A DNA stretch of 62,159 nucleotides from Dictyobacter arantiisoli (lineage in GTDB: Bacteria > Chloroflexota > Ktedonobacteria > Ktedonobacterales > Ktedonobacteraceae), in NCBI RefSeq assembly GCF_008326305.1, contig NZ_BIXY01000037.1:1-62159 (forward strand), in the 5' to 3' direction. The notes under the pieces were generated by a model. That model was not told the DNA's origin. It did no database searches and worked only from the letters and a program-made list of their open reading frames with translations. Both the position numbers and the translations under genes were made by a program. Shown here one piece after another: positions 1 to 62,159 of the stretch (within the stretch, counting starts at the first letter, position 1; every line of letters starts with the position of its first letter).

Positions 1-88
1 AATTGGTCACTGACTTCCCACGGTTTGGTTCGGGCCATCTTGGTTTCTCCTTTGCTTGGGGGATTCGTGTTCCTTTCCTTGTTCTTGA

Positions 89-928
89 TTCTATCATCTC
101 CTTCCACGTTTTCGGATAAGTTCCTATTGGGGTTCCTTTGTATTCCTGGTTGTCCTGGCCTTTATCTGGCTGCTTCCCTTACTCTGGGCGCTGGATACCG
201 CCCTCAAGCCGGAGTCAGAAACTACCGCTGTTCCGCTCTCCTGGCTGGCATCGCACTTCACGCTGACAGCCTTTACCAGTACCCTGGCGACCAGTAGTTT
301 GCCGCTCTGGCTCTGGAACAGTTTCTTCACCTCAGCGGTTATCAGTATCCTCACGGTGCTCCTGGCGAGTCTGGCGGGCTTTGCCTTCTCGCGCATCCCC
401 TTCCGGGGCCGGAACATCTTATTCTGGATCATTCTGGCTGGCCTGATGGTGCCCGGTCAGACCCTGATCGTGCCCCTGTTTACCCAGATGCAATCATTCC
501 ATATGGTCGATACCTACTGGGGTATTATTCTCCCCCAGCTCGTCTCACCGGTGGCAATGTTCATCTTTAAGCAATACTTCGATGGCATTCCAGCTGAACT
601 GGAAGAGGCCGCCATCCTGGATGGATCGAGTCGCTGGCGCGTCTACTGGCAAATCTGGATGCCACTGGCAAAACCAGCCATCGCCACGGTCGCCATCTTC
701 ACCTTCGTCACCTCCTGGAACAATTTCATCTGGCCCTTCATTGTCATCACCGGCAATGACATGATGACCTTGCCAGTCGGACTGGCGACCGTGCAAACAT
801 CCTTTGGTATTCGCTATGCACAGATCATGGCAACCGCCATCCTGGGCGGTATACCAGCCTTAGTCGTCTTCATCTTCTTCCAACGCCAGATCGTCTCAGG
901 TATCGCCGGAACCGGCATCAAAGGCTAA
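89..928 (+). pseudogene. Carbohydrate ABC transporter permease (MalG-type), start missing
   Basis: Inner-membrane subunit of a sugar importer. The frame shows six hydrophobic segments and the cytoplasmic EAA loop (EEAAILDGSSRWRVY.. with the following IWMPLAKPAI), which docks on the ATPase. It ends in the family's usual ..GIAGTGIKG tail. Similarity to the first membrane segment (YWGSFVFLVVLAFIWLLPLL) begins near base 125, but the frame is closed by TGA at 86-88 and has no ATG, GTG or TTG before 299, which lies after that segment. Either a frameshift or deletion removed the 5' end, or initiation uses a rare codon. The binding protein and first permease expected upstream lie outside the window. 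Family call is secure; integrity is doubtful. Confidence 0.75.
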
Positions 929-999
929 TCTGGCCAAGCAACATAAGCAACAAAGCGCGAGAGTACACCGTCACTCGACCTGTACTCTCGCCAGTATAC

Positions 1000-1205
1000 G
1001 CTCTCAAACGCTTTTCATCACCTCGCCTGGCCCGGTCATCAGGTAGGCGTTGCACGCCTGCGCCCTTTTTAGTATGTGGTGTAGAAAAAGTTCTTCGAAC
1101 TTTTTCTACACCACATACTAAAAATCTGTTTGAGCACCGTAGGCGCGAAAACTCATGCGCATAAATCGTGGAAAGCATGGGAGTCCGACACACTCTCAAA
1201 AAGAC
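1000..1205 (+). repeat. Dispersed palindromic repeat, copy A
   Basis: Copy A of a repeat family seen several times in this window. It fills most of the gene-free stretch between the permease and the convergent amidohydrolase. It contains a GC-rich box (near 1052-1065), a perfect 28-bp stem with a 3-nt loop (1066-1093 / 1097-1124), then a TTTGAGCACC..GCGCGAAAA tail box (about 1128-1151) that forms a small hairpin, and a TCATGC...GTGGAAAGCATGGGAG segment. Copies B, C and D share these blocks. Confidence 0.8.
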
Positions 1206-1216
1206 GCATAACACAG

Positions 1217-1259
1217 ATATGCAGCCAGGCGGGTCACTTGCACCTGCCTGGCTGCATAT
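1217..1259. terminator. Hairpin terminator between convergent genes
   Basis: Perfect 14-bp inverted repeat ATATGCAGCCAGGC / GCCTGGCTGCATAT with a 15-nt loop, followed by TTTCATT on the plus strand. It lies between the permease and the convergent amidohydrolase and could stop transcription from either side. Confidence 0.6.
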
Positions 1260-1305
1260 TTCATTCAGGGAATGACCTGAAACCCTTACGTGTCGGTAGT
1301 GCAGA

Positions 1306-2274
1306 TTAAAGCTTGAGCAATCTTTCAACATTGCCATGGCTAATCTTTTCTTTGCCAACAGGATTGAGAGGTATATGGTCAAGAAAGCTTCTTCCCTGTA
1401 TGTTGGTGCTATAAGGATAGTCGATAGAGAAGATGATGCGATCAACGCCGAGCATTTGCAGGGCCAATAACAACGGTGGATAGGTAAAGATGCCACTGGT
1501 GGTAACATAGAAGTTTTGCAGGAAGTAGTCACCGATGCGCTGCTGCAAGTTCCTGGCAACCGGCGAGAGCACTCCATCAATACGTCCGAGATAAAAAGGA
1601 ATCATCTCTCCCATATGCCCGATAATGATCTGTAGGTGTGGCAAACGGTCGAAGATACCGGAGAGAATCAGGCGCAGGGCATGGAGAGCGGTTTCAGCGT
1701 GCCAACCCCAACCGGCGGCTGAGAGTGAATAGTTCACGGCCTCATCAAAACCACTATAGTATGCTTTCTTAACAGCATCGATGGGGAGTGTGGGATGCAG
1801 GTAGAGTGGCACATCCAGTGCCGCGGCACTCTCAAGAATGGGCAAGAAGAAAGGATCATCCAGAAAGCGTCCGTTGGTATGTCCATTGATCATGGCCCCC
1901 TTAAAACCCAGCGTGCGCACCGTTCGCTCTAATTCCGCCGCCGCCGCCACAGGATTAGGAGTCGGCAGCGTAGCAAAACCAGCAAAACGATCAGGATGGG
2001 CAGCAATCGCGGCTGCCAACTGATCATTGGCATCCTTAGCCAGTGGAACAGCCTCCTCAGCCGCTAATATCTCTGTCGCCGGAGTTGTATGCGACAAGAC
2101 TTGCATGTCGATGCCAGCCTCATCCATCGCGTTCAAACGCAACAGCTCCAGATCGTCCAAATTCGCCCAGAGATTAGCCAGCAAATCAGGATTATGCAGA
2201 TGAGCATTCTGTTTATCTGTAGCATTCTTAATCGCAGCATTTCTATAATGCTCTTCGATAGCAATTACACGCAT
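1306..2274 (-). CDS. Amidohydrolase family 2 protein (decarboxylase-like)
   Basis: A TIM-barrel metal-dependent hydrolase or decarboxylase of the amidohydrolase-2 group (ACMSD / gamma-resorcylate decarboxylase type). Seen: N-terminal VIAIEEHY (the E-x-H position used in decarboxylase members), HPTLP in mid-protein, GHMGE, and a late IDYP motif carrying the conserved Asp. About 322 aa, normal length. The start at 2274 is chosen because a GGAGGAG ribosome site precedes it; the longer reading frame has no such site. It lies downstream of tetR in the same direction, with a palindrome containing the same operator core in between, so TetR control is likely. Substrate unknown; an aromatic acid is plausible. 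Confidence 0.85.
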   Translation of the reverse strand: MRVIAIEEHYRNAAIKNATDKQNAHLHNPDLLANLWANLDDLELLRLNAMDEAGIDMQVLSHTTPATEILAAEEAVPLAKDANDQLAAAIAAHPDRFAGFATLPTPNPVAAAAELERTVRTLGFKGAMINGHTNGRFLDDPFFLPILESAAALDVPLYLHPTLPIDAVKKAYYSGFDEAVNYSLSAAGWGWHAETALHALRLILSGIFDRLPHLQIIIGHMGEMIPFYLGRIDGVLSPVARNLQQRIGDYFLQNFYVTTSGIFTYPPLLLALQMLGVDRIIFSIDYPYSTNIQGRSFLDHIPLNPVGKEKISHGNVERLLKL

Positions 2275-2430
2275 GGCCGCTCCTCCAATAGAAACAAACA
2301 AGCAGGCAATAAAATAACCAATCGTCACAGCATCGCTATAACAGAAACGCCGCATACCAGCCTTCAGGACTCAAATGAAAGGCTGAAACATCCACACGCA
2401 TCCATTCCCTCTCCCCTGCGCACACTCTCT

Positions 2431-2480
2431 ATCTCACCAGTACTATTTTTACCGTCTGGTAAAAATAGTACTGGTGAGAT
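2431..2480. promoter_or_regulatory. Palindrome with TetR-type operator core upstream of the amidohydrolase
   Basis: Arms of 23 bp (2431-2453 / 2458-2480) around a 4-base centre. The inner 20 bases at 2446-2465 read TTTTTACCGTCTGGTAAAAA, matching the site at 3288-3307 except for one central base. It sits between the end of tetR and the start of the amidohydrolase, so it may act as an operator, as a tetR terminator hairpin, or both. Confidence 0.65.
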
Positions 2481-2492
2481 AGCTAGCTATTT

Positions 2493-3191
2493 TTATGTCT
2501 GTGCAAAGGGAGCAAGAGCTGCGGGGGTAAGTAAGCCGCCCTCAACCATATCGATAAACATATCGGCAATTTGTTGCTGAGAATAGCGTCCCGTGGGTTT
2601 GTACCAATGCGAGAGCCAATAGCACATGCCCAGGACGCCAAAGGTGATCACCTGTGAGTCAAAGCCAGCCTTGAAGGTCTGACGTGCGATGCCCTCCTGA
2701 ATAATCTGCTCAAAATAACGCTGGTATGCCTTTTCGCGCAACACGATTTCTCTGGCAAAGGGACCTGTCAGGTGCGCCTGCTCACGATAAAAGACGGTGA
2801 CTGCGGGCGATGCATTGACAGTTATCGAGATATGGTGCATGACCGCCTGACGCAGCTTTTCACGCGGATCAAGCTCGGATTCCACAATTCTTCGCAACGG
2901 CTCCTCAGCCATGTTGAGCACGGTCAGATAGATCAAGCGTAAAATCTCTTCCTTATTCTTGATATGATAATAGAGCGCGACTTTCGTCACGCCAAGCGCA
3001 TCAGCAATATCATTCAGGCTGGTCGCTCCAAAGCCACGCTCGGCAAAGAGTCCAGCCGCCGTTTCTACGATTACCTTCTGCGTCAAACGGGTACGCTTTA
3101 ATTCCTCACCGGCACCAGCCCGCTTCTTGCCTCGCCTGGAAGATGATTGGTCATCCGTGGAAAGCGGCGCTTTGGGTTGATCTTGTTTCAT
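2493..3191 (-). CDS. TetR family transcriptional regulator
   Basis: About 232 aa with a charged N-terminal extension, then a TetR helix-turn-helix (roughly residues 35-80: TAAGLFAERGFGATSLNDIA, GVTKVALYYHIKNKEEIL). The helical C-terminal half resembles the KstR2/FadR-like branch and would bind an effector and dimerise. An AAGGAAT-type site precedes the start. Operator-like sites lie on both sides of the gene (2446-2465 and 3288-3307), so self-repression and control of the amidohydrolase and the EthD gene are inferred. The effector is not predictable; the neighbours suggest an aromatic compound or acyl-CoA. Confidence 0.9.
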   Translation of the reverse strand: MKQDQPKAPLSTDDQSSSRRGKKRAGAGEELKRTRLTQKVIVETAAGLFAERGFGATSLNDIADALGVTKVALYYHIKNKEEILRLIYLTVLNMAEEPLRRIVESELDPREKLRQAVMHHISITVNASPAVTVFYREQAHLTGPFAREIVLREKAYQRYFEQIIQEGIARQTFKAGFDSQVITFGVLGMCYWLSHWYKPTGRYSQQQIADMFIDMVEGGLLTPAALAPFAQT

Positions 3192-3287
3192 ACCTTTTTA
3201 TTCCTTATTTTGTGCAGATGGTTCCATTTTACCATAGCAAAGGTTCTGCCCGAAACAGGATTGACTTTTGCAGGATTGTTGGCTATA

Positions 3288-3307
3288 TTTTTACCATCTG
3301 GTAAAAA
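3288..3307. promoter_or_regulatory. Putative TetR operator
   Basis: TTTTTACCATCTGGTAAAAA: a perfect 8-bp inverted repeat with a 4-base centre, in the divergent region between tetR (minus) and the EthD-like gene (plus). The same core recurs at 2446-2465, and a half-site (ATTTTACCAT) lies near 3227-3236. The repeated core at both borders of the regulator gene is what marks it as an operator. Confidence 0.7.
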
Positions 3308-3394
3308 AACTGGCAAGTGTGTGACAAAGTTAAGCACTTTGAACACGTGAACAGTGGAACAGAAAGAGAAGATAAAACGAAGGAGAAAATGTTA

Positions 3395-3691
3395 ATGGCA
3401 GTTACTATGGTAGTATTCTATAAAGAGCCGGCGGATCGTGAGAAATTTGAGCAGCACTACATGCATACCCACATTCCTCTGGTACATAAAATGCCGGGCC
3501 TGCAAAAGTTTGAGGTCAGTCGCTTTACCAGTAAAGAGGCTCCCTACTATTTGATGGCAACCCTCTACTTTGAGAATAAAGAAGCCCTTCAGGCGGCTGC
3601 TAGCTCGCCTGAAGGACAGGCTGCGGCGGCTGATGTGGCGAACTTCGCCGCGCCCGACAGCGTGACCAATGCATTCGCAGAGATTCTCTAA
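3395..3691 (+). CDS. EthD-domain protein
   Basis: A small ferredoxin-like (dimeric alpha-beta barrel) protein of about 98 aa. Seen: the EthD pattern of a first strand (VTMVVFYKEPADREKFEQHY), MHTHIPLVHKMPGL, and a C-terminal helix after FENKEALQAAA. Members accompany degradation pathways for aromatics or ethers; the exact reaction is often unknown. The ATG at 3395 lies 9 bases from AGGAG; an ATG at 3389 is possible but too close. Divergent from tetR with the operator between them, so probably part of the same regulon as the amidohydrolase. Confidence 0.85.
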   Translation: MAVTMVVFYKEPADREKFEQHYMHTHIPLVHKMPGLQKFEVSRFTSKEAPYYLMATLYFENKEALQAAASSPEGQAAAADVANFAAPDSVTNAFAEIL

Positions 3692-3775
3692 GCACGCTTA
3701 TTCCATTCATGTACTATGGCGTAGTATTTTCATCGATGCAGATGTATGCAATTCCTAGCATATGGGGAAGAAGCC

Positions 3776-4487
3776 ATGACAGGTACGATGCAGGATGTAC
3801 GCCCACCGGAGCCGATCCGTGTATTGGCTCCCGATGGCACCTTACAAGCAGGCACACAGCTTGAAGAGCCTCCAGAATTGTTTCGGTTTAGCCGTCTATG
3901 GATGGCATCCAATTGCAGAGATCCAGTTTCTGGGCTTCTCAGTGCAGGCATTCGCACAACTATTGCTACAGGCCGCACGTATTCGTATGCGTTCACAGGG
4001 ACGCTTCACCTGTCCACTGGTGGTACGCGCACCCTTTGGAGGCGGTGTCCACAGCTTTGAACTCCATAGCGATGCCCTGGAGGCCCACTTTGTGCATACT
4101 CCTGGCCTGAAAGTCGTCGCACCAGCTACACCCTATGATGCCAAAGGCTTATTGCTGGCCGCCATTGCCGATCCTGATCCGGTACTTTTCCTTGAGCCGC
4201 TACGTAGCTATCGCGCCAGGCGCCAGGAGGTGCCTGATGGCAGTTATATACTTCCCCTGGGAAATGCGGCCCTGGTACGTGCAGGCAGCGATATCACGAT
4301 CATAGCCTGGAGCGCGCTGGTCGATAGCGCACTCAAAGCCGCCGAATTCCTGGCAGATGAGGGGATCGAGGCTGAAGTTATCGATCTGCGCACCCTTTCG
4401 CCTTTTGACGCCGATACAATTATCCATTCGGTCGAAAAAACGGGACGCGCGATTGTTGTCCATGATGCATTTGAAATTTTGTATTGA
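3776..4487 (+). pseudogene. Fused remnant of 2-oxoacid dehydrogenase E1 alpha and E1 beta genes
   Basis: The start (ATG after GGGGAAG) encodes an E1-alpha-like N-terminus (EPIRVLAPDGTLQAGTQLEE) in one frame. Within about 100 bases, similarity jumps to the middle of E1 beta in another frame (GLAVYGWHPIAEIQF, GRFTCPLVVRAPFGGGVH, HTPGLKVVAPATPYDAKGLL, then the C-terminal transketolase domain through AIVVHDA). It then stops at FEILY, losing the remaining E1 beta C-terminus. A deletion therefore removed most of E1 alpha and the first part of E1 beta, and a second lesion cut the 3' end. Pyruvate, acetoin or branched-chain substrate cannot be told apart. Not expected to be functional. Confidence 0.85.
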
Positions 4488-5562
4488 CAGGTAGGCCAAA
4501 AAACGCAGCATAGCGCTGCGCCGCTGTGGTATAGGCATGCATTTCAGCATCATTCAAGGAAGCAAAGAGGCTCAGGACAATATCAATGCGATCTTTTTTT
4601 AGCGTACGCCTCCAGATGCCAACCACGCGACCATCAATGATGAGGGTATTGTTAAAAAGGACATTGCCACGCGAATCCAATTTTTCAGTATCGGCCGCAT
4701 CAAAGATAGCACTACGGTCTGTATAGCCAACAATATATTCATCATAATTCGGTAGCAGGTAAGCTGCCATCGAATTAGCTTCCGGGGATACGATAGAGGC
4801 AGTAGGCGTGGCAAGCCAATAGGTCTGACCATCAACGGTCTCATGGATAAGCTGAGATGAAACCATGGAGAGGCCCGCTCTGGCATCGGCTACAGTCAGG
4901 CCAGACCACCAGACAAAATCCTGCACGGTCGCCGGTCCATGGCCGGTAAAATAGCGTAGAACGAGTTCGGCCAGCGCTTCAGCATGTCTCAGGGGTTTAG
5001 TCGCGGGTACCCGCTCATCCAGCAAGGCATAGGTAAATTGTTTGCCACGTCTTGCGCCACTACACACAATGCCAGCCAACTCGGCCCGCATCATGATAGC
5101 AGTGAAGCGCTGTACCGCATCAGTAGCAATGCCAGCCTGTTGGAGTACAGAGACGAGTTCTGGACGTGTCAACTGCCGACCACCCTGCAAAGCTTTTATC
5201 AGCACAGCATTACTCTGCTTGAAGATAACTTCATCCAATTCAAGTTTCCGATACCAATAGGCATTGGCAGCATTGACACGCGGGGCTGTCAATGCAAGCA
5301 ACCAGCGAATATCTGCAGGCAAAACAAAATGCCAGGTAGGGCGCATCAGATGAGTTCGAAGAAGAGTACCAGCGGTAAAGGCCTGCTCGATAACATCATC
5401 CGTAGCATCCGGCAAACGCAGGCCGAGTGCCCACTTGGCGGCCGCATAATCCTGCGCCTGCACAGCACCCAGCCACTGCACCACATCCTCAGGTTTTGCC
5501 AATGAAGTCCGCGCAATATGCTGATTGACAAGCCGTTGCCGCACTAGCTCCGAAATCATCAT
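4420..5562 (-). CDS. Winged-helix DNA-binding domain protein (AlkZ/YcaQ-like)
   Basis: About 380 aa of the HTH_42 superfamily, which includes the DNA glycosylases AlkZ and YcaQ. Seen: the N-terminal QRLVNQHI, VVQWLGAVQAQDY and RTHLMRPTWHFVLPADIRWLL, plus the late LLPNYDEYIVGYTDRS and NTLIIDGRVVGIWRRT motifs. AGGAAAGG precedes the start (MM). The last 22 or so residues (..HHGQQSRVPFFRPNG) are read from the antisense of the E1 beta remnant, which overlaps by 68 bases. The native C-terminus was therefore probably replaced when the junction formed. DNA repair or DNA binding is a family inference. Confidence 0.85.
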   Translation of the reverse strand: MMISELVRQRLVNQHIARTSLAKPEDVVQWLGAVQAQDYAAAKWALGLRLPDATDDVIEQAFTAGTLLRTHLMRPTWHFVLPADIRWLLALTAPRVNAANAYWYRKLELDEVIFKQSNAVLIKALQGGRQLTRPELVSVLQQAGIATDAVQRFTAIMMRAELAGIVCSGARRGKQFTYALLDERVPATKPLRHAEALAELVLRYFTGHGPATVQDFVWWSGLTVADARAGLSMVSSQLIHETVDGQTYWLATPTASIVSPEANSMAAYLLPNYDEYIVGYTDRSAIFDAADTEKLDSRGNVLFNNTLIIDGRVVGIWRRTLKKDRIDIVLSLFASLNDAEMHAYTTAAQRYAAFFGLPVNTKFQMHHGQQSRVPFFRPNG

Positions 5563-5612
5563 ACATTCATCCTTTCCTTAAACAAATCATCTCTTAGCAC
5601 CGGAGGGCCGCA

Positions 5613-5640
5613 GTGAGACTCGTCACGGGTTGGGTCTCAC
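5613..5640. terminator. Weak hairpin after the DHA2 exporter gene
   Basis: GTGAGAC / GTCTCAC inverted repeat with a 14-nt loop in the 130-bp gap between the exporter end and the winged-helix start. There is no clear T-run, so the terminator role is uncertain. Confidence 0.3.
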
Positions 5641-5693
5641 CACGGTGAAAGCATTTGGGGTACGGTTCGGTTCCTCTTTGATCTTGAAGCACT

Positions 5694-7259
5694 CTAAATG
5701 AGGGCTTCTTCGGGGGTTGGAACCACGTTCTCCGAAGCAACTGTCCGCTGTTCCTGCTTGAGAGTTGTATCTTTCAAGAAGAAGGTGGCGATCAGGGCGA
5801 TGATGGAAAAAACTAATACAACGATAAAGCCATGCTGAAGCGCGGAGGATAACGCTGCTTTGGAGACCACGGTGGTTGGCAAATGGCTCATCAGATCACC
5901 AGAGGTGGAACTGCTCACGACGGTTCCCACAATCGCGATACCCAGCGACGCACCCAGTTGTCCCAGATAGCGCAAGCCGGCAGTGCCAATACCCAGACGT
6001 TCAGCAGGCAGGGCATTTTGAACTACCAGCATAGGCAAAGAGAAGAAGGGACCAATACCAATGCCAGTCAGGATGAGAATCGCGATGGCAAGTGCGACTC
6101 CAGTCGCTGGATTCATAAATGTGATCAGGAATACGCCGATACTCATAAGCAATGCCGCGATAATGCCAACGATACGATAGCGATTGAGCTTACCAATCAT
6201 CTGGGTGCTCAGGATAGCCCCTATTACCATGCTCACTGAGAAAGGGGTCATGACCAGACCTGCATTAGTGGGCGAGACAGCCAGCACGCCCTGGAAGAAG
6301 AGTGGCAAATAGAGCGCCAGACCAAGTAATACCATATTTTGTAACAATGAGAGCAACGCACTGGTGCTAAAGATGGGATCGCGAAAGAGGTCCAATGGTA
6401 AAATTGGCTCATGGGCTTTCCGTTCGGTGCTAATGAACAAGACGAACAAGAGAATGCTCGCAGCGAGAATGCTAAGTACCTGCGGAGAAACCCAGGCTGA
6501 AGCTTGCTCCCCGCCCCAGGTTAATCCCAACATCAGGCAGATAGTTGCCGCGGCACAAAGCAGAGCGCCCAGAAAATCAATACTACGCAATGACTGCCAG
6601 CCGTTCCAGCCGCTGGTGCGCACCGAGAGGTTAGCAGGCAGGAAGATTAACAGAGACGCGACTGCAATCAAGCCAATGGGCAGGTTGATATAAAAGACCC
6701 AGCGCCAGCGTGTGGCATCAGTGATGAGATTTCCTAACAGTGGCCCATGCTCAGCAAACCAACCACCAATCGTGGGACCAAACAGATTAGAAACGCCATA
6801 GACCAGGCCAAAGAGGCCGCTCCATTTCGCCCTCTGCTCCGGCGGGAAAAGATCGGCCATAATGGTGCCGATTAAAGCCATACCAATACCCGATCCCAGT
6901 CCCTGTACGGCGCGGAAGAGAATCAGTTGATTCATGCTCTGGGATGCGCCCGCCAGCATGGAACCCAGCAGGAATAGCGTAGTGCCAATGAGCAAAAACC
7001 ATTTACGACCAAATTGATCCGAGAGTTTACCCACAATCGGTATCATTGTCATGCTAGCCAGAATATAGGCTGTCACAACCCAACTATAGCGATCCAGACC
7101 GTGCAATTCTGCAATGATGCGCGGCATGGCAGTACCAACAATCGTCTGGTCGAGCGCTTCTAAGAAGAGTGTCAGCATCAGGGCGATCATCACAGAGATG
7201 AGCGCAAAGCCGCGCAGACGCGGCAAGCTGTGGATTTCAGCAGTGGCAGAATGAGACAT
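5694..7259 (-). CDS. MFS drug exporter, DHA2 (EmrB/QacA) family
   Basis: A 521-aa integral membrane proton antiporter with about 14 membrane segments. Seen: LDQTIVGTAMPRI in the first segment (the Asp typical of DHA2 exporters), LSDQFGRKWF (motif A), FRAVQGLGSGIGMALIGTIM and GPTIGGWFAEH (motif C region). AGAGGAAA precedes the ATG. Divergently transcribed from a WYL-domain regulator across about 110 bp, which probably controls it. Likely exports toxic organic compounds; the substrate is not predictable. Confidence 0.92.
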   Translation of the reverse strand: MSHSATAEIHSLPRLRGFALISVMIALMLTLFLEALDQTIVGTAMPRIIAELHGLDRYSWVVTAYILASMTMIPIVGKLSDQFGRKWFLLIGTTLFLLGSMLAGASQSMNQLILFRAVQGLGSGIGMALIGTIMADLFPPEQRAKWSGLFGLVYGVSNLFGPTIGGWFAEHGPLLGNLITDATRWRWVFYINLPIGLIAVASLLIFLPANLSVRTSGWNGWQSLRSIDFLGALLCAAATICLMLGLTWGGEQASAWVSPQVLSILAASILLFVLFISTERKAHEPILPLDLFRDPIFSTSALLSLLQNMVLLGLALYLPLFFQGVLAVSPTNAGLVMTPFSVSMVIGAILSTQMIGKLNRYRIVGIIAALLMSIGVFLITFMNPATGVALAIAILILTGIGIGPFFSLPMLVVQNALPAERLGIGTAGLRYLGQLGASLGIAIVGTVVSSSTSGDLMSHLPTTVVSKAALSSALQHGFIVVLVFSIIALIATFFLKDTTLKQEQRTVASENVVPTPEEALI

Positions 7260-7283
7260 CAGGTATTTCCTCTCTTATTTCGC

Positions 7284-7311
7284 TTGACGTATTTTATACT
7301 GAAAGTATATC
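7284..7311 (+). promoter_or_regulatory. Putative promoter of the WYL regulator with inverted repeat
   Basis: TTGACG at 7284-7289, a 16-base spacer, then TATATC at 7306-7311. A short inverted repeat ATACT-GAA-AGTAT (about 7297-7309) overlaps it and could be the regulator's site in the divergent region shared with the exporter. Confidence 0.45.
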
Positions 7312-7371
7312 CTAAAAAGAGGACAGAATCGATCCTTGTTTATGCGAAGATTGTGAAAAGAGAAAACGTAC

Positions 7372-8337
7372 ATGTATCATCCAACCAGTCGTGTTCTCAC
7401 GGTACTTGAATTGCTACAGGCCAAACCCTCCATCAGCGGTCCCGAGCTAGCCGCGCGTTTGGAGATGGATGTGCGCACCGTACGCCGCTATATCATGCAC
7501 CTGCAAGATGTCGGTATTCCGGTTGAGGCGACCATTGGTCGGCATGGTGGCTATCGGCTACGCCCGGGCTTTAAACTGCCGCCATTGATCTTTACAGAAG
7601 AGGAAGCTACAGCCATTATATTGGGTTTACTGATGAGTTCATGGTTGGAAATTGAACAACCATCAGCCGCGATTGAAGGGGCACTGGCAAAAGTCTCACG
7701 GGTGCTACCACTGCAGGCACGAGAACGCCTGCAAGCAGTTTCTTCCCATCTCTCCTTCTATCCCCCCAGCCAACAGGCGCGGCCCAGCGCCTCCCTGCTG
7801 ATCGATCTGAGCGGAGCCATTCATGCAAGCCAACGAATTCTCATCAATTATACATCTCATCACAAAGAAGATACACAGCGCAAGATTGAACCATATGGTG
7901 TGACAGGTTGGAAGGGGCGCTGGTATATGGTGGGATATTGCTGCCTGCGTCAGGGATACCGTGTTTTTCGACTGGATCGTATTCGGCACATCACAATTCT
8001 TGCGGAAACCTTTGAGAAAGCTACGGATTTCGATCATGAGGCGTTTATCAGGGATAATCGCAATATCGGCCCTATCAACCTGGAAGTCGAGTTTCAAACG
8101 GATCTAGCAACTGTACAACAGAAGATCCCCGCATCCTATGGCATCCTGACACCTAGCGCAACCGGAGTGCTCTTTCAGGGAACCTATTATGATATAGAAA
8201 GCACTGCTCGCTATTTGATGGCGCTCAATATGCCATTTTTGATCCATCAACCACTGGAATTGCGCGACACACTCCGGCATCTGGGGGAACAGATGATACA
8301 GATTGCGAATACTCCCATTCCACCGCAGGCTCATTGA
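7372..8337 (+). CDS. YafY-type HTH and WYL domain transcriptional regulator
   Basis: About 321 aa. An N-terminal HTH (residues 1-60: VLTVLELLQAKPSISGPELA, MDVRTVRRYIMHLQDVGIPV) is followed by GRHGGYRLRPGFKLPPL, then a WYL domain (about residues 150-215: KIEPYGVTGWKGRWYMVGYC, FRLDRI), which senses a ligand or nucleic acid. The C-terminal WCX-like part completes the family layout. Normal length. Divergent from the DHA2 exporter, so it is the probable regulator of that gene. Confidence 0.92.
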   Translation: MYHPTSRVLTVLELLQAKPSISGPELAARLEMDVRTVRRYIMHLQDVGIPVEATIGRHGGYRLRPGFKLPPLIFTEEEATAIILGLLMSSWLEIEQPSAAIEGALAKVSRVLPLQARERLQAVSSHLSFYPPSQQARPSASLLIDLSGAIHASQRILINYTSHHKEDTQRKIEPYGVTGWKGRWYMVGYCCLRQGYRVFRLDRIRHITILAETFEKATDFDHEAFIRDNRNIGPINLEVEFQTDLATVQQKIPASYGILTPSATGVLFQGTYYDIESTARYLMALNMPFLIHQPLELRDTLRHLGEQMIQIANTPIPPQAH

Positions 8338-8353
8338 AGCCTGCGTGCGGTGG
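8319..8353 (+). terminator. Hairpin terminator overlapping the WYL gene stop
   Basis: CCACCG-CAGGC pairs with GCCTG-(CGTG)-CGGTGG across an 8-nt loop; the stop codon lies in the hairpin. No strong T-run on the plus strand. Confidence 0.45.
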
Positions 8354-8384
8354 AACAAGCTGAGCAATCCGAGGGCAGACATCT

Positions 8385-8891
8385 CTAATGCATATCAAGT
8401 TTGACATCTGCACCGGTCGGTGGCTGCTGCTTGTGAGAGGAGAAGACTTTAAAGATGCCTCTCATTTTGCTGCTGGGCGCGTTCCAATATTCGGCCTCAT
8501 CCACATGGACACGGAGCAGGGCCAGAGCAGGATCATCAGGTCCATCTGGGAACCAGGCTTCATATGCTGATTTCCAGAGTTTCTTGACGTGCTTCTGATC
8601 ATGCACAAGTTCTGCGGTACCAGATACTGAAACAAAAAGATTGTCGCCGGGCTTGCTATAGCTCAGGTTAATACGTTGAGACTGCCGCACCTCTTCTACT
8701 TTATGGGCGCTGACTGAGGTAAGGAACCAGAGGTCACCATCGGTTTCGAGCGTCTTGAGATCCAAGGACGCCATCGGACGACTACGCAAGGTACCATCGG
8801 GCTCCGCCGTGGTCATCATAGCGATGTGGATATCTTTAATTTTTTCGCTTAATGTTTTAGCATCGCTCTTGTGCTCTGTGGATGAACTCAT
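8385..8891 (-). CDS. Pyridoxamine 5'-phosphate oxidase-fold protein (general stress protein 26-like)
   Basis: About 168 aa with a flavin-binding split barrel. Seen: IHIAMMTTAEPDGTLRSRPM, GDLWFLTSVSAHKVEEVR, RINLSYSKPGDNLFVSVSGT and EAWFPDGPDDPALALLRV, the usual order for stress-protein members. Start at 8891 chosen because GGAGGG lies just upstream. Probably binds FMN or a related cofactor; the reaction is unknown. It follows the kinase gene in the same direction with a 92-bp gap, and may have its own promoter. Confidence 0.88.
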   Translation of the reverse strand: MSSSTEHKSDAKTLSEKIKDIHIAMMTTAEPDGTLRSRPMASLDLKTLETDGDLWFLTSVSAHKVEEVRQSQRINLSYSKPGDNLFVSVSGTAELVHDQKHVKKLWKSAYEAWFPDGPDDPALALLRVHVDEAEYWNAPSSKMRGIFKVFSSHKQQPPTGADVKLDMH

Positions 8892-8983
8892 AACATCCCT
8901 CCAATCTACGGCAATAAACACCACACATTCGTTTTGTCGCTACATTCTGGTATACGGAGAAACATGAGCAGAGGATGCATTGT

Positions 8984-10945
8984 CTATACTGTCTTATCAG
9001 ATTCTTCGGTCCAGATAATGAGGGTATTGGCATTACGCTCATCCAGGGTAGCAAGGCGATTTTCAGTAGGCGACCAGGCTGCGATAAGTTGGCCGGGGAG
9101 CGTGGCTGTAGGGGTGGAGTCCTGCGGAAAGCCAAGCACGAGTTGCTTGTCGTTAGAGGCGATAGTGATGCGCTCCCGTGGCGAGATGGAGAGCATGCGC
9201 GGCAAGGCTGGCAGTCTGGCCCAGTTGAAGATAGATGCATGGGTATGGGTGTGCCAGCCAGAGACACGTTTATCTTTGGTCGCCACGATCAGGAGCGATC
9301 CATCTGGCGACCAGATCAGGGATTGTACTTTTTGGCCGGTCGAGGCAACCTGCCAGGGAGATTGTTTGCCCCCGACCGACCAGCAGATCACTTCTCCATG
9401 ACTGGAACCCGCTGCCAGGGACAATCCATCGGGTGACCAGCGCAATGTGCCAAGATTATCACAACGCAACGTGCCGGTAGAGATGGTTTGCGGCGTGGCG
9501 GGGCGACTTTGTTGTAAGCGGGCCTCAGATAACTGATAGATGCGAACCGTATCCTCAACCCAGATCGCCAGCTGATCCCGAACGGACCAGTCCATCCCCT
9601 GGAGTGTACTGATAGAGAGCTGCAGGGTTAGTGGCAGGGTCAGGCCGCGTTCGATGTCCCAGAAGTAAATCTTATGATCACCTGCGACCGCTACAATACG
9701 GTTATCTGGTGACCAGCAAGCAGTGCTCACGCGCCCCGCATTCACGGTAGTAACTGGTTGCAGTTGACCACTGACAGGTAGATAGACAGATAGCGATCCA
9801 TAGAGGATGCAGAGCAGGGCCGAGCCAGCGGGCGACCAGCAGACGGTTTTGAGACGCATCGGCAATGAGATACGCTCAGGTCCTTGCAGTAACAGCGGAT
9901 GCAGGACTAATGCCTCGCCCTGGTGCTGAGCATCCAGGGAAATAGCTCTGGCGGGCCTGATCGGCAATGGCTCATCCAGGATATGTCGCTCATCGATATC
10001 CGTGGAATCGCGCGGTAACAAGAAACGGGGCGTCGGTGTGATTGCTAATCTGACAGGCTCGGTCTGCTCCTCACCATACGCATCAATGGCCTGTTGGAAT
10101 GCCCGGGCGAATTCCAATACCGAAGGGAAACGCTTTTCGGGACGCTTTTCCAGAGCCTGTAAGATAATCTGATCGATACGCTCGGATTGGAAACGTTGCG
10201 GAGCCAGGAGACTGGGTGGTCTGGGCTGCTCATAACGATGCGCCTCCAGATGCTGCTGATCCGGCACATAAATAGGAAATTCGCCGGTCAACAATAAACA
10301 GGCCATGATAGCCAGGGCATACTGATCCGTGGCGGCATCGACCTGTTGTGCGATCTGTTCGGGAGCCATAAATGCGAAGGTGCCAACCACTTCACTCGTC
10401 ATGGCAAAGGTTTGATGTTTAAAACGCGAGATGCCAAAATCAAAGAGATAGAGATAGACAGCCCGCTCAGGAGTGTTGACAGAACGATAGAGAAAATTCC
10501 CCGGCTTAATATCCTCATGGATAATTTGAGGATCGCTATTGTGCAAATACTGCAAGCAGGCAGCCGCCTGCATGATTGCATCCCCTACCTGGCGTAAAGA
10601 CCAGTAACGCCAGGGAGGACGCAAGGACATCAATGATGCCAGCGAGCCCTCAGGAATATAGGGAGAGACCAGATAAGGTATGACATGGCCGTTATATGCT
10701 GAGTAACCAGAATCCAGTAATGGTAAGATCTGAACGTGCCTTAATGTACGCAAGATGGTTATCTCACGCTCAAAACGCTCCTCAGTCTTCTGATTGCGCC
10801 AGATAACATCTTCATGCTCACCTTCATGGACCTTCATCAGTTTGACCACCACCTCTTTATTCCTCTCGCGATCCACCGCCAGCCAGACCTCGCTCATATG
10901 CCCACTCGGCAACTTCTTTTTGAAAAGATAGCGCTCAAGCCCCAT
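8984..10945 (-). CDS. Serine/threonine protein kinase with C-terminal WD40 repeats
   Basis: 653 aa. A Hanks-type kinase domain occupies residues 1-275: glycine-loop region PSGHMSEVWLAVD, catalytic Lys in VVVKLM, HEDIKPGNFL (HED in place of HRD), DFGIS, and APEQ in the activation segment. After a linker, WD40 blades are visible (WSPDNRIVAVAGDHKIYFWD, WSPDGLSLAAGSSHGEVICW, WSPDGSLLIVATKDK). No membrane segment is seen, so it is probably cytosolic. GGAGGAGGG precedes the start, 36 bp after the stop of the NACHT-HEAT gene, so the two form an operon. The WD40 part probably presents the kinase to partners. Confidence 0.93.
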   Translation of the reverse strand: MGLERYLFKKKLPSGHMSEVWLAVDRERNKEVVVKLMKVHEGEHEDVIWRNQKTEERFEREITILRTLRHVQILPLLDSGYSAYNGHVIPYLVSPYIPEGSLASLMSLRPPWRYWSLRQVGDAIMQAAACLQYLHNSDPQIIHEDIKPGNFLYRSVNTPERAVYLYLFDFGISRFKHQTFAMTSEVVGTFAFMAPEQIAQQVDAATDQYALAIMACLLLTGEFPIYVPDQQHLEAHRYEQPRPPSLLAPQRFQSERIDQIILQALEKRPEKRFPSVLEFARAFQQAIDAYGEEQTEPVRLAITPTPRFLLPRDSTDIDERHILDEPLPIRPARAISLDAQHQGEALVLHPLLLQGPERISLPMRLKTVCWSPAGSALLCILYGSLSVYLPVSGQLQPVTTVNAGRVSTACWSPDNRIVAVAGDHKIYFWDIERGLTLPLTLQLSISTLQGMDWSVRDQLAIWVEDTVRIYQLSEARLQQSRPATPQTISTGTLRCDNLGTLRWSPDGLSLAAGSSHGEVICWSVGGKQSPWQVASTGQKVQSLIWSPDGSLLIVATKDKRVSGWHTHTHASIFNWARLPALPRMLSISPRERITIASNDKQLVLGFPQDSTPTATLPGQLIAAWSPTENRLATLDERNANTLIIWTEESDKTV

Positions 10946-10981
10946 CTGCTCGCCCTCCTCCTACAGCTTGATTGGGAAAGG

Positions 10982-13900
10982 TTAACGCATCTGGGAATGC
11001 GTTCCCGATCCTGATCCTGATCCTCTGGCGGACTGTTGTGACTGCCTTTGCAGGGATTGAATCTGCTGCAACATGTTTCGTTTCTCCTTGTCGGCCTGAT
11101 CAAGTTCCAGGCGCAGGCGATTCCGCTCCTTACTGATTTGATCCGCATTAGCCCGCAGAATATCCCTTTCGCGGGTCAACTTTTTCAGCTCATCTTCGCT
11201 GATACCCTGCTCTTCACGATAGTTTTCTAGCTCGCTCTCCAGGCTAGAAATCTGACGTTGCTGATCCGCCATCTTGACAGTCGTAGCCAGCAATTCTTGC
11301 TTAAAGGTCTCGCGTTGCGCCTCAGACTCCTGCTGTAAGCGGGTGATCTGTGGTTCATAGCGCCAGCCCAGCAGCACATTCGCAACCTCATGCAGTGCGC
11401 CCCCCTCATCATCGCGTAACGCCTGCAATTGACGAACATCCCACTGACCACTCGCCAGCAAACCACCGACCACACGAAGCGCGACCGCCAGTTGCTCAGG
11501 ATAGGCCGCTCCCGGACGCTTATTCGCGATACCAAAGCGGCTCAACATATAGGCATATTCCGTCACTGATTCAGGTGCCAGCGTCATACTCAGGATAGGG
11601 GCTACTTCAGTTCGGAATACCAGCGATGATGCGGGATCTTCAAACATCTCAAGCAACTGACGTTGTGTTTTGGGACTCAGCAAGAAGAAGAGATAGAGCA
11701 GTTGCCGACTCTCCTGCGGGCTTTCGCTAATCGCCTGCAATAAATGATCATTAACCGCAGGTTCGCCCATCAAGAGGAGCAAGGCCATGATACGCAGATT
11801 GGTTTCCTGGACCGTACTGGTCTGGATAAATTCGATCAGTTCAGGAACCATGACATGCTCCTGATACTCAAGCCTGGCCTCCTCGTGGATACGCGCCAGC
11901 AACAGAGAGACCGCCATTGCTATATCATCGCGATCATCACCGACCAGCAAATTGACCAGTTCATCTTTGATCACCTCTGGCGGCATGCTGCGAAAGACCG
12001 CCATCGCCGCCTCACGACGCGACAGGTTGCTGCGATCACTTTGCGCCGTCCAGATAAAGGAGAGCGCCGGAACGCCAATCTCGCCCAGAATAAACTGCGC
12101 CGCTCTGGCGACCGCTGGATTAGCATTGACGATCAGATCCCCAACCCGCGAGACCGCCAGACCGCCGTTACGAATCAAAGCAATCTCCGCGCCACGCCGC
12201 TGCTCTTCCATAAACAGCGCATCCACCAGACGATCAAGTACCAGATCCTGCATATCCGGTTTACGCGCCAGCCGGACAAATGCCTCAGCCACATCTTCAA
12301 TCAGGCGAGCATCCTCTAATCCATCCAACAAGGCCAGCATACTCACATCACTCAACGTCTCCGTCAAGAGATCCAGCAGTGCCTCACGCGCATAGGGCGG
12401 CAGGGTTGGATGAAAGAGACGTACCACTTCTCGCAGCATCTGCTGTTGCCCATCTCCCTGCCGCTGCCGCACCAGGGCAATCAAGACGCGTTGTGCCTGC
12501 TCACGTGCCGTAGCACGCTGGTCATTCAAGCCTACGACCAGCGGTCGGAGCACAGCCAGACCGAAGCGTGGCAAGAGATCCACAGCAATCACGCTCCGCT
12601 CATGCTCAGCCAGCAAACCCACCAGTGGAGGGATAGCCGCCTCGGGATACTTCAAGAGCAGAGCTGAGACAGCATTGCGCAGGGTGGACTGATAGAGGGC
12701 ATCCAGCAGCGCCGGGACGACGGTTGTGCCTGGCATCTGCTCCAATGCCTGATAGATATATTCACGTACCGTCTCATCGCGATGCAGCAGATTTTTCACC
12801 AGGATCGTCGCCGCCTCACTGCCCTTATCGCGCAAGACCATCAATACCTGTTGAGCCTGGGCCTGACTGCGTGGCTGCTCCAGGACTCCAATCAACTGCG
12901 CACCCGGAAACGGCGACATCATAACCACAGCGCGGCGCACGCGTTGCGAGCATGTGGTATCGGTTGGCACATCCAATGCCTGCACCAGACCAGCAAAGGC
13001 CACCAGCCCAAGTTGGCTCAAGCCAAAGATAGCCGCCTCAGAGACCATCACATTTGTTGTCGTCAGCACACTCAGTAAAGGCGCAACCACGCGGTTATCG
13101 GAAAATTGGCCCAGTGCACGAATGATTGCCAGCGTCAACATATCCTCGTCTTGCGCCCGCTCTAACAGATTGATCAAAGCCGGGAGGGCGCGTTGATCAT
13201 GGAGATGCTCCAGGACCTGTACCAGGAAACGTGTGCGGCTCGAAATATTGGTCGTCAATGAGTCAATGACAGGTGTCACCACAGGCTCGCCAATTGCTTC
13301 CAGAATCGTTACAGCACGTTCCGCAACGAGATCATCAGAACCTGTGAGGAGGATATTAATCAAGCCTGGAATGCTCTCAGGCACATAGCTTTGTAAAGCC
13401 TGCATGACCTGCTGTCGCACGGCTAGCTGTGTATCTCCCAGCATGCCCAGCAAAGGATCAAGCGCCCGGAAATCTCGCTGCTCACGCAGAATCTGGATCA
13501 CACGAATACGGACAATCTCCGAAGGATTATTCAGGCGCTCAATCAGGCGCGGGACGGCTGGCTCGCCAATCTCCTGTAAGACCAGAATTATATTCTGTAC
13601 AGCGTTCTCATTCTGGGAAGAGAGATAGCCCAGCAAGGCATCGATAGCCTTCTCACTTCGACGCTCACGGCTAGCCTGCAAGGAGGTATTTTGTCCCTGC
13701 GCCACCAGAAACTCACGCGCAATCTGTTGCGTCTCCGGTTCATCCTGATACTGGGATGTCAGGATCGGCACCACATGCTCAAGCAGATGCTGATACTGGA
13801 TCAGCGTAATCTGATATTTCTCGCTCTCTTTCTCATCCAGGAAACGCTCTACAACCGTCAGGAGGGCCTGATGCACACGTGCCTGAAATGGTCCCTCACT

Positions 13901-16240
13901 ACGATCCTCAAACTCTTCCATAATACGCTGTAGCACTAATTGCGGTCCCAGGCGGATCAATCCATTGGTGGCGCGCTGCACAATGAAAAGATCACTATCG
14001 CGTAAACGCTCCAGCAAGGTCTCAACGGCCTGACTATCATTGGTGCCACCAAGCGTATTAACCGCAGCGGCACGCAAACGGAGCGACCGTTCTGGGGCCG
14101 GCAGACTCAATTCAGTAGCACGTGGCACAACGGTGGCTCCAAAGCGTCCCAGCACCCGCACAATGCGTTTCACCTGCTGCTCATAAATTACATTATCTAC
14201 CGCATCCTCTAACTGCGTAAACAGGATAGTAGGCACTACTTCACGATCCAACAGGGTCAACAAATCATCCACGCCATCGGTCGTAATCATCGGGAGCAGT
14301 GAGCGATAGACCTCCTGACCACCCTCTTCAGCGCTATGGGTAAATAACTGGGCCAGTTCTTCGCGCGCCGCCTTATTGCGCACCGCGATGGACAACGCCT
14401 CCTCAATACTGGGTGGCAACACCACATGATATTGAATATCAGCCTGGGGTGGCGTCCACAGCACACCGATACAGATCAAACCCAGTGTCAATGCCTGCAA
14501 GACATACGCCTGCTGACTGATACCCAGCAAGCCAAAACATTCAGCCAACTCCAGGGGATCATCCAACAAACCAGCCCAGATAGCCACCGGTTCACTCCAG
14601 CGCCCGACATCCTCTAACAACTCCTCACGGATCGTCAGGGTTGCCAGTGAATGCTGGGCACAGGAGGCAAAATATTCAGCCACCAGATATTCAGCGATCA
14701 ACTCATGGCGGAAACTCAGCACTCCGTCAGGACTGATATCGATCAGATCAGCCTCTTTCGCGAAGTGCAACAGCAAGGCAATATCATCATAGGGATCGGC
14801 CAGAGGCTCCTGCCCATCTACAAATGGCCCCTGTGCGGGATGCTCATCCAGCCAGTATTTGAGCTCATCACGCACCTCATCATAGTTGATGCCGCCACGA
14901 CCGCCAGCACCTCCTGCCGAGGGAAAAACCGCAAGCTGAATCGCATTGCGATCCTGGGCCCAGCGAGCGGCGCTGGCAACCTCACTCAAGAAGCGCACGA
15001 CATCCTGCTCACCAGGTGGGGTACCCTCCCAGGCAGCAATCCTTTTGCGCAGCAAGTGACGCACCGACTCACGCAACAAACGTCCACGAGTATCAATCTG
15101 TGCCCCTTCATCGAGACCCAGCGTATCGATAATCTCCATCAACGTAAAGAGCATCATCGGATTGGTACAGTGGTAGCGCAAGCGACTGCGATCAATGACC
15201 TGCATAATCTGCTCGGCCGTATGCACCCATTGCTGCGTTTGCTTCTCTACATAGCGAGTGACAAATTCATGGACCTGCTCAAGTTGCAGCGGATAGACCG
15301 TCACGCGTATCGCCTGACCATCGTTCACCAACTGCGCGAAATCAGCCTGCTCACGATAGTCAACCTCACGGCACGTCATCACCAGCCGATTCTGGCTGGT
15401 ACGCATCAGTTCGACCAGTTCCGCACTTACCTGCGCCAGATAATTACTATCAATTTCATTTAAGCCATCACAGAGCAGGAGTAAACGTCCTTGCCCAAAC
15501 AAGACAGGCAGGTCGGAACGCAGAAAACGCATACCAGGCAGATCGCTCTGGCACAAATAACTCAACAATGAGGAGGTGGATGCAGTCGAGACCGCACGCA
15601 TCTCTTCTCCTTCTTCTCCGGCGAATACGCTGCTCTCCTTCTGCTGTTGCTGCTTCAGGAACAGACTATAATTCTTCATTGGCACATAGACAGGAATTTT
15701 GCCGCCCGCCAGTGCCAACTTCGCCGCTTTCAGTGAGGCAAGATATTGATAGACCCGTAGCGCCGTCGTCTTGCCAGCCCCCGGCACACCCAGGACTAAA
15801 AGATGCGTTGTTTGATCCTCAACCAGTTGCAAGAGAGAAATATCGCGCTGACCAACCACCTCTTGTTCACCATCCACAGCCTGCGAAAATGCCGTCGTCG
15901 TACGAATATTCGTTAAACCAGTCAGGGGTGTATAGAAATCATTGAAAGGTTTTTGGGCCTCGCGTACCTTGCGCAAATAACGTGTCACAGCCAGGGGTCT
16001 GGCAGACAACACAGCGGCGCCAGTAAAAATGAATAATTCAGGCAGGGCTAATAATAGTACAAAAGTCAATTGAGCCAGAAGATGCAAAGGAAAAAGAAGA
16101 GCAAATACAATGATCAGGGTTAGCAGGGCTGTCAGGCCTAATCCTACTAACACACACACAAAAAGGCGTTGCGACGCGATGCCTGTACGCCGCCCACCTC
16201 CCGTGCTCAGGGGAATACTAAGTTTTTGAGCTTGTTTCAT
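10982..16240 (-). CDS. NACHT NTPase with HEAT repeats and C-terminal coiled coil
   Basis: A 1752-aa signalling STAND-type protein. Order: two or more membrane segments (about residues 25-80), linker, P-loop GVPGAGKTT (about 151-159), Walker B region RLLLLCDGLNEI, a NACHT helical part, then long HEAT/PBS-type repeats (PAVPRLIERLNNPSEIVRIR, RALDPLLGMLGDTQLAVRQQ and many more) through about residue 1500. It ends in a charged coiled coil (about 1640-1735) and a Ser/Gly tail. The architecture suggests a membrane-anchored NTP-driven sensor with a repeat platform. The kinase gene follows directly in the same operon, suggesting one pathway. Immune, stress or developmental role cannot be decided from sequence. 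Confidence 0.9.
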   Translation of the reverse strand: MKQAQKLSIPLSTGGGRRTGIASQRLFVCVLVGLGLTALLTLIIVFALLFPLHLLAQLTFVLLLALPELFIFTGAAVLSARPLAVTRYLRKVREAQKPFNDFYTPLTGLTNIRTTTAFSQAVDGEQEVVGQRDISLLQLVEDQTTHLLVLGVPGAGKTTALRVYQYLASLKAAKLALAGGKIPVYVPMKNYSLFLKQQQQKESSVFAGEEGEEMRAVSTASTSSLLSYLCQSDLPGMRFLRSDLPVLFGQGRLLLLCDGLNEIDSNYLAQVSAELVELMRTSQNRLVMTCREVDYREQADFAQLVNDGQAIRVTVYPLQLEQVHEFVTRYVEKQTQQWVHTAEQIMQVIDRSRLRYHCTNPMMLFTLMEIIDTLGLDEGAQIDTRGRLLRESVRHLLRKRIAAWEGTPPGEQDVVRFLSEVASAARWAQDRNAIQLAVFPSAGGAGGRGGINYDEVRDELKYWLDEHPAQGPFVDGQEPLADPYDDIALLLHFAKEADLIDISPDGVLSFRHELIAEYLVAEYFASCAQHSLATLTIREELLEDVGRWSEPVAIWAGLLDDPLELAECFGLLGISQQAYVLQALTLGLICIGVLWTPPQADIQYHVVLPPSIEEALSIAVRNKAAREELAQLFTHSAEEGGQEVYRSLLPMITTDGVDDLLTLLDREVVPTILFTQLEDAVDNVIYEQQVKRIVRVLGRFGATVVPRATELSLPAPERSLRLRAAAVNTLGGTNDSQAVETLLERLRDSDLFIVQRATNGLIRLGPQLVLQRIMEEFEDRSEGPFQARVHQALLTVVERFLDEKESEKYQITLIQYQHLLEHVVPILTSQYQDEPETQQIAREFLVAQGQNTSLQASRERRSEKAIDALLGYLSSQNENAVQNIILVLQEIGEPAVPRLIERLNNPSEIVRIRVIQILREQRDFRALDPLLGMLGDTQLAVRQQVMQALQSYVPESIPGLINILLTGSDDLVAERAVTILEAIGEPVVTPVIDSLTTNISSRTRFLVQVLEHLHDQRALPALINLLERAQDEDMLTLAIIRALGQFSDNRVVAPLLSVLTTTNVMVSEAAIFGLSQLGLVAFAGLVQALDVPTDTTCSQRVRRAVVMMSPFPGAQLIGVLEQPRSQAQAQQVLMVLRDKGSEAATILVKNLLHRDETVREYIYQALEQMPGTTVVPALLDALYQSTLRNAVSALLLKYPEAAIPPLVGLLAEHERSVIAVDLLPRFGLAVLRPLVVGLNDQRATAREQAQRVLIALVRQRQGDGQQQMLREVVRLFHPTLPPYAREALLDLLTETLSDVSMLALLDGLEDARLIEDVAEAFVRLARKPDMQDLVLDRLVDALFMEEQRRGAEIALIRNGGLAVSRVGDLIVNANPAVARAAQFILGEIGVPALSFIWTAQSDRSNLSRREAAMAVFRSMPPEVIKDELVNLLVGDDRDDIAMAVSLLLARIHEEARLEYQEHVMVPELIEFIQTSTVQETNLRIMALLLLMGEPAVNDHLLQAISESPQESRQLLYLFFLLSPKTQRQLLEMFEDPASSLVFRTEVAPILSMTLAPESVTEYAYMLSRFGIANKRPGAAYPEQLAVALRVVGGLLASGQWDVRQLQALRDDEGGALHEVANVLLGWRYEPQITRLQQESEAQRETFKQELLATTVKMADQQRQISSLESELENYREEQGISEDELKKLTRERDILRANADQISKERNRLRLELDQADKEKRNMLQQIQSLQRQSQQSARGSGSGSGTHSQMR

Positions 16241-16281
16241 AGAACATACCCCGGATCTCTTTTTTTAAACATAATAAAAAC

Positions 16282-16310
16282 AGTATATCGCAGCGTATCC
16301 ATCTGAACAA
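16282..16310 (-). promoter_or_regulatory. Putative promoter of the NACHT-kinase operon
   Basis: On the minus strand, TTGTTC (16305-16310), a 17-base spacer and TATACT (16282-16287) precede the ATG at 16240 by about 40 bases. The rest of the gap up to 16615 is AT-rich, with no gene or clear repeat seen. Confidence 0.45.
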
Positions 16311-16615
16311 GCAAAATGTAATACGGTCCCATAGGCATCCATTGCTATTCTTAAAATCTAGCGAGCGAGCACTGGTTTTTTGGTGGAATATATGTTTTAC
16401 TTCTAAAAGGTTCCTGCTATTTTCTATATATACTTAGACGAATTTATTTGTAGCACATCAATTGTAGAACGTTCTTCTCGTAAGCAAGCACATCCATTTT
16501 CTCTGCTTTTTTTGCGCATAATCGATAGAACACCGGACCAAACATGGCAAGCGGTCCTGTATGATAGATAGAGCATGCTGGCAGACCGGGATGACAGGAT
16601 TCAAAGGGGATCTGA

Positions 16616-17974
16616 ATGGAGCCAAACACTCCCTTAACAACAGAGGCATCAGATAGAGAGACAACAAGACAGCAGCGGGATCAGCCAGCATACTTCGACG
16701 AGCAGAAGAGAAAATCGAGAGTCAAGATGGCCGGCCTGATGATCATCCTGCTATTGCTTGTGATTCAAACATCCAATCAAGGACTATCGCAACTGACCAG
16801 CGGGCAGGGATGGGCCTCGGTCCTTTATCCTCAAATGGTGACACAGAACAATATTCTTCCAGTCATCAATCAAGCGGGACATATTGATCAAACCACAACC
16901 AGACATCAGGCATCACTCACGCCACAGCAGTATATTGATCTGATCGTCTCCCATCTGACACGCGATCAAAAACTGGGGCAAATGATGATGGTACAGTTCG
17001 TGGGTGCCAATTATTCAGAAGCCTTAGCCAGTATGCTCAATCAATATCATGTCGGCAATATCCTGCTCTTCTCTGCTAATGGCAATATCATCGATAAAGA
17101 TCAATTAAAGAGTCTGACACAGAATATACGGCAGGCTTCCAGTGCACTTCCACCCAGTATCGCGCTGGATCAAGAGGGTGGCACAGTGGATCGTTTGCAA
17201 CAGTTAGATGGGCCACGACCATCTGAGGCGGAGATTGGCGCGACCAATAGCATTGAATATGCACGCACAATAGGCAAGCAGACCGCCGCTGATCTTACCA
17301 GCTATGGCATTAATTTAAATCTAGCCCCGGTGGTGGATGTTGATAATGATCCTACCTCCGAGCTGCATCAGGATATGCGTACCTTTGGGACAACCTCTGA
17401 TAGCGTCACCAGGATGGCAGGAGCATATCTGCAAGGATTGCAAGAGAGCCAGCAGGTTGTGGGAACCCTGAAACACTTTCCTGGTCTGGGAGACGCCAGC
17501 GTCGATCCACATGTGGGACTACCCACGATCACGCGCAGCAAAGCCGAGTTAGAGAATACCGACTGGGCTCCCTATCATGCCTTGATCATGCAGGGCCTGG
17601 TACATGCGATTATGGTCACGCATGAGATGATACCTGCGATTGACCCGAACAAGCCATCATCCCTCTCACCTGCGCTTGTGCAGGGTATCTTGCGCCAGGA
17701 AATGGGCTTTCAAGGAGTCATTATGACCGATAGCCTGACAATGGCTGGCATTGCTGCCTACTATAGCCCGGATCAAGCAGCCGCGCTGGCAATTGAGGCT
17801 GGTTCAGATATCATCATGGGAGCCAGCAGCCCTGATGAGGTTGCCACCATGCTCAATGGGATCAAACAGGCGCTGGATACAGGTACGCTTCAACCTGCGC
17901 GCATCGATCAATCGGTGCGACGCATTCTATTAATGAAGTACCAGATGGGATTACTGCCGATCCCAAAGCAATAA
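16616..17974 (+). CDS. Glycoside hydrolase family 3 protein (beta-N-acetylhexosaminidase, NagZ-like)
   Basis: 452 aa with an N-terminal anchor segment (MAGLMIILLLLVIQTS, about residues 39-55), so it probably acts outside the membrane. The barrel shows DQKLGQMMMVQFVG, LDQEGGTVDRL, NLAPVVDVDND, the KHFPGLGD loop (near residue 286) with the following DPH, and IMTDSLTMAGI (nucleophile Asp near 372). These are NagZ-type features; GlcNAc release from peptidoglycan or another glycan is the family role. AGGGGA precedes the ATG. First gene of a cluster with a small membrane protein, a flippase and aat. Confidence 0.92.
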   Translation: MEPNTPLTTEASDRETTRQQRDQPAYFDEQKRKSRVKMAGLMIILLLLVIQTSNQGLSQLTSGQGWASVLYPQMVTQNNILPVINQAGHIDQTTTRHQASLTPQQYIDLIVSHLTRDQKLGQMMMVQFVGANYSEALASMLNQYHVGNILLFSANGNIIDKDQLKSLTQNIRQASSALPPSIALDQEGGTVDRLQQLDGPRPSEAEIGATNSIEYARTIGKQTAADLTSYGINLNLAPVVDVDNDPTSELHQDMRTFGTTSDSVTRMAGAYLQGLQESQQVVGTLKHFPGLGDASVDPHVGLPTITRSKAELENTDWAPYHALIMQGLVHAIMVTHEMIPAIDPNKPSSLSPALVQGILRQEMGFQGVIMTDSLTMAGIAAYYSPDQAAALAIEAGSDIIMGASSPDEVATMLNGIKQALDTGTLQPARIDQSVRRILLMKYQMGLLPIPKQ

Positions 17975-17996
17975 AGCGACAGAAGGAAAAGAATAG

Positions 17997-18455
17997 ATGT
18001 CATCATTATTAGCGCAACTACAGGCGCGTATCTTCTCGCGCAAAGCGATCAGCTATAGGAATCTTGCACTGGGAGTGATCGTCGTTCTCGAAACCCTGCT
18101 TGTCTGTTCCGCACTCATCCCGGCGCAATTGTGGACACGTCTCATCCCTCTCTCCTCCAATAGCGCCCTCAACGGACCCTATCCCGCCACCATAGCTCCC
18201 CTGATCACGTTGCTGCTCTATCTCTTGCCCACGGCGATTGGCTTTTCGTGCTATAGCTGGCAAAAAGCACTCTTACTCGCCACTTTGCCAGCCTGGTTAG
18301 GATTGGGAATCTTTGCGGTCGCAGCCACATCTAAAGTCGGAGCCTTTTATATTTTCAGCAGCGATCATATAACAGCCAATGTAAGTCTCCTAGAATTGTT
18401 CGCCCTGCTAGGATCAATTGGCTGGTTAGGTCGCTATTTTTTAAAAATAAGTTAA
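17997..18455 (+). CDS. Small integral membrane protein, unknown function
   Basis: 152 aa with four hydrophobic stretches (for example LALGVIVVLETLLVCSALI, TIAPLITLLLYLLPTAIGF, ALLLATLPAWLGLGIFAVAA, LLELFALLGSIGWLGRYF). AAGGAAAAG precedes the ATG. It begins 22 bp after the hexosaminidase and ends 9 bp before the flippase frame, so it is probably co-transcribed and linked to envelope work. No family recognised. Confidence 0.75.
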   Translation: MSSLLAQLQARIFSRKAISYRNLALGVIVVLETLLVCSALIPAQLWTRLIPLSSNSALNGPYPATIAPLITLLLYLLPTAIGFSCYSWQKALLLATLPAWLGLGIFAVAATSKVGAFYIFSSDHITANVSLLELFALLGSIGWLGRYFLKIS

Positions 18456-18464
18456 AATAGAACC

Positions 18465-20264
18465 ATGCAGAAACTACCGTTGAAACCTTTACGTTTACTA
18501 CCTATAGCATCCCAATCAAAAACAGCGACACGTCCGCTGGATCAGCAACCTGATGCAAGGAAGAACACATTTGATGGATCTCAACCTATAATGTTAAAAC
18601 ATAAAAAAAATACCATGCAGAAACAATCTGTAGAAACATCAGTCCCTATGCAAGCTACTGCAACACAGGATCAAACTGTCGAGGAGCGCGACACGGCACA
18701 GCAGTTACTGCAGCGCGCTCCCAGAAGCTATCTCTTTAATCAGGTATATAATATCTGGTTTTATATTTCATCATTTCTGTTCACCATCATACTGACACGG
18801 GCGGTCAAAGCCGACCAATACGGGGTCTATGCCATCATCCAGACGACGCTCAACACGATCATGTATCTGATCGCGTTCGGCCTGGAAGATGCTACCAGCG
18901 TCTATATCCCCCGTATGCTGGCCGAATATGGACTGGCGGCCGCGGCTAAATTGACACGCTTTATTCTTGGAGTGCGCCTGCTCTTTCTAGTGATCAGTAT
19001 TGGCATTTTACTATTTGGTCTGCATTGGCTGGCGCTGGGTATCTCCATGCTCCCCATTCACGGCACACAAGCTATCGTGCAGGTACTGCAAAATCCCATT
19101 CTGGTTCAATATAATCTCCCCATTGTTCTCTATCTCTTTGGTACTGGTATCGGGAATGCTCTAACCGCCCTCTGCGCGGCCCAGATGCGCATGCAAATCG
19201 TGCTGGTCGTCAATGGCATCACACAACTGGTCCTGTTACTCCTGAGCTTTCTGCTACTGACACAGGGGAAGGGTATTACCGGTATTCTCTGGCTTCAAGC
19301 CGCCATCGCGCTGGCGAATGCGCTGGCCTTTGCACTCTGGCAAACACCCTATCTATGGAAGCGGCCCTCTGGCGTACAACTTCCGCTGGCGGGAGTGCTC
19401 AAGCTGAGTTTCTCAGCCTGGCTAACCAATCTCGCCTCCGGCGCGCTTCTCAAGCAGATCTCCATCACTCTGCTTGGTATCTTCATGGTCTCGTATGTAA
19501 GTATTGGCTACTTTAATCTCTCGTTCCAACTGGCTGACTCGGCTAACGTCCTACTGGTCGCTGGCTTCTCAGGTGTGGGAGGTTCAGCGCTTGCCGCAGC
19601 CTTTGTCGGCAATAATGCGGAGCGCCTGGGCAAGACCTGGCTGACATTGATTAAAGTCGAGACGCTAATCGCCGCGCCCGGACTGGTCTTTTGCCTCTTC
19701 AATGCCAGCACTATCGCCCATATCCTCTATGGCAGCGCCTATGATCCGGTGGGGCCATTGCTGGCAATCTTCCTCTTCTTTAACCTCATCGTACGTATCC
19801 TGGGCACCACCATTCATCAGGCCAGCCTCTATGTCGTAGGCAAAGCGCGGGCCGTAGTCATCGGTCAATGGACTGGCATTCTCGTAATGATCGGATGTGC
19901 CATCATCTTGATTCCCAGGCTGGGGGCTGCCGGAGCCTTGATCGCGGATGGGATCGCCAAAACGATCACCGGCATCTTACTCTTGATCTTTATTATCCGC
20001 TCCATTCCCCGGCACCAGAGCCGTGAACTGCTTAATTTCACTGTGCGCGTCATGCTGGCGCTGGCGTTGGCGGCCCTTCCCACGCTCCTCTGGCATCCCA
20101 ATGATCGCCTCTTACTGGGCGTATCGGGCGGCATCTTCCTCATCTTATGTCTGGGACTGCTCCTGCTGATCAAACCGCTCAGTAGCGCGGACACGCAAAT
20201 GATCCAGGCCACCAGACCCCGCATCGCCCGACTATTGAAGCTCTTCACACGGCAGCGCTCATAG
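18465..20264 (+). CDS. Polysaccharide/oligosaccharide flippase (Wzx/MATE-like)
   Basis: Up to 599 aa. After a polar N-terminal region of about 85 residues come 12-14 membrane segments, starting with YNIWFYISSFLFTIILTRAV and KADQYGVYAIIQTTLNTIMY, the usual opening of polysaccharide-export flippases, and later GVGGSALAAAFVGNNAERLG. It likely moves lipid-linked sugars across the membrane. The start is uncertain: ATGs at 18465, 18591 and 18615 all lack a good ribosome site, and the bases around the first and third (CCATGCAGAAAC) are repeated. The low-complexity N-terminus may be partly untranslated. Confidence 0.88.
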   Translation: MQKLPLKPLRLLPIASQSKTATRPLDQQPDARKNTFDGSQPIMLKHKKNTMQKQSVETSVPMQATATQDQTVEERDTAQQLLQRAPRSYLFNQVYNIWFYISSFLFTIILTRAVKADQYGVYAIIQTTLNTIMYLIAFGLEDATSVYIPRMLAEYGLAAAAKLTRFILGVRLLFLVISIGILLFGLHWLALGISMLPIHGTQAIVQVLQNPILVQYNLPIVLYLFGTGIGNALTALCAAQMRMQIVLVVNGITQLVLLLLSFLLLTQGKGITGILWLQAAIALANALAFALWQTPYLWKRPSGVQLPLAGVLKLSFSAWLTNLASGALLKQISITLLGIFMVSYVSIGYFNLSFQLADSANVLLVAGFSGVGGSALAAAFVGNNAERLGKTWLTLIKVETLIAAPGLVFCLFNASTIAHILYGSAYDPVGPLLAIFLFFNLIVRILGTTIHQASLYVVGKARAVVIGQWTGILVMIGCAIILIPRLGAAGALIADGIAKTITGILLLIFIIRSIPRHQSRELLNFTVRVMLALALAALPTLLWHPNDRLLLGVSGGIFLILCLGLLLLIKPLSSADTQMIQATRPRIARLLKLFTRQRS

Positions 20265-20295
20265 CGAAAAAACAGAAAGAAACGGTTAAAGATTT

Positions 20296-20883
20296 ATGCC
20301 ACAACTACAGCCAGAGCCACTTGATCCGATCCTTGTTATCAACGCCTATGCGCAAGGCATCTTCCCGATGGCCGATGAACTGGGCAAGATTTCCTGGTAC
20401 GCCCCTGATCCCAGGGCCATCCTGGAACATCACAACCTGCACCTTTCGCATTCACTCAAAACCACCATTCGCAAGCGCCGCTACCAGATCCGCACGGATA
20501 GCGCCTTCGAACAGGTGATGCGCCTCTGTGGAGCGCGTGAAGACACATGGATTAATGAAGAGTTTATCAAAACGTATACTTATTTACATCAAAAGGGCTT
20601 TGCCCACAGCGTTGAAGCCTGGGAAGGCAGCCAGCTCGTCGGTGGTCTCTATGGCGTCACCCTTGGAGGAGCCTTCATGGGTGAAAGCATGTTTTCGCTG
20701 GCGACTGACGCCTCTAAAGTCTGCCTCGTAGCCCTCGTGGACCATCTTCAGGCCCACGGCTATATACTCCACGACACCCAGTTTATCACGCCCCATCTCG
20801 CCACCCTCGGCGTCACAGAGATTCCACGCACCGACTACGAAAAGCGTCTGCAGGCGGCCCTGAAGCTGCGCTGCACCTGGTAA
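20296..20883 (+). CDS. aat: Leucyl/phenylalanyl-tRNA--protein transferase
   Basis: 195 aa. Transfers Leu or Phe from tRNA to proteins with N-terminal Arg or Lys, marking them for ClpS/ClpAP-type degradation. Seen: NAYAQGIFPMADELGKISWY, APDPRAIL, YQIRTDSAFEQVMRLCG, WINEEFIKTYTYLHQKGFAH, VEAWEGSQLVGGLYGVTLG, FMGESMFSLATDASKVCL and DTQFITPHLATLGV, covering the whole family. Last gene of the plus-strand envelope cluster, 31 bp after the flippase; the functional link to it is not evident. Confidence 0.96.
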   Translation: MPQLQPEPLDPILVINAYAQGIFPMADELGKISWYAPDPRAILEHHNLHLSHSLKTTIRKRRYQIRTDSAFEQVMRLCGAREDTWINEEFIKTYTYLHQKGFAHSVEAWEGSQLVGGLYGVTLGGAFMGESMFSLATDASKVCLVALVDHLQAHGYILHDTQFITPHLATLGVTEIPRTDYEKRLQAALKLRCTW

Positions 20884-20927
20884 TCCTTGCGGGGCGGTTA
20901 GGCGGTTATCATCAGATACATTACGGC

Positions 20928-21809
20928 TTAAAAAGCCTGGCCCATATTTATCTGGGCATCCTCATCTTCCTCATCATCATCGAGTTCGCGGGCCCGGGCA
21001 CGGCGTTCGTCGGCCAGACGCGTTTTTTGCTCTAGCAGACCCATCCAGGAGATAAAGAGCGGGGTCATCACGGCCAGATCGACCAGACCAGGGATCAAAA
21101 GAATGGCTCCGGCTACCGCTTGATCAGCGAAATGACTCATATTCATCTGGGCAGGGATCAGATAGTGGGGATAGAGCCCAACGCCACTGAAAACGAGCAG
21201 AAAGGCAAAGATATCCACCGGCTGACCATCCAGCACAACATAGAGCATTTGGAGCGGATAGCCATGCTGCTTGAGTTCTGAAATAGAACCAATGATGGGC
21301 CACCAGTTCAGGAGCGAAGTCAGAAAGATCGTGAGCATCATGGTGTTATAGAGTGGGGCGCTACCCATGGCACCATTAAAGATCTTTGGGGCATGCCAGG
21401 CCAGGAAAGTGGCATTGAAGATGACGGAGGCGACAACAGGATGTGTCAGGAAACGGATTATGCTACCCGTAATCCGATTATCCAGTGCCGGTCCCAGCAG
21501 GACGGCTGAGCAACCACCCAATAAAAGCGGCGCGCAAAGCGTGGTAAGTGTGACCACTTCCGCCATATGGACGGAGAAGAGTTGTGTGCGCCCGATAGTA
21601 TGGATGGGCGAAAAGAAAAGGAGCGCGAAAAGCAACCATCCCACAAAGAAAGCAGCGATACGTATAGGATGGACAGTAGGTGCCTGAGGATCTTGACGCC
21701 GCCGAAGGTTGACCCTCCATAAACCAAATAGATAGAGTGCTGCCAGTAGCACCATACAGACAAAACCACCCAGACTCCAGGACCAGGAGAGCGTGAGACC
21801 ATTCAACAT
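20928..21809 (-). CDS. ctaG: Cytochrome c oxidase assembly protein CtaG (caa3 type)
   Basis: About 293 aa, multi-pass membrane protein of the CtaG_BACSU type. Seen: seven or so hydrophobic segments, SVHMAEVVTLTTLCAPLLLG, HPVVASVIFNATFLAWHAP, GYPLQMLYVVLDGQPVDIFA, FADQAVAGAILLIPGLVDLA and an acidic cytoplasmic tail (DDDEEDED). Family members support assembly of copper-containing oxidase. The start at 21809 is chosen for the GGAG site at the right distance; longer starts lack one. Convergent with aat, so outside that operon. Confidence 0.88.
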   Translation of the reverse strand: MLNGLTLSWSWSLGGFVCMVLLAALYLFGLWRVNLRRRQDPQAPTVHPIRIAAFFVGWLLFALLFFSPIHTIGRTQLFSVHMAEVVTLTTLCAPLLLGGCSAVLLGPALDNRITGSIIRFLTHPVVASVIFNATFLAWHAPKIFNGAMGSAPLYNTMMLTIFLTSLLNWWPIIGSISELKQHGYPLQMLYVVLDGQPVDIFAFLLVFSGVGLYPHYLIPAQMNMSHFADQAVAGAILLIPGLVDLAVMTPLFISWMGLLEQKTRLADERRARARELDDDEEDEDAQINMGQAF

Positions 21810-21928
21810 AGAAAAACTCCATAAGACAAGCCAATGCTTAGTATGACCAGATGTTGCCATAAGACGCAACGTGACAATTCTATCACGTAGTATAGGGCAG
21901 GATAATCGAACGCGCAAATCTTTACGTG

Positions 21929-21957
21929 TGAATTTTCGCACCCTGGGTGCTATTCAA
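21929..21957 (-). repeat. Vestige of the dispersed repeat tail box (E)
   Basis: AATTTTCGCACCCTGGGTGC followed by TATTCAA is the inverted form of the TTTGAGCACC..GGTGCGAAAA box seen in copies A-D, with the small hairpin GCACC/GGTGC kept. The long palindrome is absent. It lies between ctaG and the glycerate kinase gene. Confidence 0.5.
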
Positions 21958-22035
21958 CTGCCTCTGCCTTGTACAGCATTTGCTATAATGCGAGGAATGC
22001 AATGATGGAAATGAGAAGCAAAGGAGCAATATGTT

Positions 22036-23190
22036 ATGCGTATTCTGATTGCCCCCCAATCCCTTAAAGGCAGCCTCGGTGCGACCGAAACAGGAGAGGC
22101 TATCGCCAGAGGAGTACACGCCGTCTTTCCTGACGCGCTTACGACGATCATTCCTATCGCGGATGGCGGAGAGGGAACGGTCCAGGCGCTGGTAGATGCG
22201 ACGGGAGGAGAAATCCGCACCGCGACAGTGACTGGTCCACTCAATGAGCCTGTCGAGGCGTTCTATGGCTTACTGGGCGATGGACATACTGCTGTCATCG
22301 AGATGGCAGCCAGCTCTGGTTTACCCCTGGTCCCACCGGAGCGGCGCGATCCCCGCCTCACCACTACCTTTGGGGTTGGGGAACTGATCCTGGCGGCGCT
22401 TGCAGAAGGACGCCGACACTTTATTCTGGGCCTGGGTGGCAGCGCTACCAATGATGGAGGCGCGGGTATGGCCCAGGCACTGGGAATTCAATTCTTTAAT
22501 CAGCAGCAGCAGGAACTGGCGCGCGGCGGTGCAGCACTGGCAGGACTGGCCCATATTTCGCTGGCAAAGCTTGATCCACGTCTCCAGGAGTGCCACTTTG
22601 AGCTCGCCAGTGACGTCACCAATCCTCTCTGTGGTCCCACGGGCGCCTCAGCCATCTATGGTCCGCAAAAAGGAGCCACGCCAGCCATGATTCAGGAGCT
22701 GGATGCGGCCCTGGCCCACTATGCCACGATTATTCAGCGGGACGTACAGCGCGAGGTTGCCACTATTCCAGGAGCTGGCGCGGCTGGTGGATTGGGAGCA
22801 GGGATGCTTGCTTTTCTCAATACCACTCTCAGACCCGGAGCGCAAATTATCCTTGATGCTATCCAGATAAAAGAATATATGAAAAACACCGATCTGGTGA
22901 TTAGCGCGGAAGGCCAATTGGATGACCAAACGGCCTATGGGAAGAGCGTGGGCGCGCTCGCGACCCTGGCGAAACAGCATAACTTACCCGTCCTGGTTAT
23001 TGCAGGAGGATTAGGAGATAACTATAGAGGTATTTACGACCTGGGAATTGATGCGATTACAGTATTACCCACTGGTCCCATGCCATTAGTCTATGCTATG
23101 AAGCATGCAGCACTTCTGACGAGTGATGCAACCGAACGAGCGCTGAAGCTGTTCCGTCTGGGCATGCACTTCAAACCAGATGAACAATGA
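22036..23190 (+). CDS. Glycerate kinase (GlxK/GarK family)
   Basis: 384 aa, full length. Phosphorylates D-glycerate, usually to 2-phosphoglycerate, feeding glyoxylate or photorespiration-type carbon into glycolysis. Seen: RILIAPQSLKGSLGATETGE, PIADGGEGTVQAL, GLGGSATNDGGAGMAQALG, DVTNPLCGPTGASAIYGPQK, PGAGAAGGLGAGMLAFL, and ISAEGQLDDQTAYGKS. AAGGAG lies upstream; a second ATG at 22031 is out of frame. No operon partner follows directly. Confidence 0.95.
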   Translation: MRILIAPQSLKGSLGATETGEAIARGVHAVFPDALTTIIPIADGGEGTVQALVDATGGEIRTATVTGPLNEPVEAFYGLLGDGHTAVIEMAASSGLPLVPPERRDPRLTTTFGVGELILAALAEGRRHFILGLGGSATNDGGAGMAQALGIQFFNQQQQELARGGAALAGLAHISLAKLDPRLQECHFELASDVTNPLCGPTGASAIYGPQKGATPAMIQELDAALAHYATIIQRDVQREVATIPGAGAAGGLGAGMLAFLNTTLRPGAQIILDAIQIKEYMKNTDLVISAEGQLDDQTAYGKSVGALATLAKQHNLPVLVIAGGLGDNYRGIYDLGIDAITVLPTGPMPLVYAMKHAALLTSDATERALKLFRLGMHFKPDEQ

Positions 23191-23497
23191 AGATAAGATA
23201 GATCAATACTGGCGGTGTGGCTTCCATATCCATGTTATCCCCTATGCAGTTACCAGTTCTTGCCATCAATGCAAGAGGCATTTCGCTTACCAGTTTTTGT
23301 AGCAAATGTTCGTAGCCAGGGAAATTTTTAGCAAGAAATGGATGTTATAGAGAATGTAAGAATTCATTTATGCCCGGGGATAGTTTTGTCAGCGCAAGAG
23401 GCCATGATATCCCAGAAAAAGATGTGCCAGCGAAAAGGTCTCCACAAAAACCCAACCGCGTAGTTTGTTCGGTTATTCCTCTAAGGGAGCTGTCATT
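23191..23497. other. Gene-free stretch between glycerate kinase and the 66-aa gene
   Basis: A short direct repeat (TTACCAGTTCTTG and TTACCAGTTTTTG, near 23250 and 23289) is visible. No gene, RNA or terminator is recognised, and I see nothing else of note. Confidence 0.5.
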
Positions 23498-23698
23498 ATG
23501 CCAGATTATTCATATACAACCGAAAGTCCTGACTTCCAACGTCTGCTTTCCATGGGATTTTCAGAAACCGAAGCCGCACAGCTCGTCCATATGAAAGACC
23601 ATGTTACTGAGCAAACCGAATATCGGGAATTATTACAAGAGAGTCGCCGCCTCGATTTTATGCGCTGGCTGATTGAACATGATCGTATCAGTCGTTAA
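23498..23698 (+). CDS. Small protein of 66 aa with a UBA-like start
   Basis: A short soluble protein. AAGGGAG lies 8 bases before the ATG, and the composition is protein-like (RLLSMGFSETEAAQLVHMKD; EYRELLQESRRLDFMRWLIE). The MGF-x4-A core resembles UBA-type three-helix folds, but that is only a resemblance. No partner gene nearby; function unknown. Confidence 0.65.
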   Translation: MPDYSYTTESPDFQRLLSMGFSETEAAQLVHMKDHVTEQTEYRELLQESRRLDFMRWLIEHDRISR

Positions 23699-23829
23699 AC
23701 CTCCTGATACCTCCTCATTGATTGTCCCATACAGTAAATGCAGTAAGCTACCAGAGTTTTTAACCCTATACGGCCTATTAGGCCCGCCGGAGAAATTTAC
23801 AACGCTAAGTCCTCAAAGTAGCCCCTCAG

Positions 23830-23875
23830 GTTTCCTTATTACAATGCTAAGCGATTAGCGTTGTAATAAGGAAAC
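23830..23875. repeat. Long hairpin, 21-bp stem
   Basis: Arms 23830-23850 and 23855-23875 pair with one G-T type mismatch around a GCGA loop. A third copy of part of the arm (TTACAACGCTAAG) lies upstream near 23798-23810. It sits in the roughly 410-bp gap between the 66-aa gene and the Bcr exporter (convergent), so it may terminate transcription or be a small mobile-repeat relic. Nothing else is seen in that gap. Confidence 0.6.
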
Positions 23876-24107
23876 TACCAACAGCGTCGTGAAACCGAAG
23901 GCTCACTGCTCTTTGCTTCTGTTTCCTCATGGACAGAGCTGTCCCTCCCTCTGCTCCTGGGGAACCACTTCAGGAGCGACCCTTTCCTTATATTAATGGT
24001 TATATGCTACATTTTTCTTCTTCTCCAGAGAGCAGACACAAGGAAACAGTGACGCGATGATTGGAAGAAGCGCTGTTCGATATCTGCTCTCTTGGAGAAA
24101 AGCCCAT

Positions 24108-25400
24108 CTATCGTACTGGGGCAGGGCGGCAGAAAACGAAAAAGGTGAGCAAGGCGACAACACCAAAGGCAGCAATGGCTCCTGCCATTGGCACGGCTGT
24201 CGAGGTTCCAGCAAGACCAACCAACGGCGCAATGACCGCGCCAATGGCAAACTGCAACATCCCTAACAACCCCGATGCGCTTCCGGCTGTCTGGGGATCA
24301 GTGGTGCCAAGCGCCAGTGCTGTCGCGTTCGGCGCGATAAAGCCCAGACTGGCAACGAGGAAGAACAAAAGTGGTAGCACTCCGACGAGACCAATTCCCG
24401 TGATCACCACCACCAGCAAGGCGAGACCAGCCATGGCGAGAGCCACAACTCCCCCGATCAGCAACCTTTGTGGTGACACCCTGCTCACGAGCCTGCCACT
24501 GACCTGGCTCATGCTGGCGAGTCCGAGGGCGTTGATGCCGAATAACAGGCCAAAGATCTGGGGCGAAAGACCGTAGATATTCTCTAAGACGAATGGGGAC
24601 ATGGAAATGTAGATCATAGCGGCTGCAAATGCGAAACTGCTAGAAAGAGCATAGCCAACGAAACGTTTGTTGACCAGCAAACCTCGGAAAGAACGTAAGG
24701 TGGCTGAGACACCGCCGCTCTGACGATGGGACGTTTCTAGTGTCTCGCTCAGTCCAAATGCGGAGGCCAGCAGTGCCACAAGACCGAGGAGAGCCAGCAT
24801 GACAAAAACTCCACGCCAGGAGGTAAACGTGAGCAACTGACCGCCAAGCACAGGTGCGACAATGGGAGCGAGAAAGTTAACCGTCATCAGCAGCGAGATA
24901 CAACGAGCCAGAGCGCTTCCGGCGTAGAGATCGCGGGCAATAGCCAGTGCAATCACAATCCCAGCAGCCCCAGCAAATCCTTGCACAAAACGCAAGAGCG
25001 AGAGAATGGCTACCGAAGGTGCAAGCATACAGAGCAGAGACGCGAGCATGTAGACCGCAATCCCGATGAGCAGAGGCCACCGCCGCCCACGAGCATCACT
25101 GATCGGCCCGGCGACGACCTGACCAAATGCGAGACCAAGGATACAGGCAGTCAGAGTGATCTGAGTGAGCGCCATTGTAGCGCTCAGATCGTGGCTCACC
25201 GCAGGAAGCGAGGGCAAGTACATATCGGTGGACAGCGGCGCAAATGCCGTCAGCCCACCCAGAAGAAGCACATGCTTCAAACGGACTCGGGTCGCTGTCT
25301 CATTGCTTTCTGTCACTCTCTGATCGGTTTCCGCAGCGATGGGGAGAAGTGTCGTTTCCTGATTGCTTTGTTGCGTTGATAAAAGTTTCTGGTTGGACAT
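24108..25400 (-). CDS. Bcr/CflA family multidrug MFS exporter
   Basis: 430 aa with 12 membrane segments after a polar N-terminus. Seen: LTAFAPLSTDMYLPSLPAVS (Bcr/CflA signature with the first-segment Asp), GLAFGQVVAGPISDARGRRW (motif A), LRFVQGFAGAAGIVIALAIA and APIVAPVLGGQLLTFTSWRG. It exports small toxic compounds, with the substrate undefined. It follows the flavin-fold gene by 57 bp in the same direction, with a LysR gene divergent upstream, so LysR control is likely. Confidence 0.92.
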   Translation of the reverse strand: MSNQKLLSTQQSNQETTLLPIAAETDQRVTESNETATRVRLKHVLLLGGLTAFAPLSTDMYLPSLPAVSHDLSATMALTQITLTACILGLAFGQVVAGPISDARGRRWPLLIGIAVYMLASLLCMLAPSVAILSLLRFVQGFAGAAGIVIALAIARDLYAGSALARCISLLMTVNFLAPIVAPVLGGQLLTFTSWRGVFVMLALLGLVALLASAFGLSETLETSHRQSGGVSATLRSFRGLLVNKRFVGYALSSSFAFAAAMIYISMSPFVLENIYGLSPQIFGLLFGINALGLASMSQVSGRLVSRVSPQRLLIGGVVALAMAGLALLVVVITGIGLVGVLPLLFFLVASLGFIAPNATALALGTTDPQTAGSASGLLGMLQFAIGAVIAPLVGLAGTSTAVPMAGAIAAFGVVALLTFFVFCRPAPVR

Positions 25401-25456
25401 GCTCTTTCCTTTTTGTCATTCCATTTCGGAGGAATGATCAGCCGATTAGTCCCTGA

Positions 25457-25870
25457 TTATTTTGTGCCTTCTTGGAACGGGAAGACAAAAACACGTTCCG
25501 GTTCGACAATAGCCACGACCCGCTGCTCTCCTGGCTGCATATTGGGGGTCGCATCCTGACCAGTGTACTTTTGTGACAGCACATTGGCGATGCGGTAGTC
25601 GGGATCGTCATCTATGCTTACCACTCTGCCGCGAATCTCAAGAGAGCGGTAGGGGTTAGTCGAATCAGCGATCGCGATCGCGACTCGTGGCTCGCGCAGG
25701 AGATTGCGGTGTTTCTGGCGAATTTTGTTCATACTGAAAAAGAGATGTGTGCCATCCCAGCCGAACAGAACAGGGCTTGTCTGCGGCTCCCCCTTTGGCC
25801 CGATGGTCGCCATATAGGCAACTGCGGTCGATTGCAGGATATCGAGATGGGATTCTGGAATAGTTGACAT
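25457..25870 (-). CDS. PPOX-fold (F420/FMN-dependent) protein
   Basis: About 137 aa split-barrel protein. Seen: ILQSTAVAYMATIGPKGEPQ, SPVLFGWDGTHLFFSMNK, RQKHRNLLREPRVAIAIAD, SLEIRGRVVSI and a C-terminal FVFPF. This pattern fits F420-dependent PPOX proteins of actinobacteria and Chloroflexi. The start is MST at 25870, with AAAGGAA upstream; the alternative ATG 24 bases earlier is less well placed. Between the divergent LysR gene and the Bcr exporter, which probably forms an operon with it. Confidence 0.87.
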   Translation of the reverse strand: MSTIPESHLDILQSTAVAYMATIGPKGEPQTSPVLFGWDGTHLFFSMNKIRQKHRNLLREPRVAIAIADSTNPYRSLEIRGRVVSIDDDPDYRIANVLSQKYTGQDATPNMQPGEQRVVAIVEPERVFVFPFQEGTK

Positions 25871-26015
25871 GCTTGAAAAGGTTCCTTTCTTCATGCTCTC
25901 GCTTCGCGAGGAGCGGGAGCATGCTGTTCTCCATTGCTTTGCTTGCCAGGAGTATACCTGATCTGCTACAATGAACGCAAATCATCTTTATCATAAACTT
26001 ATGAAAGATATTCAC

Positions 26016-26921
26016 ATGAACTTTTCGCAACTCCAAAGCTTTGTGGCCTTAGTAGACACGGGCAGTTTCACGGAAGCAGCCTACAGTATTGACCTGACAC
26101 AATCAGCGGTAAGCCACGCTCTTTCGGCTCTTGAAAGCGAATTGGGCGTGACCCTGCTGGAGCGCAGCCGCAAAGGGGGAGTGGTGCTGACAAGCGCCGG
26201 ACAAACGATCATACCACACGTGCGCGCCTTGCTAGCCTCGGCCTCGGCCATCGAACAAGAAGCAAAGGCTGCGCGTGGCGAGGTAAGTGGGAAACTCCGC
26301 CTGGGCAGTATCGAATCTATCGTCTCCCCAAATTTGCTTGCCAGTGTCTTAACCAGCTTTCAAGCCTCGTATCCAGACATAGAAGTAGTGCTGTTTGAAG
26401 GCGCGATGCACGAAGTGGGTGAGTGGATTGAGCAAAGCATCATTGATGTCGGGTTCGTGGTCCTTCCGACGGGAGAGATCGAGAGTACGCTGATTACCAC
26501 CGACGAACTGTGTATCCTCGTTGCGTCCGGGCATCGTCTGCATACGAAAACGGTCGTGACGCCCAGAGAACTGCGTGAAGAAGGATTTGTGATGGAAAAG
26601 ACCGCATGCTCACTTCACCTCATGAAGAAGGCTGGCCTTGAGCAGAGCAGAACCGGACCACATATTCGTTATCGAGCCAGCGATAGCGCAACGATCCTTG
26701 CGATGGTTCGTGAGGGACTCGGTATCACTCTCGTGCCACGTATGATGCTCCCAAAAAGGCTTGAGGGGATGGTTGCTCTTCCCCTTGATCCACCACCACC
26801 ATTGCAAATCGGTCTCGCTGTCAAGTCGCAAAAAATGGCATCAAGAGGAGCGAAGTTGTTTATCCAGACAGCCCTGACCTGGGCGCAAGGGCAGGCTTCG
26901 CTGCTTGCTAGCACTCGTTGA
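26016..26921 (+). CDS. LysR family transcriptional regulator
   Basis: About 301 aa. LysR winged HTH at residues 1-60 (MNFSQLQSFVALVDTGSFTE, AVSHALSALESELGVTLLER) is followed by a periplasmic-binding-like effector domain (GKLRLGSIESIVSPNLL, then GEWIEQSIIDVGFVVLP). The start at MNFSQLQ matches the family; an upstream ATG in frame would add 15 residues. Divergent from the flavin-fold gene with about 145 bp between them, the usual LysR target arrangement. Confidence 0.92.
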   Translation: MNFSQLQSFVALVDTGSFTEAAYSIDLTQSAVSHALSALESELGVTLLERSRKGGVVLTSAGQTIIPHVRALLASASAIEQEAKAARGEVSGKLRLGSIESIVSPNLLASVLTSFQASYPDIEVVLFEGAMHEVGEWIEQSIIDVGFVVLPTGEIESTLITTDELCILVASGHRLHTKTVVTPRELREEGFVMEKTACSLHLMKKAGLEQSRTGPHIRYRASDSATILAMVREGLGITLVPRMMLPKRLEGMVALPLDPPPPLQIGLAVKSQKMASRGAKLFIQTALTWAQGQASLLASTR

Positions 26922-26954
26922 ATTTCCTGGAAACGACTCCACAAGGGAATATAG

Positions 26955-27341
26955 TTATATGGTACGATTCTGACGCATGCTTCCAACTGGTATCTCCGCA
27001 AAGAGAACGTGCGGCGGGCGATTACCAGGGTGGTGGACTATCACCACAGCCTGGACCTCACCTCCACCTTTGGCCCGGGTGCCACTGCCATGTCCGATGG
27101 CATTTGCTTTGAGGTTGCGACCCGGTCCTTGCATGCACAGTACCATTCCAGACATTTTGGCCCCTGGCGCGGGGTGACGCTCCATCATGAAACCGAACTC
27201 CCGATTGAGGAAATAATGGTCGATACGGCAGGATTTATCGAATTGATGCATGCCCTCTATGAATTGCAGGGTTTCAAGCTCTCCCGCACATTCGGGATCT
27301 GGCCGACTACTGTCTCTATCCCTCGCCACTGTTACGGATGA
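26955..27341 (+). pseudogene. Tn3-family transposase remnant (TnpA)
   Basis: An internal piece of a Tn3-type transposase. The frame after the TAG at 26952 reads WYLRKENVRRAITRVVDYHH, GPGATAMSDGICF (the catalytic-Asp SSDG region), SLHAQYHSRHFGPWRGVTL, then jumps to ETELPIEEIMVDTAGFIELM, which carries the next Asp-containing motif. About 30 residues that normally lie between these are absent, so there is an internal deletion; N- and C-terminal parts are also lost. No inverted ends found. Non-functional. Confidence 0.8.
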
Positions 27342-27483
27342 GCCTACGGTCGAGTTGGTCGTACGTGCCAGAAAGCCCCAACGCTCTGTCTCATAACTCG
27401 GCTCCATTTTTGAATATGGATGAGCCTTTTTTGAGCATGGAGATATCGAATTTATGGGGATATTGGGGGAGATGTGTGGTGGC

Positions 27484-27872
27484 GGGTTTGAGGAAGCCGT
27501 AAGCCGAATTCTGTACCCATCCAGGCTTACGCCGGGATAGGCGGTAATCATCTATCTAGGACGATAGTTGCCTATCGCCTCAAGCAACCAACCCGAAGGT
27601 TAACAGACGAGCAGCCCGCCAGGTCAAAGACCTGTCCCTTCTGTTTAGTCTTGCTCCAGATGGGGTTTGCACAGCCAACCAGTCACCTGGTTGCTGGTGA
27701 GCTCTTACCTCACCATTTCGCCCTTACCTGAGTTTGCACTCAGGCGGTATGTTTCTGTTGCACTTTCCTTGAGGTCACCCTCACTGGCCGTTAACCAGCA
27801 TCTTCGCTCTATGGAGTTCGGACTTTCCTCGGACCCCTAAGAGGACCGCAATTACCAGTCTTCCTCAAACCC
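27484..27872 (-). ncRNA. rnpB: RNase P RNA, type A
   Basis: Catalytic RNA of the tRNA 5'-processing enzyme. Read on the minus strand: GAGGAAAGTCCGAACTCC near the start (usual GAGGAAAGTCCGGGCTCC), AAGGAAAGTGCAACAGAAA, GGTAAGGGCGAAATGGTGAG, GTAAGAGCTCACCA, and the 3' ACAGAATTCGGCTTAC. The ends pair as stem P1 (GGGTTTGAGGAAG with CTTCCTCAAACCC), which sets the limits. Length about 389 nt. Confidence 0.96.
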
Positions 27873-27921
27873 ACGCACCTAAGAGTACCATATCCCATCG
27901 GAATCGTCTAGCCAGCAATAG

Positions 27922-28332
27922 CTATCTTTTTCCCAGCTTTGCTAGCAGTGCGCCTTTTAACAGGTGAACTTCCTCTACATTGAAGAGAAGGATTGCACTG
28001 ATATAAACTACCACGGCCAGACCACCAACGACAAGCACGGTCAGGAAGCACCCAATCAGATAGTCCAGTGAGAAGAGTGTGACATGTTTCAGCAGAAGCT
28101 ATACAATCCAGGCGGTTACGCCCATCAGAAGCGCGGCCAGGATGATCTTGAGAATGGCCGGAGCGGCCTGGCGGATGTGCAATGGACCAATCGCCAGACG
28201 CAACAGCCACAGGAGAATGAACCTCTCAAGTGATACTCTTTTTTTCAATGCACATAGAAAACAAGCAGAGAAAGCCCAACCACGCAGGATCGAGCTTCGT
28301 GAATCGTACACACACCTCGCCCCAACACTCAT
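27922..28332 (-). pseudogene. C-terminal remnant of a flippase-like membrane protein
   Basis: Read on the minus strand, the frame holds LRLAIGPLHIRQAAPAILKI, ILAALLMGVTAWIV, an in-frame TAG, then LKHVTLFSLDYLIGCFLTVL, VVGGLAVVVYISAILLFNVE and EVHLLKGALLAKLGKR, ending at TAG (27922-27924). Two or three hydrophobic segments and the tail resemble the end of polysaccharide flippases or MurJ-like proteins. The N-terminal body is missing. Broken by truncation plus a stop; exact family uncertain. Confidence 0.6.
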
Positions 28333-28524
28333 CTATGATACTCATCTTTATCTGTTTGGGCACGAATAGAGAGCTTCAGGGATAGGATTTGTACGCGTAT
28401 CTCACCATGGTGCACGATGTTCGTACGACTCCACCGTAGAACGGTGGCGGCTACTTTGGTTCTCGGCTCTTACTCGAATGCGTTGGAAAGTGTTCAGACT
28501 TGACCTCTCTGGTAAACTCAAGCT

Positions 28525-28706
28525 ATGACACACGAGGAAGAAATCGCTCATCTTCGAGAAGAAAACCAGGCGCTACGAGAAGCTCTCAGCCAGGTACTGA
28601 CCCGCATCGAGGAGCTGGAAAAGCAGAAGACACCTCCCCTGCGTTTGTCAAAGCAAACGTGAAAAAGCCAGGGGTCGTCTTTTTTGAAGAAAAGCTTTCT
28701 TTGTAG
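28525..28706 (+). pseudogene. IS66-type transposase, N-terminal fragment with frameshift
   Basis: Starts MTHEEEIAHLREENQALREA, continues as a short coiled coil (LTRIEELEKQKTPP), typical of the N-terminus of IS66 transposases. At the Pro run a one-base loss shifts the frame. The original frame ends at 28662, while the next frame continues PAFVKANVKKP, the expected continuation, until 28706. The zinc finger and DDE domain are absent. Non-functional remnant inside the mobile element. Confidence 0.75.
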
Positions 28707-28729
28707 CTTGAAAAAGGGAAGAATCTGTT

Positions 28730-29332
28730 ATGGCAAATCAAGTGTTCTTGGTGGTCAATGATTCTGCGAATCCCATCCTCGATGAAATCGATAAGAACGA
28801 AAAAGCTTTATTGGCATGTAATTATTCCATCCCTTTATTTTGGTTTACTCTGTACTCACCCAACGATGTGTTTTTGATGGATGTGGAGATGGATGATGCT
28901 CCCATAGAGCAAGTGCCTACTCTCGTCGTCGACTTGCCAACAGGGATAGAGAGGGCTGAGGAAAGAGCAAACAACGTCTTTCACATCCTTCCTCATTCTT
29001 ATACGGATCTCTATCAGCAATGGCTTCGTTTCCTGAAAGGTCTTGCTCCCCACCCAGCTCTTCCCCCGAAATATGTGCATATCGATCTGACCGAATTGTG
29101 GATGATGTCTGATGACACTGAACAATTTACAAAGGATTTACGAATGGCCGTGTCAGCAGTTGACAGAACAGACCGTGCTTTGTGGGATGTGTTGATCGAA
29201 GAGTTCGTGGGAATTGTGATGCGGTCTGGGTTCTTTTCGAAAGAGAAAAAAATCACGTATCCAAAGACGGTCGATGGGATTCAATCACTCCTGACGGGTT
29301 ACGACTGGTACGGAACATTCAGAGAGAAGTAA
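28730..29332 (+). CDS. Cargo gene of the IS66-type element, unknown protein
   Basis: 200 aa, soluble, acidic; AAGGGAAG lies about 10 bases before the ATG. No family recognised. It begins MANQVFLVVNDSANPILDEI, with mixed alpha/beta character; no catalytic motif, signal peptide or membrane segment is seen. It is an intact frame inside an element that kept its ends and lost its transposase. Such passenger genes sometimes give the host a benefit or regulate the element, but nothing here says which. Confidence 0.7.
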   Translation: MANQVFLVVNDSANPILDEIDKNEKALLACNYSIPLFWFTLYSPNDVFLMDVEMDDAPIEQVPTLVVDLPTGIERAEERANNVFHILPHSYTDLYQQWLRFLKGLAPHPALPPKYVHIDLTELWMMSDDTEQFTKDLRMAVSAVDRTDRALWDVLIEEFVGIVMRSGFFSKEKKITYPKTVDGIQSLLTGYDWYGTFREK

Positions 29333-29615
29333 GAGGGTTCTGTTCGTAAGATCATGCGGAGTCGTCCATGGCAGGGTTCCAAGCGGAATACTTCAAAAAT
29401 ACGACGCTGCATTTTGTCATGGACATCCAACCAAACCCATTAAGCTAAGTCTGAACAGTTACATGCGTTGGGCCTGGTGTACAAAGAGGGATGTTTGGTA
29501 CATGTATTCGCACATTCAGCATTGAGAATGCCAAAAGTCCAATAAGTATACCAGTAAAGTTATCGAATACGGTCTATTCGCGTCTGATACAGCCGGATAT
29601 TGCTATACAGTAGCG

Positions 29616-29644
29616 TTGCAGTTCCCCCCAAAACGCGCTACAAT
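29616..29644 (+). promoter_or_regulatory. Putative promoter of selD-rnc
   Basis: TTGCAG at 29616-29621, a 17-base spacer and TACAAT at 29639-29644, about 49 bases before the selD ATG. Confidence 0.5.
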
Positions 29645-29692
29645 GACGGCTACAATAAAAACTGCTAGAGACCGATAGAAGGTTTTTAAACG

Positions 29693-30751
29693 ATGGATAC
29701 AGATCGACAGATTCGCTTGACTTCCTTAGCCAGTTGCGCCGGTTGCGCCGCAAAAATGGGCGCGGGGACATTGGCGCAAGTTTTACAGCCGCTTAAGCAG
29801 CGTCTGGCTCTTCCCAATTTACTGGTGGGCCTGGATGAAATCGATGATGCAGCGGTCTATCGCGTGAATGATCAGCAAGCGATTATCAGTACCGCTGATT
29901 TCTTTCCTCCTGTGGTTGATGATCCTTATGCTTTTGGATCTATTGCTGCAGCCAATGCGGTAAGCGATGTGTATGCCATGGGCGGTCAGGTGCTAATCGC
30001 GCTTAATCTTGTGGCCTGGCCTGAAGATCTGGATACGAGCCTCCTGGGTGAGATCTTTCGTGGCGGGATGGACATCATGTCACAGGCAGGTGGTATCATA
30101 GCAGGGGGACATACAATTATGGACAGCGAGCCAAAATATGGGCTGGCTGTGACAGGTATGGTGCATCCCGATCATATTCTTACCAAGGGTGGCGCACGTG
30201 CTGGCGATATGCTGATCCTCAGTAAACCATTGGGGACCGGTCTAATTACAACCGCCTTGAAACGCGAACTGGTGGCAGATGAGGATCTACAGGCCGCGAT
30301 TGCTTCGATGACGCGCTTGAACCGCAGAGCCAGCGAAGCACTGGTACAGGCAGGCGCAGGCGTGCACGCGGCTACTGATGTAACTGGCTTTGGCCTGCTC
30401 GGGCATGCCTGGGAGATGGCACTGCAAAGCCACACGAATATGCGTTTCCGCACAGCCTCGTTGCCTCTGCTTCCAAATGTCCAGCGTTATGCCGAATTGG
30501 GCTGCGTTCCGGGCGGCTCGCTACGCAATCAACATCACGTACAGAAACATGTACAGTTTGACACAAAACTCGCTGAGTATGAGCGTATAATACTCTGGGA
30601 CCCACAAACATCGGGTGGCCTTTTATCAGCCATTGATCCAGCCATCTGGTCTTCACTGGTAGCACAGAACCCGGACGTACAGTTCTGGCATATCGGAGAT
30701 GTGACCGAACAGGTTCCCGATGAGGCCAACGTTACTTTAGAGGTATATTAA
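29693..30751 (+). CDS. selD: Selenide, water dikinase (selenophosphate synthase)
   Basis: 352 aa. Makes selenophosphate from selenide and ATP for selenocysteine or selenouridine. Seen: LASCAGCAAKMG (Cys18 and Lys21 match the catalytic Cys and Lys), LLVGLDEIDDAAVY, IISTADFFPPVVDDPYAFG, NAVSDVYAMGG, IIAGGHTIMDSEPKYGLAVT and GVHAATDVTGFGLLGHAWEM. The active residue is Cys, not selenocysteine. GAAGG precedes the ATG. It shares one base with rnc. No selA, selB or tRNA-Sec is in the window, so the final use is open. Confidence 0.95.
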   Translation: MDTDRQIRLTSLASCAGCAAKMGAGTLAQVLQPLKQRLALPNLLVGLDEIDDAAVYRVNDQQAIISTADFFPPVVDDPYAFGSIAAANAVSDVYAMGGQVLIALNLVAWPEDLDTSLLGEIFRGGMDIMSQAGGIIAGGHTIMDSEPKYGLAVTGMVHPDHILTKGGARAGDMLILSKPLGTGLITTALKRELVADEDLQAAIASMTRLNRRASEALVQAGAGVHAATDVTGFGLLGHAWEMALQSHTNMRFRTASLPLLPNVQRYAELGCVPGGSLRNQHHVQKHVQFDTKLAEYERIILWDPQTSGGLLSAIDPAIWSSLVAQNPDVQFWHIGDVTEQVPDEANVTLEVY

Positions 30752-31437
30752 TGCACGATAATTTAGAAGAGATTTTAGGGGTTACATTTCAGAACCCACA
30801 ATTCTTAAAACTGGCTTTGACCCATCGCTCATACATTTACGAGACTCCTGGAGTCGGCTTGAGCTCTAACGAGCGCCTGGAATTTCTAGGTGACTCGATC
30901 CTCGCGTTGATTAGTGCGGACTTTCTCTATCGCACCTTTCCAACACTCACTGAGGGCGAGTTGACCGATGTGCGGGCAGTCCTGGTACGAACTGAGACCC
31001 TGGCAAATTTCGCACGCGAGATCAATCTGGGACAATTTCTGTTGATGGGCAAAGGCGAACAAAATACCGGCGGCGGACAACGCGTACAGGCTTCGGCCTT
31101 TGAGGCTATTCTGGGCGCAATCTATCTGGATCAAGGTCTGGAGGCAACACGCCAGTTCTTGTTGCCACGGCTGGAGCCACTGGCACAGACCATTGTGACC
31201 AAACGGCTGTTTAAGGATAATAAGTCGCTCTTCCAGGAGCTGGCGCAGGCCCATGCAGGGATTACGCCCGCTTATCGTCTCGTCGGACAAGAAGGTCCTT
31301 CGCATAATCGCGAATTCACGGTCGAGGTTATGCTTGGTGAACAGGTGGCCGGACGAGGTCAGGGACGCAATAAGCAAACAGCGGAACAAGAGGCCGCGCG
31401 TAGCGCTATCGCCAGCCAGGGCTGGCAGATTTCTTGA
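30751..31437 (+). CDS. rnc: Ribonuclease III
   Basis: 228 aa. Cuts double-stranded RNA in rRNA and mRNA processing. N-terminal catalytic domain: LALTHRSYIYE, SNERLEFLGDSILALISADF (signature), ASAFEAILGAIYLDQGLEAT. C-terminal dsRNA-binding domain from about residue 158: KSLFQELAQAHAGITPAYRL, FTVEVMLGEQVAGRGQGRNK and KQTAEQEAARSAI. The ATG overlaps the selD stop (TAATG), so translation is likely coupled. Confidence 0.96.
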   Translation: MHDNLEEILGVTFQNPQFLKLALTHRSYIYETPGVGLSSNERLEFLGDSILALISADFLYRTFPTLTEGELTDVRAVLVRTETLANFAREINLGQFLLMGKGEQNTGGGQRVQASAFEAILGAIYLDQGLEATRQFLLPRLEPLAQTIVTKRLFKDNKSLFQELAQAHAGITPAYRLVGQEGPSHNREFTVEVMLGEQVAGRGQGRNKQTAEQEAARSAIASQGWQIS

Positions 31438-31621
31438 GCAGAGTATAACAACAGGTGAAGGCATGACGCACGCTCTTCTGGTTATGGATCGTGTTCCATG
31501 ACTACAAGACAGGCGTCAGCGCATTCACTGCACGGCTACCATACAACCGGACCATAAAAAACACATCTAATGGCGTAACATGCATTCAGAGGCGCGTAAT
31601 GGGGTTAGTAGGGGATATTGT

Positions 31622-33082
31622 ATGCGATTGGAACAAACGCCACGAACAGAACAAACCGTCAAAATCAGTGCTCGGCTTGTCACGTCCAGTACGATCTTAC
31701 ATCTCTCAGCAGACGAGCTTGAAAGCACGATCAATCAGGAAAAGAACGAGAATCCTGTCCTCGAAGTGACCGAGCAAACTATTTGTCTCTTCTGCTCAAC
31801 ACCATTGTATGGCTCATCCTGTACTGTCTGCGGTCGCTTCACACAAAACGCTTCTTCCATCGACTCGCAGCAGCAACAGTGCATGCTCCAGGAAGGATCA
31901 TGGGAACAGCCATCCTATGCATTCTTCTACGATAACGACAATTATGGCTTCGCGGATGCCGATAATGAGGATAGTTATGATCCAATGGCCCGCATTCCTA
32001 CCAACGAGACACTGGAAGAGGAACTCTTACAACAACTAATGGCACTGATCTCGCCGGAGGATGCCTCAATTGCCGAACAACTGGTGGGCAATCTCAATGA
32101 ACGGGGTTATCTGGAGATCAGCGTGACAGAAATTGCGGATTATTTGCAGGTGCCCATCCAACGTGTAACCACTGTCCTGAGCCAGCTCCAGACGCTGGAA
32201 CCCCTGGGTGTGGGCGCACGCGACCTGCGCGAATGTCTGCTGATCCAATTTGCGGCCATCAGCGAGCAACAGACGCCTCATCCACTGGCTTATGCTCTGA
32301 TTGACCGCTATTTAAAGCAATGGGGACATAACCAGTACACGGAAATTGCCCGCCAACTGCATGTTCCAGAACGCGAGGTTCGTCAGACCTGTCAGTATAT
32401 TCGCAATACCCTGCATCCCTATCCAGGTTATCTCTACCGCTCCTCCCATCATGACACCCCGCTGGGTAGCGGCATCTCCTACATTCACCCTGATATCATT
32501 ATTCGTCAGGGCGAGAACGGCTTCGAGGTTGAACTGATGGAAGAGAAACGCTATAATTTTCGCATTGATACCAACTATGTACTACCCGGCGATCATGCTG
32601 AACCGCTCTCCAGCGAGAGCAGCAGTGATATGCAACGCTATATGTATCAGAATCGCGACCGGGCAAAGTTCTTTGTGGACTGTATCCATCGGCGCTGGCG
32701 CACCTTGAAACGCGTCGCGGAAATCGTCATCAATCACCAAAGAGAATTTCTTGAAAAAGGCATTCGCTATCTCTATCCCCTCACGCGAGCCGAGGTTGCC
32801 AGCATCCTGCATCTCGATGAAGGGACCGTCAGCCGCGCCACCGCCAACAAATACGCCTTGCTACCCAACGGACAACTCATTCCTATCGCCTATTTCTTTG
32901 ATGGCTCTCTGAGGATTAAAGATATGTTACACGAACTCATTCAAGCTGAAGATATCCATCACCGTCTGAGCGATGAAGAACTGGCGCGCCAGCTGACGGC
33001 ACGGGGTATCCCACTGGCACGCCGTACGATCACCAAATACCGCGAAGAGATGGGAATTGGCTCATCACGCGAACGCACATAA
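31622..33082 (+). CDS. rpoN: RNA polymerase sigma-54 factor with inserted zinc ribbon
   Basis: About 486 aa. Directs polymerase to -24/-12 promoters opened by AAA+ activators. Region I at the start (MRLEQTPRTEQTVKISARLV, HLSADELESTINQEKNENPV), core-binding part (LEEELLQQLMALISPEDASI, LNERGYLEISVTEIA), HTH (LTRAEVASILHLDEGTVSRA) and the C-terminal RpoN box ARRTITKYREEMGI. Unusual: four cysteines CxxC-8-CxxC at residues 55-70, between region I and the core domain, look like a zinc ribbon. AGGGGAT precedes the ATG. The 185 bp before it holds no other gene. Confidence 0.93.
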   Translation: MRLEQTPRTEQTVKISARLVTSSTILHLSADELESTINQEKNENPVLEVTEQTICLFCSTPLYGSSCTVCGRFTQNASSIDSQQQQCMLQEGSWEQPSYAFFYDNDNYGFADADNEDSYDPMARIPTNETLEEELLQQLMALISPEDASIAEQLVGNLNERGYLEISVTEIADYLQVPIQRVTTVLSQLQTLEPLGVGARDLRECLLIQFAAISEQQTPHPLAYALIDRYLKQWGHNQYTEIARQLHVPEREVRQTCQYIRNTLHPYPGYLYRSSHHDTPLGSGISYIHPDIIIRQGENGFEVELMEEKRYNFRIDTNYVLPGDHAEPLSSESSSDMQRYMYQNRDRAKFFVDCIHRRWRTLKRVAEIVINHQREFLEKGIRYLYPLTRAEVASILHLDEGTVSRATANKYALLPNGQLIPIAYFFDGSLRIKDMLHELIQAEDIHHRLSDEELARQLTARGIPLARRTITKYREEMGIGSSRERT

Positions 33083-33139
33083 CAAGCTCATTGCCCACTC
33101 TTCCAGTCCAGTAATCCAACCAACCATAAAGGAGATGGT

Positions 33140-35131
33140 TTATGCCTTGAGCATTTGTACAGCCGCATCTGGCTCGGCATAGATGGTTTGTTCGTGATCG
33201 AAGATTACCATGCCCGGGCCGCCACCTTTCATATGGCGTACATGGCGCTGCAAGGTATAATCTACCGGCGCGCTGGTTGAACCACGTGCCTCGCTATAAT
33301 AGGCTGCCAGACTCGCGGCCTGTTCAATGGTGCTACGCGGAACATCACGTCCGGCCGCCTTGATAATTACATGCGCGCCAGATACCCCACGTGCGTGTAA
33401 CCAGAGATCATTGGATGTCGCCTGTCGAAAGGTAACCTCCTCGTTCTGGCGGCTATTCTTACCGATCAGCAGTGTAAAACCATCACGGCTCTGCATATGT
33501 AAGGGCACACCACCACCCGGAGCCACTGACTTGCCTTTTCCTTTTGCCTGCTTGCCCCCTTTACCCTTCTTTGCCGCCTTTAACGCCTTCTTATCAATCA
33601 GGGCCTTGCCACGAATGTAGCCCGCCGCCTGCACCTCCAGCCTGACATGTGCGACCTCGGCGGCATTCTCAGCCAGCTTCAAATCAGTCATTAGCTGCTT
33701 CAGGGTTGCCAATTCCAGATCATTCAACTCAATCTGGGCAGGAATCAAACCAAGGGCGCGGCGCAATTTATGATATTTATTAAAGTAACGATTGGCATTG
33801 CCAACACCATCAAAGCGTGGATCGAGTGGGACCGTCACCGCAACGGTATCCCCGCCATCGGCCTGATCAAAGTAGTTTTGCAGCACAATACTGCTCGGTC
33901 CCTGCGTTACCTCCTGCTGATAGGCTAAGAGCAACTCCCCATAGAGGCGATAGCGGGCGGCCTCCTCTGAATTCGCCATCTCCTGCTGTAATAGTTCAGC
34001 TTTGCGCTGGCAACGATCCAGATTGGTCTGTAAGATACGGCGCAAGGGACCACGCAGGCCATCCAATGCATCCCGCCACTCGGCACGGGCGAAATACTCA
34101 TCCAGGATTACATTCATCGAAGGCGACTGGCGCGTGCGAATGTCGGAACGCGTGCTATATTGTTCTAGCGCGTAGGCGGCAAAGGCAAGCGGAACATAGC
34201 GATCCGAGCCGCTGGCAACAAAGGATGTTTGCAGTTCCTCCGCCGTCATCTGCCGCTCCACCATTTGTGGTAGCCAACGCCGATTATCATAGCCCTGTGC
34301 GAGATCCTGGATATTCCAGGCCAGTTCGTCCCACAAATTCTGATCGGCCTGAGAGATTGGCGTCTCCGCATTCTCAGTGGTCCGATAGACCGCTTCACGC
34401 GCCACGATAGGACTACAGCCAGCCACATGCTTGGAAAGCAACTGCCAGAGCCTGGGCTCTTCCTGAGACTTCTTACGCTTTTTGGCATGCGTGGACTCAT
34501 TCTCCAGTACCGTCTCATCGCTGGCACAGATCGAGAGTTGGGCCGCCGTCACTGTACTCGGCTCCAGGCGTGGCAATTGCTGACCCGCCAGGGTCCGCTG
34601 CAAGGGAGGTGGTGGCATGTAAGGGACGCCTGCCGCAATCACGCGATAGCGGTTTACATCCGATCCCACACGCTTCAAGCTTCCCAGGATCATCCCCTGC
34701 TCATCACAAAAAACGATATTGCTCAGGCGTCCCATCGCCTCAATAATAATGCGAAAACGGATACGCTCATCACTCTCGGGACTCTTGCGATAGCCAGCGA
34801 CAATCTCAATCACGCGCTCCCAGCGTGGCTGCTCAATTGCTTCGATACGTGCACCCTCTAAATGCTTACGGAGCAGCATCACGAAAGCGGGCGGCTCATT
34901 CGCAATCTTCTGCGGCTTCAAGGCCGTAATATGGGCCCGTGCCAGTTGGGGATGGGCGGAAAGATAGATCCAGCGATTTTTGCCACCCACCCCTTCCTGG
35001 AAACTTGGCGCATAGCATTGCAACGCCACGGCATGCTCAGTTGGCTGAATAATAGTATCAATACGCCCACCAATGAGCAACTTGCGCCACTCATCGGCCA
35101 CACAGGCAAGGGTAAAAGCATCAATATACAT
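33140..35131 (-). CDS. rqcH: NFACT family ribosome quality control protein RqcH
   Basis: 663 aa. Bacterial Rqc2 homologue that binds stalled 50S subunits and adds Ala tails to the nascent chain. N-terminal NFACT-N (MYIDAFTLACVADEWRKLLI, ANEPPAFVMLLRKHLEGARI, RFRIIIEAMGRLSNIVFCDE), coiled coil in the middle, a basic linker (KKALKAAKKGKGGKQ), and C-terminal NFACT-R (FTLLIGKNSRQNEEVTFRQA, DLWLHARGVSGAHVII). Convergent with rpoN. Repeat copy B lies just upstream of its start. Confidence 0.94.
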   Translation of the reverse strand: MYIDAFTLACVADEWRKLLIGGRIDTIIQPTEHAVALQCYAPSFQEGVGGKNRWIYLSAHPQLARAHITALKPQKIANEPPAFVMLLRKHLEGARIEAIEQPRWERVIEIVAGYRKSPESDERIRFRIIIEAMGRLSNIVFCDEQGMILGSLKRVGSDVNRYRVIAAGVPYMPPPPLQRTLAGQQLPRLEPSTVTAAQLSICASDETVLENESTHAKKRKKSQEEPRLWQLLSKHVAGCSPIVAREAVYRTTENAETPISQADQNLWDELAWNIQDLAQGYDNRRWLPQMVERQMTAEELQTSFVASGSDRYVPLAFAAYALEQYSTRSDIRTRQSPSMNVILDEYFARAEWRDALDGLRGPLRRILQTNLDRCQRKAELLQQEMANSEEAARYRLYGELLLAYQQEVTQGPSSIVLQNYFDQADGGDTVAVTVPLDPRFDGVGNANRYFNKYHKLRRALGLIPAQIELNDLELATLKQLMTDLKLAENAAEVAHVRLEVQAAGYIRGKALIDKKALKAAKKGKGGKQAKGKGKSVAPGGGVPLHMQSRDGFTLLIGKNSRQNEEVTFRQATSNDLWLHARGVSGAHVIIKAAGRDVPRSTIEQAASLAAYYSEARGSTSAPVDYTLQRHVRHMKGGGPGMVIFDHEQTIYAEPDAAVQMLKA

Positions 35132-35145
35132 AGTAGCAGTATCCG

Positions 35146-35310
35146 TTCTATCAAAGCGTTTGCGTTCCCATCACCAGCGGGATCTTGCTGTTCACCTGCT
35201 AGCAGGCGCCGACGCGCCTGCACCACACACTAAACATTGGTTTGAGCACCAGCGGTGCGAAAACTCATGCACAGAGATCGTGGAGAGCATGGGAGCCTAA
35301 CACTCTGAAA
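35146..35310 (+). repeat. Dispersed repeat, copy B (lacks the long palindrome)
   Basis: Shares the left block TTCCCATCACCAGCGG, the GC-rich box, a CACCACACACTAAAC remnant where other copies carry the palindrome, the TTTGAGCACCAGCGGTGCGA box and the TCATGC...GAGAGCATGGGAG block. It lies between rqcH and gmk (divergent). The remaining gene-free DNA to 35652 shows no gene; a TACAAT-type box near 35497 could belong to the gmk promoter. Confidence 0.75.
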
Positions 35311-35652
35311 CACCGCTTGCTTGCGGCTAACTTCGACATCGACTTACTTTTCAATCAGGCAGGTTGACGCGATATTCCTCTTTAGAGATATAACGCACGT
35401 TTATAAGAATTTTTAACAGGTATGAGCTGTAAAAAAACAAGCCCATGCAGCGGAGAAGTGTACCCGGGCGCCTTTCGAGATACCCTTCCGTGTTGTACAA
35501 TAGTAGGGCAAGCATGCCTTGACGCATCAGTATATGATACGGCAACTGGCTACAGAGAGCCAGGGCTAGCAGCAATAAATTACAGTATAACAAAGAGATG
35601 TTTGTTCGTACACCAATCCTCTCTCTCATTGAGCAACACCAGGAAGAGAAGC

Positions 35653-36312
35653 ATGCAACTTGAGATTCAATCGACAGTGACACCGTCGAATCAGGCCGCA
35701 TCAGTGAAACAAGGACTGTTATTTGTCCTTTCTGCGCCGTCTGGGACCGGAAAAGATTCCGTTATCAACGCCTTGAAGGCCAGAGGAGTTTCTTTTCATG
35801 TCGTTGCCTCTGTAACGACACGCGCCCCTCGTCCCGGTGAAACTGAGGGCAACCCTTACTATTTTGTCGATCATGAACGTTTTGAAGACATGATTGCACA
35901 TGACGAACTCATTGAGTACGCGCAAGTGCACGGAAACTGGTATGGACAACCCTTACAGCAAATTACAGACAACATCCAACAGGGAAAAGACGTATTGCTC
36001 AAAATCGATGTACAGGGTGCAGCGACGGTACGTCAAAAGGTAGCAGGAGCTATTTATATCTTTCTGGTGCCCGGGTCCCTGGATGAATTGGTTGAACGTC
36101 TGACGAACCGTCAAACAGAGACAGAGGAAGAACGCCAACGTCGGCTCACCGATGCCCAGCACGAACTGGCGCAACAAGAACACTATGATTATGTCATTGT
36201 GAACCGACAGGGGAGACTTGAGGAGGCGGTAGATAATCTACAGGCCATTATGCAAGCTGAGCGTTGCCGCACACATCCCCGGTACGTACAAATAAACACA
36301 AAAGGGATTTAA
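35653..36312 (+). CDS. gmk: Guanylate kinase
   Basis: About 219 aa. Converts GMP to GDP. P-loop region LSAPSGTGKDSVINALKARG, TTRAPRPGETEGNPYYFVDH (GMP binding), IEYAQVHGNWYGQPL, LKIDVQGAATVRQK and the lid ERLTNRQTETEEERQRRLTD. The ATG at 35653 follows AGGAAGAG; the longer frame has no good site. 5 bp before glpX, so co-transcribed. Confidence 0.96.
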   Translation: MQLEIQSTVTPSNQAASVKQGLLFVLSAPSGTGKDSVINALKARGVSFHVVASVTTRAPRPGETEGNPYYFVDHERFEDMIAHDELIEYAQVHGNWYGQPLQQITDNIQQGKDVLLKIDVQGAATVRQKVAGAIYIFLVPGSLDELVERLTNRQTETEEERQRRLTDAQHELAQQEHYDYVIVNRQGRLEEAVDNLQAIMQAERCRTHPRYVQINTKGI

Positions 36313-36316
36313 AAGC

Positions 36317-37321
36317 ATGTCAGTAGAAATGGAACGTTTTGAACCTTCGCGCACAGTAGAGCGCAATCTGGGTATGGAACTTGTTCGCGTTACCGAGGCC
36401 GCAGCCCTGAGCGCCGGTCGTTGGATGGGTCGCGGCAATAAAGAGATGGTCGATCAGGCCGCAGTAGATGCCATGCGTCACGCTGTGGATGGTGTCGATA
36501 TGCATGGTGTGGTTGTGATTGGTGAGGGCGAAAAAGATGAAGCCCCGATGCTGTATGTTGGTGAAGAGATCGGCAATGGCAACAAGCCTGAAGTCGATGT
36601 AGCAGTTGATCCTGTCGATGGCACACGTTTGCTGGCCCTGGGCTCACCAGGTGCGCTGGCCGTTATCGCCACCGCTGGTCGCGGCAGCATGTATTCGGCC
36701 CCTCCCGGAGTCTATTACATGAATAAGATTGCCGTTGGTCCTGCATTCAAAAACGTGATTGATATCAATGCCCCAGTGGCAGTCAACCTCGACCGTATCG
36801 CACGTGTCCGTAACGCCCATATTGATGATATCACCGTTGCCGTCCTGGATCGCCCCCGTCATCAGGAACTGATCCAGGAAATCCGTACCGCCGGTGCCCG
36901 TATCCGCCTGATCACCGATGGTGATGTGGCCGCCGCCATTCAGGCCGCCATGGAAGATTATCGTGGTCTTGATGTCCTGATGGGGACTGGTGGTGCACCA
37001 GAGGCCGTATTGGCTGCCGCCGCATTGAAATGCCTGGGCGGTGAAATTCAGACCAAGATCTGGCCCCGCACAGAAGAGGAGCGCGAGCGCTTCAAAGCAG
37101 ACGGTATCGATCTTGAACGTGTTTTCCGTATTGACGATCTGGTTAGCAGCAACGATGTCAGCTTTGCCGCAACCGGTATCACCACCGGCGAAATGCTGGA
37201 TGGTGTACAGTACTATGGTTGGGGCGCGCGTACCTCATCGATCATGATGCGCTCACATTCCGGCACTGTCCGCTACATCCAGGCCCGCCACAAATGGCGC
37301 AAAGGCGTAGTACAAGAATAA
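36317..37321 (+). CDS. glpX: Fructose-1,6-bisphosphatase class II
   Basis: 334 aa. Hydrolyses fructose 1,6-bisphosphate in gluconeogenesis or carbon fixation. Seen: ALSAGRWMGRGNKEMVDQAA, VVIGEGEKDEAPMLYVGEEI, VAVDPVDGTRLLALGSPGAL (metal-binding DPVDGT), NAHIDDITVAVLDRPRH, VLMGTGGAPEAVLAAAALKC and a C-terminal TSSIMMRSHSGTVRYIQA. Full length. Second gene after gmk; its stop codon lies in the base of the terminator hairpin. Confidence 0.96.
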   Translation: MSVEMERFEPSRTVERNLGMELVRVTEAAALSAGRWMGRGNKEMVDQAAVDAMRHAVDGVDMHGVVVIGEGEKDEAPMLYVGEEIGNGNKPEVDVAVDPVDGTRLLALGSPGALAVIATAGRGSMYSAPPGVYYMNKIAVGPAFKNVIDINAPVAVNLDRIARVRNAHIDDITVAVLDRPRHQELIQEIRTAGARIRLITDGDVAAAIQAAMEDYRGLDVLMGTGGAPEAVLAAAALKCLGGEIQTKIWPRTEEERERFKADGIDLERVFRIDDLVSSNDVSFAATGITTGEMLDGVQYYGWGARTSSIMMRSHSGTVRYIQARHKWRKGVVQE

Positions 37322-37385
37322 TTCTAGTGAAGAAAAGGGCAGCGCTTCCAACTGGAAATGCTGCCCTTTTCTTCACTAGAATTAT
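37318..37385. terminator. Terminator after glpX, 26-bp perfect stem
   Basis: Arms 37318-37343 and 37360-37385 match perfectly with a 16-nt loop. The left arm begins within the glpX stop codon. GC-rich core GGGCAGC/GCTGCCC with a CCCTTTTCTT run. Confidence 0.75.
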
Positions 37386-37404
37386 CTCAAAAAAGCTTTT
37401 TGCG

Positions 37405-37615
37405 CGCTCGACTTTTCGCACCTACGGTGCTCAAACAGAGTATGTAGTGTAGAAAAAGTTCTTCGAACTTTTTCTACACTACATACTAAACAGGAAATGT
37501 GCTGTGTATCTTTCCTGCACCACACATTAAAAAGGGCGCAGGCGCGCCTGCGCCTGCCAGTAGGTCAAACAGCAAAATACCGCTGGTGATGGGAATCAAA
37601 CACTTTGTAATAAAA
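37405..37615 (-). repeat. Dispersed repeat, copy C (inverted)
   Basis: Reverse orientation: tail box first (TTTTCGCACCTACGGTGCTC), then a 23-bp perfect stem with a TTC loop (37439-37461 / 37465-37487), the GC-rich box near 37530-37555, and the left block CCGCTGGTGATGGGAA near 37582. The stem matches copy A except that G-C pairs in A are A-T pairs here (GTGG/CCAC against GTAG/CTAC), which keeps the hairpin. Confidence 0.8.
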
Positions 37616-37641
37616 ACCTAAAAGTTCAAATTAGCTTCGAT

Positions 37642-37770
37642 TCAAATATTTTATAGTATATGGTGCATAAGCCGTTCTCTGAACGGCTTATGCACCATAT
37701 ACTATAAAATATTTGAGCGCCTCTGGCGCGAAAAGTCATCTAGGGATCATAGAAACTGTGGGATAAAAAC
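37642..37770 (+). repeat. Dispersed repeat, copy D
   Basis: A 36-bp perfect stem with TCT loop (37642-37677 / 37681-37716), followed by the tail box TTTGAGCGCCTCTGGCGCGA and a TCATC...GTGGGA block. The palindrome keeps the outer TAGTATATGGTG motif but has a different inner part from A and C. It lies tail-to-tail with copy C, just before the dehydrogenase stop codon. Confidence 0.75.
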
Positions 37771-37774
37771 AACT

Positions 37775-38860
37775 TTAAAAGGATTTTAAGCGTTCGATGA
37801 TCGCATCAGCAACTTGCGATGTACCGACCGCGCCTGGATCATCAGGGCGCGGCTTCAAATCATAGGTCACCGACTTCCCTTCGGCGAGGGTCTGCATCAA
37901 GGCCTTTTCCAGGCGGAGCGCGGCATCCCGCTCTTCCAGGTGTCGCAACATCATGACGCCAGAAAACATCATCGCCATAGGATTGACCTTGTTCTGGCCC
38001 GCGTATTTCGGGGCACTACCATGAACGGGTTCAAAGACGGCATAATTACTGCCAATATTGGCCCCCGGAGCCACTCCCAGTCCACCAATCAGGCCAGCGG
38101 ATAGATCGGAGATAATATCGCCATATAAATTAGGCAGAACCAGGACATCGTATTGCTCGGGCTTCTGGACCAGTTGCATACACATATTATCGACAATGCG
38201 GTCTTCATACTGGATATCGGGATACTCTCTGGCGACCTCATGTGCTGTGGATAAAAACAGGCCATCCGACATGCGCATAATGTTGGCTTTATGCACTGCC
38301 GTCACCTTGCGTCGCTTATTGGCACGGGCATATTCAAAGGCAAATTTGACAATCCGCCGCGTCGCCGCCACTGAGATATACTTGATACTCATGGCTGAGT
38401 TAGGATCAATGTGATGGCCCGTCGTACGTCCGATCATCGCCAACAATTCTTCATATTCAGAAGTGCCACGCTGAAACTCAATGCCAGCATAAAGATCTTC
38501 AGTATTTTCACGCACAATCACAAGATCAATATTCTCATACCGGGAACGAAGGCCCTGATATGTTTTGGCAGGACGCAGATTAGCATAGAGATCGAGTTGT
38601 TTGCGCAGCGTCACATTGGCGCTACGTTGCCCTCTTCCCACAGGGGTCGTAATTGGACCTTTCAGACCCACCCGGGTACGTTTAATCGACTCAATAACTT
38701 CATCCGGTAAAACGGTCCCCTGCTTTGCCAGCGTTTCCGCTCCTGCCTGTCGCACATCCCAGTCAAATTGTACACCCGTCGCTTCAAGGACACGGCGCGT
38801 CGCCTCAGAAATTTCGGGCCCAGTCCCATCGCCGGGAATCAGCGTCACTGCATGCGGCAT
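37775..38860 (-). CDS. Isocitrate/isopropylmalate-type dehydrogenase (probable isocitrate dehydrogenase)
   Basis: About 361 aa. Seen: VTLIPGDGTGPEISEATRRV, LKGPITTPVGRGQRSANVTL, LDLYANLRPAK, IVRENTEDLYAGIEF, a Lys in VTAVHKANIMRMSDGLF, DVLVLPNLYGDIISDLSAGL and FEPVHGSAPKYAGQNKVNPM. The NTEDLYAGIE motif and IDH3-like layout favour NAD-linked isocitrate dehydrogenase over LeuB. GGAGGATTAC leads the ATG at 38860. Convergent with glpX. Confidence 0.9.
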   Translation of the reverse strand: MPHAVTLIPGDGTGPEISEATRRVLEATGVQFDWDVRQAGAETLAKQGTVLPDEVIESIKRTRVGLKGPITTPVGRGQRSANVTLRKQLDLYANLRPAKTYQGLRSRYENIDLVIVRENTEDLYAGIEFQRGTSEYEELLAMIGRTTGHHIDPNSAMSIKYISVAATRRIVKFAFEYARANKRRKVTAVHKANIMRMSDGLFLSTAHEVAREYPDIQYEDRIVDNMCMQLVQKPEQYDVLVLPNLYGDIISDLSAGLIGGLGVAPGANIGSNYAVFEPVHGSAPKYAGQNKVNPMAMMFSGVMMLRHLEERDAALRLEKALMQTLAEGKSVTYDLKPRPDDPGAVGTSQVADAIIERLKSF

Positions 38861-38925
38861 GTAATCCTCCATTTAAGCAGAACTCTCTTACAATTCGCGT
38901 TTTTTGAGAGCGCAATTATTTCCCG

Positions 38926-38934
38926 ATTATATCA
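38926..38934 (-). promoter_or_regulatory. Extended -10 promoter of the dehydrogenase gene
   Basis: Minus strand reads TGATATAAT about 65 bases before the dehydrogenase ATG: an extended -10 box without a clear -35. It lies in the gap after topA. Confidence 0.45.
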
Positions 38935-38964
38935 TACACCAAAGGCTTGATTCTGCTTTTTTGG

Positions 38965-41469
38965 TTACTGTGTCGCGCCAGTTTCACGCTTTGACGCCGC
39001 ATTGGCCTTTGTCGTCGCAGTAGTACGGCGTGTGGGCGTCTTACTGCTTGCTTTGGCCTTCGCTGTAGCTGTTTTTGTCGTTTTCGTCGTACGCTTCGCT
39101 GTCGTGCGTGTAGCTGTTTTTGTCGTTGCCTTAGTGGTCGTGCTCGCACTCCGCCTGGTCGTTTTCTTTGCCGTATCGTCCGTCGCCTTTGTCGTTGCAC
39201 TTACACTTTTACGGCGTGTCTTCGTAGCAGGAGAGGTGGCACCGTCTGTCGTGGTCGCATTGCTACGGGTTGTGCGCGGAGCACGGGCGGCTTTAGCCTT
39301 ACCATCCAGTAAAGGCTTATCCTCAGTAGTATGCTGAGCCAGGAAATCCTGATAGCACACAGGTTCCTGCGCACCTTTCGGTACCACCATCAGACCACCA
39401 CATTTGGGACAGAGATCCGGCACTGGACGTTCCCAGATGGCAAAGTTACAGGTAGGATAGTTTCCACAGCCATAGAAAAGGCGTTTCTTCATCCGTGTCT
39501 TACGCTCGACCAGATCCCCTCCACATTGTGGACAGAGCGCGCCTGTTTTATTGACAACCGAGCGACGATAGCGACACTCAGGAAAATCAGAACATGAGAT
39601 AAAACGTCCAAAGCGTCCGGTACGGATCACCAGATTGCGGCCACAATCGGGACACAACTCATCGGTCTCCTCCAATGGCTTCTGAACGCGGTTCATCTCC
39701 ACTTCAGCTTTATCCATCGTCGTCTTAAAATCGCCATAGAATGTACTCAGGAACTCAATCCAGGAACGTCGCCCATCCTCAACATCGTCCAGTTTGCGCT
39801 CCATATCGGCGGTAAAACCGGTATCCACGATATTGGGAAAATGCTTATTCATCACCTCATTGATCGTTTCGCCCAACCAGGTTGGCACGAAACGGCGCTG
39901 CTCCTGATCCACATAACCACGATCCTGAATCGTACTGATAATAGGAACGTAGGTACTTGGACGACCGATGCCCTGCTCTTCCAGTTCTTTGATCAGGCTG
40001 GCCTCAGAGAAACGAGGGGGTGGCTGAGTAAAATGCTGCTCAGGCTTCAAACCATGGTAATCCAGCGGCTCATCGACTTTCATGGCAGGCAGAAGCTTTT
40101 CATCCTCTTCACGCGACCAGACGGCATAGAAACCAGGAAACTTCAGATTGGAACCGGTGGCGCGGAACACATAGTTTTTGGCAACGATATCGGCACGCAC
40201 CGTATCAAAGATCGCAGCCGTCATAAAGCTGGCTACAAAGCGCCGCCAGATTAAATTATACAGCTTAAACTGATCGGGCGTCAGATACGACTTGACATCC
40301 TGTGGTGTCAGTGCGGCTTCAGTCGGACGAATAGCCTCGTGGGCATCCTGGGTCGTAGCCTTGGATTTACCAACGCGCCCCTGACCCACATAGGGCTGAC
40401 CATGCGCCTCCGCAATGTATGCTTTCACCTGACTCTGTGCCTCTTCCGAGATACGGGTCGAGTCGGTACGCATATAGGTAATCAGACCCTGATGACCGCG
40501 TGCGCCTATTTCAATGCCTTCATAGAGTTGTTGAGCCAGACTCATGGTCTTTTTCGGCTTAAAGTAGAGCCGCTGTGATGCATCCTGCTGCAAGGTACTG
40601 GTGGTATACGGTAGGGGAGGCTGACGACGCTGCTCGCGCTCTTCATACTTCAGCACGCGATAGGACGCACCCTGCAATTCCTGCATAATGGCATCGGATT
40701 CAGCCTGCGAGGAAATCTTAATACGTCCTTTTGCGGCTTTGCCTGCCTTCGCACCATTCTCTGATCCTTCCGGCGTTGCGGCCTCATCTTTATCAGCAGC
40801 CGACTCAGCGCTCTTTAAGGATTCGAGATCATTCAGGCGAGAAATTAACTGCGCCTCAAAGCGCTCTTTTTGTTGCTGCTTACTCAGCGTAACAGCAATG
40901 CTCCAATATTCTTCAGGGATAAATGCGCGCACCTCAGCCTCGCGGTCGCAAATGAGACGCAAAGCCACCGATTGCACACGTCCAGCACTGGTACCGGATT
41001 GAATGCGGCGCCAGAGCAGAGGACTGATTTTATAGCCGACCAGGCGATCCAGCACACGACGTGCCTGTTGCGCATTAAAGAGGTCTTCATTAATTTGTCG
41101 GGGCTTGCGAATAGCCTCCTGGACCGCATGCTTGGTGATCTCATTAAACACAGCACGATGAGGATTCTTTAAATCCAGGATATATTTGAGCGACCAGGCA
41201 ATAAACTCGCCTTCGCGATCAGGGTCCGGGGCCAGATACACCTCATCGGCACGCTTTGACGCAGCTTTAAGCTCGTCGATTAATTTGTCTTTTTTCTCGA
41301 TAATCTCATATTTAGGAGCGAAGTCTTTGCGCGTATTCACGCCAAGCCCTTTTTTAGGCAAATCGATAATGTGGCCCATCGAAGCACGGACCTCAAAATC
41401 GCGACCAAGAAACTTTTCAATCGTTTTTGCTTTGGCCGGTGACTCGACAATTACTAATTTTTTCGCCAT
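38965..41469 (-). CDS. topA: DNA topoisomerase I
   Basis: 834 aa. Relaxes negative supercoils. Toprim domain at the start (KKLVIVESPAKAKTIEKFLG, APDPDREGEFIAWSL), catalytic region LITYMRTDSTRIS with the active Tyr, and EQGIGRPSTYVPIISTIQDR. Then three zinc ribbons (CPDCGRNLVIRTGRFGRF, CPQCGGDLVERKTRMKKR, CPKCGGLMVVP) and about 110 residues of Lys/Thr/Ala/Arg-rich tail (ATKTRRKSVSATTKATDDTA and more) resembling histone H1-like tails. The tail is a disordered DNA-binding extension, longer than in E. coli TopA. Confidence 0.96.
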   Translation of the reverse strand: MAKKLVIVESPAKAKTIEKFLGRDFEVRASMGHIIDLPKKGLGVNTRKDFAPKYEIIEKKDKLIDELKAASKRADEVYLAPDPDREGEFIAWSLKYILDLKNPHRAVFNEITKHAVQEAIRKPRQINEDLFNAQQARRVLDRLVGYKISPLLWRRIQSGTSAGRVQSVALRLICDREAEVRAFIPEEYWSIAVTLSKQQQKERFEAQLISRLNDLESLKSAESAADKDEAATPEGSENGAKAGKAAKGRIKISSQAESDAIMQELQGASYRVLKYEEREQRRQPPLPYTTSTLQQDASQRLYFKPKKTMSLAQQLYEGIEIGARGHQGLITYMRTDSTRISEEAQSQVKAYIAEAHGQPYVGQGRVGKSKATTQDAHEAIRPTEAALTPQDVKSYLTPDQFKLYNLIWRRFVASFMTAAIFDTVRADIVAKNYVFRATGSNLKFPGFYAVWSREEDEKLLPAMKVDEPLDYHGLKPEQHFTQPPPRFSEASLIKELEEQGIGRPSTYVPIISTIQDRGYVDQEQRRFVPTWLGETINEVMNKHFPNIVDTGFTADMERKLDDVEDGRRSWIEFLSTFYGDFKTTMDKAEVEMNRVQKPLEETDELCPDCGRNLVIRTGRFGRFISCSDFPECRYRRSVVNKTGALCPQCGGDLVERKTRMKKRLFYGCGNYPTCNFAIWERPVPDLCPKCGGLMVVPKGAQEPVCYQDFLAQHTTEDKPLLDGKAKAARAPRTTRSNATTTDGATSPATKTRRKSVSATTKATDDTAKKTTRRSASTTTKATTKTATRTTAKRTTKTTKTATAKAKASSKTPTRRTTATTKANAASKRETGATQ

Positions 41470-41924
41470 TGAGTTGATACCTGACCTTCGTTATTGAACA
41501 AAACCCGCACAGTTATAAGTGTTTGTCTTAAAGGATAGAATAGCATAGTTTGACAAGTAGGTATTCCATCCTATTTTACAGCTATTGCAAGCCAGTCTGT
41601 GGATTGCAGCTCGTCGAGCAATCTTTTCCGGCTTTCCATGAACATCTTGCATTCCATTGTTCCACTACCACCAACCTGCCGCTCTATACGGGCCATTATT
41701 CCAGACAGGATGAAAGGGAGCATCAAAAATTTCTTTTGAAGCATACCATACCTGGCAAGAGTTATTTCAGTAGCATATCTATCTTTACCATACTCTGACA
41801 AGAGGAGAAAGCTCATCCAGGGAGCTATCTTTACCATATACTTGACCCCATCAAGGCATGCATGCTATGCTGCATGCATCTACTATAGAGGACAGAAGCA
41901 GGAGCGCCGATGCGGAGGAACAGT
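41470..41924 (+). other. Divergent intergenic region with putative murT promoter
   Basis: 455 bp between topA and murT. A likely promoter is TTGACC (41842-41847), 18-base spacer, TATGCT (41866-41871), with the imperfect palindrome ATGCATGC..GCATGCAT overlapping it (about 41858-41879). No gene supported; the frames seen here are short and lack ribosome sites. Confidence 0.4.
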
Positions 41925-43631
41925 ATGCGAAAACAACAACCATCCCAGCCAATTCCGCCTGATACCGATCACTCGCAACAAACGAATCAATCCGATGCCG
42001 CCTCGCTTCCCACAGTGCCAGCAGAAGCACATCAGGAGTCAGCAGAGAAGCGTCAACGAGGATCGGCGCGCGCCGGTATGGCTGTCATCGCTGGTCGTAC
42101 CGCCGGGGCTTTGAGCCGTCGACTCCATATTGGCGGCGGAACAAGCATCATCGGTGTCGTTGCCCAGCGTGTCTACCCCGATATCGTCGCTCATCTGGCG
42201 ACGGAACTTGAACACGGCAGCATCATGGTGACGGGGACCAATGGAAAAACCACGACCAGTAGCTTTATCGCCGCCATTCTACGCGACGACGGATTGCGTG
42301 TCTGGCGCAACCGTGAAGGTTCAAATCTGGTTGGCGGCGTCGCCAGTTCTCTGGTCATTCGCGCCCAACCCAATGGTCACCTGCGCCGCTCTGGCGCGGC
42401 CATCTCGATTTTAGAGGTCGATGAGGCAGCCCTCCCCAAACTGGTTCGCGCTATCCCACCACGCATCGTTGTTTTTACCAATCTCTTTCGCGATCAACTG
42501 GATCGTTACGGTGAGGTGGATAGTGTTGTCAATAAATGGAAAATAGCGATTGCCCAGTTACCCGCAAGTACTACATTAATTCTCAATGCCGATGATCCTA
42601 CAATTACCCAACTGGGAGAGAACTTCCCCGGTCGCATCATCTACTATGGCATTGATGATATTCAACTGGAGGCCGCAGAGCCAGCCGAGACTGATACAGA
42701 GAAACGCTATCAGGTACTGGATACCCGCACCTGCGCTCACTGCGGTGCTGAATATGAATATAGCGCCCGCTTCTACAGCCACATGGGACATTACTATTGT
42801 CCCTCGTGCGGCAAGCGGCGTCCAACCCCCGATATCCGTATTAGCCGGGTGGAGATGGAGAGCTTTGATCGTATCCGCTTACAGATCGCGACAGGCGAAG
42901 AGGCAGCCCACGAAATAATCGTACCTTTACCTGGACTCTATAATATCTACAATGCTCTGGCGGCGGCAGCCGTTGCGCATGCAATGAAGATTGGCTGGGA
43001 TGCCGTGACCACTGGTATTGAACAATCCAAACCAGTCTTCGGGCGCGGCGAACGCATTCAAGTCGAGGGGCGAACCATTCGCCTGCTCCTCGCCAAGAAT
43101 CCTACCGGCTTCAACGAGGTCCTGCGCACCTTATTCTCGGATAATAGTTCACGCCACATCCTCTTCATCCTGAATGACAACATCGCAGATGGACAGGATA
43201 TTTCCTGGATCTGGGATGTGGATTTTGAGCGCGCGGTCCACCATATTGAAACGCTTGTTGTCAGCGGCACCCGGGCCTTCGATCTGGCCTTACGTATGCA
43301 ATATGCGGGCGTAGATGAGCAAAAAATTATGGTCGTCCCACCTACACCACTTAAGGCGCTTAAGACACTGCATACCACCCACAGCCGCCAGCAGAAAAAG
43401 CTCCATATTCGGCGCGCAAAGAAGGACAATGTAGAGTATAATACGCAAGAGAATATAAAATTACCTGAGTATGTCTATGGGATAAAAAACGCCCTGGATG
43501 GCGCGTTACAAAAAACACCTGTAGGCGAAACACTTTTCATCGTACCAACGTATACAGCATTACTTGAATTACATCGTGAACTGGAACAGCGTGGCTTTAC
43601 CTCGCGCTACTGGGAAGGAAGAGATGCATAA
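41925..43631 (+). CDS. murT: Lipid II isoglutaminyl synthase, MurT subunit
   Basis: About 568 aa. Mur-ligase ATPase that, with GatD, amidates D-Glu of lipid II to D-isoGln. Seen: GRTAGALSRRLHIGGGTSII, MVTGTNGKTTTSSFIAAILR (P-loop), ILEVDEAALPKLVRAI, VFTNLFRDQLDRYGEVDSVV, a CxxC..CxxC zinc ribbon (CAHCGAEYEY...YYCPSCGKR), and the DUF1727 C-terminal part (LLLAKNPTGFNEVLRTL, ILNDNIADGQDISWIWDVDF). ATG at 41925 after GGAGGA; an ATG at 41910 after AGGAG is also possible. gatD starts 4 bp downstream. Confidence 0.95.
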   Translation: MRKQQPSQPIPPDTDHSQQTNQSDAASLPTVPAEAHQESAEKRQRGSARAGMAVIAGRTAGALSRRLHIGGGTSIIGVVAQRVYPDIVAHLATELEHGSIMVTGTNGKTTTSSFIAAILRDDGLRVWRNREGSNLVGGVASSLVIRAQPNGHLRRSGAAISILEVDEAALPKLVRAIPPRIVVFTNLFRDQLDRYGEVDSVVNKWKIAIAQLPASTTLILNADDPTITQLGENFPGRIIYYGIDDIQLEAAEPAETDTEKRYQVLDTRTCAHCGAEYEYSARFYSHMGHYYCPSCGKRRPTPDIRISRVEMESFDRIRLQIATGEEAAHEIIVPLPGLYNIYNALAAAAVAHAMKIGWDAVTTGIEQSKPVFGRGERIQVEGRTIRLLLAKNPTGFNEVLRTLFSDNSSRHILFILNDNIADGQDISWIWDVDFERAVHHIETLVVSGTRAFDLALRMQYAGVDEQKIMVVPPTPLKALKTLHTTHSRQQKKLHIRRAKKDNVEYNTQENIKLPEYVYGIKNALDGALQKTPVGETLFIVPTYTALLELHRELEQRGFTSRYWEGRDA

Positions 43632-43634
43632 AAG

Positions 43635-44528
43635 ATGATCTCAGATTATCGCTCACAAAAACTTAGCCTGACGTTAGGGCATCTCTATCCCGATCAATTG
43701 AATTTATATGGGGATCGTGGCAATATCCTGACGTTACAAAGGCGTTGCCAGTTACGGGGTATTGAATTGCGGGTCGTAGGATTGGGCGTCGGCGATGCGC
43801 TGGCCCCGGATGAGTATGATCTTTTGTTTATTGGTGGTGGGCAAGATAAAGAACAGGCTCCCGTTGCGCAGGATCTCCATGAAATGAAAGGGATTGGGAT
43901 GTGGGCGGCTATCGAGGATGATATGCCTGTACTGGCGGTGTGTGGCGGCTTTCAACTGCTCGCCCATTATTATCGTCCCGCCGAAGGTCCCGATATGCGT
44001 GGCCTGGGTGTCTTTGACGCCTGGACAGAGCATAAAGGATCTCAGGTGCCACGCTGTATCGGAGATATCGCTATTCGCTGGGGCGACCAGACGCTGGTCG
44101 GTTTTGAAAACCATGGCGGTCGTACGTATCTGGGAACCGCCCAACCATTGGGGAGAGTTATCAAAGGCCATGGCAATAACGCTGAGGATCATACGGAAGG
44201 CGCGATCTATCGCAACGCATTCGGCACCTATCTGCATGGCTCGCTGTTACCAAAAAATCCACACTTCGCGGATTATTTACTCGAGCTAGCTCTGCAACGC
44301 AAATATAACCATGCCGAGTCGGAAAATGTTCCATCTTTCAACAGTGTCGCTACGGAACATGGATCCACTGTGTTAGAATTACCAAGAACAAGTTTGCCAT
44401 CACTCCTGGCACCATTGGATGATACGTTAGAATGGGAGGCACACGCCTCTCTACTGGAGCGCCTTGGATTATATACTGAGGCTGCCTCTGTTTTGCGCGC
44501 TCATATTGACTCATTTAGGCTGGTTTAG
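43635..44528 (+). CDS. gatD: Lipid II isoglutaminyl synthase, GatD glutamine amidotransferase subunit
   Basis: 297 aa. Class I CobB/CobQ-like amidotransferase supplying ammonia to MurT. Seen: LTLGHLYPDQLNLYGDRGNI, LRVVGLGVGDALAPDEYDLL, FIGGGQDKEQAPVAQDL, the nucleophile Cys in VLAVCGGFQLLAHYY (near residue 102), FENHGGRTYLG and GTYLHGSLLPKNPHFADYLL (His). A C-terminal extension of about 60 residues (EWEAHASLLERLGLYTEAAS) goes beyond usual GatD. Coupled to murT; the pair implies an amidated, Gram-positive-type peptidoglycan. Confidence 0.95.
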   Translation: MISDYRSQKLSLTLGHLYPDQLNLYGDRGNILTLQRRCQLRGIELRVVGLGVGDALAPDEYDLLFIGGGQDKEQAPVAQDLHEMKGIGMWAAIEDDMPVLAVCGGFQLLAHYYRPAEGPDMRGLGVFDAWTEHKGSQVPRCIGDIAIRWGDQTLVGFENHGGRTYLGTAQPLGRVIKGHGNNAEDHTEGAIYRNAFGTYLHGSLLPKNPHFADYLLELALQRKYNHAESENVPSFNSVATEHGSTVLELPRTSLPSLLAPLDDTLEWEAHASLLERLGLYTEAASVLRAHIDSFRLV

Positions 44529-44564
44529 GCTTGATTCACTGGTTTACCTGATGGGGAATATGCT

Positions 44565-45200
44565 ATGAGTTTTGATCGGTCAATGGCTCGTTGCTCATTT
44601 TGTGGTCGTCATTCCTCGGATGTACGACGGATGATCGCTGGACCAGGAGCAGCATACATTTGCGATGACTGTTTACAGGTATGTAATGATATTCTCCGCG
44701 ATCCAACGCCGTTTTCACCCCAGGCTCTGGAATTAGCTTCTCGTCCTCCGGTGGTTGTTGCGGCACCCCCGCCGCTGGGAGAGGACCGAAGCACAACAAC
44801 GACGACACGTGAGCCTGTACGTACAGTTATCCTTGAGCTTGAGCAGAAGCAACAGGGAAACACCCTGATTTTACACCGTATTCAATACTACCAGGATGTC
44901 TTTGAGCTTCAGTATCTGTGGATTCGACCACCCTTTACCGCGGGCTTTGCCTTTGTCCCTCGCATCATCTTTTTTTTGAAGGATACGACAGGCGCCCAAT
45001 GGACAGGAGATCGCGGTGGCATGATTCTGGCCCGCCCTGATCTGGCGAGTGGCCCTAATAATGCCGTCTATCAGGGAAGCGCGCGTTTTCGTCCCCTACC
45101 CTCAACGGGAGCACGGACATTGACAATCCGCGCCGCTGATCCCCTGGGACAATTTGAAGAATCCCCTCCACGCCCCTGGGAATTCGAAATAACCTTGTAA
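44565..45200 (+). CDS. ClpX-type zinc-finger protein with C-terminal unknown domain
   Basis: 211 aa. Residues 8-45 match the ClpX zinc-binding domain (RCSFCGRHSSDVRRMIAGPG, YICDDCLQVCNDIL: CxxC-19-CxxC). The AAA+ ATPase is absent. Instead a Pro/Thr linker (PPPLGEDRSTTTTT) leads to about 120 residues rich in beta strands (VRTVILELEQKQQGNTLILH, LQYLWIRPPFTAGFAFVPRI, LTIRAADPLGQFEESPPRP). GGGGAA precedes the ATG, 36 bp after gatD. It may be an adaptor or sensor that borrows the ClpX dimerisation module; that is inference. Confidence 0.8.
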   Translation: MSFDRSMARCSFCGRHSSDVRRMIAGPGAAYICDDCLQVCNDILRDPTPFSPQALELASRPPVVVAAPPPLGEDRSTTTTTREPVRTVILELEQKQQGNTLILHRIQYYQDVFELQYLWIRPPFTAGFAFVPRIIFFLKDTTGAQWTGDRGGMILARPDLASGPNNAVYQGSARFRPLPSTGARTLTIRAADPLGQFEESPPRPWEFEITL

Positions 45201-45230
45201 TAGAAGTCGACACGCTCACAGCAAATATGA

Positions 45231-45272
45231 CAAAAGTGGCACATTTCAAATCTATGAAATGTGCCACTTTTG
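45231..45272. terminator. Bidirectional terminator between the zinc-finger gene and hpf
   Basis: An 18-bp perfect stem (45231-45248 / 45255-45272) with a 6-nt loop. CAAAA and TTTTG flank the GTGGCAC core, giving T-runs on both strands. Genes on both sides converge here. Confidence 0.85.
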
Positions 45273-45325
45273 CAACATACTGCATTTCCATTTCCGCTTT
45301 ATTCAGTTCAAAGCCAGTACGCTAT

Positions 45326-45937
45326 TTATTCCTGTGCTGGAACTAGCAACCCATACCCGCCGGTATCCAACTTATACATGACATTGACACTATTGGTCTC
45401 AGAGTTGAAAAAGGGATAATAGGAGGTGCCACTTTTCTCCATCTGCTCGATCACTTCATGATCCGTCATGGATGTGGTCGGCAAACGTCGGATCTCCAGG
45501 ACTTTAGTCCAGATCTCTTCATTATCTTCTTCATCAACCGGGGCGGGAGGCAGGTCGGTGTCTTCATATTCATCAAAGGTGGAAAGTGCACCACCACGGG
45601 AGAGGGCAAGCATCTTAATGGGTTCAGCCTTCTGGCGTCTCGTCGTCACACGACCTTTCTGACGTCCCAGTTGTGCCACCACTTTATCGAGCACCAGATC
45701 AAGAGCCGCAGTCGCGGTTAAAGCACTTACCTCACTTCGCGAAGGAAATGGATTGTTTGCCAGGGCAAGCTGAACGGTGTAACGATCCCCGGCGCTGCGC
45801 GTCTGTTCCTCCAGGACGGTTATTTCAACACGCGCATCATCATTCAGCCAGTGTGATAGGCGCTGAACCTTGCGCTCAATCTTTGCACGTAATTGTGGTG
45901 TAATTTGCATCTGTCTGCTTTTGATAATTATTTGCAT
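45326..45937 (-). CDS. hpf: Ribosome hibernation promoting factor (long form)
   Basis: About 203 aa. The N-terminal S30AE domain (MQIIIKSRQMQITPQLRAKI, LVLDKVVAQLGRQKGRVTTR) binds 30S. After an acidic linker (PPAPVDEEDNEEIWTK) comes the C-terminal dimerisation domain (TTSMTDHEVIEQMEKSGTSY, VMYKLDTGGYGLLVP), which forms 100S dimers in stationary phase. The start at 45937 has GAAAGAGAG upstream; the longer frame has none. Confidence 0.93.
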   Translation of the reverse strand: MQIIIKSRQMQITPQLRAKIERKVQRLSHWLNDDARVEITVLEEQTRSAGDRYTVQLALANNPFPSRSEVSALTATAALDLVLDKVVAQLGRQKGRVTTRRQKAEPIKMLALSRGGALSTFDEYEDTDLPPAPVDEEDNEEIWTKVLEIRRLPTTSMTDHEVIEQMEKSGTSYYPFFNSETNSVNVMYKLDTGGYGLLVPAQE

Positions 45938-46055
45938 AGTTCGCTCTCTTTCAATCCAACAACACAGTGTAACGAACGTAACAGATGGCTCTTTGCTGAA
46001 AAAAGCGGGTACAGACACCATTATATCACCATTCCCCAAACGTAGTGGGTATATG

Positions 46056-46083
46056 TTGACACATTCTACCCCTTTTCTATACT
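46056..46083 (+). promoter_or_regulatory. Strong sigma-70-type promoter of a long leader
   Basis: TTGACA (46056-46061), 16-base spacer, TATACT (46078-46083): close to consensus. It points to the CxxC protein gene at 46380, leaving a leader of about 290 nt. The DNA from about 46090 to 46370 is AT-rich. A minus-strand TGATATAAT box (near 46020) may serve hpf. Confidence 0.6.
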
Positions 46084-46188
46084 CACAGCACTTATTGTAG
46101 ATGACATAAACTGTCTATAGCGAATTTTCTTTTTGCCAGAAGAATTGCATAGATATGTTTAAACGGTTGTACCTAAAAAGCTGAAAGA

Positions 46189-46272
46189 ATGAGTTCTCTT
46201 GTATATGAAAAAGGTGTTATACAAAAACATATCAATGCAGAAGAATTGGCGCAAATTATGAACAATGTTTAA
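46189..46272 (+). CDS. Possible 27-aa micro-ORF in the leader
   Basis: Reads MSSLVYEKGVIQKHINAEEL and seven more residues, then TAA. A weak GAAAG site precedes it. Protein-like composition, but support is thin. It lies in the AT-rich leader upstream of the gene at 46380. Confidence 0.25.
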   Translation: MSSLVYEKGVIQKHINAEELAQIMNNV

Positions 46273-46379
46273 TAATCAGATATAACAAATTCATAAAATG
46301 TTCATCGAATGATGTTATCATAGAACTATCTTTGAAGGTCATGTTGAAGTTAATTGATTTGTGGAAGGGTAAGTGACTC

Positions 46380-46676
46380 ATGACAACTATACCAAGCGAT
46401 CAACATATTACCTACCAGTTACAGTATCGCAAATGTGGCAAGGCATCATGTAGCACCTGTCGTAACGGTCAAGGGCACGGGCCCTACTGGTACGCCTATT
46501 GGCGTGTCGGCTCACGGTTACGCTCAGGTTACATCGGGAAAGTGCGTCCAAGTCAGCTCTCAACGGCAGCCTCAGTCACAACGAAAGAGCTGGCAGAGCA
46601 ACCAGTAGCAGTAGCACACAGCTACGCAGTCTCAGCAGCCTCCGCAACAACCACGACCTCCTCTGCACGCAGATGA
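46380..46676 (+). CDS. Small CxxC protein (DUF6788-like)
   Basis: 98 aa. Contains YRKCGKASCSTCRNGQGHGP followed by YWYAYWRVGSRLRSGYIGKV, the short Cys/Gly-rich pattern of DUF6788-type proteins: three Cys in CGKxxCxxC plus GHGPYWY. The rest is a low-complexity Ser/Thr/Ala tail. GGAAGGG lies about 10 bases before the ATG. Members often sit near mobile elements or in regulatory spots; role unknown. nrdR follows on the same strand. Confidence 0.65.
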   Translation: MTTIPSDQHITYQLQYRKCGKASCSTCRNGQGHGPYWYAYWRVGSRLRSGYIGKVRPSQLSTAASVTTKELAEQPVAVAHSYAVSAASATTTTSSARR

Positions 46677-46826
46677 CAACCAAAAAATCGAGGATTGTGA
46701 TAGAATAATCCTGAATCAGAGGAAGAGCAAGGTTTTGGGCGTTCCCATGCAAAAACGCTCTGCCTTCGGGCAACAATTGTTTCCTCCCCAGGCATACATG
46801 CAGGGGATCCAGCATTGGAGATATCG

Positions 46827-46865
46827 ATGAAGGCACAGGGAGGAAACAAGCGGAGATATCGATGA
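46827..46865 (+). CDS. Tiny leader ORF coupled to nrdR
   Basis: Encodes MKAQGGNKRRYR; its TGA overlaps the nrdR ATG (ATGA). The initiation context GGAGATATCGATGAA is exactly duplicated at 46817-46831 and 46852-46866, so each start has the same ribosome site. It may have arisen by a 35-bp tandem duplication, or it may serve translational coupling. Confidence 0.4.
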   Translation: MKAQGGNKRRYR

Positions 46866-47383
46866 AATGTCCTTTTTGTGGAGGCACAGAGTCACGGGTT
46901 AAAGATTCCCGCGACGTTGGAGATGCCGTTCATAGGCGACGCGAATGTGAGCACTGTAAAGGCCGCTTTAGCACCTACGAACGCGTCGAGAAGTTTCACC
47001 TGATGGTGATTAAACAAGATCAGCGTCGTGAGGCATTTGATCGACAGAAACTTTACGTAGGAATTCGCAAAGCCTGTGAGAAACGTCCTTTACCCGCAGG
47101 CGAAATTGAGAACGCCGTTGAAGAGATTGAGCAAGAACTCTATCGCTTTGGCAAGCAAGAGATTCCGAGTAGTGTGATAGGAGAACGCGTTATGGAACAT
47201 CTCCGACAGCTCGATAAAATCGCCTATATTCGCTTTGCAAGCGTCTATCGATCATTTGGAGATGTTGAGACCATGTTCGAGGAGATCCAGAAACTGCTCA
47301 ATCGCGAAAAACCAGACTCGGCTAACCTCCAACAGATAATAATTAATGAAAGCTCGGATAGCTATCGCCGCGACGATTTCTAA
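46862..47383 (+). CDS. nrdR: Transcriptional repressor NrdR
   Basis: 173 aa. Senses ATP/dATP and represses ribonucleotide reductase genes. Zinc ribbon at the start (MKCPFCGGTESRVKDSRD, RRRECEHCKGRFSTYERVEK), then the ATP-cone domain (LMVIKQDQRREAFDRQKLYV, KACEKRPLPAGEIENAVEEI, IAYIRFASVYRSFGDVE). GGAG lies 10 bases before the ATG. Slightly longer C-terminus than usual. No nrd gene is in the window. Confidence 0.97.
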   Translation: MKCPFCGGTESRVKDSRDVGDAVHRRRECEHCKGRFSTYERVEKFHLMVIKQDQRREAFDRQKLYVGIRKACEKRPLPAGEIENAVEEIEQELYRFGKQEIPSSVIGERVMEHLRQLDKIAYIRFASVYRSFGDVETMFEEIQKLLNREKPDSANLQQIIINESSDSYRRDDF

Positions 47384-47518
47384 CTGAGCTATTCATGGTC
47401 GAGAATGTGATGAATCATAAAAGAGTATTTCAACAGATGATCATATTGTGTAAGCTTCTCTGTTAAGACACTCTCATACTTTCGTGCGTTTTTTCAGGTC
47501 TATCCGAAAAAAGGGACC

Positions 47519-47944
47519 TTATTCGGCGTGCTGGCTCTCAGCCTTGCGTAAGCGGCGGCTCAACACAACCAGCAGTTTTAAAGCCACATCTGTATGATCG
47601 CGCAAGAAAGAGCGAAACTCCCAGACTGGCAATAACAGGGCTGTGACATCATCAACCGCGCTCACAGTGGCCGAACGGGGTAGATCATCGAGCAGGGCCA
47701 TTTCTCCCAACACATTGCCAGCACCCAGCGTGCCTAAATCCTCTTCCTCATGACCGGCAGTCTGTCTGGTCACATGCACGTTCCCAGCCGTAATGATATA
47801 AAGACCAACACCGCTATCACCTTGAGCGATAATAGTTGAGCCAGCCTTATATGAACGCTCCTGACAACTCTTTGCCAGGGCCTGAAGTTCTTTCTTGCTT
47901 AATTCTGAAAAGAGATCGACACGTGAAAGAGCGTCTTCATACAT
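47519..47944 (-). CDS. Cyclic nucleotide-binding domain protein
   Basis: 141 aa, a single cNMP-binding beta-roll without a DNA-binding part. Seen: SRVDLFSELSKKELQALAKS, GSTIIAQGDSGVGLYIITAG, GAGNVLGEMALLDDLPRSAT (phosphate-binding cassette GEMALLDDLPRSA with the Arg) and a last helix. It may bind cAMP or act as a structural partner; no output domain is present. Single gene, convergent with nrdR. Confidence 0.9.
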   Translation of the reverse strand: MYEDALSRVDLFSELSKKELQALAKSCQERSYKAGSTIIAQGDSGVGLYIITAGNVHVTRQTAGHEEEDLGTLGAGNVLGEMALLDDLPRSATVSAVDDVTALLLPVWEFRSFLRDHTDVALKLLVVLSRRLRKAESQHAE

Positions 47945-48131
47945 AATGGGGACTACCTTTCAAAAAATAATCATACACACTTTCTGGCCAACGCTTCAAA
48001 AAAAAGGAATTGCGCCACAAAAGCAACCATGTCAGCGTAAAAAGATGTGCATATAGTTATAAATTCCTCTTCTATTATAGCATTAGCCAGCACGATTGTG
48101 GATAGCATCTATTGATCTCTCACGGGTAACT

Positions 48132-48161
48132 TTGACTTTCGAAAGCAAGTGAATATACAAT
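48132..48161 (+). promoter_or_regulatory. Promoter of the TPR gene cluster
   Basis: TTGACT (48132-48137), 18-base spacer, TACAAT (48156-48161), about 67 bases before the ATG. TATACA with a 16-base spacer is the alternative -10. Confidence 0.5.
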
Positions 48162-48227
48162 GCATACAGAACGCAAAGCATTCAACATTTATGCTCAGCT
48201 AGACATGAGTTTAAGGAATATATAGTT

Positions 48228-50468
48228 ATGACCACATCAGAGAACGAAAAAAAAGAAAAAGACCGACAGCAAGCAGAAAAGCGTCTTGATGCAGGCTTCA
48301 ACGCTTATAATGATGGAAAGTTAGATCAGGCAAGCGAGGCATTTGGAGATGCTGAGATCCGCTTTCGTATGACTGGCGATTTTAAGCGGGCCGGTGATTG
48401 CCGCGCCATGATTGCGGATATCTATGAGCAAAATAACGCATTAGAACAGGCGATCAATAGTTATCAGCGAGCAATCCGTCACTATCAAGAGGCAGACCGT
48501 CCCTTGCTGGTAGCATCCAGCGAACTCTCACGCGGCCACATTGAGCGCAAGCTCGCTCATCTCGATCAAGCGCAGGATGCGTATCAAAACGCACAACAGA
48601 TCTATCGCAAACAGCAGAATCCCAAAGGACTTGGCAACGTCGAGCTTGCATTAGGCCATATCGAATTGCAGCGTGCAAATACAGCCTATGCAGCCGAACA
48701 TTATCAGGATGCGATTACTTATTTTAAAGAAGCGAACGAGCAGACTAATGAGGCAGATGCCGCACGGAGCCTTGCTGATATCCAGCGCATGCGGCGCGAG
48801 TTCACAGAAGCCGAAACGGGCTACAAGCGTGCCCTGGAGATCTATCAGAACACAGGCGATAACTATGGGATCGTCGATGCTCAGGTTGGCCTGGGCAACA
48901 TTTATACCGCGCAGGAACGCTTTGATGAGGCAGCTCAGATCCTGGGAGATGCCCTGGCACGTTCAGGCCTGATCGAATATGAATTGGGGCAGGCCGATGC
49001 CAATCTGGGTCTGGCCGAGATCAATTTTCAGCAATCCAATATCGATCAAACCTTGATTGGTGCTCAATCCGCCTTACAGATCTATACCGATCAACATAAT
49101 AGTCTGGGCACAGCGAATGCTGGCCGCTTACTCGGTGAAGTGAATCTGCGGCGCGGACAACTCGCGTACGCCAATTCGATTATGGATCGTACCCTGCGTA
49201 CCTATCAGGCAGTCTCCTACCGCCTGGGACAGGCAGAGACATCAGTTGTGCTGGGCTTAATCCAGTTTCGCCGTGGTTTCTTGAGTCGCGCCCAACAAAC
49301 ATTGGAGAGCGCCATGAAACAGGCCAATACCCTGAAGGATAGTCAACTGGAAACCCGCGCCCTGCTTGGTCTGGGTGAAGTACAACGCCAGAAGGGTGAA
49401 CTGGGTCCCGCCAGGAACATCTTCACAGAGGCACATGCCCTGGCAGAAAAAGCGGATGAGCGCGTGGGAACACCCAATATCGTGCTAGCCGAGATCAATC
49501 TGGCTCGGCTGGCGATTCTGAGCGGCAATCTCAACGACGCAGAAGATTATCTGGATGCCGCCGAGGCCAAAACAAAACAGAATACCCAGGCTGCGCAACT
49601 TCTGCCTGCGGTCCTGGCGATGCGTGGACAATTACGCCAGACTGAGGGAGATTTTGCAGCAGCCGAGGCTCTCTATAGCAGCGCGCATAATCAGGCCGAG
49701 GCGTTACAGCAGGCGAATCTGGCGGTCGAAGCGCTGCTGGGACAGGGACAGGCCAGACTGGCGCAGGGTGAACTGGAAGCGGCCCAGAATACGTTCTTTG
49801 AGGTCGGTCGTCAGTTCCAATTGCTTGAAGATACCAATGGCGATGGGCTATCCGTCCTTGGTGTCGCGCAGGTCAATATTGGGCAGAAACAGAATGATGA
49901 GGCCCTGGAAAATTGCGAGGCTGCCCTGATTCGCTTCCGTCAGACGGATGATCAACCCAGCGAGGCCGATGCGTTATTGGTTCGCGGCCTGGTTCAACGC
50001 GCAAATGAAGCGTTTGATAACGCAATAGGGGATTTTGAACAGGCACTGCGCTTCTATCATCAACAACGTCGTCCACTGGGTGTGGCAGATACACGTTTTG
50101 CCCGAGGAGCTATCTATCTGCTGCGTAAAGACTTTGAGCGTGCGCACGATGAACAGAGCAAGGCTATCATCCAGGTTGAGCGAGTCATGAATAGCATCAA
50201 GACACCGGAGCGCTGGGGCACGTTCTTACGCCAGTACGCCGAGCAGTATGCGGATACCACTGTCACAGAACTACAATTGAATAATGACGCACAGGTCAGC
50301 ACGCTATTACAGAACTTCGTCAAGATTGCTGGCAAGACAGAAATCGTCAGCTATCTGCAAAGTTATGAGGAATCGATTCCAACTGCGGGCGAAGAGCTTT
50401 CCGCGGAGGAAATACAAACGAATACCGATCTTGTGAAAAGATTAAGCCAGATTCGCCACCGCCTTTAA
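48228..50468 (+). CDS. Large TPR-repeat protein
   Basis: 746 aa, soluble, built almost entirely from tetratricopeptide repeats of 34-40 residues (for example LDQASEAFGDAEIRFRMTGD, ALEQAINSYQRAIRHYQEAD, FDEAAQILGDALARSGLIEY), with a basic start and a helical end. TPR arrays form a superhelix that binds peptides or partner proteins. AAGGAA precedes the ATG. Followed by two unrecognised plus-strand genes, possibly one functional set. Confidence 0.88.
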   Translation: MTTSENEKKEKDRQQAEKRLDAGFNAYNDGKLDQASEAFGDAEIRFRMTGDFKRAGDCRAMIADIYEQNNALEQAINSYQRAIRHYQEADRPLLVASSELSRGHIERKLAHLDQAQDAYQNAQQIYRKQQNPKGLGNVELALGHIELQRANTAYAAEHYQDAITYFKEANEQTNEADAARSLADIQRMRREFTEAETGYKRALEIYQNTGDNYGIVDAQVGLGNIYTAQERFDEAAQILGDALARSGLIEYELGQADANLGLAEINFQQSNIDQTLIGAQSALQIYTDQHNSLGTANAGRLLGEVNLRRGQLAYANSIMDRTLRTYQAVSYRLGQAETSVVLGLIQFRRGFLSRAQQTLESAMKQANTLKDSQLETRALLGLGEVQRQKGELGPARNIFTEAHALAEKADERVGTPNIVLAEINLARLAILSGNLNDAEDYLDAAEAKTKQNTQAAQLLPAVLAMRGQLRQTEGDFAAAEALYSSAHNQAEALQQANLAVEALLGQGQARLAQGELEAAQNTFFEVGRQFQLLEDTNGDGLSVLGVAQVNIGQKQNDEALENCEAALIRFRQTDDQPSEADALLVRGLVQRANEAFDNAIGDFEQALRFYHQQRRPLGVADTRFARGAIYLLRKDFERAHDEQSKAIIQVERVMNSIKTPERWGTFLRQYAEQYADTTVTELQLNNDAQVSTLLQNFVKIAGKTEIVSYLQSYEESIPTAGEELSAEEIQTNTDLVKRLSQIRHRL

Positions 50469-50560
50469 GGCATGAATGTTGCTATCAATGATATACTAGA
50501 AGGCGTGTCATGTGCCTGGCACAGGACTCAAAAGAACAATCACTCATTTCTTTTCAAGGA

Positions 50561-50602
50561 TATCCCCTCTGCAAAGTGGCATAGCCACAACTGAGGGGTA
50601 TA
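50561..50602 (+). other. Two-tier hairpin upstream of the 259-aa gene
   Basis: Outer CCCCTC/GAGGGG and inner GTGGC/GCCAC around an ATA loop, followed by a TATAAAAAA run. It could end the TPR transcript or be a leader structure for the next gene, which starts at 50678. Confidence 0.4.
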
Positions 50603-50677
50603 AAAAACGAAACGACCAGGCATGGCAATGCATAGAAACACTGTCATTCGCACTGAAAGTTGAAGGGACACTTCGTT

Positions 50678-51457
50678 ATGGGTATACAATTCTTACGTGG
50701 AGATTCACAAGCTCCCAGGGGGCATGCTATTTTCATAGCAAGAAGTAGAAGCAACTCACAGGTTGTCTATAGCACCTACTGTCTTGTACCACCAATACCC
50801 ATGTCGATTGCGAAGTACCTACCCCCTCTCTTCGCCGCCCAAATCCCTTCGGAAGAACTACAGGGCGCAGAGAACATTTCCGGCATGCCCATTCCTCCAA
50901 TGTTAGAAGAAGGTATGAGCCTCGCACAGTTGGAGGCACTGGCCGAACGCCGTAGCGATGATCTCTGCGATATTGGCAGCACATCGACCGAAGAGATTGA
51001 GCGCATGCAACTGGCAACGATGAGCAGTCAGGAATATGCTCAACTCTATGCCACCTATATTTCTCATGCCAGCCAGTTGCCAGCCTCACATGCCAAAACG
51101 GCTGTGACTGAAACCGCTCCGATTGATAATCTGGATGCAGAAGAATTACTGATCCAAACCTTGTCGGAACGACAAAAACTGGCCGAGGTCGGCAAACTGG
51201 TGGGTATGGCTCGCTATGCATTGGGTGGTCATGATACAGCCCTCCTTCAGGATACCAGACGACGCATCGAACAATTCGCACGTTCTTTGCCTGAAAAGTA
51301 TCGCGGGGCTGAAATCGTCAAGGCCGCAACCGCACCTGAAGAGCGCGGTGCAAAATTGGCGGAACTTTATTTAAGTCGAGCATATAAATTGCTGGATGAA
51401 GATTATGCTGAAATCCCCCGCATTGAGAGTGCTATTCGCGAATTAAAAGAAGAGTAG
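50678..51457 (+). CDS. Unrecognised protein following the TPR gene
   Basis: About 259 aa. The N-terminal part has short strands (MGIQFLRGDSQAPRGHAIFI, VVYSTYCLVPPIPMSIAKYL) and the rest is helical and acidic (GMSLAQLEALAERRSDDLCD, DNLDAEELLIQTLSERQKLA, RRRIEQFARSLPEKYRGAEI). No enzyme motif, signal peptide or membrane segment. AAGGGA lies 9 bases before the ATG. The next gene follows after 53 bp, so they are probably co-transcribed. Confidence 0.7.
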   Translation: MGIQFLRGDSQAPRGHAIFIARSRSNSQVVYSTYCLVPPIPMSIAKYLPPLFAAQIPSEELQGAENISGMPIPPMLEEGMSLAQLEALAERRSDDLCDIGSTSTEEIERMQLATMSSQEYAQLYATYISHASQLPASHAKTAVTETAPIDNLDAEELLIQTLSERQKLAEVGKLVGMARYALGGHDTALLQDTRRRIEQFARSLPEKYRGAEIVKAATAPEERGAKLAELYLSRAYKLLDEDYAEIPRIESAIRELKEE

Positions 51458-51510
51458 CACCTTCTATGCATGTTCTAATAAATACGTACTTACATATGTA
51501 GGAGTCATAT

Positions 51511-52956
51511 ATGGCTGCAGTAGAACTGAGAGTGGACCTCTCAACATTGATTGATGCAGTAGTGAAAGGAGATAATGCTGAAATTATCTCCAGTGCACGA
51601 AGTCTTTTGGAACAAGAACGCAATGCCGATGTCTTGATTGGCCGCGTTGGCATTCTGGCAAGCCAGGGCGATCCCGAAGGTCATGTCAGTATTACACTGG
51701 CAGCAGCCGCGATGCTGGCACGCTTCTTGCGCGCCCGTCCCGCTCCCCTGGATACCGAGGCACCACTACAAACACGCGCTCTGCCCCTTTTCGTGCGTGC
51801 CCTCAGCACGGCCGCACCCGCGATTCGCAAGGGCAAAGATGCGAAGTTGGAAAGCCCACGCCCGTTCTTCCCTAGCGAGTTGTTGGATCAGGGAAAAAGT
51901 GTCAATCAGGTCTTGAATGACGCAATTCAACAGAATGACGCTGCCCTGACCGAACGTCTCTTGCTGGGCCTCTATAGCACTGGCGCAGACTATCGCACGC
52001 TTCAGGTTCGTGCCTATGAGGCGGTCGCAACAACCTTTGCCAATGGTGGACATCCTTTGATGGATACCGTGCGCGGCTTCCAGTTGCTGGATGCGGTGGA
52101 ATGGGGCAAACAGGTACCGCAGTTGTTGCACTGGCTGGCACCACAACTGCCAATTCAACCCAATAAGCCTAATGCGGCCTGGGTTCAGACGGTACGCGAT
52201 TTCGTTGCCGATTCCAAACATAGCATTGCCAGTGTGCGCACCAGATTATCCGCACCAAAGAACGCCAATGCATTGCCGTTACAACAGGTTATCCTCAGCA
52301 ATGCAGAGACGGGCGCGGTCTGTCAGCAGGTCTATGATGCGATTATTACTGGTGAGGCAACACCACTGGCCGTGACCGCGGTTGCTGCACTGGCCGCCGC
52401 CGAGCTGCTCCAATCCGTTGGGGATGCTGATCGCGATCTCTTTATTCGCGCCTCCCATGGATTGCTCTTCGCCTCCGCCGCACGTAACGCGTTACGCCAG
52501 GTACAGGATGAGGAACTCTTCACTCTGGTCTTTACGGTTGCTGCGTATGTGAATGCCCTGTATAAGGAAATTGCGCCGCTCGCCAGTAAAGAGAGTACGA
52601 CAGCAAGTAGCGCCCCGGCAGCAGCCGTGGGTGGCGGCTTGATCGCGGTCACTCAATTGGAGACACTGGAAGCCCAATTAAAGAATAAGGATATCCACGG
52701 AGCCTACAGCACTGCACAGCGCTACCTCAAACTGGGTCACGATCCCCGTGCCCTGTTCGGTACCATCGGACTGGTTGCGGCATGGAACGATACCACGCTC
52801 GATCAGGGCCATTCATTGCAGATTGTACAGGCAGCCGGTGAGGAATTTACCAGTTGGGGCAAAGATCTCTCGACAACCAATATCGATGTGTTTCTGCAGT
52901 TAGCACTGCGTGCCGCCGCCCTGGGTAAACGCGATACATTAATCGCACAGGTATAA
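51511..52956 (+). CDS. Unrecognised helical protein, third gene of the TPR cluster
   Basis: 481 aa, largely helical, Ala/Leu-rich, with repeated helix pairs (LSTLIDAVVKGDNAEIISSA, LNDAIQQNDAALTERLLLGL, LEAQLKNKDIHGAYSTAQRY) that suggest an alpha-solenoid. No family recognised and no catalytic residues visible. TAGGAG precedes the ATG. It ends before a hairpin at 52969-53036. Confidence 0.75.
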   Translation: MAAVELRVDLSTLIDAVVKGDNAEIISSARSLLEQERNADVLIGRVGILASQGDPEGHVSITLAAAAMLARFLRARPAPLDTEAPLQTRALPLFVRALSTAAPAIRKGKDAKLESPRPFFPSELLDQGKSVNQVLNDAIQQNDAALTERLLLGLYSTGADYRTLQVRAYEAVATTFANGGHPLMDTVRGFQLLDAVEWGKQVPQLLHWLAPQLPIQPNKPNAAWVQTVRDFVADSKHSIASVRTRLSAPKNANALPLQQVILSNAETGAVCQQVYDAIITGEATPLAVTAVAALAAAELLQSVGDADRDLFIRASHGLLFASAARNALRQVQDEELFTLVFTVAAYVNALYKEIAPLASKESTTASSAPAAAVGGGLIAVTQLETLEAQLKNKDIHGAYSTAQRYLKLGHDPRALFGTIGLVAAWNDTTLDQGHSLQIVQAAGEEFTSWGKDLSTTNIDVFLQLALRAAALGKRDTLIAQV

Positions 52957-52968
52957 CCCAAGATCTGC

Positions 52969-53036
52969 GGGAATATCCCTATACGCGTCAGATTCCTCTG
53001 ACAACACCATCAATTGACATGTACAGGGATATTCCC
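52969..53036 (+). terminator. Hairpin terminator after the TPR cluster
   Basis: A 12-bp perfect stem GGGAATATCCCT / AGGGATATTCCC with a 44-nt loop that holds its own hairpin GTCAGA-TTCC-TCTGAC (52987-53002). No T-run, so termination is moderate. A TTGACA box (53014-53019) with TATTAA (53039-53044, 19-base spacer) could promote the next transcript. Confidence 0.5.
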
Positions 53037-53095
53037 CCTATTAATCCTTCACGGGCAATACCGCTCAAAGAAGAGGAATGTGAGGAAAACCGCAA

Positions 53096-53286
53096 ATGAT
53101 GGGTAACGTAGGTGCAGCACGAACGAACGTGAGTCCCGCTTTCCCCATTATCGTCCGGATCCCTCGCTCGTAGGCTCATTCGTACCATAACCGTCCTGCC
53201 AGTCACAGTTGGAGCGAGATGGTGATACGTGAAGGGGAAAGCGCACCTCGGTTGCGACCTTGGCACGCACCTACAGTGCCCATCAT
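53096..53286. ncRNA. Nested inverted-repeat structure, candidate structured RNA
   Basis: Four nested complementary segments, all in order: ATGATGGG with CCCATCAT (53096-53103 / 53279-53286), GTAGGTGC with GCACCTAC (53108-53115 / 53267-53274), CGCTTTCCCC with GGGGAAAGCG (53137-53146 / 53234-53243), CTCGCTC with GAGCGAG (53163-53169 / 53212-53218). Between the second and third is a large bubble (21 by 23 nt), giving a rod shape of about 190 nt that recalls 6S RNA. No known RNA motif recognised; strand unknown. It lies between the TPR cluster and the first binding-protein gene. Confidence 0.45.
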
Positions 53287-53378
53287 GATCTCCAATCCCG
53301 ATTTGTCCATCCACTTCTAGCCCAACATCGCATGGATCGCTTAAAAATTTTCTAACGCGCCTGGAGGAGCTGCGCCTA

Positions 53379-55142
53379 ATGATCGATAAAAATACTGTTA
53401 GCGCAAAACATAGGATGCCCCCAATATCACCTCGCCTCCTATTCTTTTGCCAGCTAATCAGGCTGACCTTGCTAACCTTGCTACTGGCCGCCTGTAGCAA
53501 TCCATTTGGGGGCGACACCAATACTGCCCCATCTCTGGTGAAAGCCCCTGCCAATAAACAAACCTTGACGATTCCCGAAGTTGGTATCACCGATCTGGAT
53601 ACCCTCGATCCCGCGCTGGCCCACGATCCAGCCTCGATCAGCGCCGTCCAGATGCTCTATACAGGATTGGTACAGGCCGATGATACATTGCATGTCAAAG
53701 GGCAACTGGCACAATCCTGGAAACTCGAGAGCGATGGTGTCACCTGGACCTTTACCTTAAAACCTCATCTAAAATTTAATGATGGCAGTCCCCTGACAGC
53801 AACGGATGTCGCTTACAGCCTGGATCGTGCCTTGCAACCCGCGACCAAATCGAGCGTCGCCCCTATCTACTTACGCCTGATCAAGGATTCAGATCAACTC
53901 CTGGCCGGGCGCATTTCAACCCTGATCGGGGATAGTATTCAAATCCCTGATGCACGCACGATTGTCATCACTACCAACAAACATGCGGCCTATTTTCCTG
54001 CGATGCTTACCTATCCCTGTGCCTTTGTCGTTGAAAAGAGTCTGCTCACCAGATATAAAACAGCCTTCACCGATCATTTAAATGAAGGAGGCATTTCGGG
54101 TCCCTTCACGGTGGCAAACTATGTCCATAATTCCCACATCGATTTCGCGCCCAATAAAGCGTATTACAACGTGCAACCGCAACTGCAAAAGGTCACCTTT
54201 GCCTTTTACCATACATCCCAGGAGGCCTATCAGGACTATTTGAATGGCAAAATTGATCTCACTGGCGTGCCAGGCAATACATTGAGTAGTGACCAGAAAC
54301 GCAAAGATTTCCATCGAACGCCGCAATTGTGGATCAACTACTATGCCATGAATTATCTGACAAAACCCTTCGATAATATTCACATTCGTCAGGCTTTCGC
54401 ACTTGCCATCGACAAAACAGCTATCGCCAGCAGTGTCTGGCAGAATACTGTGCAGCCAACCAACCATATCGTGCCGCCGGGACTGCCTGATTACAATGCC
54501 GCGATCACCGGACCCGCTGGCAACAGCAATTTGAAAGGGAACGCGCAACAGGCCGTGTCGCTGCTCCAACAGGGGCTTCATGAAGAGAAATGGCAATCAG
54601 TGGCGGATATGCCAGCCATTCAACTCACCTATGTCAGTGGAGTGACCAGCTTCGATCAAGAGGTAAAGGCAATGATACAGGACTGGCAAACGGTCCTCAA
54701 AGTACAGGTCGCGGCCAATCCCGTTGATTACAATACCCTGCTCGACAAAGTGACAGGCGCGACCGGTAACACCAACGGCATTCAAATGTGGGGGCTGGCC
54801 TGGGTAGGAGAATATCCAGATCCCCAGGACTGGCTCTCGCAACAATTCGGGGCCGGTTCGCCCAACAATAATATGAACTATGGACAAAATACCAGTGGCG
54901 ACGCGGCCCAGCAACAAATCGTACAGCAGCAACTTGCGACAGATGACGGCAATGTGAAGATCAGCGCCCGCATGTCAGGCTATGCTCAGAGCGAGCAAAG
55001 TCTGATCAACGACGTCGCCTGGCTCCCTATGGAACAGGTCACCCAGACATTCCTGCGCAATCCCAACATCGTCGGCATCTCCGACAACGCCCAGAACACC
55101 ATCCCACCCGACGACTGGGCGCACATCTACCGCGTACAGTAA
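53379..55142 (+). CDS. Peptide ABC transporter substrate-binding lipoprotein (family 5), first copy
   Basis: 587 aa. Signal with lipobox LLLAAC (Cys39), so anchored outside the membrane. SBP_bac_5 features: LDPALAHDPASISAVQMLYT, AQSWKLESDGVTWTFTLKP, FNDGSPLTATDVAYSLDRAL, KPFDNIHIRQAFALAIDKTA and TNHIVPPGLPDYN. GGAGGAG precedes the start. It binds peptides or similar solutes for the permease genes downstream. Paralogue of the gene at 55555. Confidence 0.93.
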   Translation: MIDKNTVSAKHRMPPISPRLLFFCQLIRLTLLTLLLAACSNPFGGDTNTAPSLVKAPANKQTLTIPEVGITDLDTLDPALAHDPASISAVQMLYTGLVQADDTLHVKGQLAQSWKLESDGVTWTFTLKPHLKFNDGSPLTATDVAYSLDRALQPATKSSVAPIYLRLIKDSDQLLAGRISTLIGDSIQIPDARTIVITTNKHAAYFPAMLTYPCAFVVEKSLLTRYKTAFTDHLNEGGISGPFTVANYVHNSHIDFAPNKAYYNVQPQLQKVTFAFYHTSQEAYQDYLNGKIDLTGVPGNTLSSDQKRKDFHRTPQLWINYYAMNYLTKPFDNIHIRQAFALAIDKTAIASSVWQNTVQPTNHIVPPGLPDYNAAITGPAGNSNLKGNAQQAVSLLQQGLHEEKWQSVADMPAIQLTYVSGVTSFDQEVKAMIQDWQTVLKVQVAANPVDYNTLLDKVTGATGNTNGIQMWGLAWVGEYPDPQDWLSQQFGAGSPNNNMNYGQNTSGDAAQQQIVQQQLATDDGNVKISARMSGYAQSEQSLINDVAWLPMEQVTQTFLRNPNIVGISDNAQNTIPPDDWAHIYRVQ

Positions 55143-55152
55143 AATCTCCTGA

Positions 55153-55174
55153 CAGGGGGACAACCATCCCCCTG
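55153..55174 (+). terminator. Hairpin after the first binding-protein gene
   Basis: CAGGGGG / CCCCCTG stem with an 8-nt loop, 10 bases after the stop; no clear T-run. Confidence 0.5.
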
Positions 55175-55325
55175 CCGAGGATGGAGATGTTCTCCTGACT
55201 CCCTATTCACTCCCTAAAAACTCCAGAAGCCAAAGAAATCTTGAAATTCCTCGTTTTTTGGTGAGATTTACTCAAGACATGACGTAATTATTACAGAAAG
55301 ATTTTTTTGCCAGCTATTTTAAATG

Positions 55326-55360
55326 CCACAATACCGGCTGTACACAATTCGGTATTGTGG
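55326..55360. other. Hairpin in the gap before the second binding-protein gene
   Basis: CCACAATACCG / CGGTATTGTGG, an 11-bp perfect stem with a 13-nt loop, preceded by a TTTTTTT run. It may be a terminator (strong on the minus strand) or a leader element. The rest of the 413-bp gap holds no gene. Confidence 0.45.
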
Positions 55361-55554
55361 TCTGAGCAAAAAATCATTGCCAATGAATTCATGGAACAAT
55401 ATATATCAATATGTATGTAATCCATGAAAAACACATGGGAGACAGGGATATGTTTATTCTGTATAGTCCTACCTGAGACTGATGCCGATACAGTATAAGC
55501 AAAGAATACTCCCAACGTAGTTATCTTTATTCCTTTATACAAGGAGAAATCTTC

Positions 55555-57252
55555 ATGCGATCGACCAAAAAGTCAGCCCTGGGAATCATCACAACAATGC
55601 TGGTTCTCCTGGGTGTCGTGCTGAGCGCCTGTGGCGGCAGTGGTTCCTCGTCGACCCCAACCGCAACTCCCGTCTTTAACTATCCACTGGCAGGAATTGC
55701 AGACCTTGCCACCTTTGATCCTGCTATGGCAACAGACCAACTCTCCTCACAGGCCATTAATATGGTATTCGTCGGCCTGGTTTCGTTGAATGCAGATCAG
55801 AAAGTTATTCCAGAACTGGCCCAATCCTGGACCACCAGTAAGGATGGCTTGACCTGGACATTCAAATTGAAACCCGGTTTGAAGTTTAGCGATGGCAAAC
55901 CTCTGACCTCAACTGATGTTGTCTATAGCCTGGATCGCGCCTTATCCAAGGATCTCAACTCCCCTGCGTCACCCAGCTATTTGAATCTGATCAAAGACTC
56001 AGACAAACGTCTGGGTGGCACGATCAATACGCTCATCGGTGATAGCCTGCTTGCGCCAGATGCCAGCACAGTGGCCATCAAAATCAACAAGCCAGCCAGT
56101 TACTTCCTGGCCTCGTTGACCTACTCGACCGCTTTTGTGGTTGAGAAAAGCTTGATCGATCAGTATGGCAACAAAAACTTCACCGACCATTTAACCACAG
56201 GCGGCGGTAGTGGCCCATACAAGGTTCAAGAATACAAGCACGGCAAAGACATCATCTTCGTGCCTAATCCGAACTATGAAGGACCAAAGGCGACGGTTAA
56301 AGTCGTATCAACCTTCTACAAAACCGCTGAAACAGCTTTCCAGGCGTATCAGAATGGACAGGTCGATCAGGCGGCAGTGCCGTCTCCGGATCTGGCTCAG
56401 GTAAAAAACTCCAAAGAGTATCACATTGTCCCTATTCTCTCAATTTTCTACTATGGACTAAATTATCTGTCCAAACCCTTCGACAATATTCATATCCGCC
56501 AGGCCTTCGCCCTCGCGCTGAACAAAGACCAGATCAACAAGACTGCCTGGAGAGGCATTAATGTGCCAACCAATCATATCGTTCCTCAAGGCATGCCTGG
56601 TTATAATGAAAACCTGAAAGGTGTCGACGGCACCACCAGCACCGCAGGTAATGCAACGATGGCTAAGCAATTGTTCACACAAGGTTTGAAGGAAGAAGGC
56701 TATGCTAACGCGGCCGCTCTGCCAACACTCAAATTCCCCTATCAGAGTGGTGGCGCTGACCTTGACAAAGAAATCACTATCGCCACTCAGGAATGGAAAG
56801 ATGTCCTCGGTGTCACAGTGAAGCAAGTTCCCACAGACTTTGAAACGCTAAGCACAGAATTGCCCAAGAACGTTGGCACAGCGAACATTCAGATGTTCCA
56901 GACCGGCTGGGGTGATGATTATCCAGATGCTCAGGACTTCCTGACCCTTCAGTTCGCTGCTGGCTCCCCCAATAACCAGACCAATTATGGTCAGAACCAC
57001 TCAAGCGATGCTGCGGCGCAAGTTGCGGTTCAGAAAGCCCTGACTGCCGCCGATATCGAGCAAGACCCCACCAAGCGCCTGCAGGCATACAATACTGCCG
57101 AGCAACAGTTGATCAACGATGTGGTCTGGCTACCGATCTACCAGAAAGCTCGTTCTCGCGTCTTGAAGTCCTACATTCATGGCCGTGCTTTCAATGCCGG
57201 TGACTTCAATGCGCCTGATGACTGGGCACTGATGACTGTCAGCAGTCACTAG
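55555..57252 (+). CDS. Peptide ABC transporter substrate-binding lipoprotein (family 5), second copy
   Basis: 565 aa. Lipobox VVLSAC (Cys26) followed by a Gly/Ser linker. Family features: LATFDPAMATDQLSSQAINM, FKLKPGLKFSDGKPLTSTDV, KPFDNIHIRQAFALALNKDQ and TNHIVPQGMPGYN. AAGGAGAAA lies before the ATG. It shares many motifs with the first copy, a tandem duplication with separate promoter regions. A terminator follows, so it may be made in excess of the membrane subunits. Confidence 0.95.
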   Translation: MRSTKKSALGIITTMLVLLGVVLSACGGSGSSSTPTATPVFNYPLAGIADLATFDPAMATDQLSSQAINMVFVGLVSLNADQKVIPELAQSWTTSKDGLTWTFKLKPGLKFSDGKPLTSTDVVYSLDRALSKDLNSPASPSYLNLIKDSDKRLGGTINTLIGDSLLAPDASTVAIKINKPASYFLASLTYSTAFVVEKSLIDQYGNKNFTDHLTTGGGSGPYKVQEYKHGKDIIFVPNPNYEGPKATVKVVSTFYKTAETAFQAYQNGQVDQAAVPSPDLAQVKNSKEYHIVPILSIFYYGLNYLSKPFDNIHIRQAFALALNKDQINKTAWRGINVPTNHIVPQGMPGYNENLKGVDGTTSTAGNATMAKQLFTQGLKEEGYANAAALPTLKFPYQSGGADLDKEITIATQEWKDVLGVTVKQVPTDFETLSTELPKNVGTANIQMFQTGWGDDYPDAQDFLTLQFAAGSPNNQTNYGQNHSSDAAAQVAVQKALTAADIEQDPTKRLQAYNTAEQQLINDVVWLPIYQKARSRVLKSYIHGRAFNAGDFNAPDDWALMTVSSH

Positions 57253-57311
57253 CCCTTCAGCCCGCAATGGGGCGCACAAAGACATGCTTTGAGTGCCTCT
57301 ATTGCACCCTC

Positions 57312-57352
57312 AGGGATAGCGAAACAGCAGTGTTTTCACTATCCCTACTTTT
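57312..57352 (+). terminator. Rho-independent terminator after the second binding-protein gene
   Basis: AGGGATAG / CTATCCCT stem, extended with GAAAC/GTTTTC-like pairing, followed by ACTTTTTT. A classic shape that separates the binding-protein gene from the permease genes. Confidence 0.8.
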
Positions 57353-57813
57353 TTCGTACTATCTACTATAAGAAGAAAAAAACAGACAGCAAAGTAAGAA
57401 AAGGTTCTATGTCAGGTAGAGATACTGCATGGATAGGGAGACGTAAAAAGAGTGATACTATTCTCCCTCCAATAGCTACTCGCCTTGACAATACTGGTGG
57501 CCTCACATAAAATAGCAAAAAATCTGGCTCATGTATCGATATCGGCATCTCGGTTGAACAGGGTAAACCAGGCGAATGTGCCATCGCTTCCAGTATTCCT
57601 GGCGCAACCAACCGCAGAAGATACAAGAGAAAGGTCCCTTACGTTATCTGGTTCAAGGATGGCGAGCAACATGTGGTATGCAACACAGAACAACACTTAA
57701 GCGTACAATGATCCACTTTAACACGTAGCTGTTTCTTATTCTAAGTACCTTACTGTACATGCAAACCATTGTTTACCACCTCAAGTATGTAACGAGGGAG
57801 TAGAAGGTTCAAA
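57353..57813 (+). other. Gene-free stretch before the first permease gene
   Basis: A frame without a start (about 57511-57711) ends VPYVIWFKDGEQHVVCNTEQ.. and looks protein-like, maybe a gene remnant; the evidence is too weak to call it. GAGGGAG and AGAAGG before 57814 are the permease ribosome site. No clear promoter seen. Confidence 0.3.
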
Positions 57814-58773
57814 ATGGCTCAATTTTTTATTAAAAGGCTGATCGGCCTTGTTTTCGTCCTGCTGGGCGTGACTTTCATCACGTTCATCTTCGGATTTTAC
57901 GCACCAGGCGACCCCATTACGGCTATGCTGGGAAACCACTTCAATCTTGCTGCGTATCTCCGTTTGAAGCATGAGTACGGCTTAGACCTGCCATTGTATC
58001 AACAGTATTACAACTATGTTGTCAATCTCTTACACGGCAATCTGGGTACCTCTTTCACCACGCAGGGACGTGCGGTATGGGATATTTTGAGCACAGGAGT
58101 GCCAACATCGTTGGAACTGGGCTTCTGGGGATTGTTACTACAGATCCTTATTGGTGTGCCACTGGGCATTCTGTCTGCACTCAAAGCAGGAACCTGGCTT
58201 GATACGCTCAGTATGACAAGTGCTATTTTCCTCTTTGCCATTCCTTCCTTTATTCTGGCCACGCTCTTTCAGGTCGTGATTGTCTATCTTCACCTCCACT
58301 TTGGAGTGAGTTGGCCGGTTGCTGGCTGGGGCAATACCTGGCAATATGGCTGGTCAGACATTCAATTCAAACTGGCTCCGGTGATCATCTATGCGGCAAC
58401 CGGTATGGCTTATTTTGTACGTCTGACACGTACCAGCACATTAGAAGTGCTCCGCAAGGATTACATTCGCACTGCTCGGGCTAAAGGATTGAAAGAGCGC
58501 GTGGTTATTTACCGTCATTCGCTTCGCAATGCCTTAATTCCAATCATCACAGTGCTCGGTGTCTCCCTTGGCTTTCTGGTCACAGGAGCATTCTTTATTG
58601 AGACAGTCTTTAACATCTCAGGTATCGGCTATATTACCATCCAATCCATCACGACACGCGACTATCCAGTTATTCAGGCGACGACCGTCCTACTGGCAAG
58701 CGCGGTCGTGTTGGGGAACCTGATTTCCGATCTGCTCTACACGGCTGTAGATCCTCGCATTAAAATTTCATAG
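57814..58773 (+). CDS. Peptide ABC transporter permease (DppB/OppB type)
   Basis: 319 aa, six membrane segments. Seen: KRLIGLVFVLLGVTFITFIF at the start, GDPITAMLGNH, the EAA-like loop RTARAKGLKERVVIYRHSLR with NALIPIITVLGVSLGFLVTG, and ITTRDYPVIQATTVLLASAV at the end. It forms the pore with the DppC-type subunit; the next gene starts 11 bp later. Confidence 0.95.
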   Translation: MAQFFIKRLIGLVFVLLGVTFITFIFGFYAPGDPITAMLGNHFNLAAYLRLKHEYGLDLPLYQQYYNYVVNLLHGNLGTSFTTQGRAVWDILSTGVPTSLELGFWGLLLQILIGVPLGILSALKAGTWLDTLSMTSAIFLFAIPSFILATLFQVVIVYLHLHFGVSWPVAGWGNTWQYGWSDIQFKLAPVIIYAATGMAYFVRLTRTSTLEVLRKDYIRTARAKGLKERVVIYRHSLRNALIPIITVLGVSLGFLVTGAFFIETVFNISGIGYITIQSITTRDYPVIQATTVLLASAVVLGNLISDLLYTAVDPRIKIS

Positions 58774-58783
58774 GAGAAGATAA

Positions 58784-59962
58784 TTGGATACACATGATCG
58801 CAATGCAGATAATGCATCAGAATTTATCACTCCTAGCACAAATGCCGTCCAGCCTGAGCAGGAGTTAGACTACCTTCCCGGGCAGCCTGAGCAGGAGTTA
58901 GACTATCTTCCCGAGCAGCCTGAGAGCGATAAAGCATCATTGATCATTGAAGCCGCAGAATTGACACCTGATGTGGTGATTGATCACAAGAAGCAAGCCA
59001 AAAAACCGTTAACTCCATTTCAAGAATCACTGCAACGTTTCCGGCGTGACAAACGCGCCATAGTGAGCCTGGTTATGATTACCTTGATCGTAGTAATCGC
59101 TCTCTTTGGACCATTCATCTACCAGCACATCGGCGGCCCCTATACCAGCGGCGTAAACAGCAAAGTGATTGGACCTGGTGCGTATCATACCTTTGATCAT
59201 CAGGAGCTAGACCGCACCGATGAATTGCCTTCCGCGCAGTACTGGCTGGGCACCGATGGGTTGGGACGCGATATCTTCGCTCGTATGATGCAGGGTATGT
59301 TGATCTCGATTATTGTTGCAGTTGCCGTTGAAGTGGTGAATGTCGTCCTTGGTATCCTTATCGGCGTGCTGGCTGGCTATTATGGTGGTTGGATTGATCA
59401 ATTTCTAGCCCGTCTGGCGGACCTGCTGTTCGCCTTTCCTGGTTTACTCTTCGTGATCCTGGTAGCGGGTATCCTTGGCAGCTGGGCCGACGATAATCTC
59501 AGCAAAATTCCTGTCATGGGAGCAAATGGGAATGCACGCCTGTTGCTCGTTTCGATGGCACTGGCCTTTACAGCCTGGCCGTTGATGGCTCGCTATGTCC
59601 GTGGTCAGACAATGCAATTGCGTGAGCAACAATTCGTTGAGGCCGCCAAAACCTCAGGCACCAGGGATTCTACGATCATCCTGCGCCACATTGTGCCGAA
59701 TCTTTTCAGTATCGTGATGGTCGCATCCACGCTCGATATTTCAGGGACCATCGTGGGTGAAGCAGGCATCAGTTATCTGGGCCTGGGCGTACAACCTCCC
59801 GGTTCTAGCCTTGGTCTGATGATTTCGGACGCCTCTGCATCACTGGAAGCCTATCCCTGGGAACTTCTTGTCCCAGCCTTGACACTTGTTATCATCGTGT
59901 TATCATTCTCATTTATAGGTGATGGATTACGCGACGCTTTTGATCCACACTCAAAAGACTAA
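58784..59962 (+). CDS. Peptide ABC transporter permease (DppC/OppC type) with long N-terminal extension
   Basis: 392 aa. Begins at TTG with GGAG 7-8 bases upstream. The first 90 residues are polar and carry a duplicated 11-residue unit (QPEQELDYLPG), from a 33-bp tandem repeat at 58850-58882 and 58883-58915. Then the core: RFRRDKRAIVSLVMITLIVV, LGTDGLGRDIFARMMQG, the EAA loop EAAKTSGTRDSTIILRHIVP, and GEAGISYLGLGVQPPGSSLG. The extension is probably cytoplasmic and not needed for the core fold. Confidence 0.94.
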   Translation: MDTHDRNADNASEFITPSTNAVQPEQELDYLPGQPEQELDYLPEQPESDKASLIIEAAELTPDVVIDHKKQAKKPLTPFQESLQRFRRDKRAIVSLVMITLIVVIALFGPFIYQHIGGPYTSGVNSKVIGPGAYHTFDHQELDRTDELPSAQYWLGTDGLGRDIFARMMQGMLISIIVAVAVEVVNVVLGILIGVLAGYYGGWIDQFLARLADLLFAFPGLLFVILVAGILGSWADDNLSKIPVMGANGNARLLLVSMALAFTAWPLMARYVRGQTMQLREQQFVEAAKTSGTRDSTIILRHIVPNLFSIVMVASTLDISGTIVGEAGISYLGLGVQPPGSSLGLMISDASASLEAYPWELLVPALTLVIIVLSFSFIGDGLRDAFDPHSKD

Positions 59963-59983
59963 TTACTAGGCGGAGATAGATAT

Positions 59984-60961
59984 ATGGCAGCAAACTTGCT
60001 GGAAGTAAACAACTTAAAAACCTACTTCTATACGAGAGGAGGCGTGATCAAAGCGGTTGATGATGTCTCGTTCGTGATGAAACCCGGTGAAACACTGGGT
60101 GTAGTAGGAGAAAGTGGCTCGGGCAAAAGCGTCACTGCGCTTTCAGTTATGCGCTTGATCGCCAATCCTCCGGGAAAAATTGTTGGTGGGGATATCATCT
60201 TCAATGGCGAGAGTATTTTGCAGAAAAGCATGGATGATCTGACTGAATTGCGCGGTAGCAAAATCTCAATGATTTTCCAGGACCCGATGACCTCACTCAA
60301 TCCGGTCTTCACGGTTGGCTACCAGATTGCTGAGACCGTGAAACGACACCGCAAAGATGTCAATAACGATCAGGCCTGGAGACGCGCGGTCGAAATGCTT
60401 GATCTGGTCCGTATCCCTGATGCGAAGAAGCGTGCAAAGGCTTATCCGCATGAGTTTAGTGGTGGCATGCGTCAGCGTGTGATGATCGCGATTGCCCTGG
60501 CCTGTAATCCACAACTCCTGATCGCTGATGAGCCAACAACCGCGCTCGACGTGACCATTCAGGCTCAAGTACTTGAGCTCATGAAAGGACTCTCACAGGA
60601 GTTTGGCACCGCCGTCATGCTGATTACTCACGATCTGGGTGTGGTAGCTGGCACATGCCAACATGTCAATGTTATGTATGCAGGGCATATCGTAGAGTCG
60701 GCACCCGTCAAGCAAATATTTGATACCCCGGCACATCCCTACACCGTTGGGCTGTTGCAGTCGATCCCGCGTGTGGATGACTTACGTGGCACACGTCTGA
60801 CTCCGATCCCTGGTCAGCCACCCGACATGGTGAATCCCCCGCAAGGATGCCCCTATGCCGCGCGTTGTCCGAAGGTTCAGGCTCGTTGTCGCCAGGAACG
60901 ACCAGAACTGATGCAAGTTAGTCGTGGCGAACAATTAGCGGCCTGCTTCTATCCAAACTAG
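59984..60961 (+). CDS. Peptide ABC transporter ATPase (DppD/OppD type)
   Basis: 325 aa. Walker A GESGSGKS, Q-loop FQDPMTSLNPVFTVG, signature FSGGMRQRVMIAIALA, Walker B LLIADEPTTALDVT, and His switch LITHDLGVV. The C-terminal oligopeptide domain has PPQGCPYAARCPKVQARC. Follows the permease by 21 bp and pairs with the DppF-type ATPase. Confidence 0.96.
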   Translation: MAANLLEVNNLKTYFYTRGGVIKAVDDVSFVMKPGETLGVVGESGSGKSVTALSVMRLIANPPGKIVGGDIIFNGESILQKSMDDLTELRGSKISMIFQDPMTSLNPVFTVGYQIAETVKRHRKDVNNDQAWRRAVEMLDLVRIPDAKKRAKAYPHEFSGGMRQRVMIAIALACNPQLLIADEPTTALDVTIQAQVLELMKGLSQEFGTAVMLITHDLGVVAGTCQHVNVMYAGHIVESAPVKQIFDTPAHPYTVGLLQSIPRVDDLRGTRLTPIPGQPPDMVNPPQGCPYAARCPKVQARCRQERPELMQVSRGEQLAACFYPN

Positions 60962-60979
60962 CATAATTTGAGGAAAACT

Positions 60980-61984
60980 ATGGTACAAGAAGTTCAAACT
61001 CCTAAAAACGCGGGGACCACACTCGTTGATGTCAAGGGGCTCAAAGTACACTTCCCTATCAAAGGGGGCATCCTGGGGCGCACTGTAGGCCAGGTAAAAG
61101 CGGTTGATGGCGTTGATCTCTTTGTGCGCCGTGGTGAGACTCTGGGTCTGGTCGGTGAAAGCGGTTGTGGAAAATCCACCACAGGCCGCGCCATTCTGCA
61201 ATTGATCAAGCCAACCGAAGGAACCGTCAAACTGGATGGTGTTGAACTGACAACGCTACCCGCCAACGAGATCCGTCGCAAACGCTCCACTATGCAGATG
61301 GTCTTTCAGGACCCCTATAGCTCTCTAGATCCCCGTTATACCATCGGACAGATCATTGCGGAACCACTCGAGAATTTCAAACGCGGCAATAGCAAAGAAA
61401 TTCAAGAGAATGTCGCCAGCCTGATGGAGACGGTCGGCCTCAATCCTTATTATGTGAACCGCTTCGCCCACGAGTTCAGCGGTGGTCAACGTCAGCGTAT
61501 CGGTATTGCCCGCGCACTGGCCTTAAATCCATCCTTTGTCGTCGCGGACGAACCGGTCTCAGCCCTGGACGTCTCGATTCAGGCACAGGTCTTGAATCTG
61601 CTGCAGGATCTACAGGGTAAATTAGGACTGACCTATCTCTTCGTGGCCCACAACCTTTCCGTGGTGAAACACATCAGTGATCGTGTCGCCGTTATGTATC
61701 TGGGCCGTATTGTAGAGCTTGCCAAGAGCGAAAGCCTGTACGAAACCCCCTTACATCCTTACACACAGGCTCTGCTCTCAGCCATTCCAGTGCCAGATCC
61801 TGAAGTTGAGCTACGCCGTAAACGCATCATCCTTGAAGGTGACGTTCCCAGTCCGGTCAATCCTCCAAGTGGCTGCAATTTTCATCCACGTTGTTGGAAA
61901 GCGCAGGCTATTTGTAGTGAAGTCATTCCGCAACTCGAAGAAAAGCAAGCCAACCACTACGCTGCTTGCCACTTCCCTGGCTAA
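60980..61984 (+). CDS. Peptide ABC transporter ATPase (DppF/OppF type)
   Basis: 334 aa. Start at 60980 after GAGGAAA. Walker [17 protein letters not shown]-loop [15 protein letters not shown], signature [16 protein letters not shown], Walker [14 protein letters not shown], switch VAHNLSVV, and C-terminal [18 protein letters not shown]. Last gene of the operon; a strong palindrome follows. Confidence 0.96.
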
Positions 61985-62013
61985 GCAGGCTATATCCCTA
62001 TCTCCACACGGGT

Positions 62014-62055
62014 CACCCCGAATTGTTCGAACCGATGTTCGAACAATTCGGGGTG
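62014..62055. terminator. Terminator-like palindrome after the dpp-type operon
   Basis: A 19-bp perfect stem (62014-62032 / 62037-62055) with a CGAT loop, 30 bases after the last stop codon. It has no T-run, so it may instead protect the transcript end or be a repeat of the same palindromic kind as others here. Confidence 0.6.
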
Positions 62056-62159
62056 GTAGAAAAAGCAAGAGAAAAGAATGGATGATGCTCAATCCAGAGC
62101 CGGCTCAAGGCCCAACGAAGTCGATATAATGGTACGATGGTTTCTTTTAGCTTCTTTCC

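Follow-up and report, generated by a model that had tools for sequence, protein, structure and literature searches.

How does a gene come to lie between the ends of an insertion sequence (IS) that has lost its transposase, and can such a unit still move? Both questions are raised by a 977-bp unit of Dictyobacter arantiisoli, which occupies positions 28486-29462 of the window (the whole stretch of DNA that was analysed, 62,159 nucleotides of contig NZ_BIXY01000037.1). The unit is located between rnpB, which encodes the RNase P RNA (27485-27867, minus strand; RF00010, 286.6 bits), and a selD-like gene that is followed by rnc. Our preferred reading, to which we assign a probability of about 0.88, is that the unit derives by internal deletion from an IS66 element with a passenger gene, that this passenger originated with a nested MITE-like insertion, and that the unit is likely to be immobile now.

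The Unit Has IS66-Type Ends and an Exact Target Duplication

The IS66 family is marked by terminal repeats that start with GTAA, frequently with a variant at one end, and by an 8-bp target duplication. Both features are seen here, one of the ends being a variant. The left terminal inverted repeat GAAAGTGTTCAGACTT (28486-28501, plus strand) and the right one, whose reverse complement is GTAACTGTTCAGACTT (29447-29462, minus strand), match at 14/16 positions, and each is abutted by an exact copy of the 8-bp sequence ATGCGTTG (28478-28485 on the left, 29463-29470 on the right). GTAA ends are also given for IS66 elements in the literature (PMC12888890). The 62-kb window contains a single instance of an exact 8-bp repeat directly bordering inverted repeats of at least 14/16, and none was seen in 20 mononucleotide shuffles of the whole window. 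Together with the coordinates, this confirms the ends and duplication reported in a preliminary description of this DNA. The intact duplication records the insertion at this site of an element with these ends, and it fits a deletion before or after that event. Between the ends lies an intact gene for a 200-aa protein, its open reading frame confirmed at 28730-29332 (plus strand). With IS ends around a non-transposase gene and no transposase, the unit (28486-29462) has the build of a mobile insertion cassette.

A Full-Length Relative Is Present in Ktedonobacter sp. SOSP1-85

A protein search found the same gene, with a product 98% identical to that of the window, in a full-length element of Ktedonobacter sp. 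SOSP1-85 (NZ_BNJI01000001.1), which we refer to as the parent. The parent is 2,185 bp long (L035:4549-6733) and shares the 16-bp ends of the window unit, both of which are identical (L035:4549-4564 and L035:6718-6733). The right terminal repeat also occupies the IRR position in related IS66 elements. The parent encodes an intact TnpC of 456 aa (L035:4588-5958), which matches both the IS66 family transposase model NF033517 (257.8 bits, cut-off 180) and PF03050 (DDE_Tnp_IS66, E 4e-40). It is thus through the parent that the transposase is assigned to the IS66 family, the window retaining only its first codons. The accessory genes tnpA and tnpB of classic IS66 elements are absent, the parent holding TnpC and the passenger only. 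Since IS66 members with tnpC alone exist (ISBst12 type), this does not exclude IS66 membership. As a complete IS66 with an unrelated passenger the parent qualifies as a transporter IS, which the window copy does not.

The earlier view of the unit as an IS66-derived element with intact ends, a target duplication and a passenger gene but no transposase is therefore supported, now that the same 16-bp ends have been found on a full-length IS66 relative. The preliminary description had proposed to look for such relatives in the same genome; one was found in SOSP1-85, and the two IS66 elements of the D. arantiisoli genome have different ends. The flanks of the parent (L035:4501-4548 and 6734-6780) lack a target duplication of 8 bp (CTGAATTG vs GTCATCAC), and the parent borders therefore rest on the identity of the inverted repeats; one flank has probably been rearranged.

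The Transposase Gene Was Lost by an Internal Deletion

Compared with the parent, the window copy is missing 1,207 bp (parent 4739-5945). The breakpoint is at 28674|28675, the junction reads GCCAGGGGTCGTCTTTTTT, and the short repeat CAGGG is present at both edges of the deletion. All tnpC-derived DNA stops at 28674. When aligned to the 456-aa TnpC, the remnant (28525-28674, plus strand) comprises codons 1-38 in frame and is then shifted by one nucleotide, a C being missing from the run of C at 28636-28639. The preserved stretch of transposase is thus shorter than first described, with ~38 codons in frame before the frameshift rather than the first 60 or so.

The Passenger Gene Came on a Nested MITE-Like Insertion

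In the parent, the passenger gene is part of a second, complete unit of 772 bp (L035:5925-6696) that sits at the last codons of tnpC. This nested unit starts with TGTCAATGACAACATGCAGGGTCGTC and ends with an inverted copy of it. Its inverted repeats, of the type TGTCNATGACAA... (TGTC...), give a score of 24.5 when aligned over ~36 bp, the maximum in 2,000 shuffles being 12.5, and are equal at 22/25 outer positions. They are flanked by the target duplication CCCAACC/TCCAACC, which agrees at 6/7 positions with one mismatch. The nested unit, with inverted terminal repeats, a target duplication and no transposase, is MITE-like. What remains of it in the window extends from 28675 to 29425 (plus strand) and includes the passenger gene. 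By comparison with the parent unit, its left inverted repeat was truncated by the deletion, while the right one, TGTCCATGACAAAATGCAGCGTCGTATTTTTGAAG when read from the outer end (29391-29425, minus strand), is complete.

A site without the insert is found in an IS66 relative in genome G025, which reads ...CTTACCCAACCAAACTCGTTAGGCTAAGTCTGAACAATTAC where the parent reads ...CTCACCCAACC, then the 772 bp, then TCCAACCAAACCCATTAAGCTAAGTCTGAACAGTTAC. The nested insertion swaps the last few TnpC residues for ~10 that are encoded by the inverted repeat, without touching the DDE domain. Four related IS66 elements, whose TnpC proteins are 48-78% identical to that of the parent, lack the 200-aa gene, and their right end directly follows tnpC. 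The Ktedonobacteria elements L046, L047 and L048 are alike in TnpC (within the same 48-78% range) and in the type of right end, but have no passenger and carry the IRR directly after tnpC. Taken with the nested repeats and their duplication, these relatives lead us to conclude that the passenger came on a separate nested insertion. The preliminary description was right that an IS66-type element carries a passenger gene; a simple pick-up by IS66 does not stand, the nested unit having inverted repeats of its own.

Ends similar to the nested ones bound 133-bp units in two Ktedonobacter genomes (L070:1393-1525, seen in L070/L096, and L071:1501-1633, seen in L071/L097). These units have TGTA..TACA ends, inverted repeats of the TGTnnATgACAAaAT type and an internal second copy of the GTGTCGTAT motif, and one of them bears an exact 6-bp duplication, CCCGAG. 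They are equal to the nested right end at 23-24/30 positions, but are gene-less and measure 133 bp instead of 772. Both resemble members of a single MITE family. A search for end-like matches found no autonomous partner or transposase for the nested ends. A single nested-type end is present in genome G010; the short, decayed reading frame after it had no plasmid match. It is conceivable, though doubtful, that Ktedonobacteria harbor a family of MITE-like cassettes with single-gene cargo that would be moved by some transposase and would spread by landing harmlessly in the 3' ends of IS transposase genes.

The Passenger Encodes a 200-aa Protein with One Close Relative

Neither Pfam, NCBIfam, PADLOC, PHROGs nor PDB returned a useful match for the 200-aa protein, and searches of plasmids, phages and viral contigs yielded no relative. 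A search of 400 genomes of the phylum gave chance-level matches only, SOSP1-85 apart. The search for the protein in other elements, which the preliminary description had proposed, thus returned one close relative, the 98% identical protein inside the SOSP1-85 IS66 element. Structure prediction from the two sequences gave a poor model, with a mean pLDDT of 39. The two gene copies differ by six synonymous and four nonsynonymous codon changes, all of them transitions (pN/pS 0.18). This synonymous bias has P = 0.08 in a transition-aware simulation, which is weak evidence at best that the protein is maintained. A simple scan revealed no sigma-70-like promoter. Our working view is that its product is a putative expressed protein, hitchhiking as a passenger. 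On another contig of SOSP1-85 (L004:1501-1593, minus strand), a segment is 48% identical over 31 C-terminal residues of the 200-aa protein, and looks like the remnant of a second related gene.

Alternative Origins and Mobility in the Host

Two other origins of the gene have to be weighed against the nested insertion. It could be a regular functional part of the IS66 lineage, e.g., a regulator of transposition, and no passenger at all. Such a role would agree with its location within the element in each of the two known copies and with the mild synonymous bias (6 vs 4), but that bias has a P value of 0.08, the relatives with 48-78% identical TnpC do without the gene, and the gene is enclosed by inverted repeats of its own and a duplication. 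We therefore regard this explanation as very improbable. Alternatively, the 36-bp repeats might be a chance or regulatory pair, and IS66 might have taken up the gene by transposing past a distant IRR. Although no transposase was found for the nested repeats and their duplication is 6/7 only, their score far above the shuffles, the complete 133-bp units bounded by similar ends (one with its exact CCCGAG duplication) and the relative with a site free of the insert make this unlikely.

The nested origin of the passenger also bears on an account in which the unit is an active non-autonomous IS66 cassette, moved in trans in its host and carrying a directly captured gene. Its intact ends and exact target duplication are compatible with this, as is the presence in the host of two other, complete-looking IS66 elements of another subgroup, L100 (G000:C1:170300-174500) and L101 (G000:C151:3500-7228), with 8-bp AT-rich duplications (AAAATTTA and AAATATTA) and GTAACT-type ends (GTAACTACTTAGGTCT and GTAACTATTCAGGTCA). 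Yet the transposases of these elements are only 27% and 31% identical to the cognate TnpC, their ends differ, the best of them (GTAACTATTCAGGTCA) being equal to the window right end at 11/16 positions, and nested repeats of its own enclose the gene. No close or cognate TnpC was detected in the host genome assembly (G000), which is 97.4% complete in 256 contigs, so that a copy may have been missed. The unit is present once in the host genome, and this is the single known copy of the deleted form. There is consequently no evidence of movement for the deleted form itself, and the unit may have been deleted before moving or have moved and then been deleted. Mobilization in trans, which the preliminary description thought possible, is thus not supported for this host, and we consider the account as a whole quite improbable. 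That the unit is moved in trans in the host today is unlikely. Most likely, in keeping with the preferred reading of an internal-deletion derivative, it is now immobile, its passenger being resident beside a housekeeping locus.

Proposed History and Relation to Known Systems

The copies of the element in the two genera are 98% identical, whereas selD is only ~72% identical even within the genus of the window, from which we infer horizontal movement. The history that we propose starts, as the comparisons show, with a 772-bp non-autonomous TGTC... element bearing the 200-aa gene, which entered the last codons of an IS66 tnpC, altered only the C terminus of TnpC and produced a 2,185-bp transporter IS. 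Given the 98% identity, this composite may then have moved between genera of Ktedonobacteria and landed in the interval that separates rnpB from the selD-like and rnc genes, creating the 8-bp duplication ATGCGTTG. Before or after that transfer, the 1,207 bp between two CAGGG repeats were lost together with most of tnpC, and the loss of one nucleotide broke the remaining frame, leaving 977 bp. The resulting build is that of a mobile insertion cassette dependent on a transposase from elsewhere.

Passenger-carrying IS66 elements and transposase-less IS are already established, the nested origin of the passenger being the one less common feature. Of the 25 ISfinder IS66 elements from Pseudomonas, 7 have a passenger gene (PMC12888890), and IS derivatives that lack a transposase go by the names MITE and mobile insertion cassette (PMC3129680, the ISsaga paper). 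The tIS66 elements, such as Pseudomonas ISPa75 with fosZ (PMC12888890), are alike in their IS66 ends and transposase and in having an unrelated gene between tnpC and IRR. ISPa75 differs in having tnpA, tnpB and tnpC, whereas here there is a single TnpC open reading frame, the passenger is nested, and the transposase is deleted in the window copy. Mobile insertion cassettes and MITEs (PMC3129680) likewise combine IS ends with the lack of a transposase, and in the present case the ends enclose a passenger gene; the window unit differs in that no cognate transposase was found in its genome and in being present in one copy. Together, the two elements document almost step by step how an IS may come to carry a passenger, from a MITE-like landing through spread between genera to decay via deletion between short repeats. 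The example, though small, cleanly illustrates a process that is usually assumed, and its biological consequence is modest.

Genomic Surroundings of the Unit

DNA around rnpB is 85-88% identical in genomes of the same genus. The intergenic region that holds the unit has no conserved counterpart in these genomes, so that the exact pre-insertion site of the outer element is not seen there. In the window, rnc is directly preceded by a selD-like gene with an AIRS domain (29693-31437). In genomes G003 and G004, the conserved segment that lies upstream in the window (29562-29685) adjoins rnc instead, and the selD relatives are on another contig. Some 20 bp upstream of the IS insertion lies a REP-like repeat (28399-28464) with the palindrome CCACCGTAGAACGGTGG (CCACCGT-AGA-ACGGTGG), which has ~20 matches in the host genome, mostly of 40-66 bp and with 75-98% identity.
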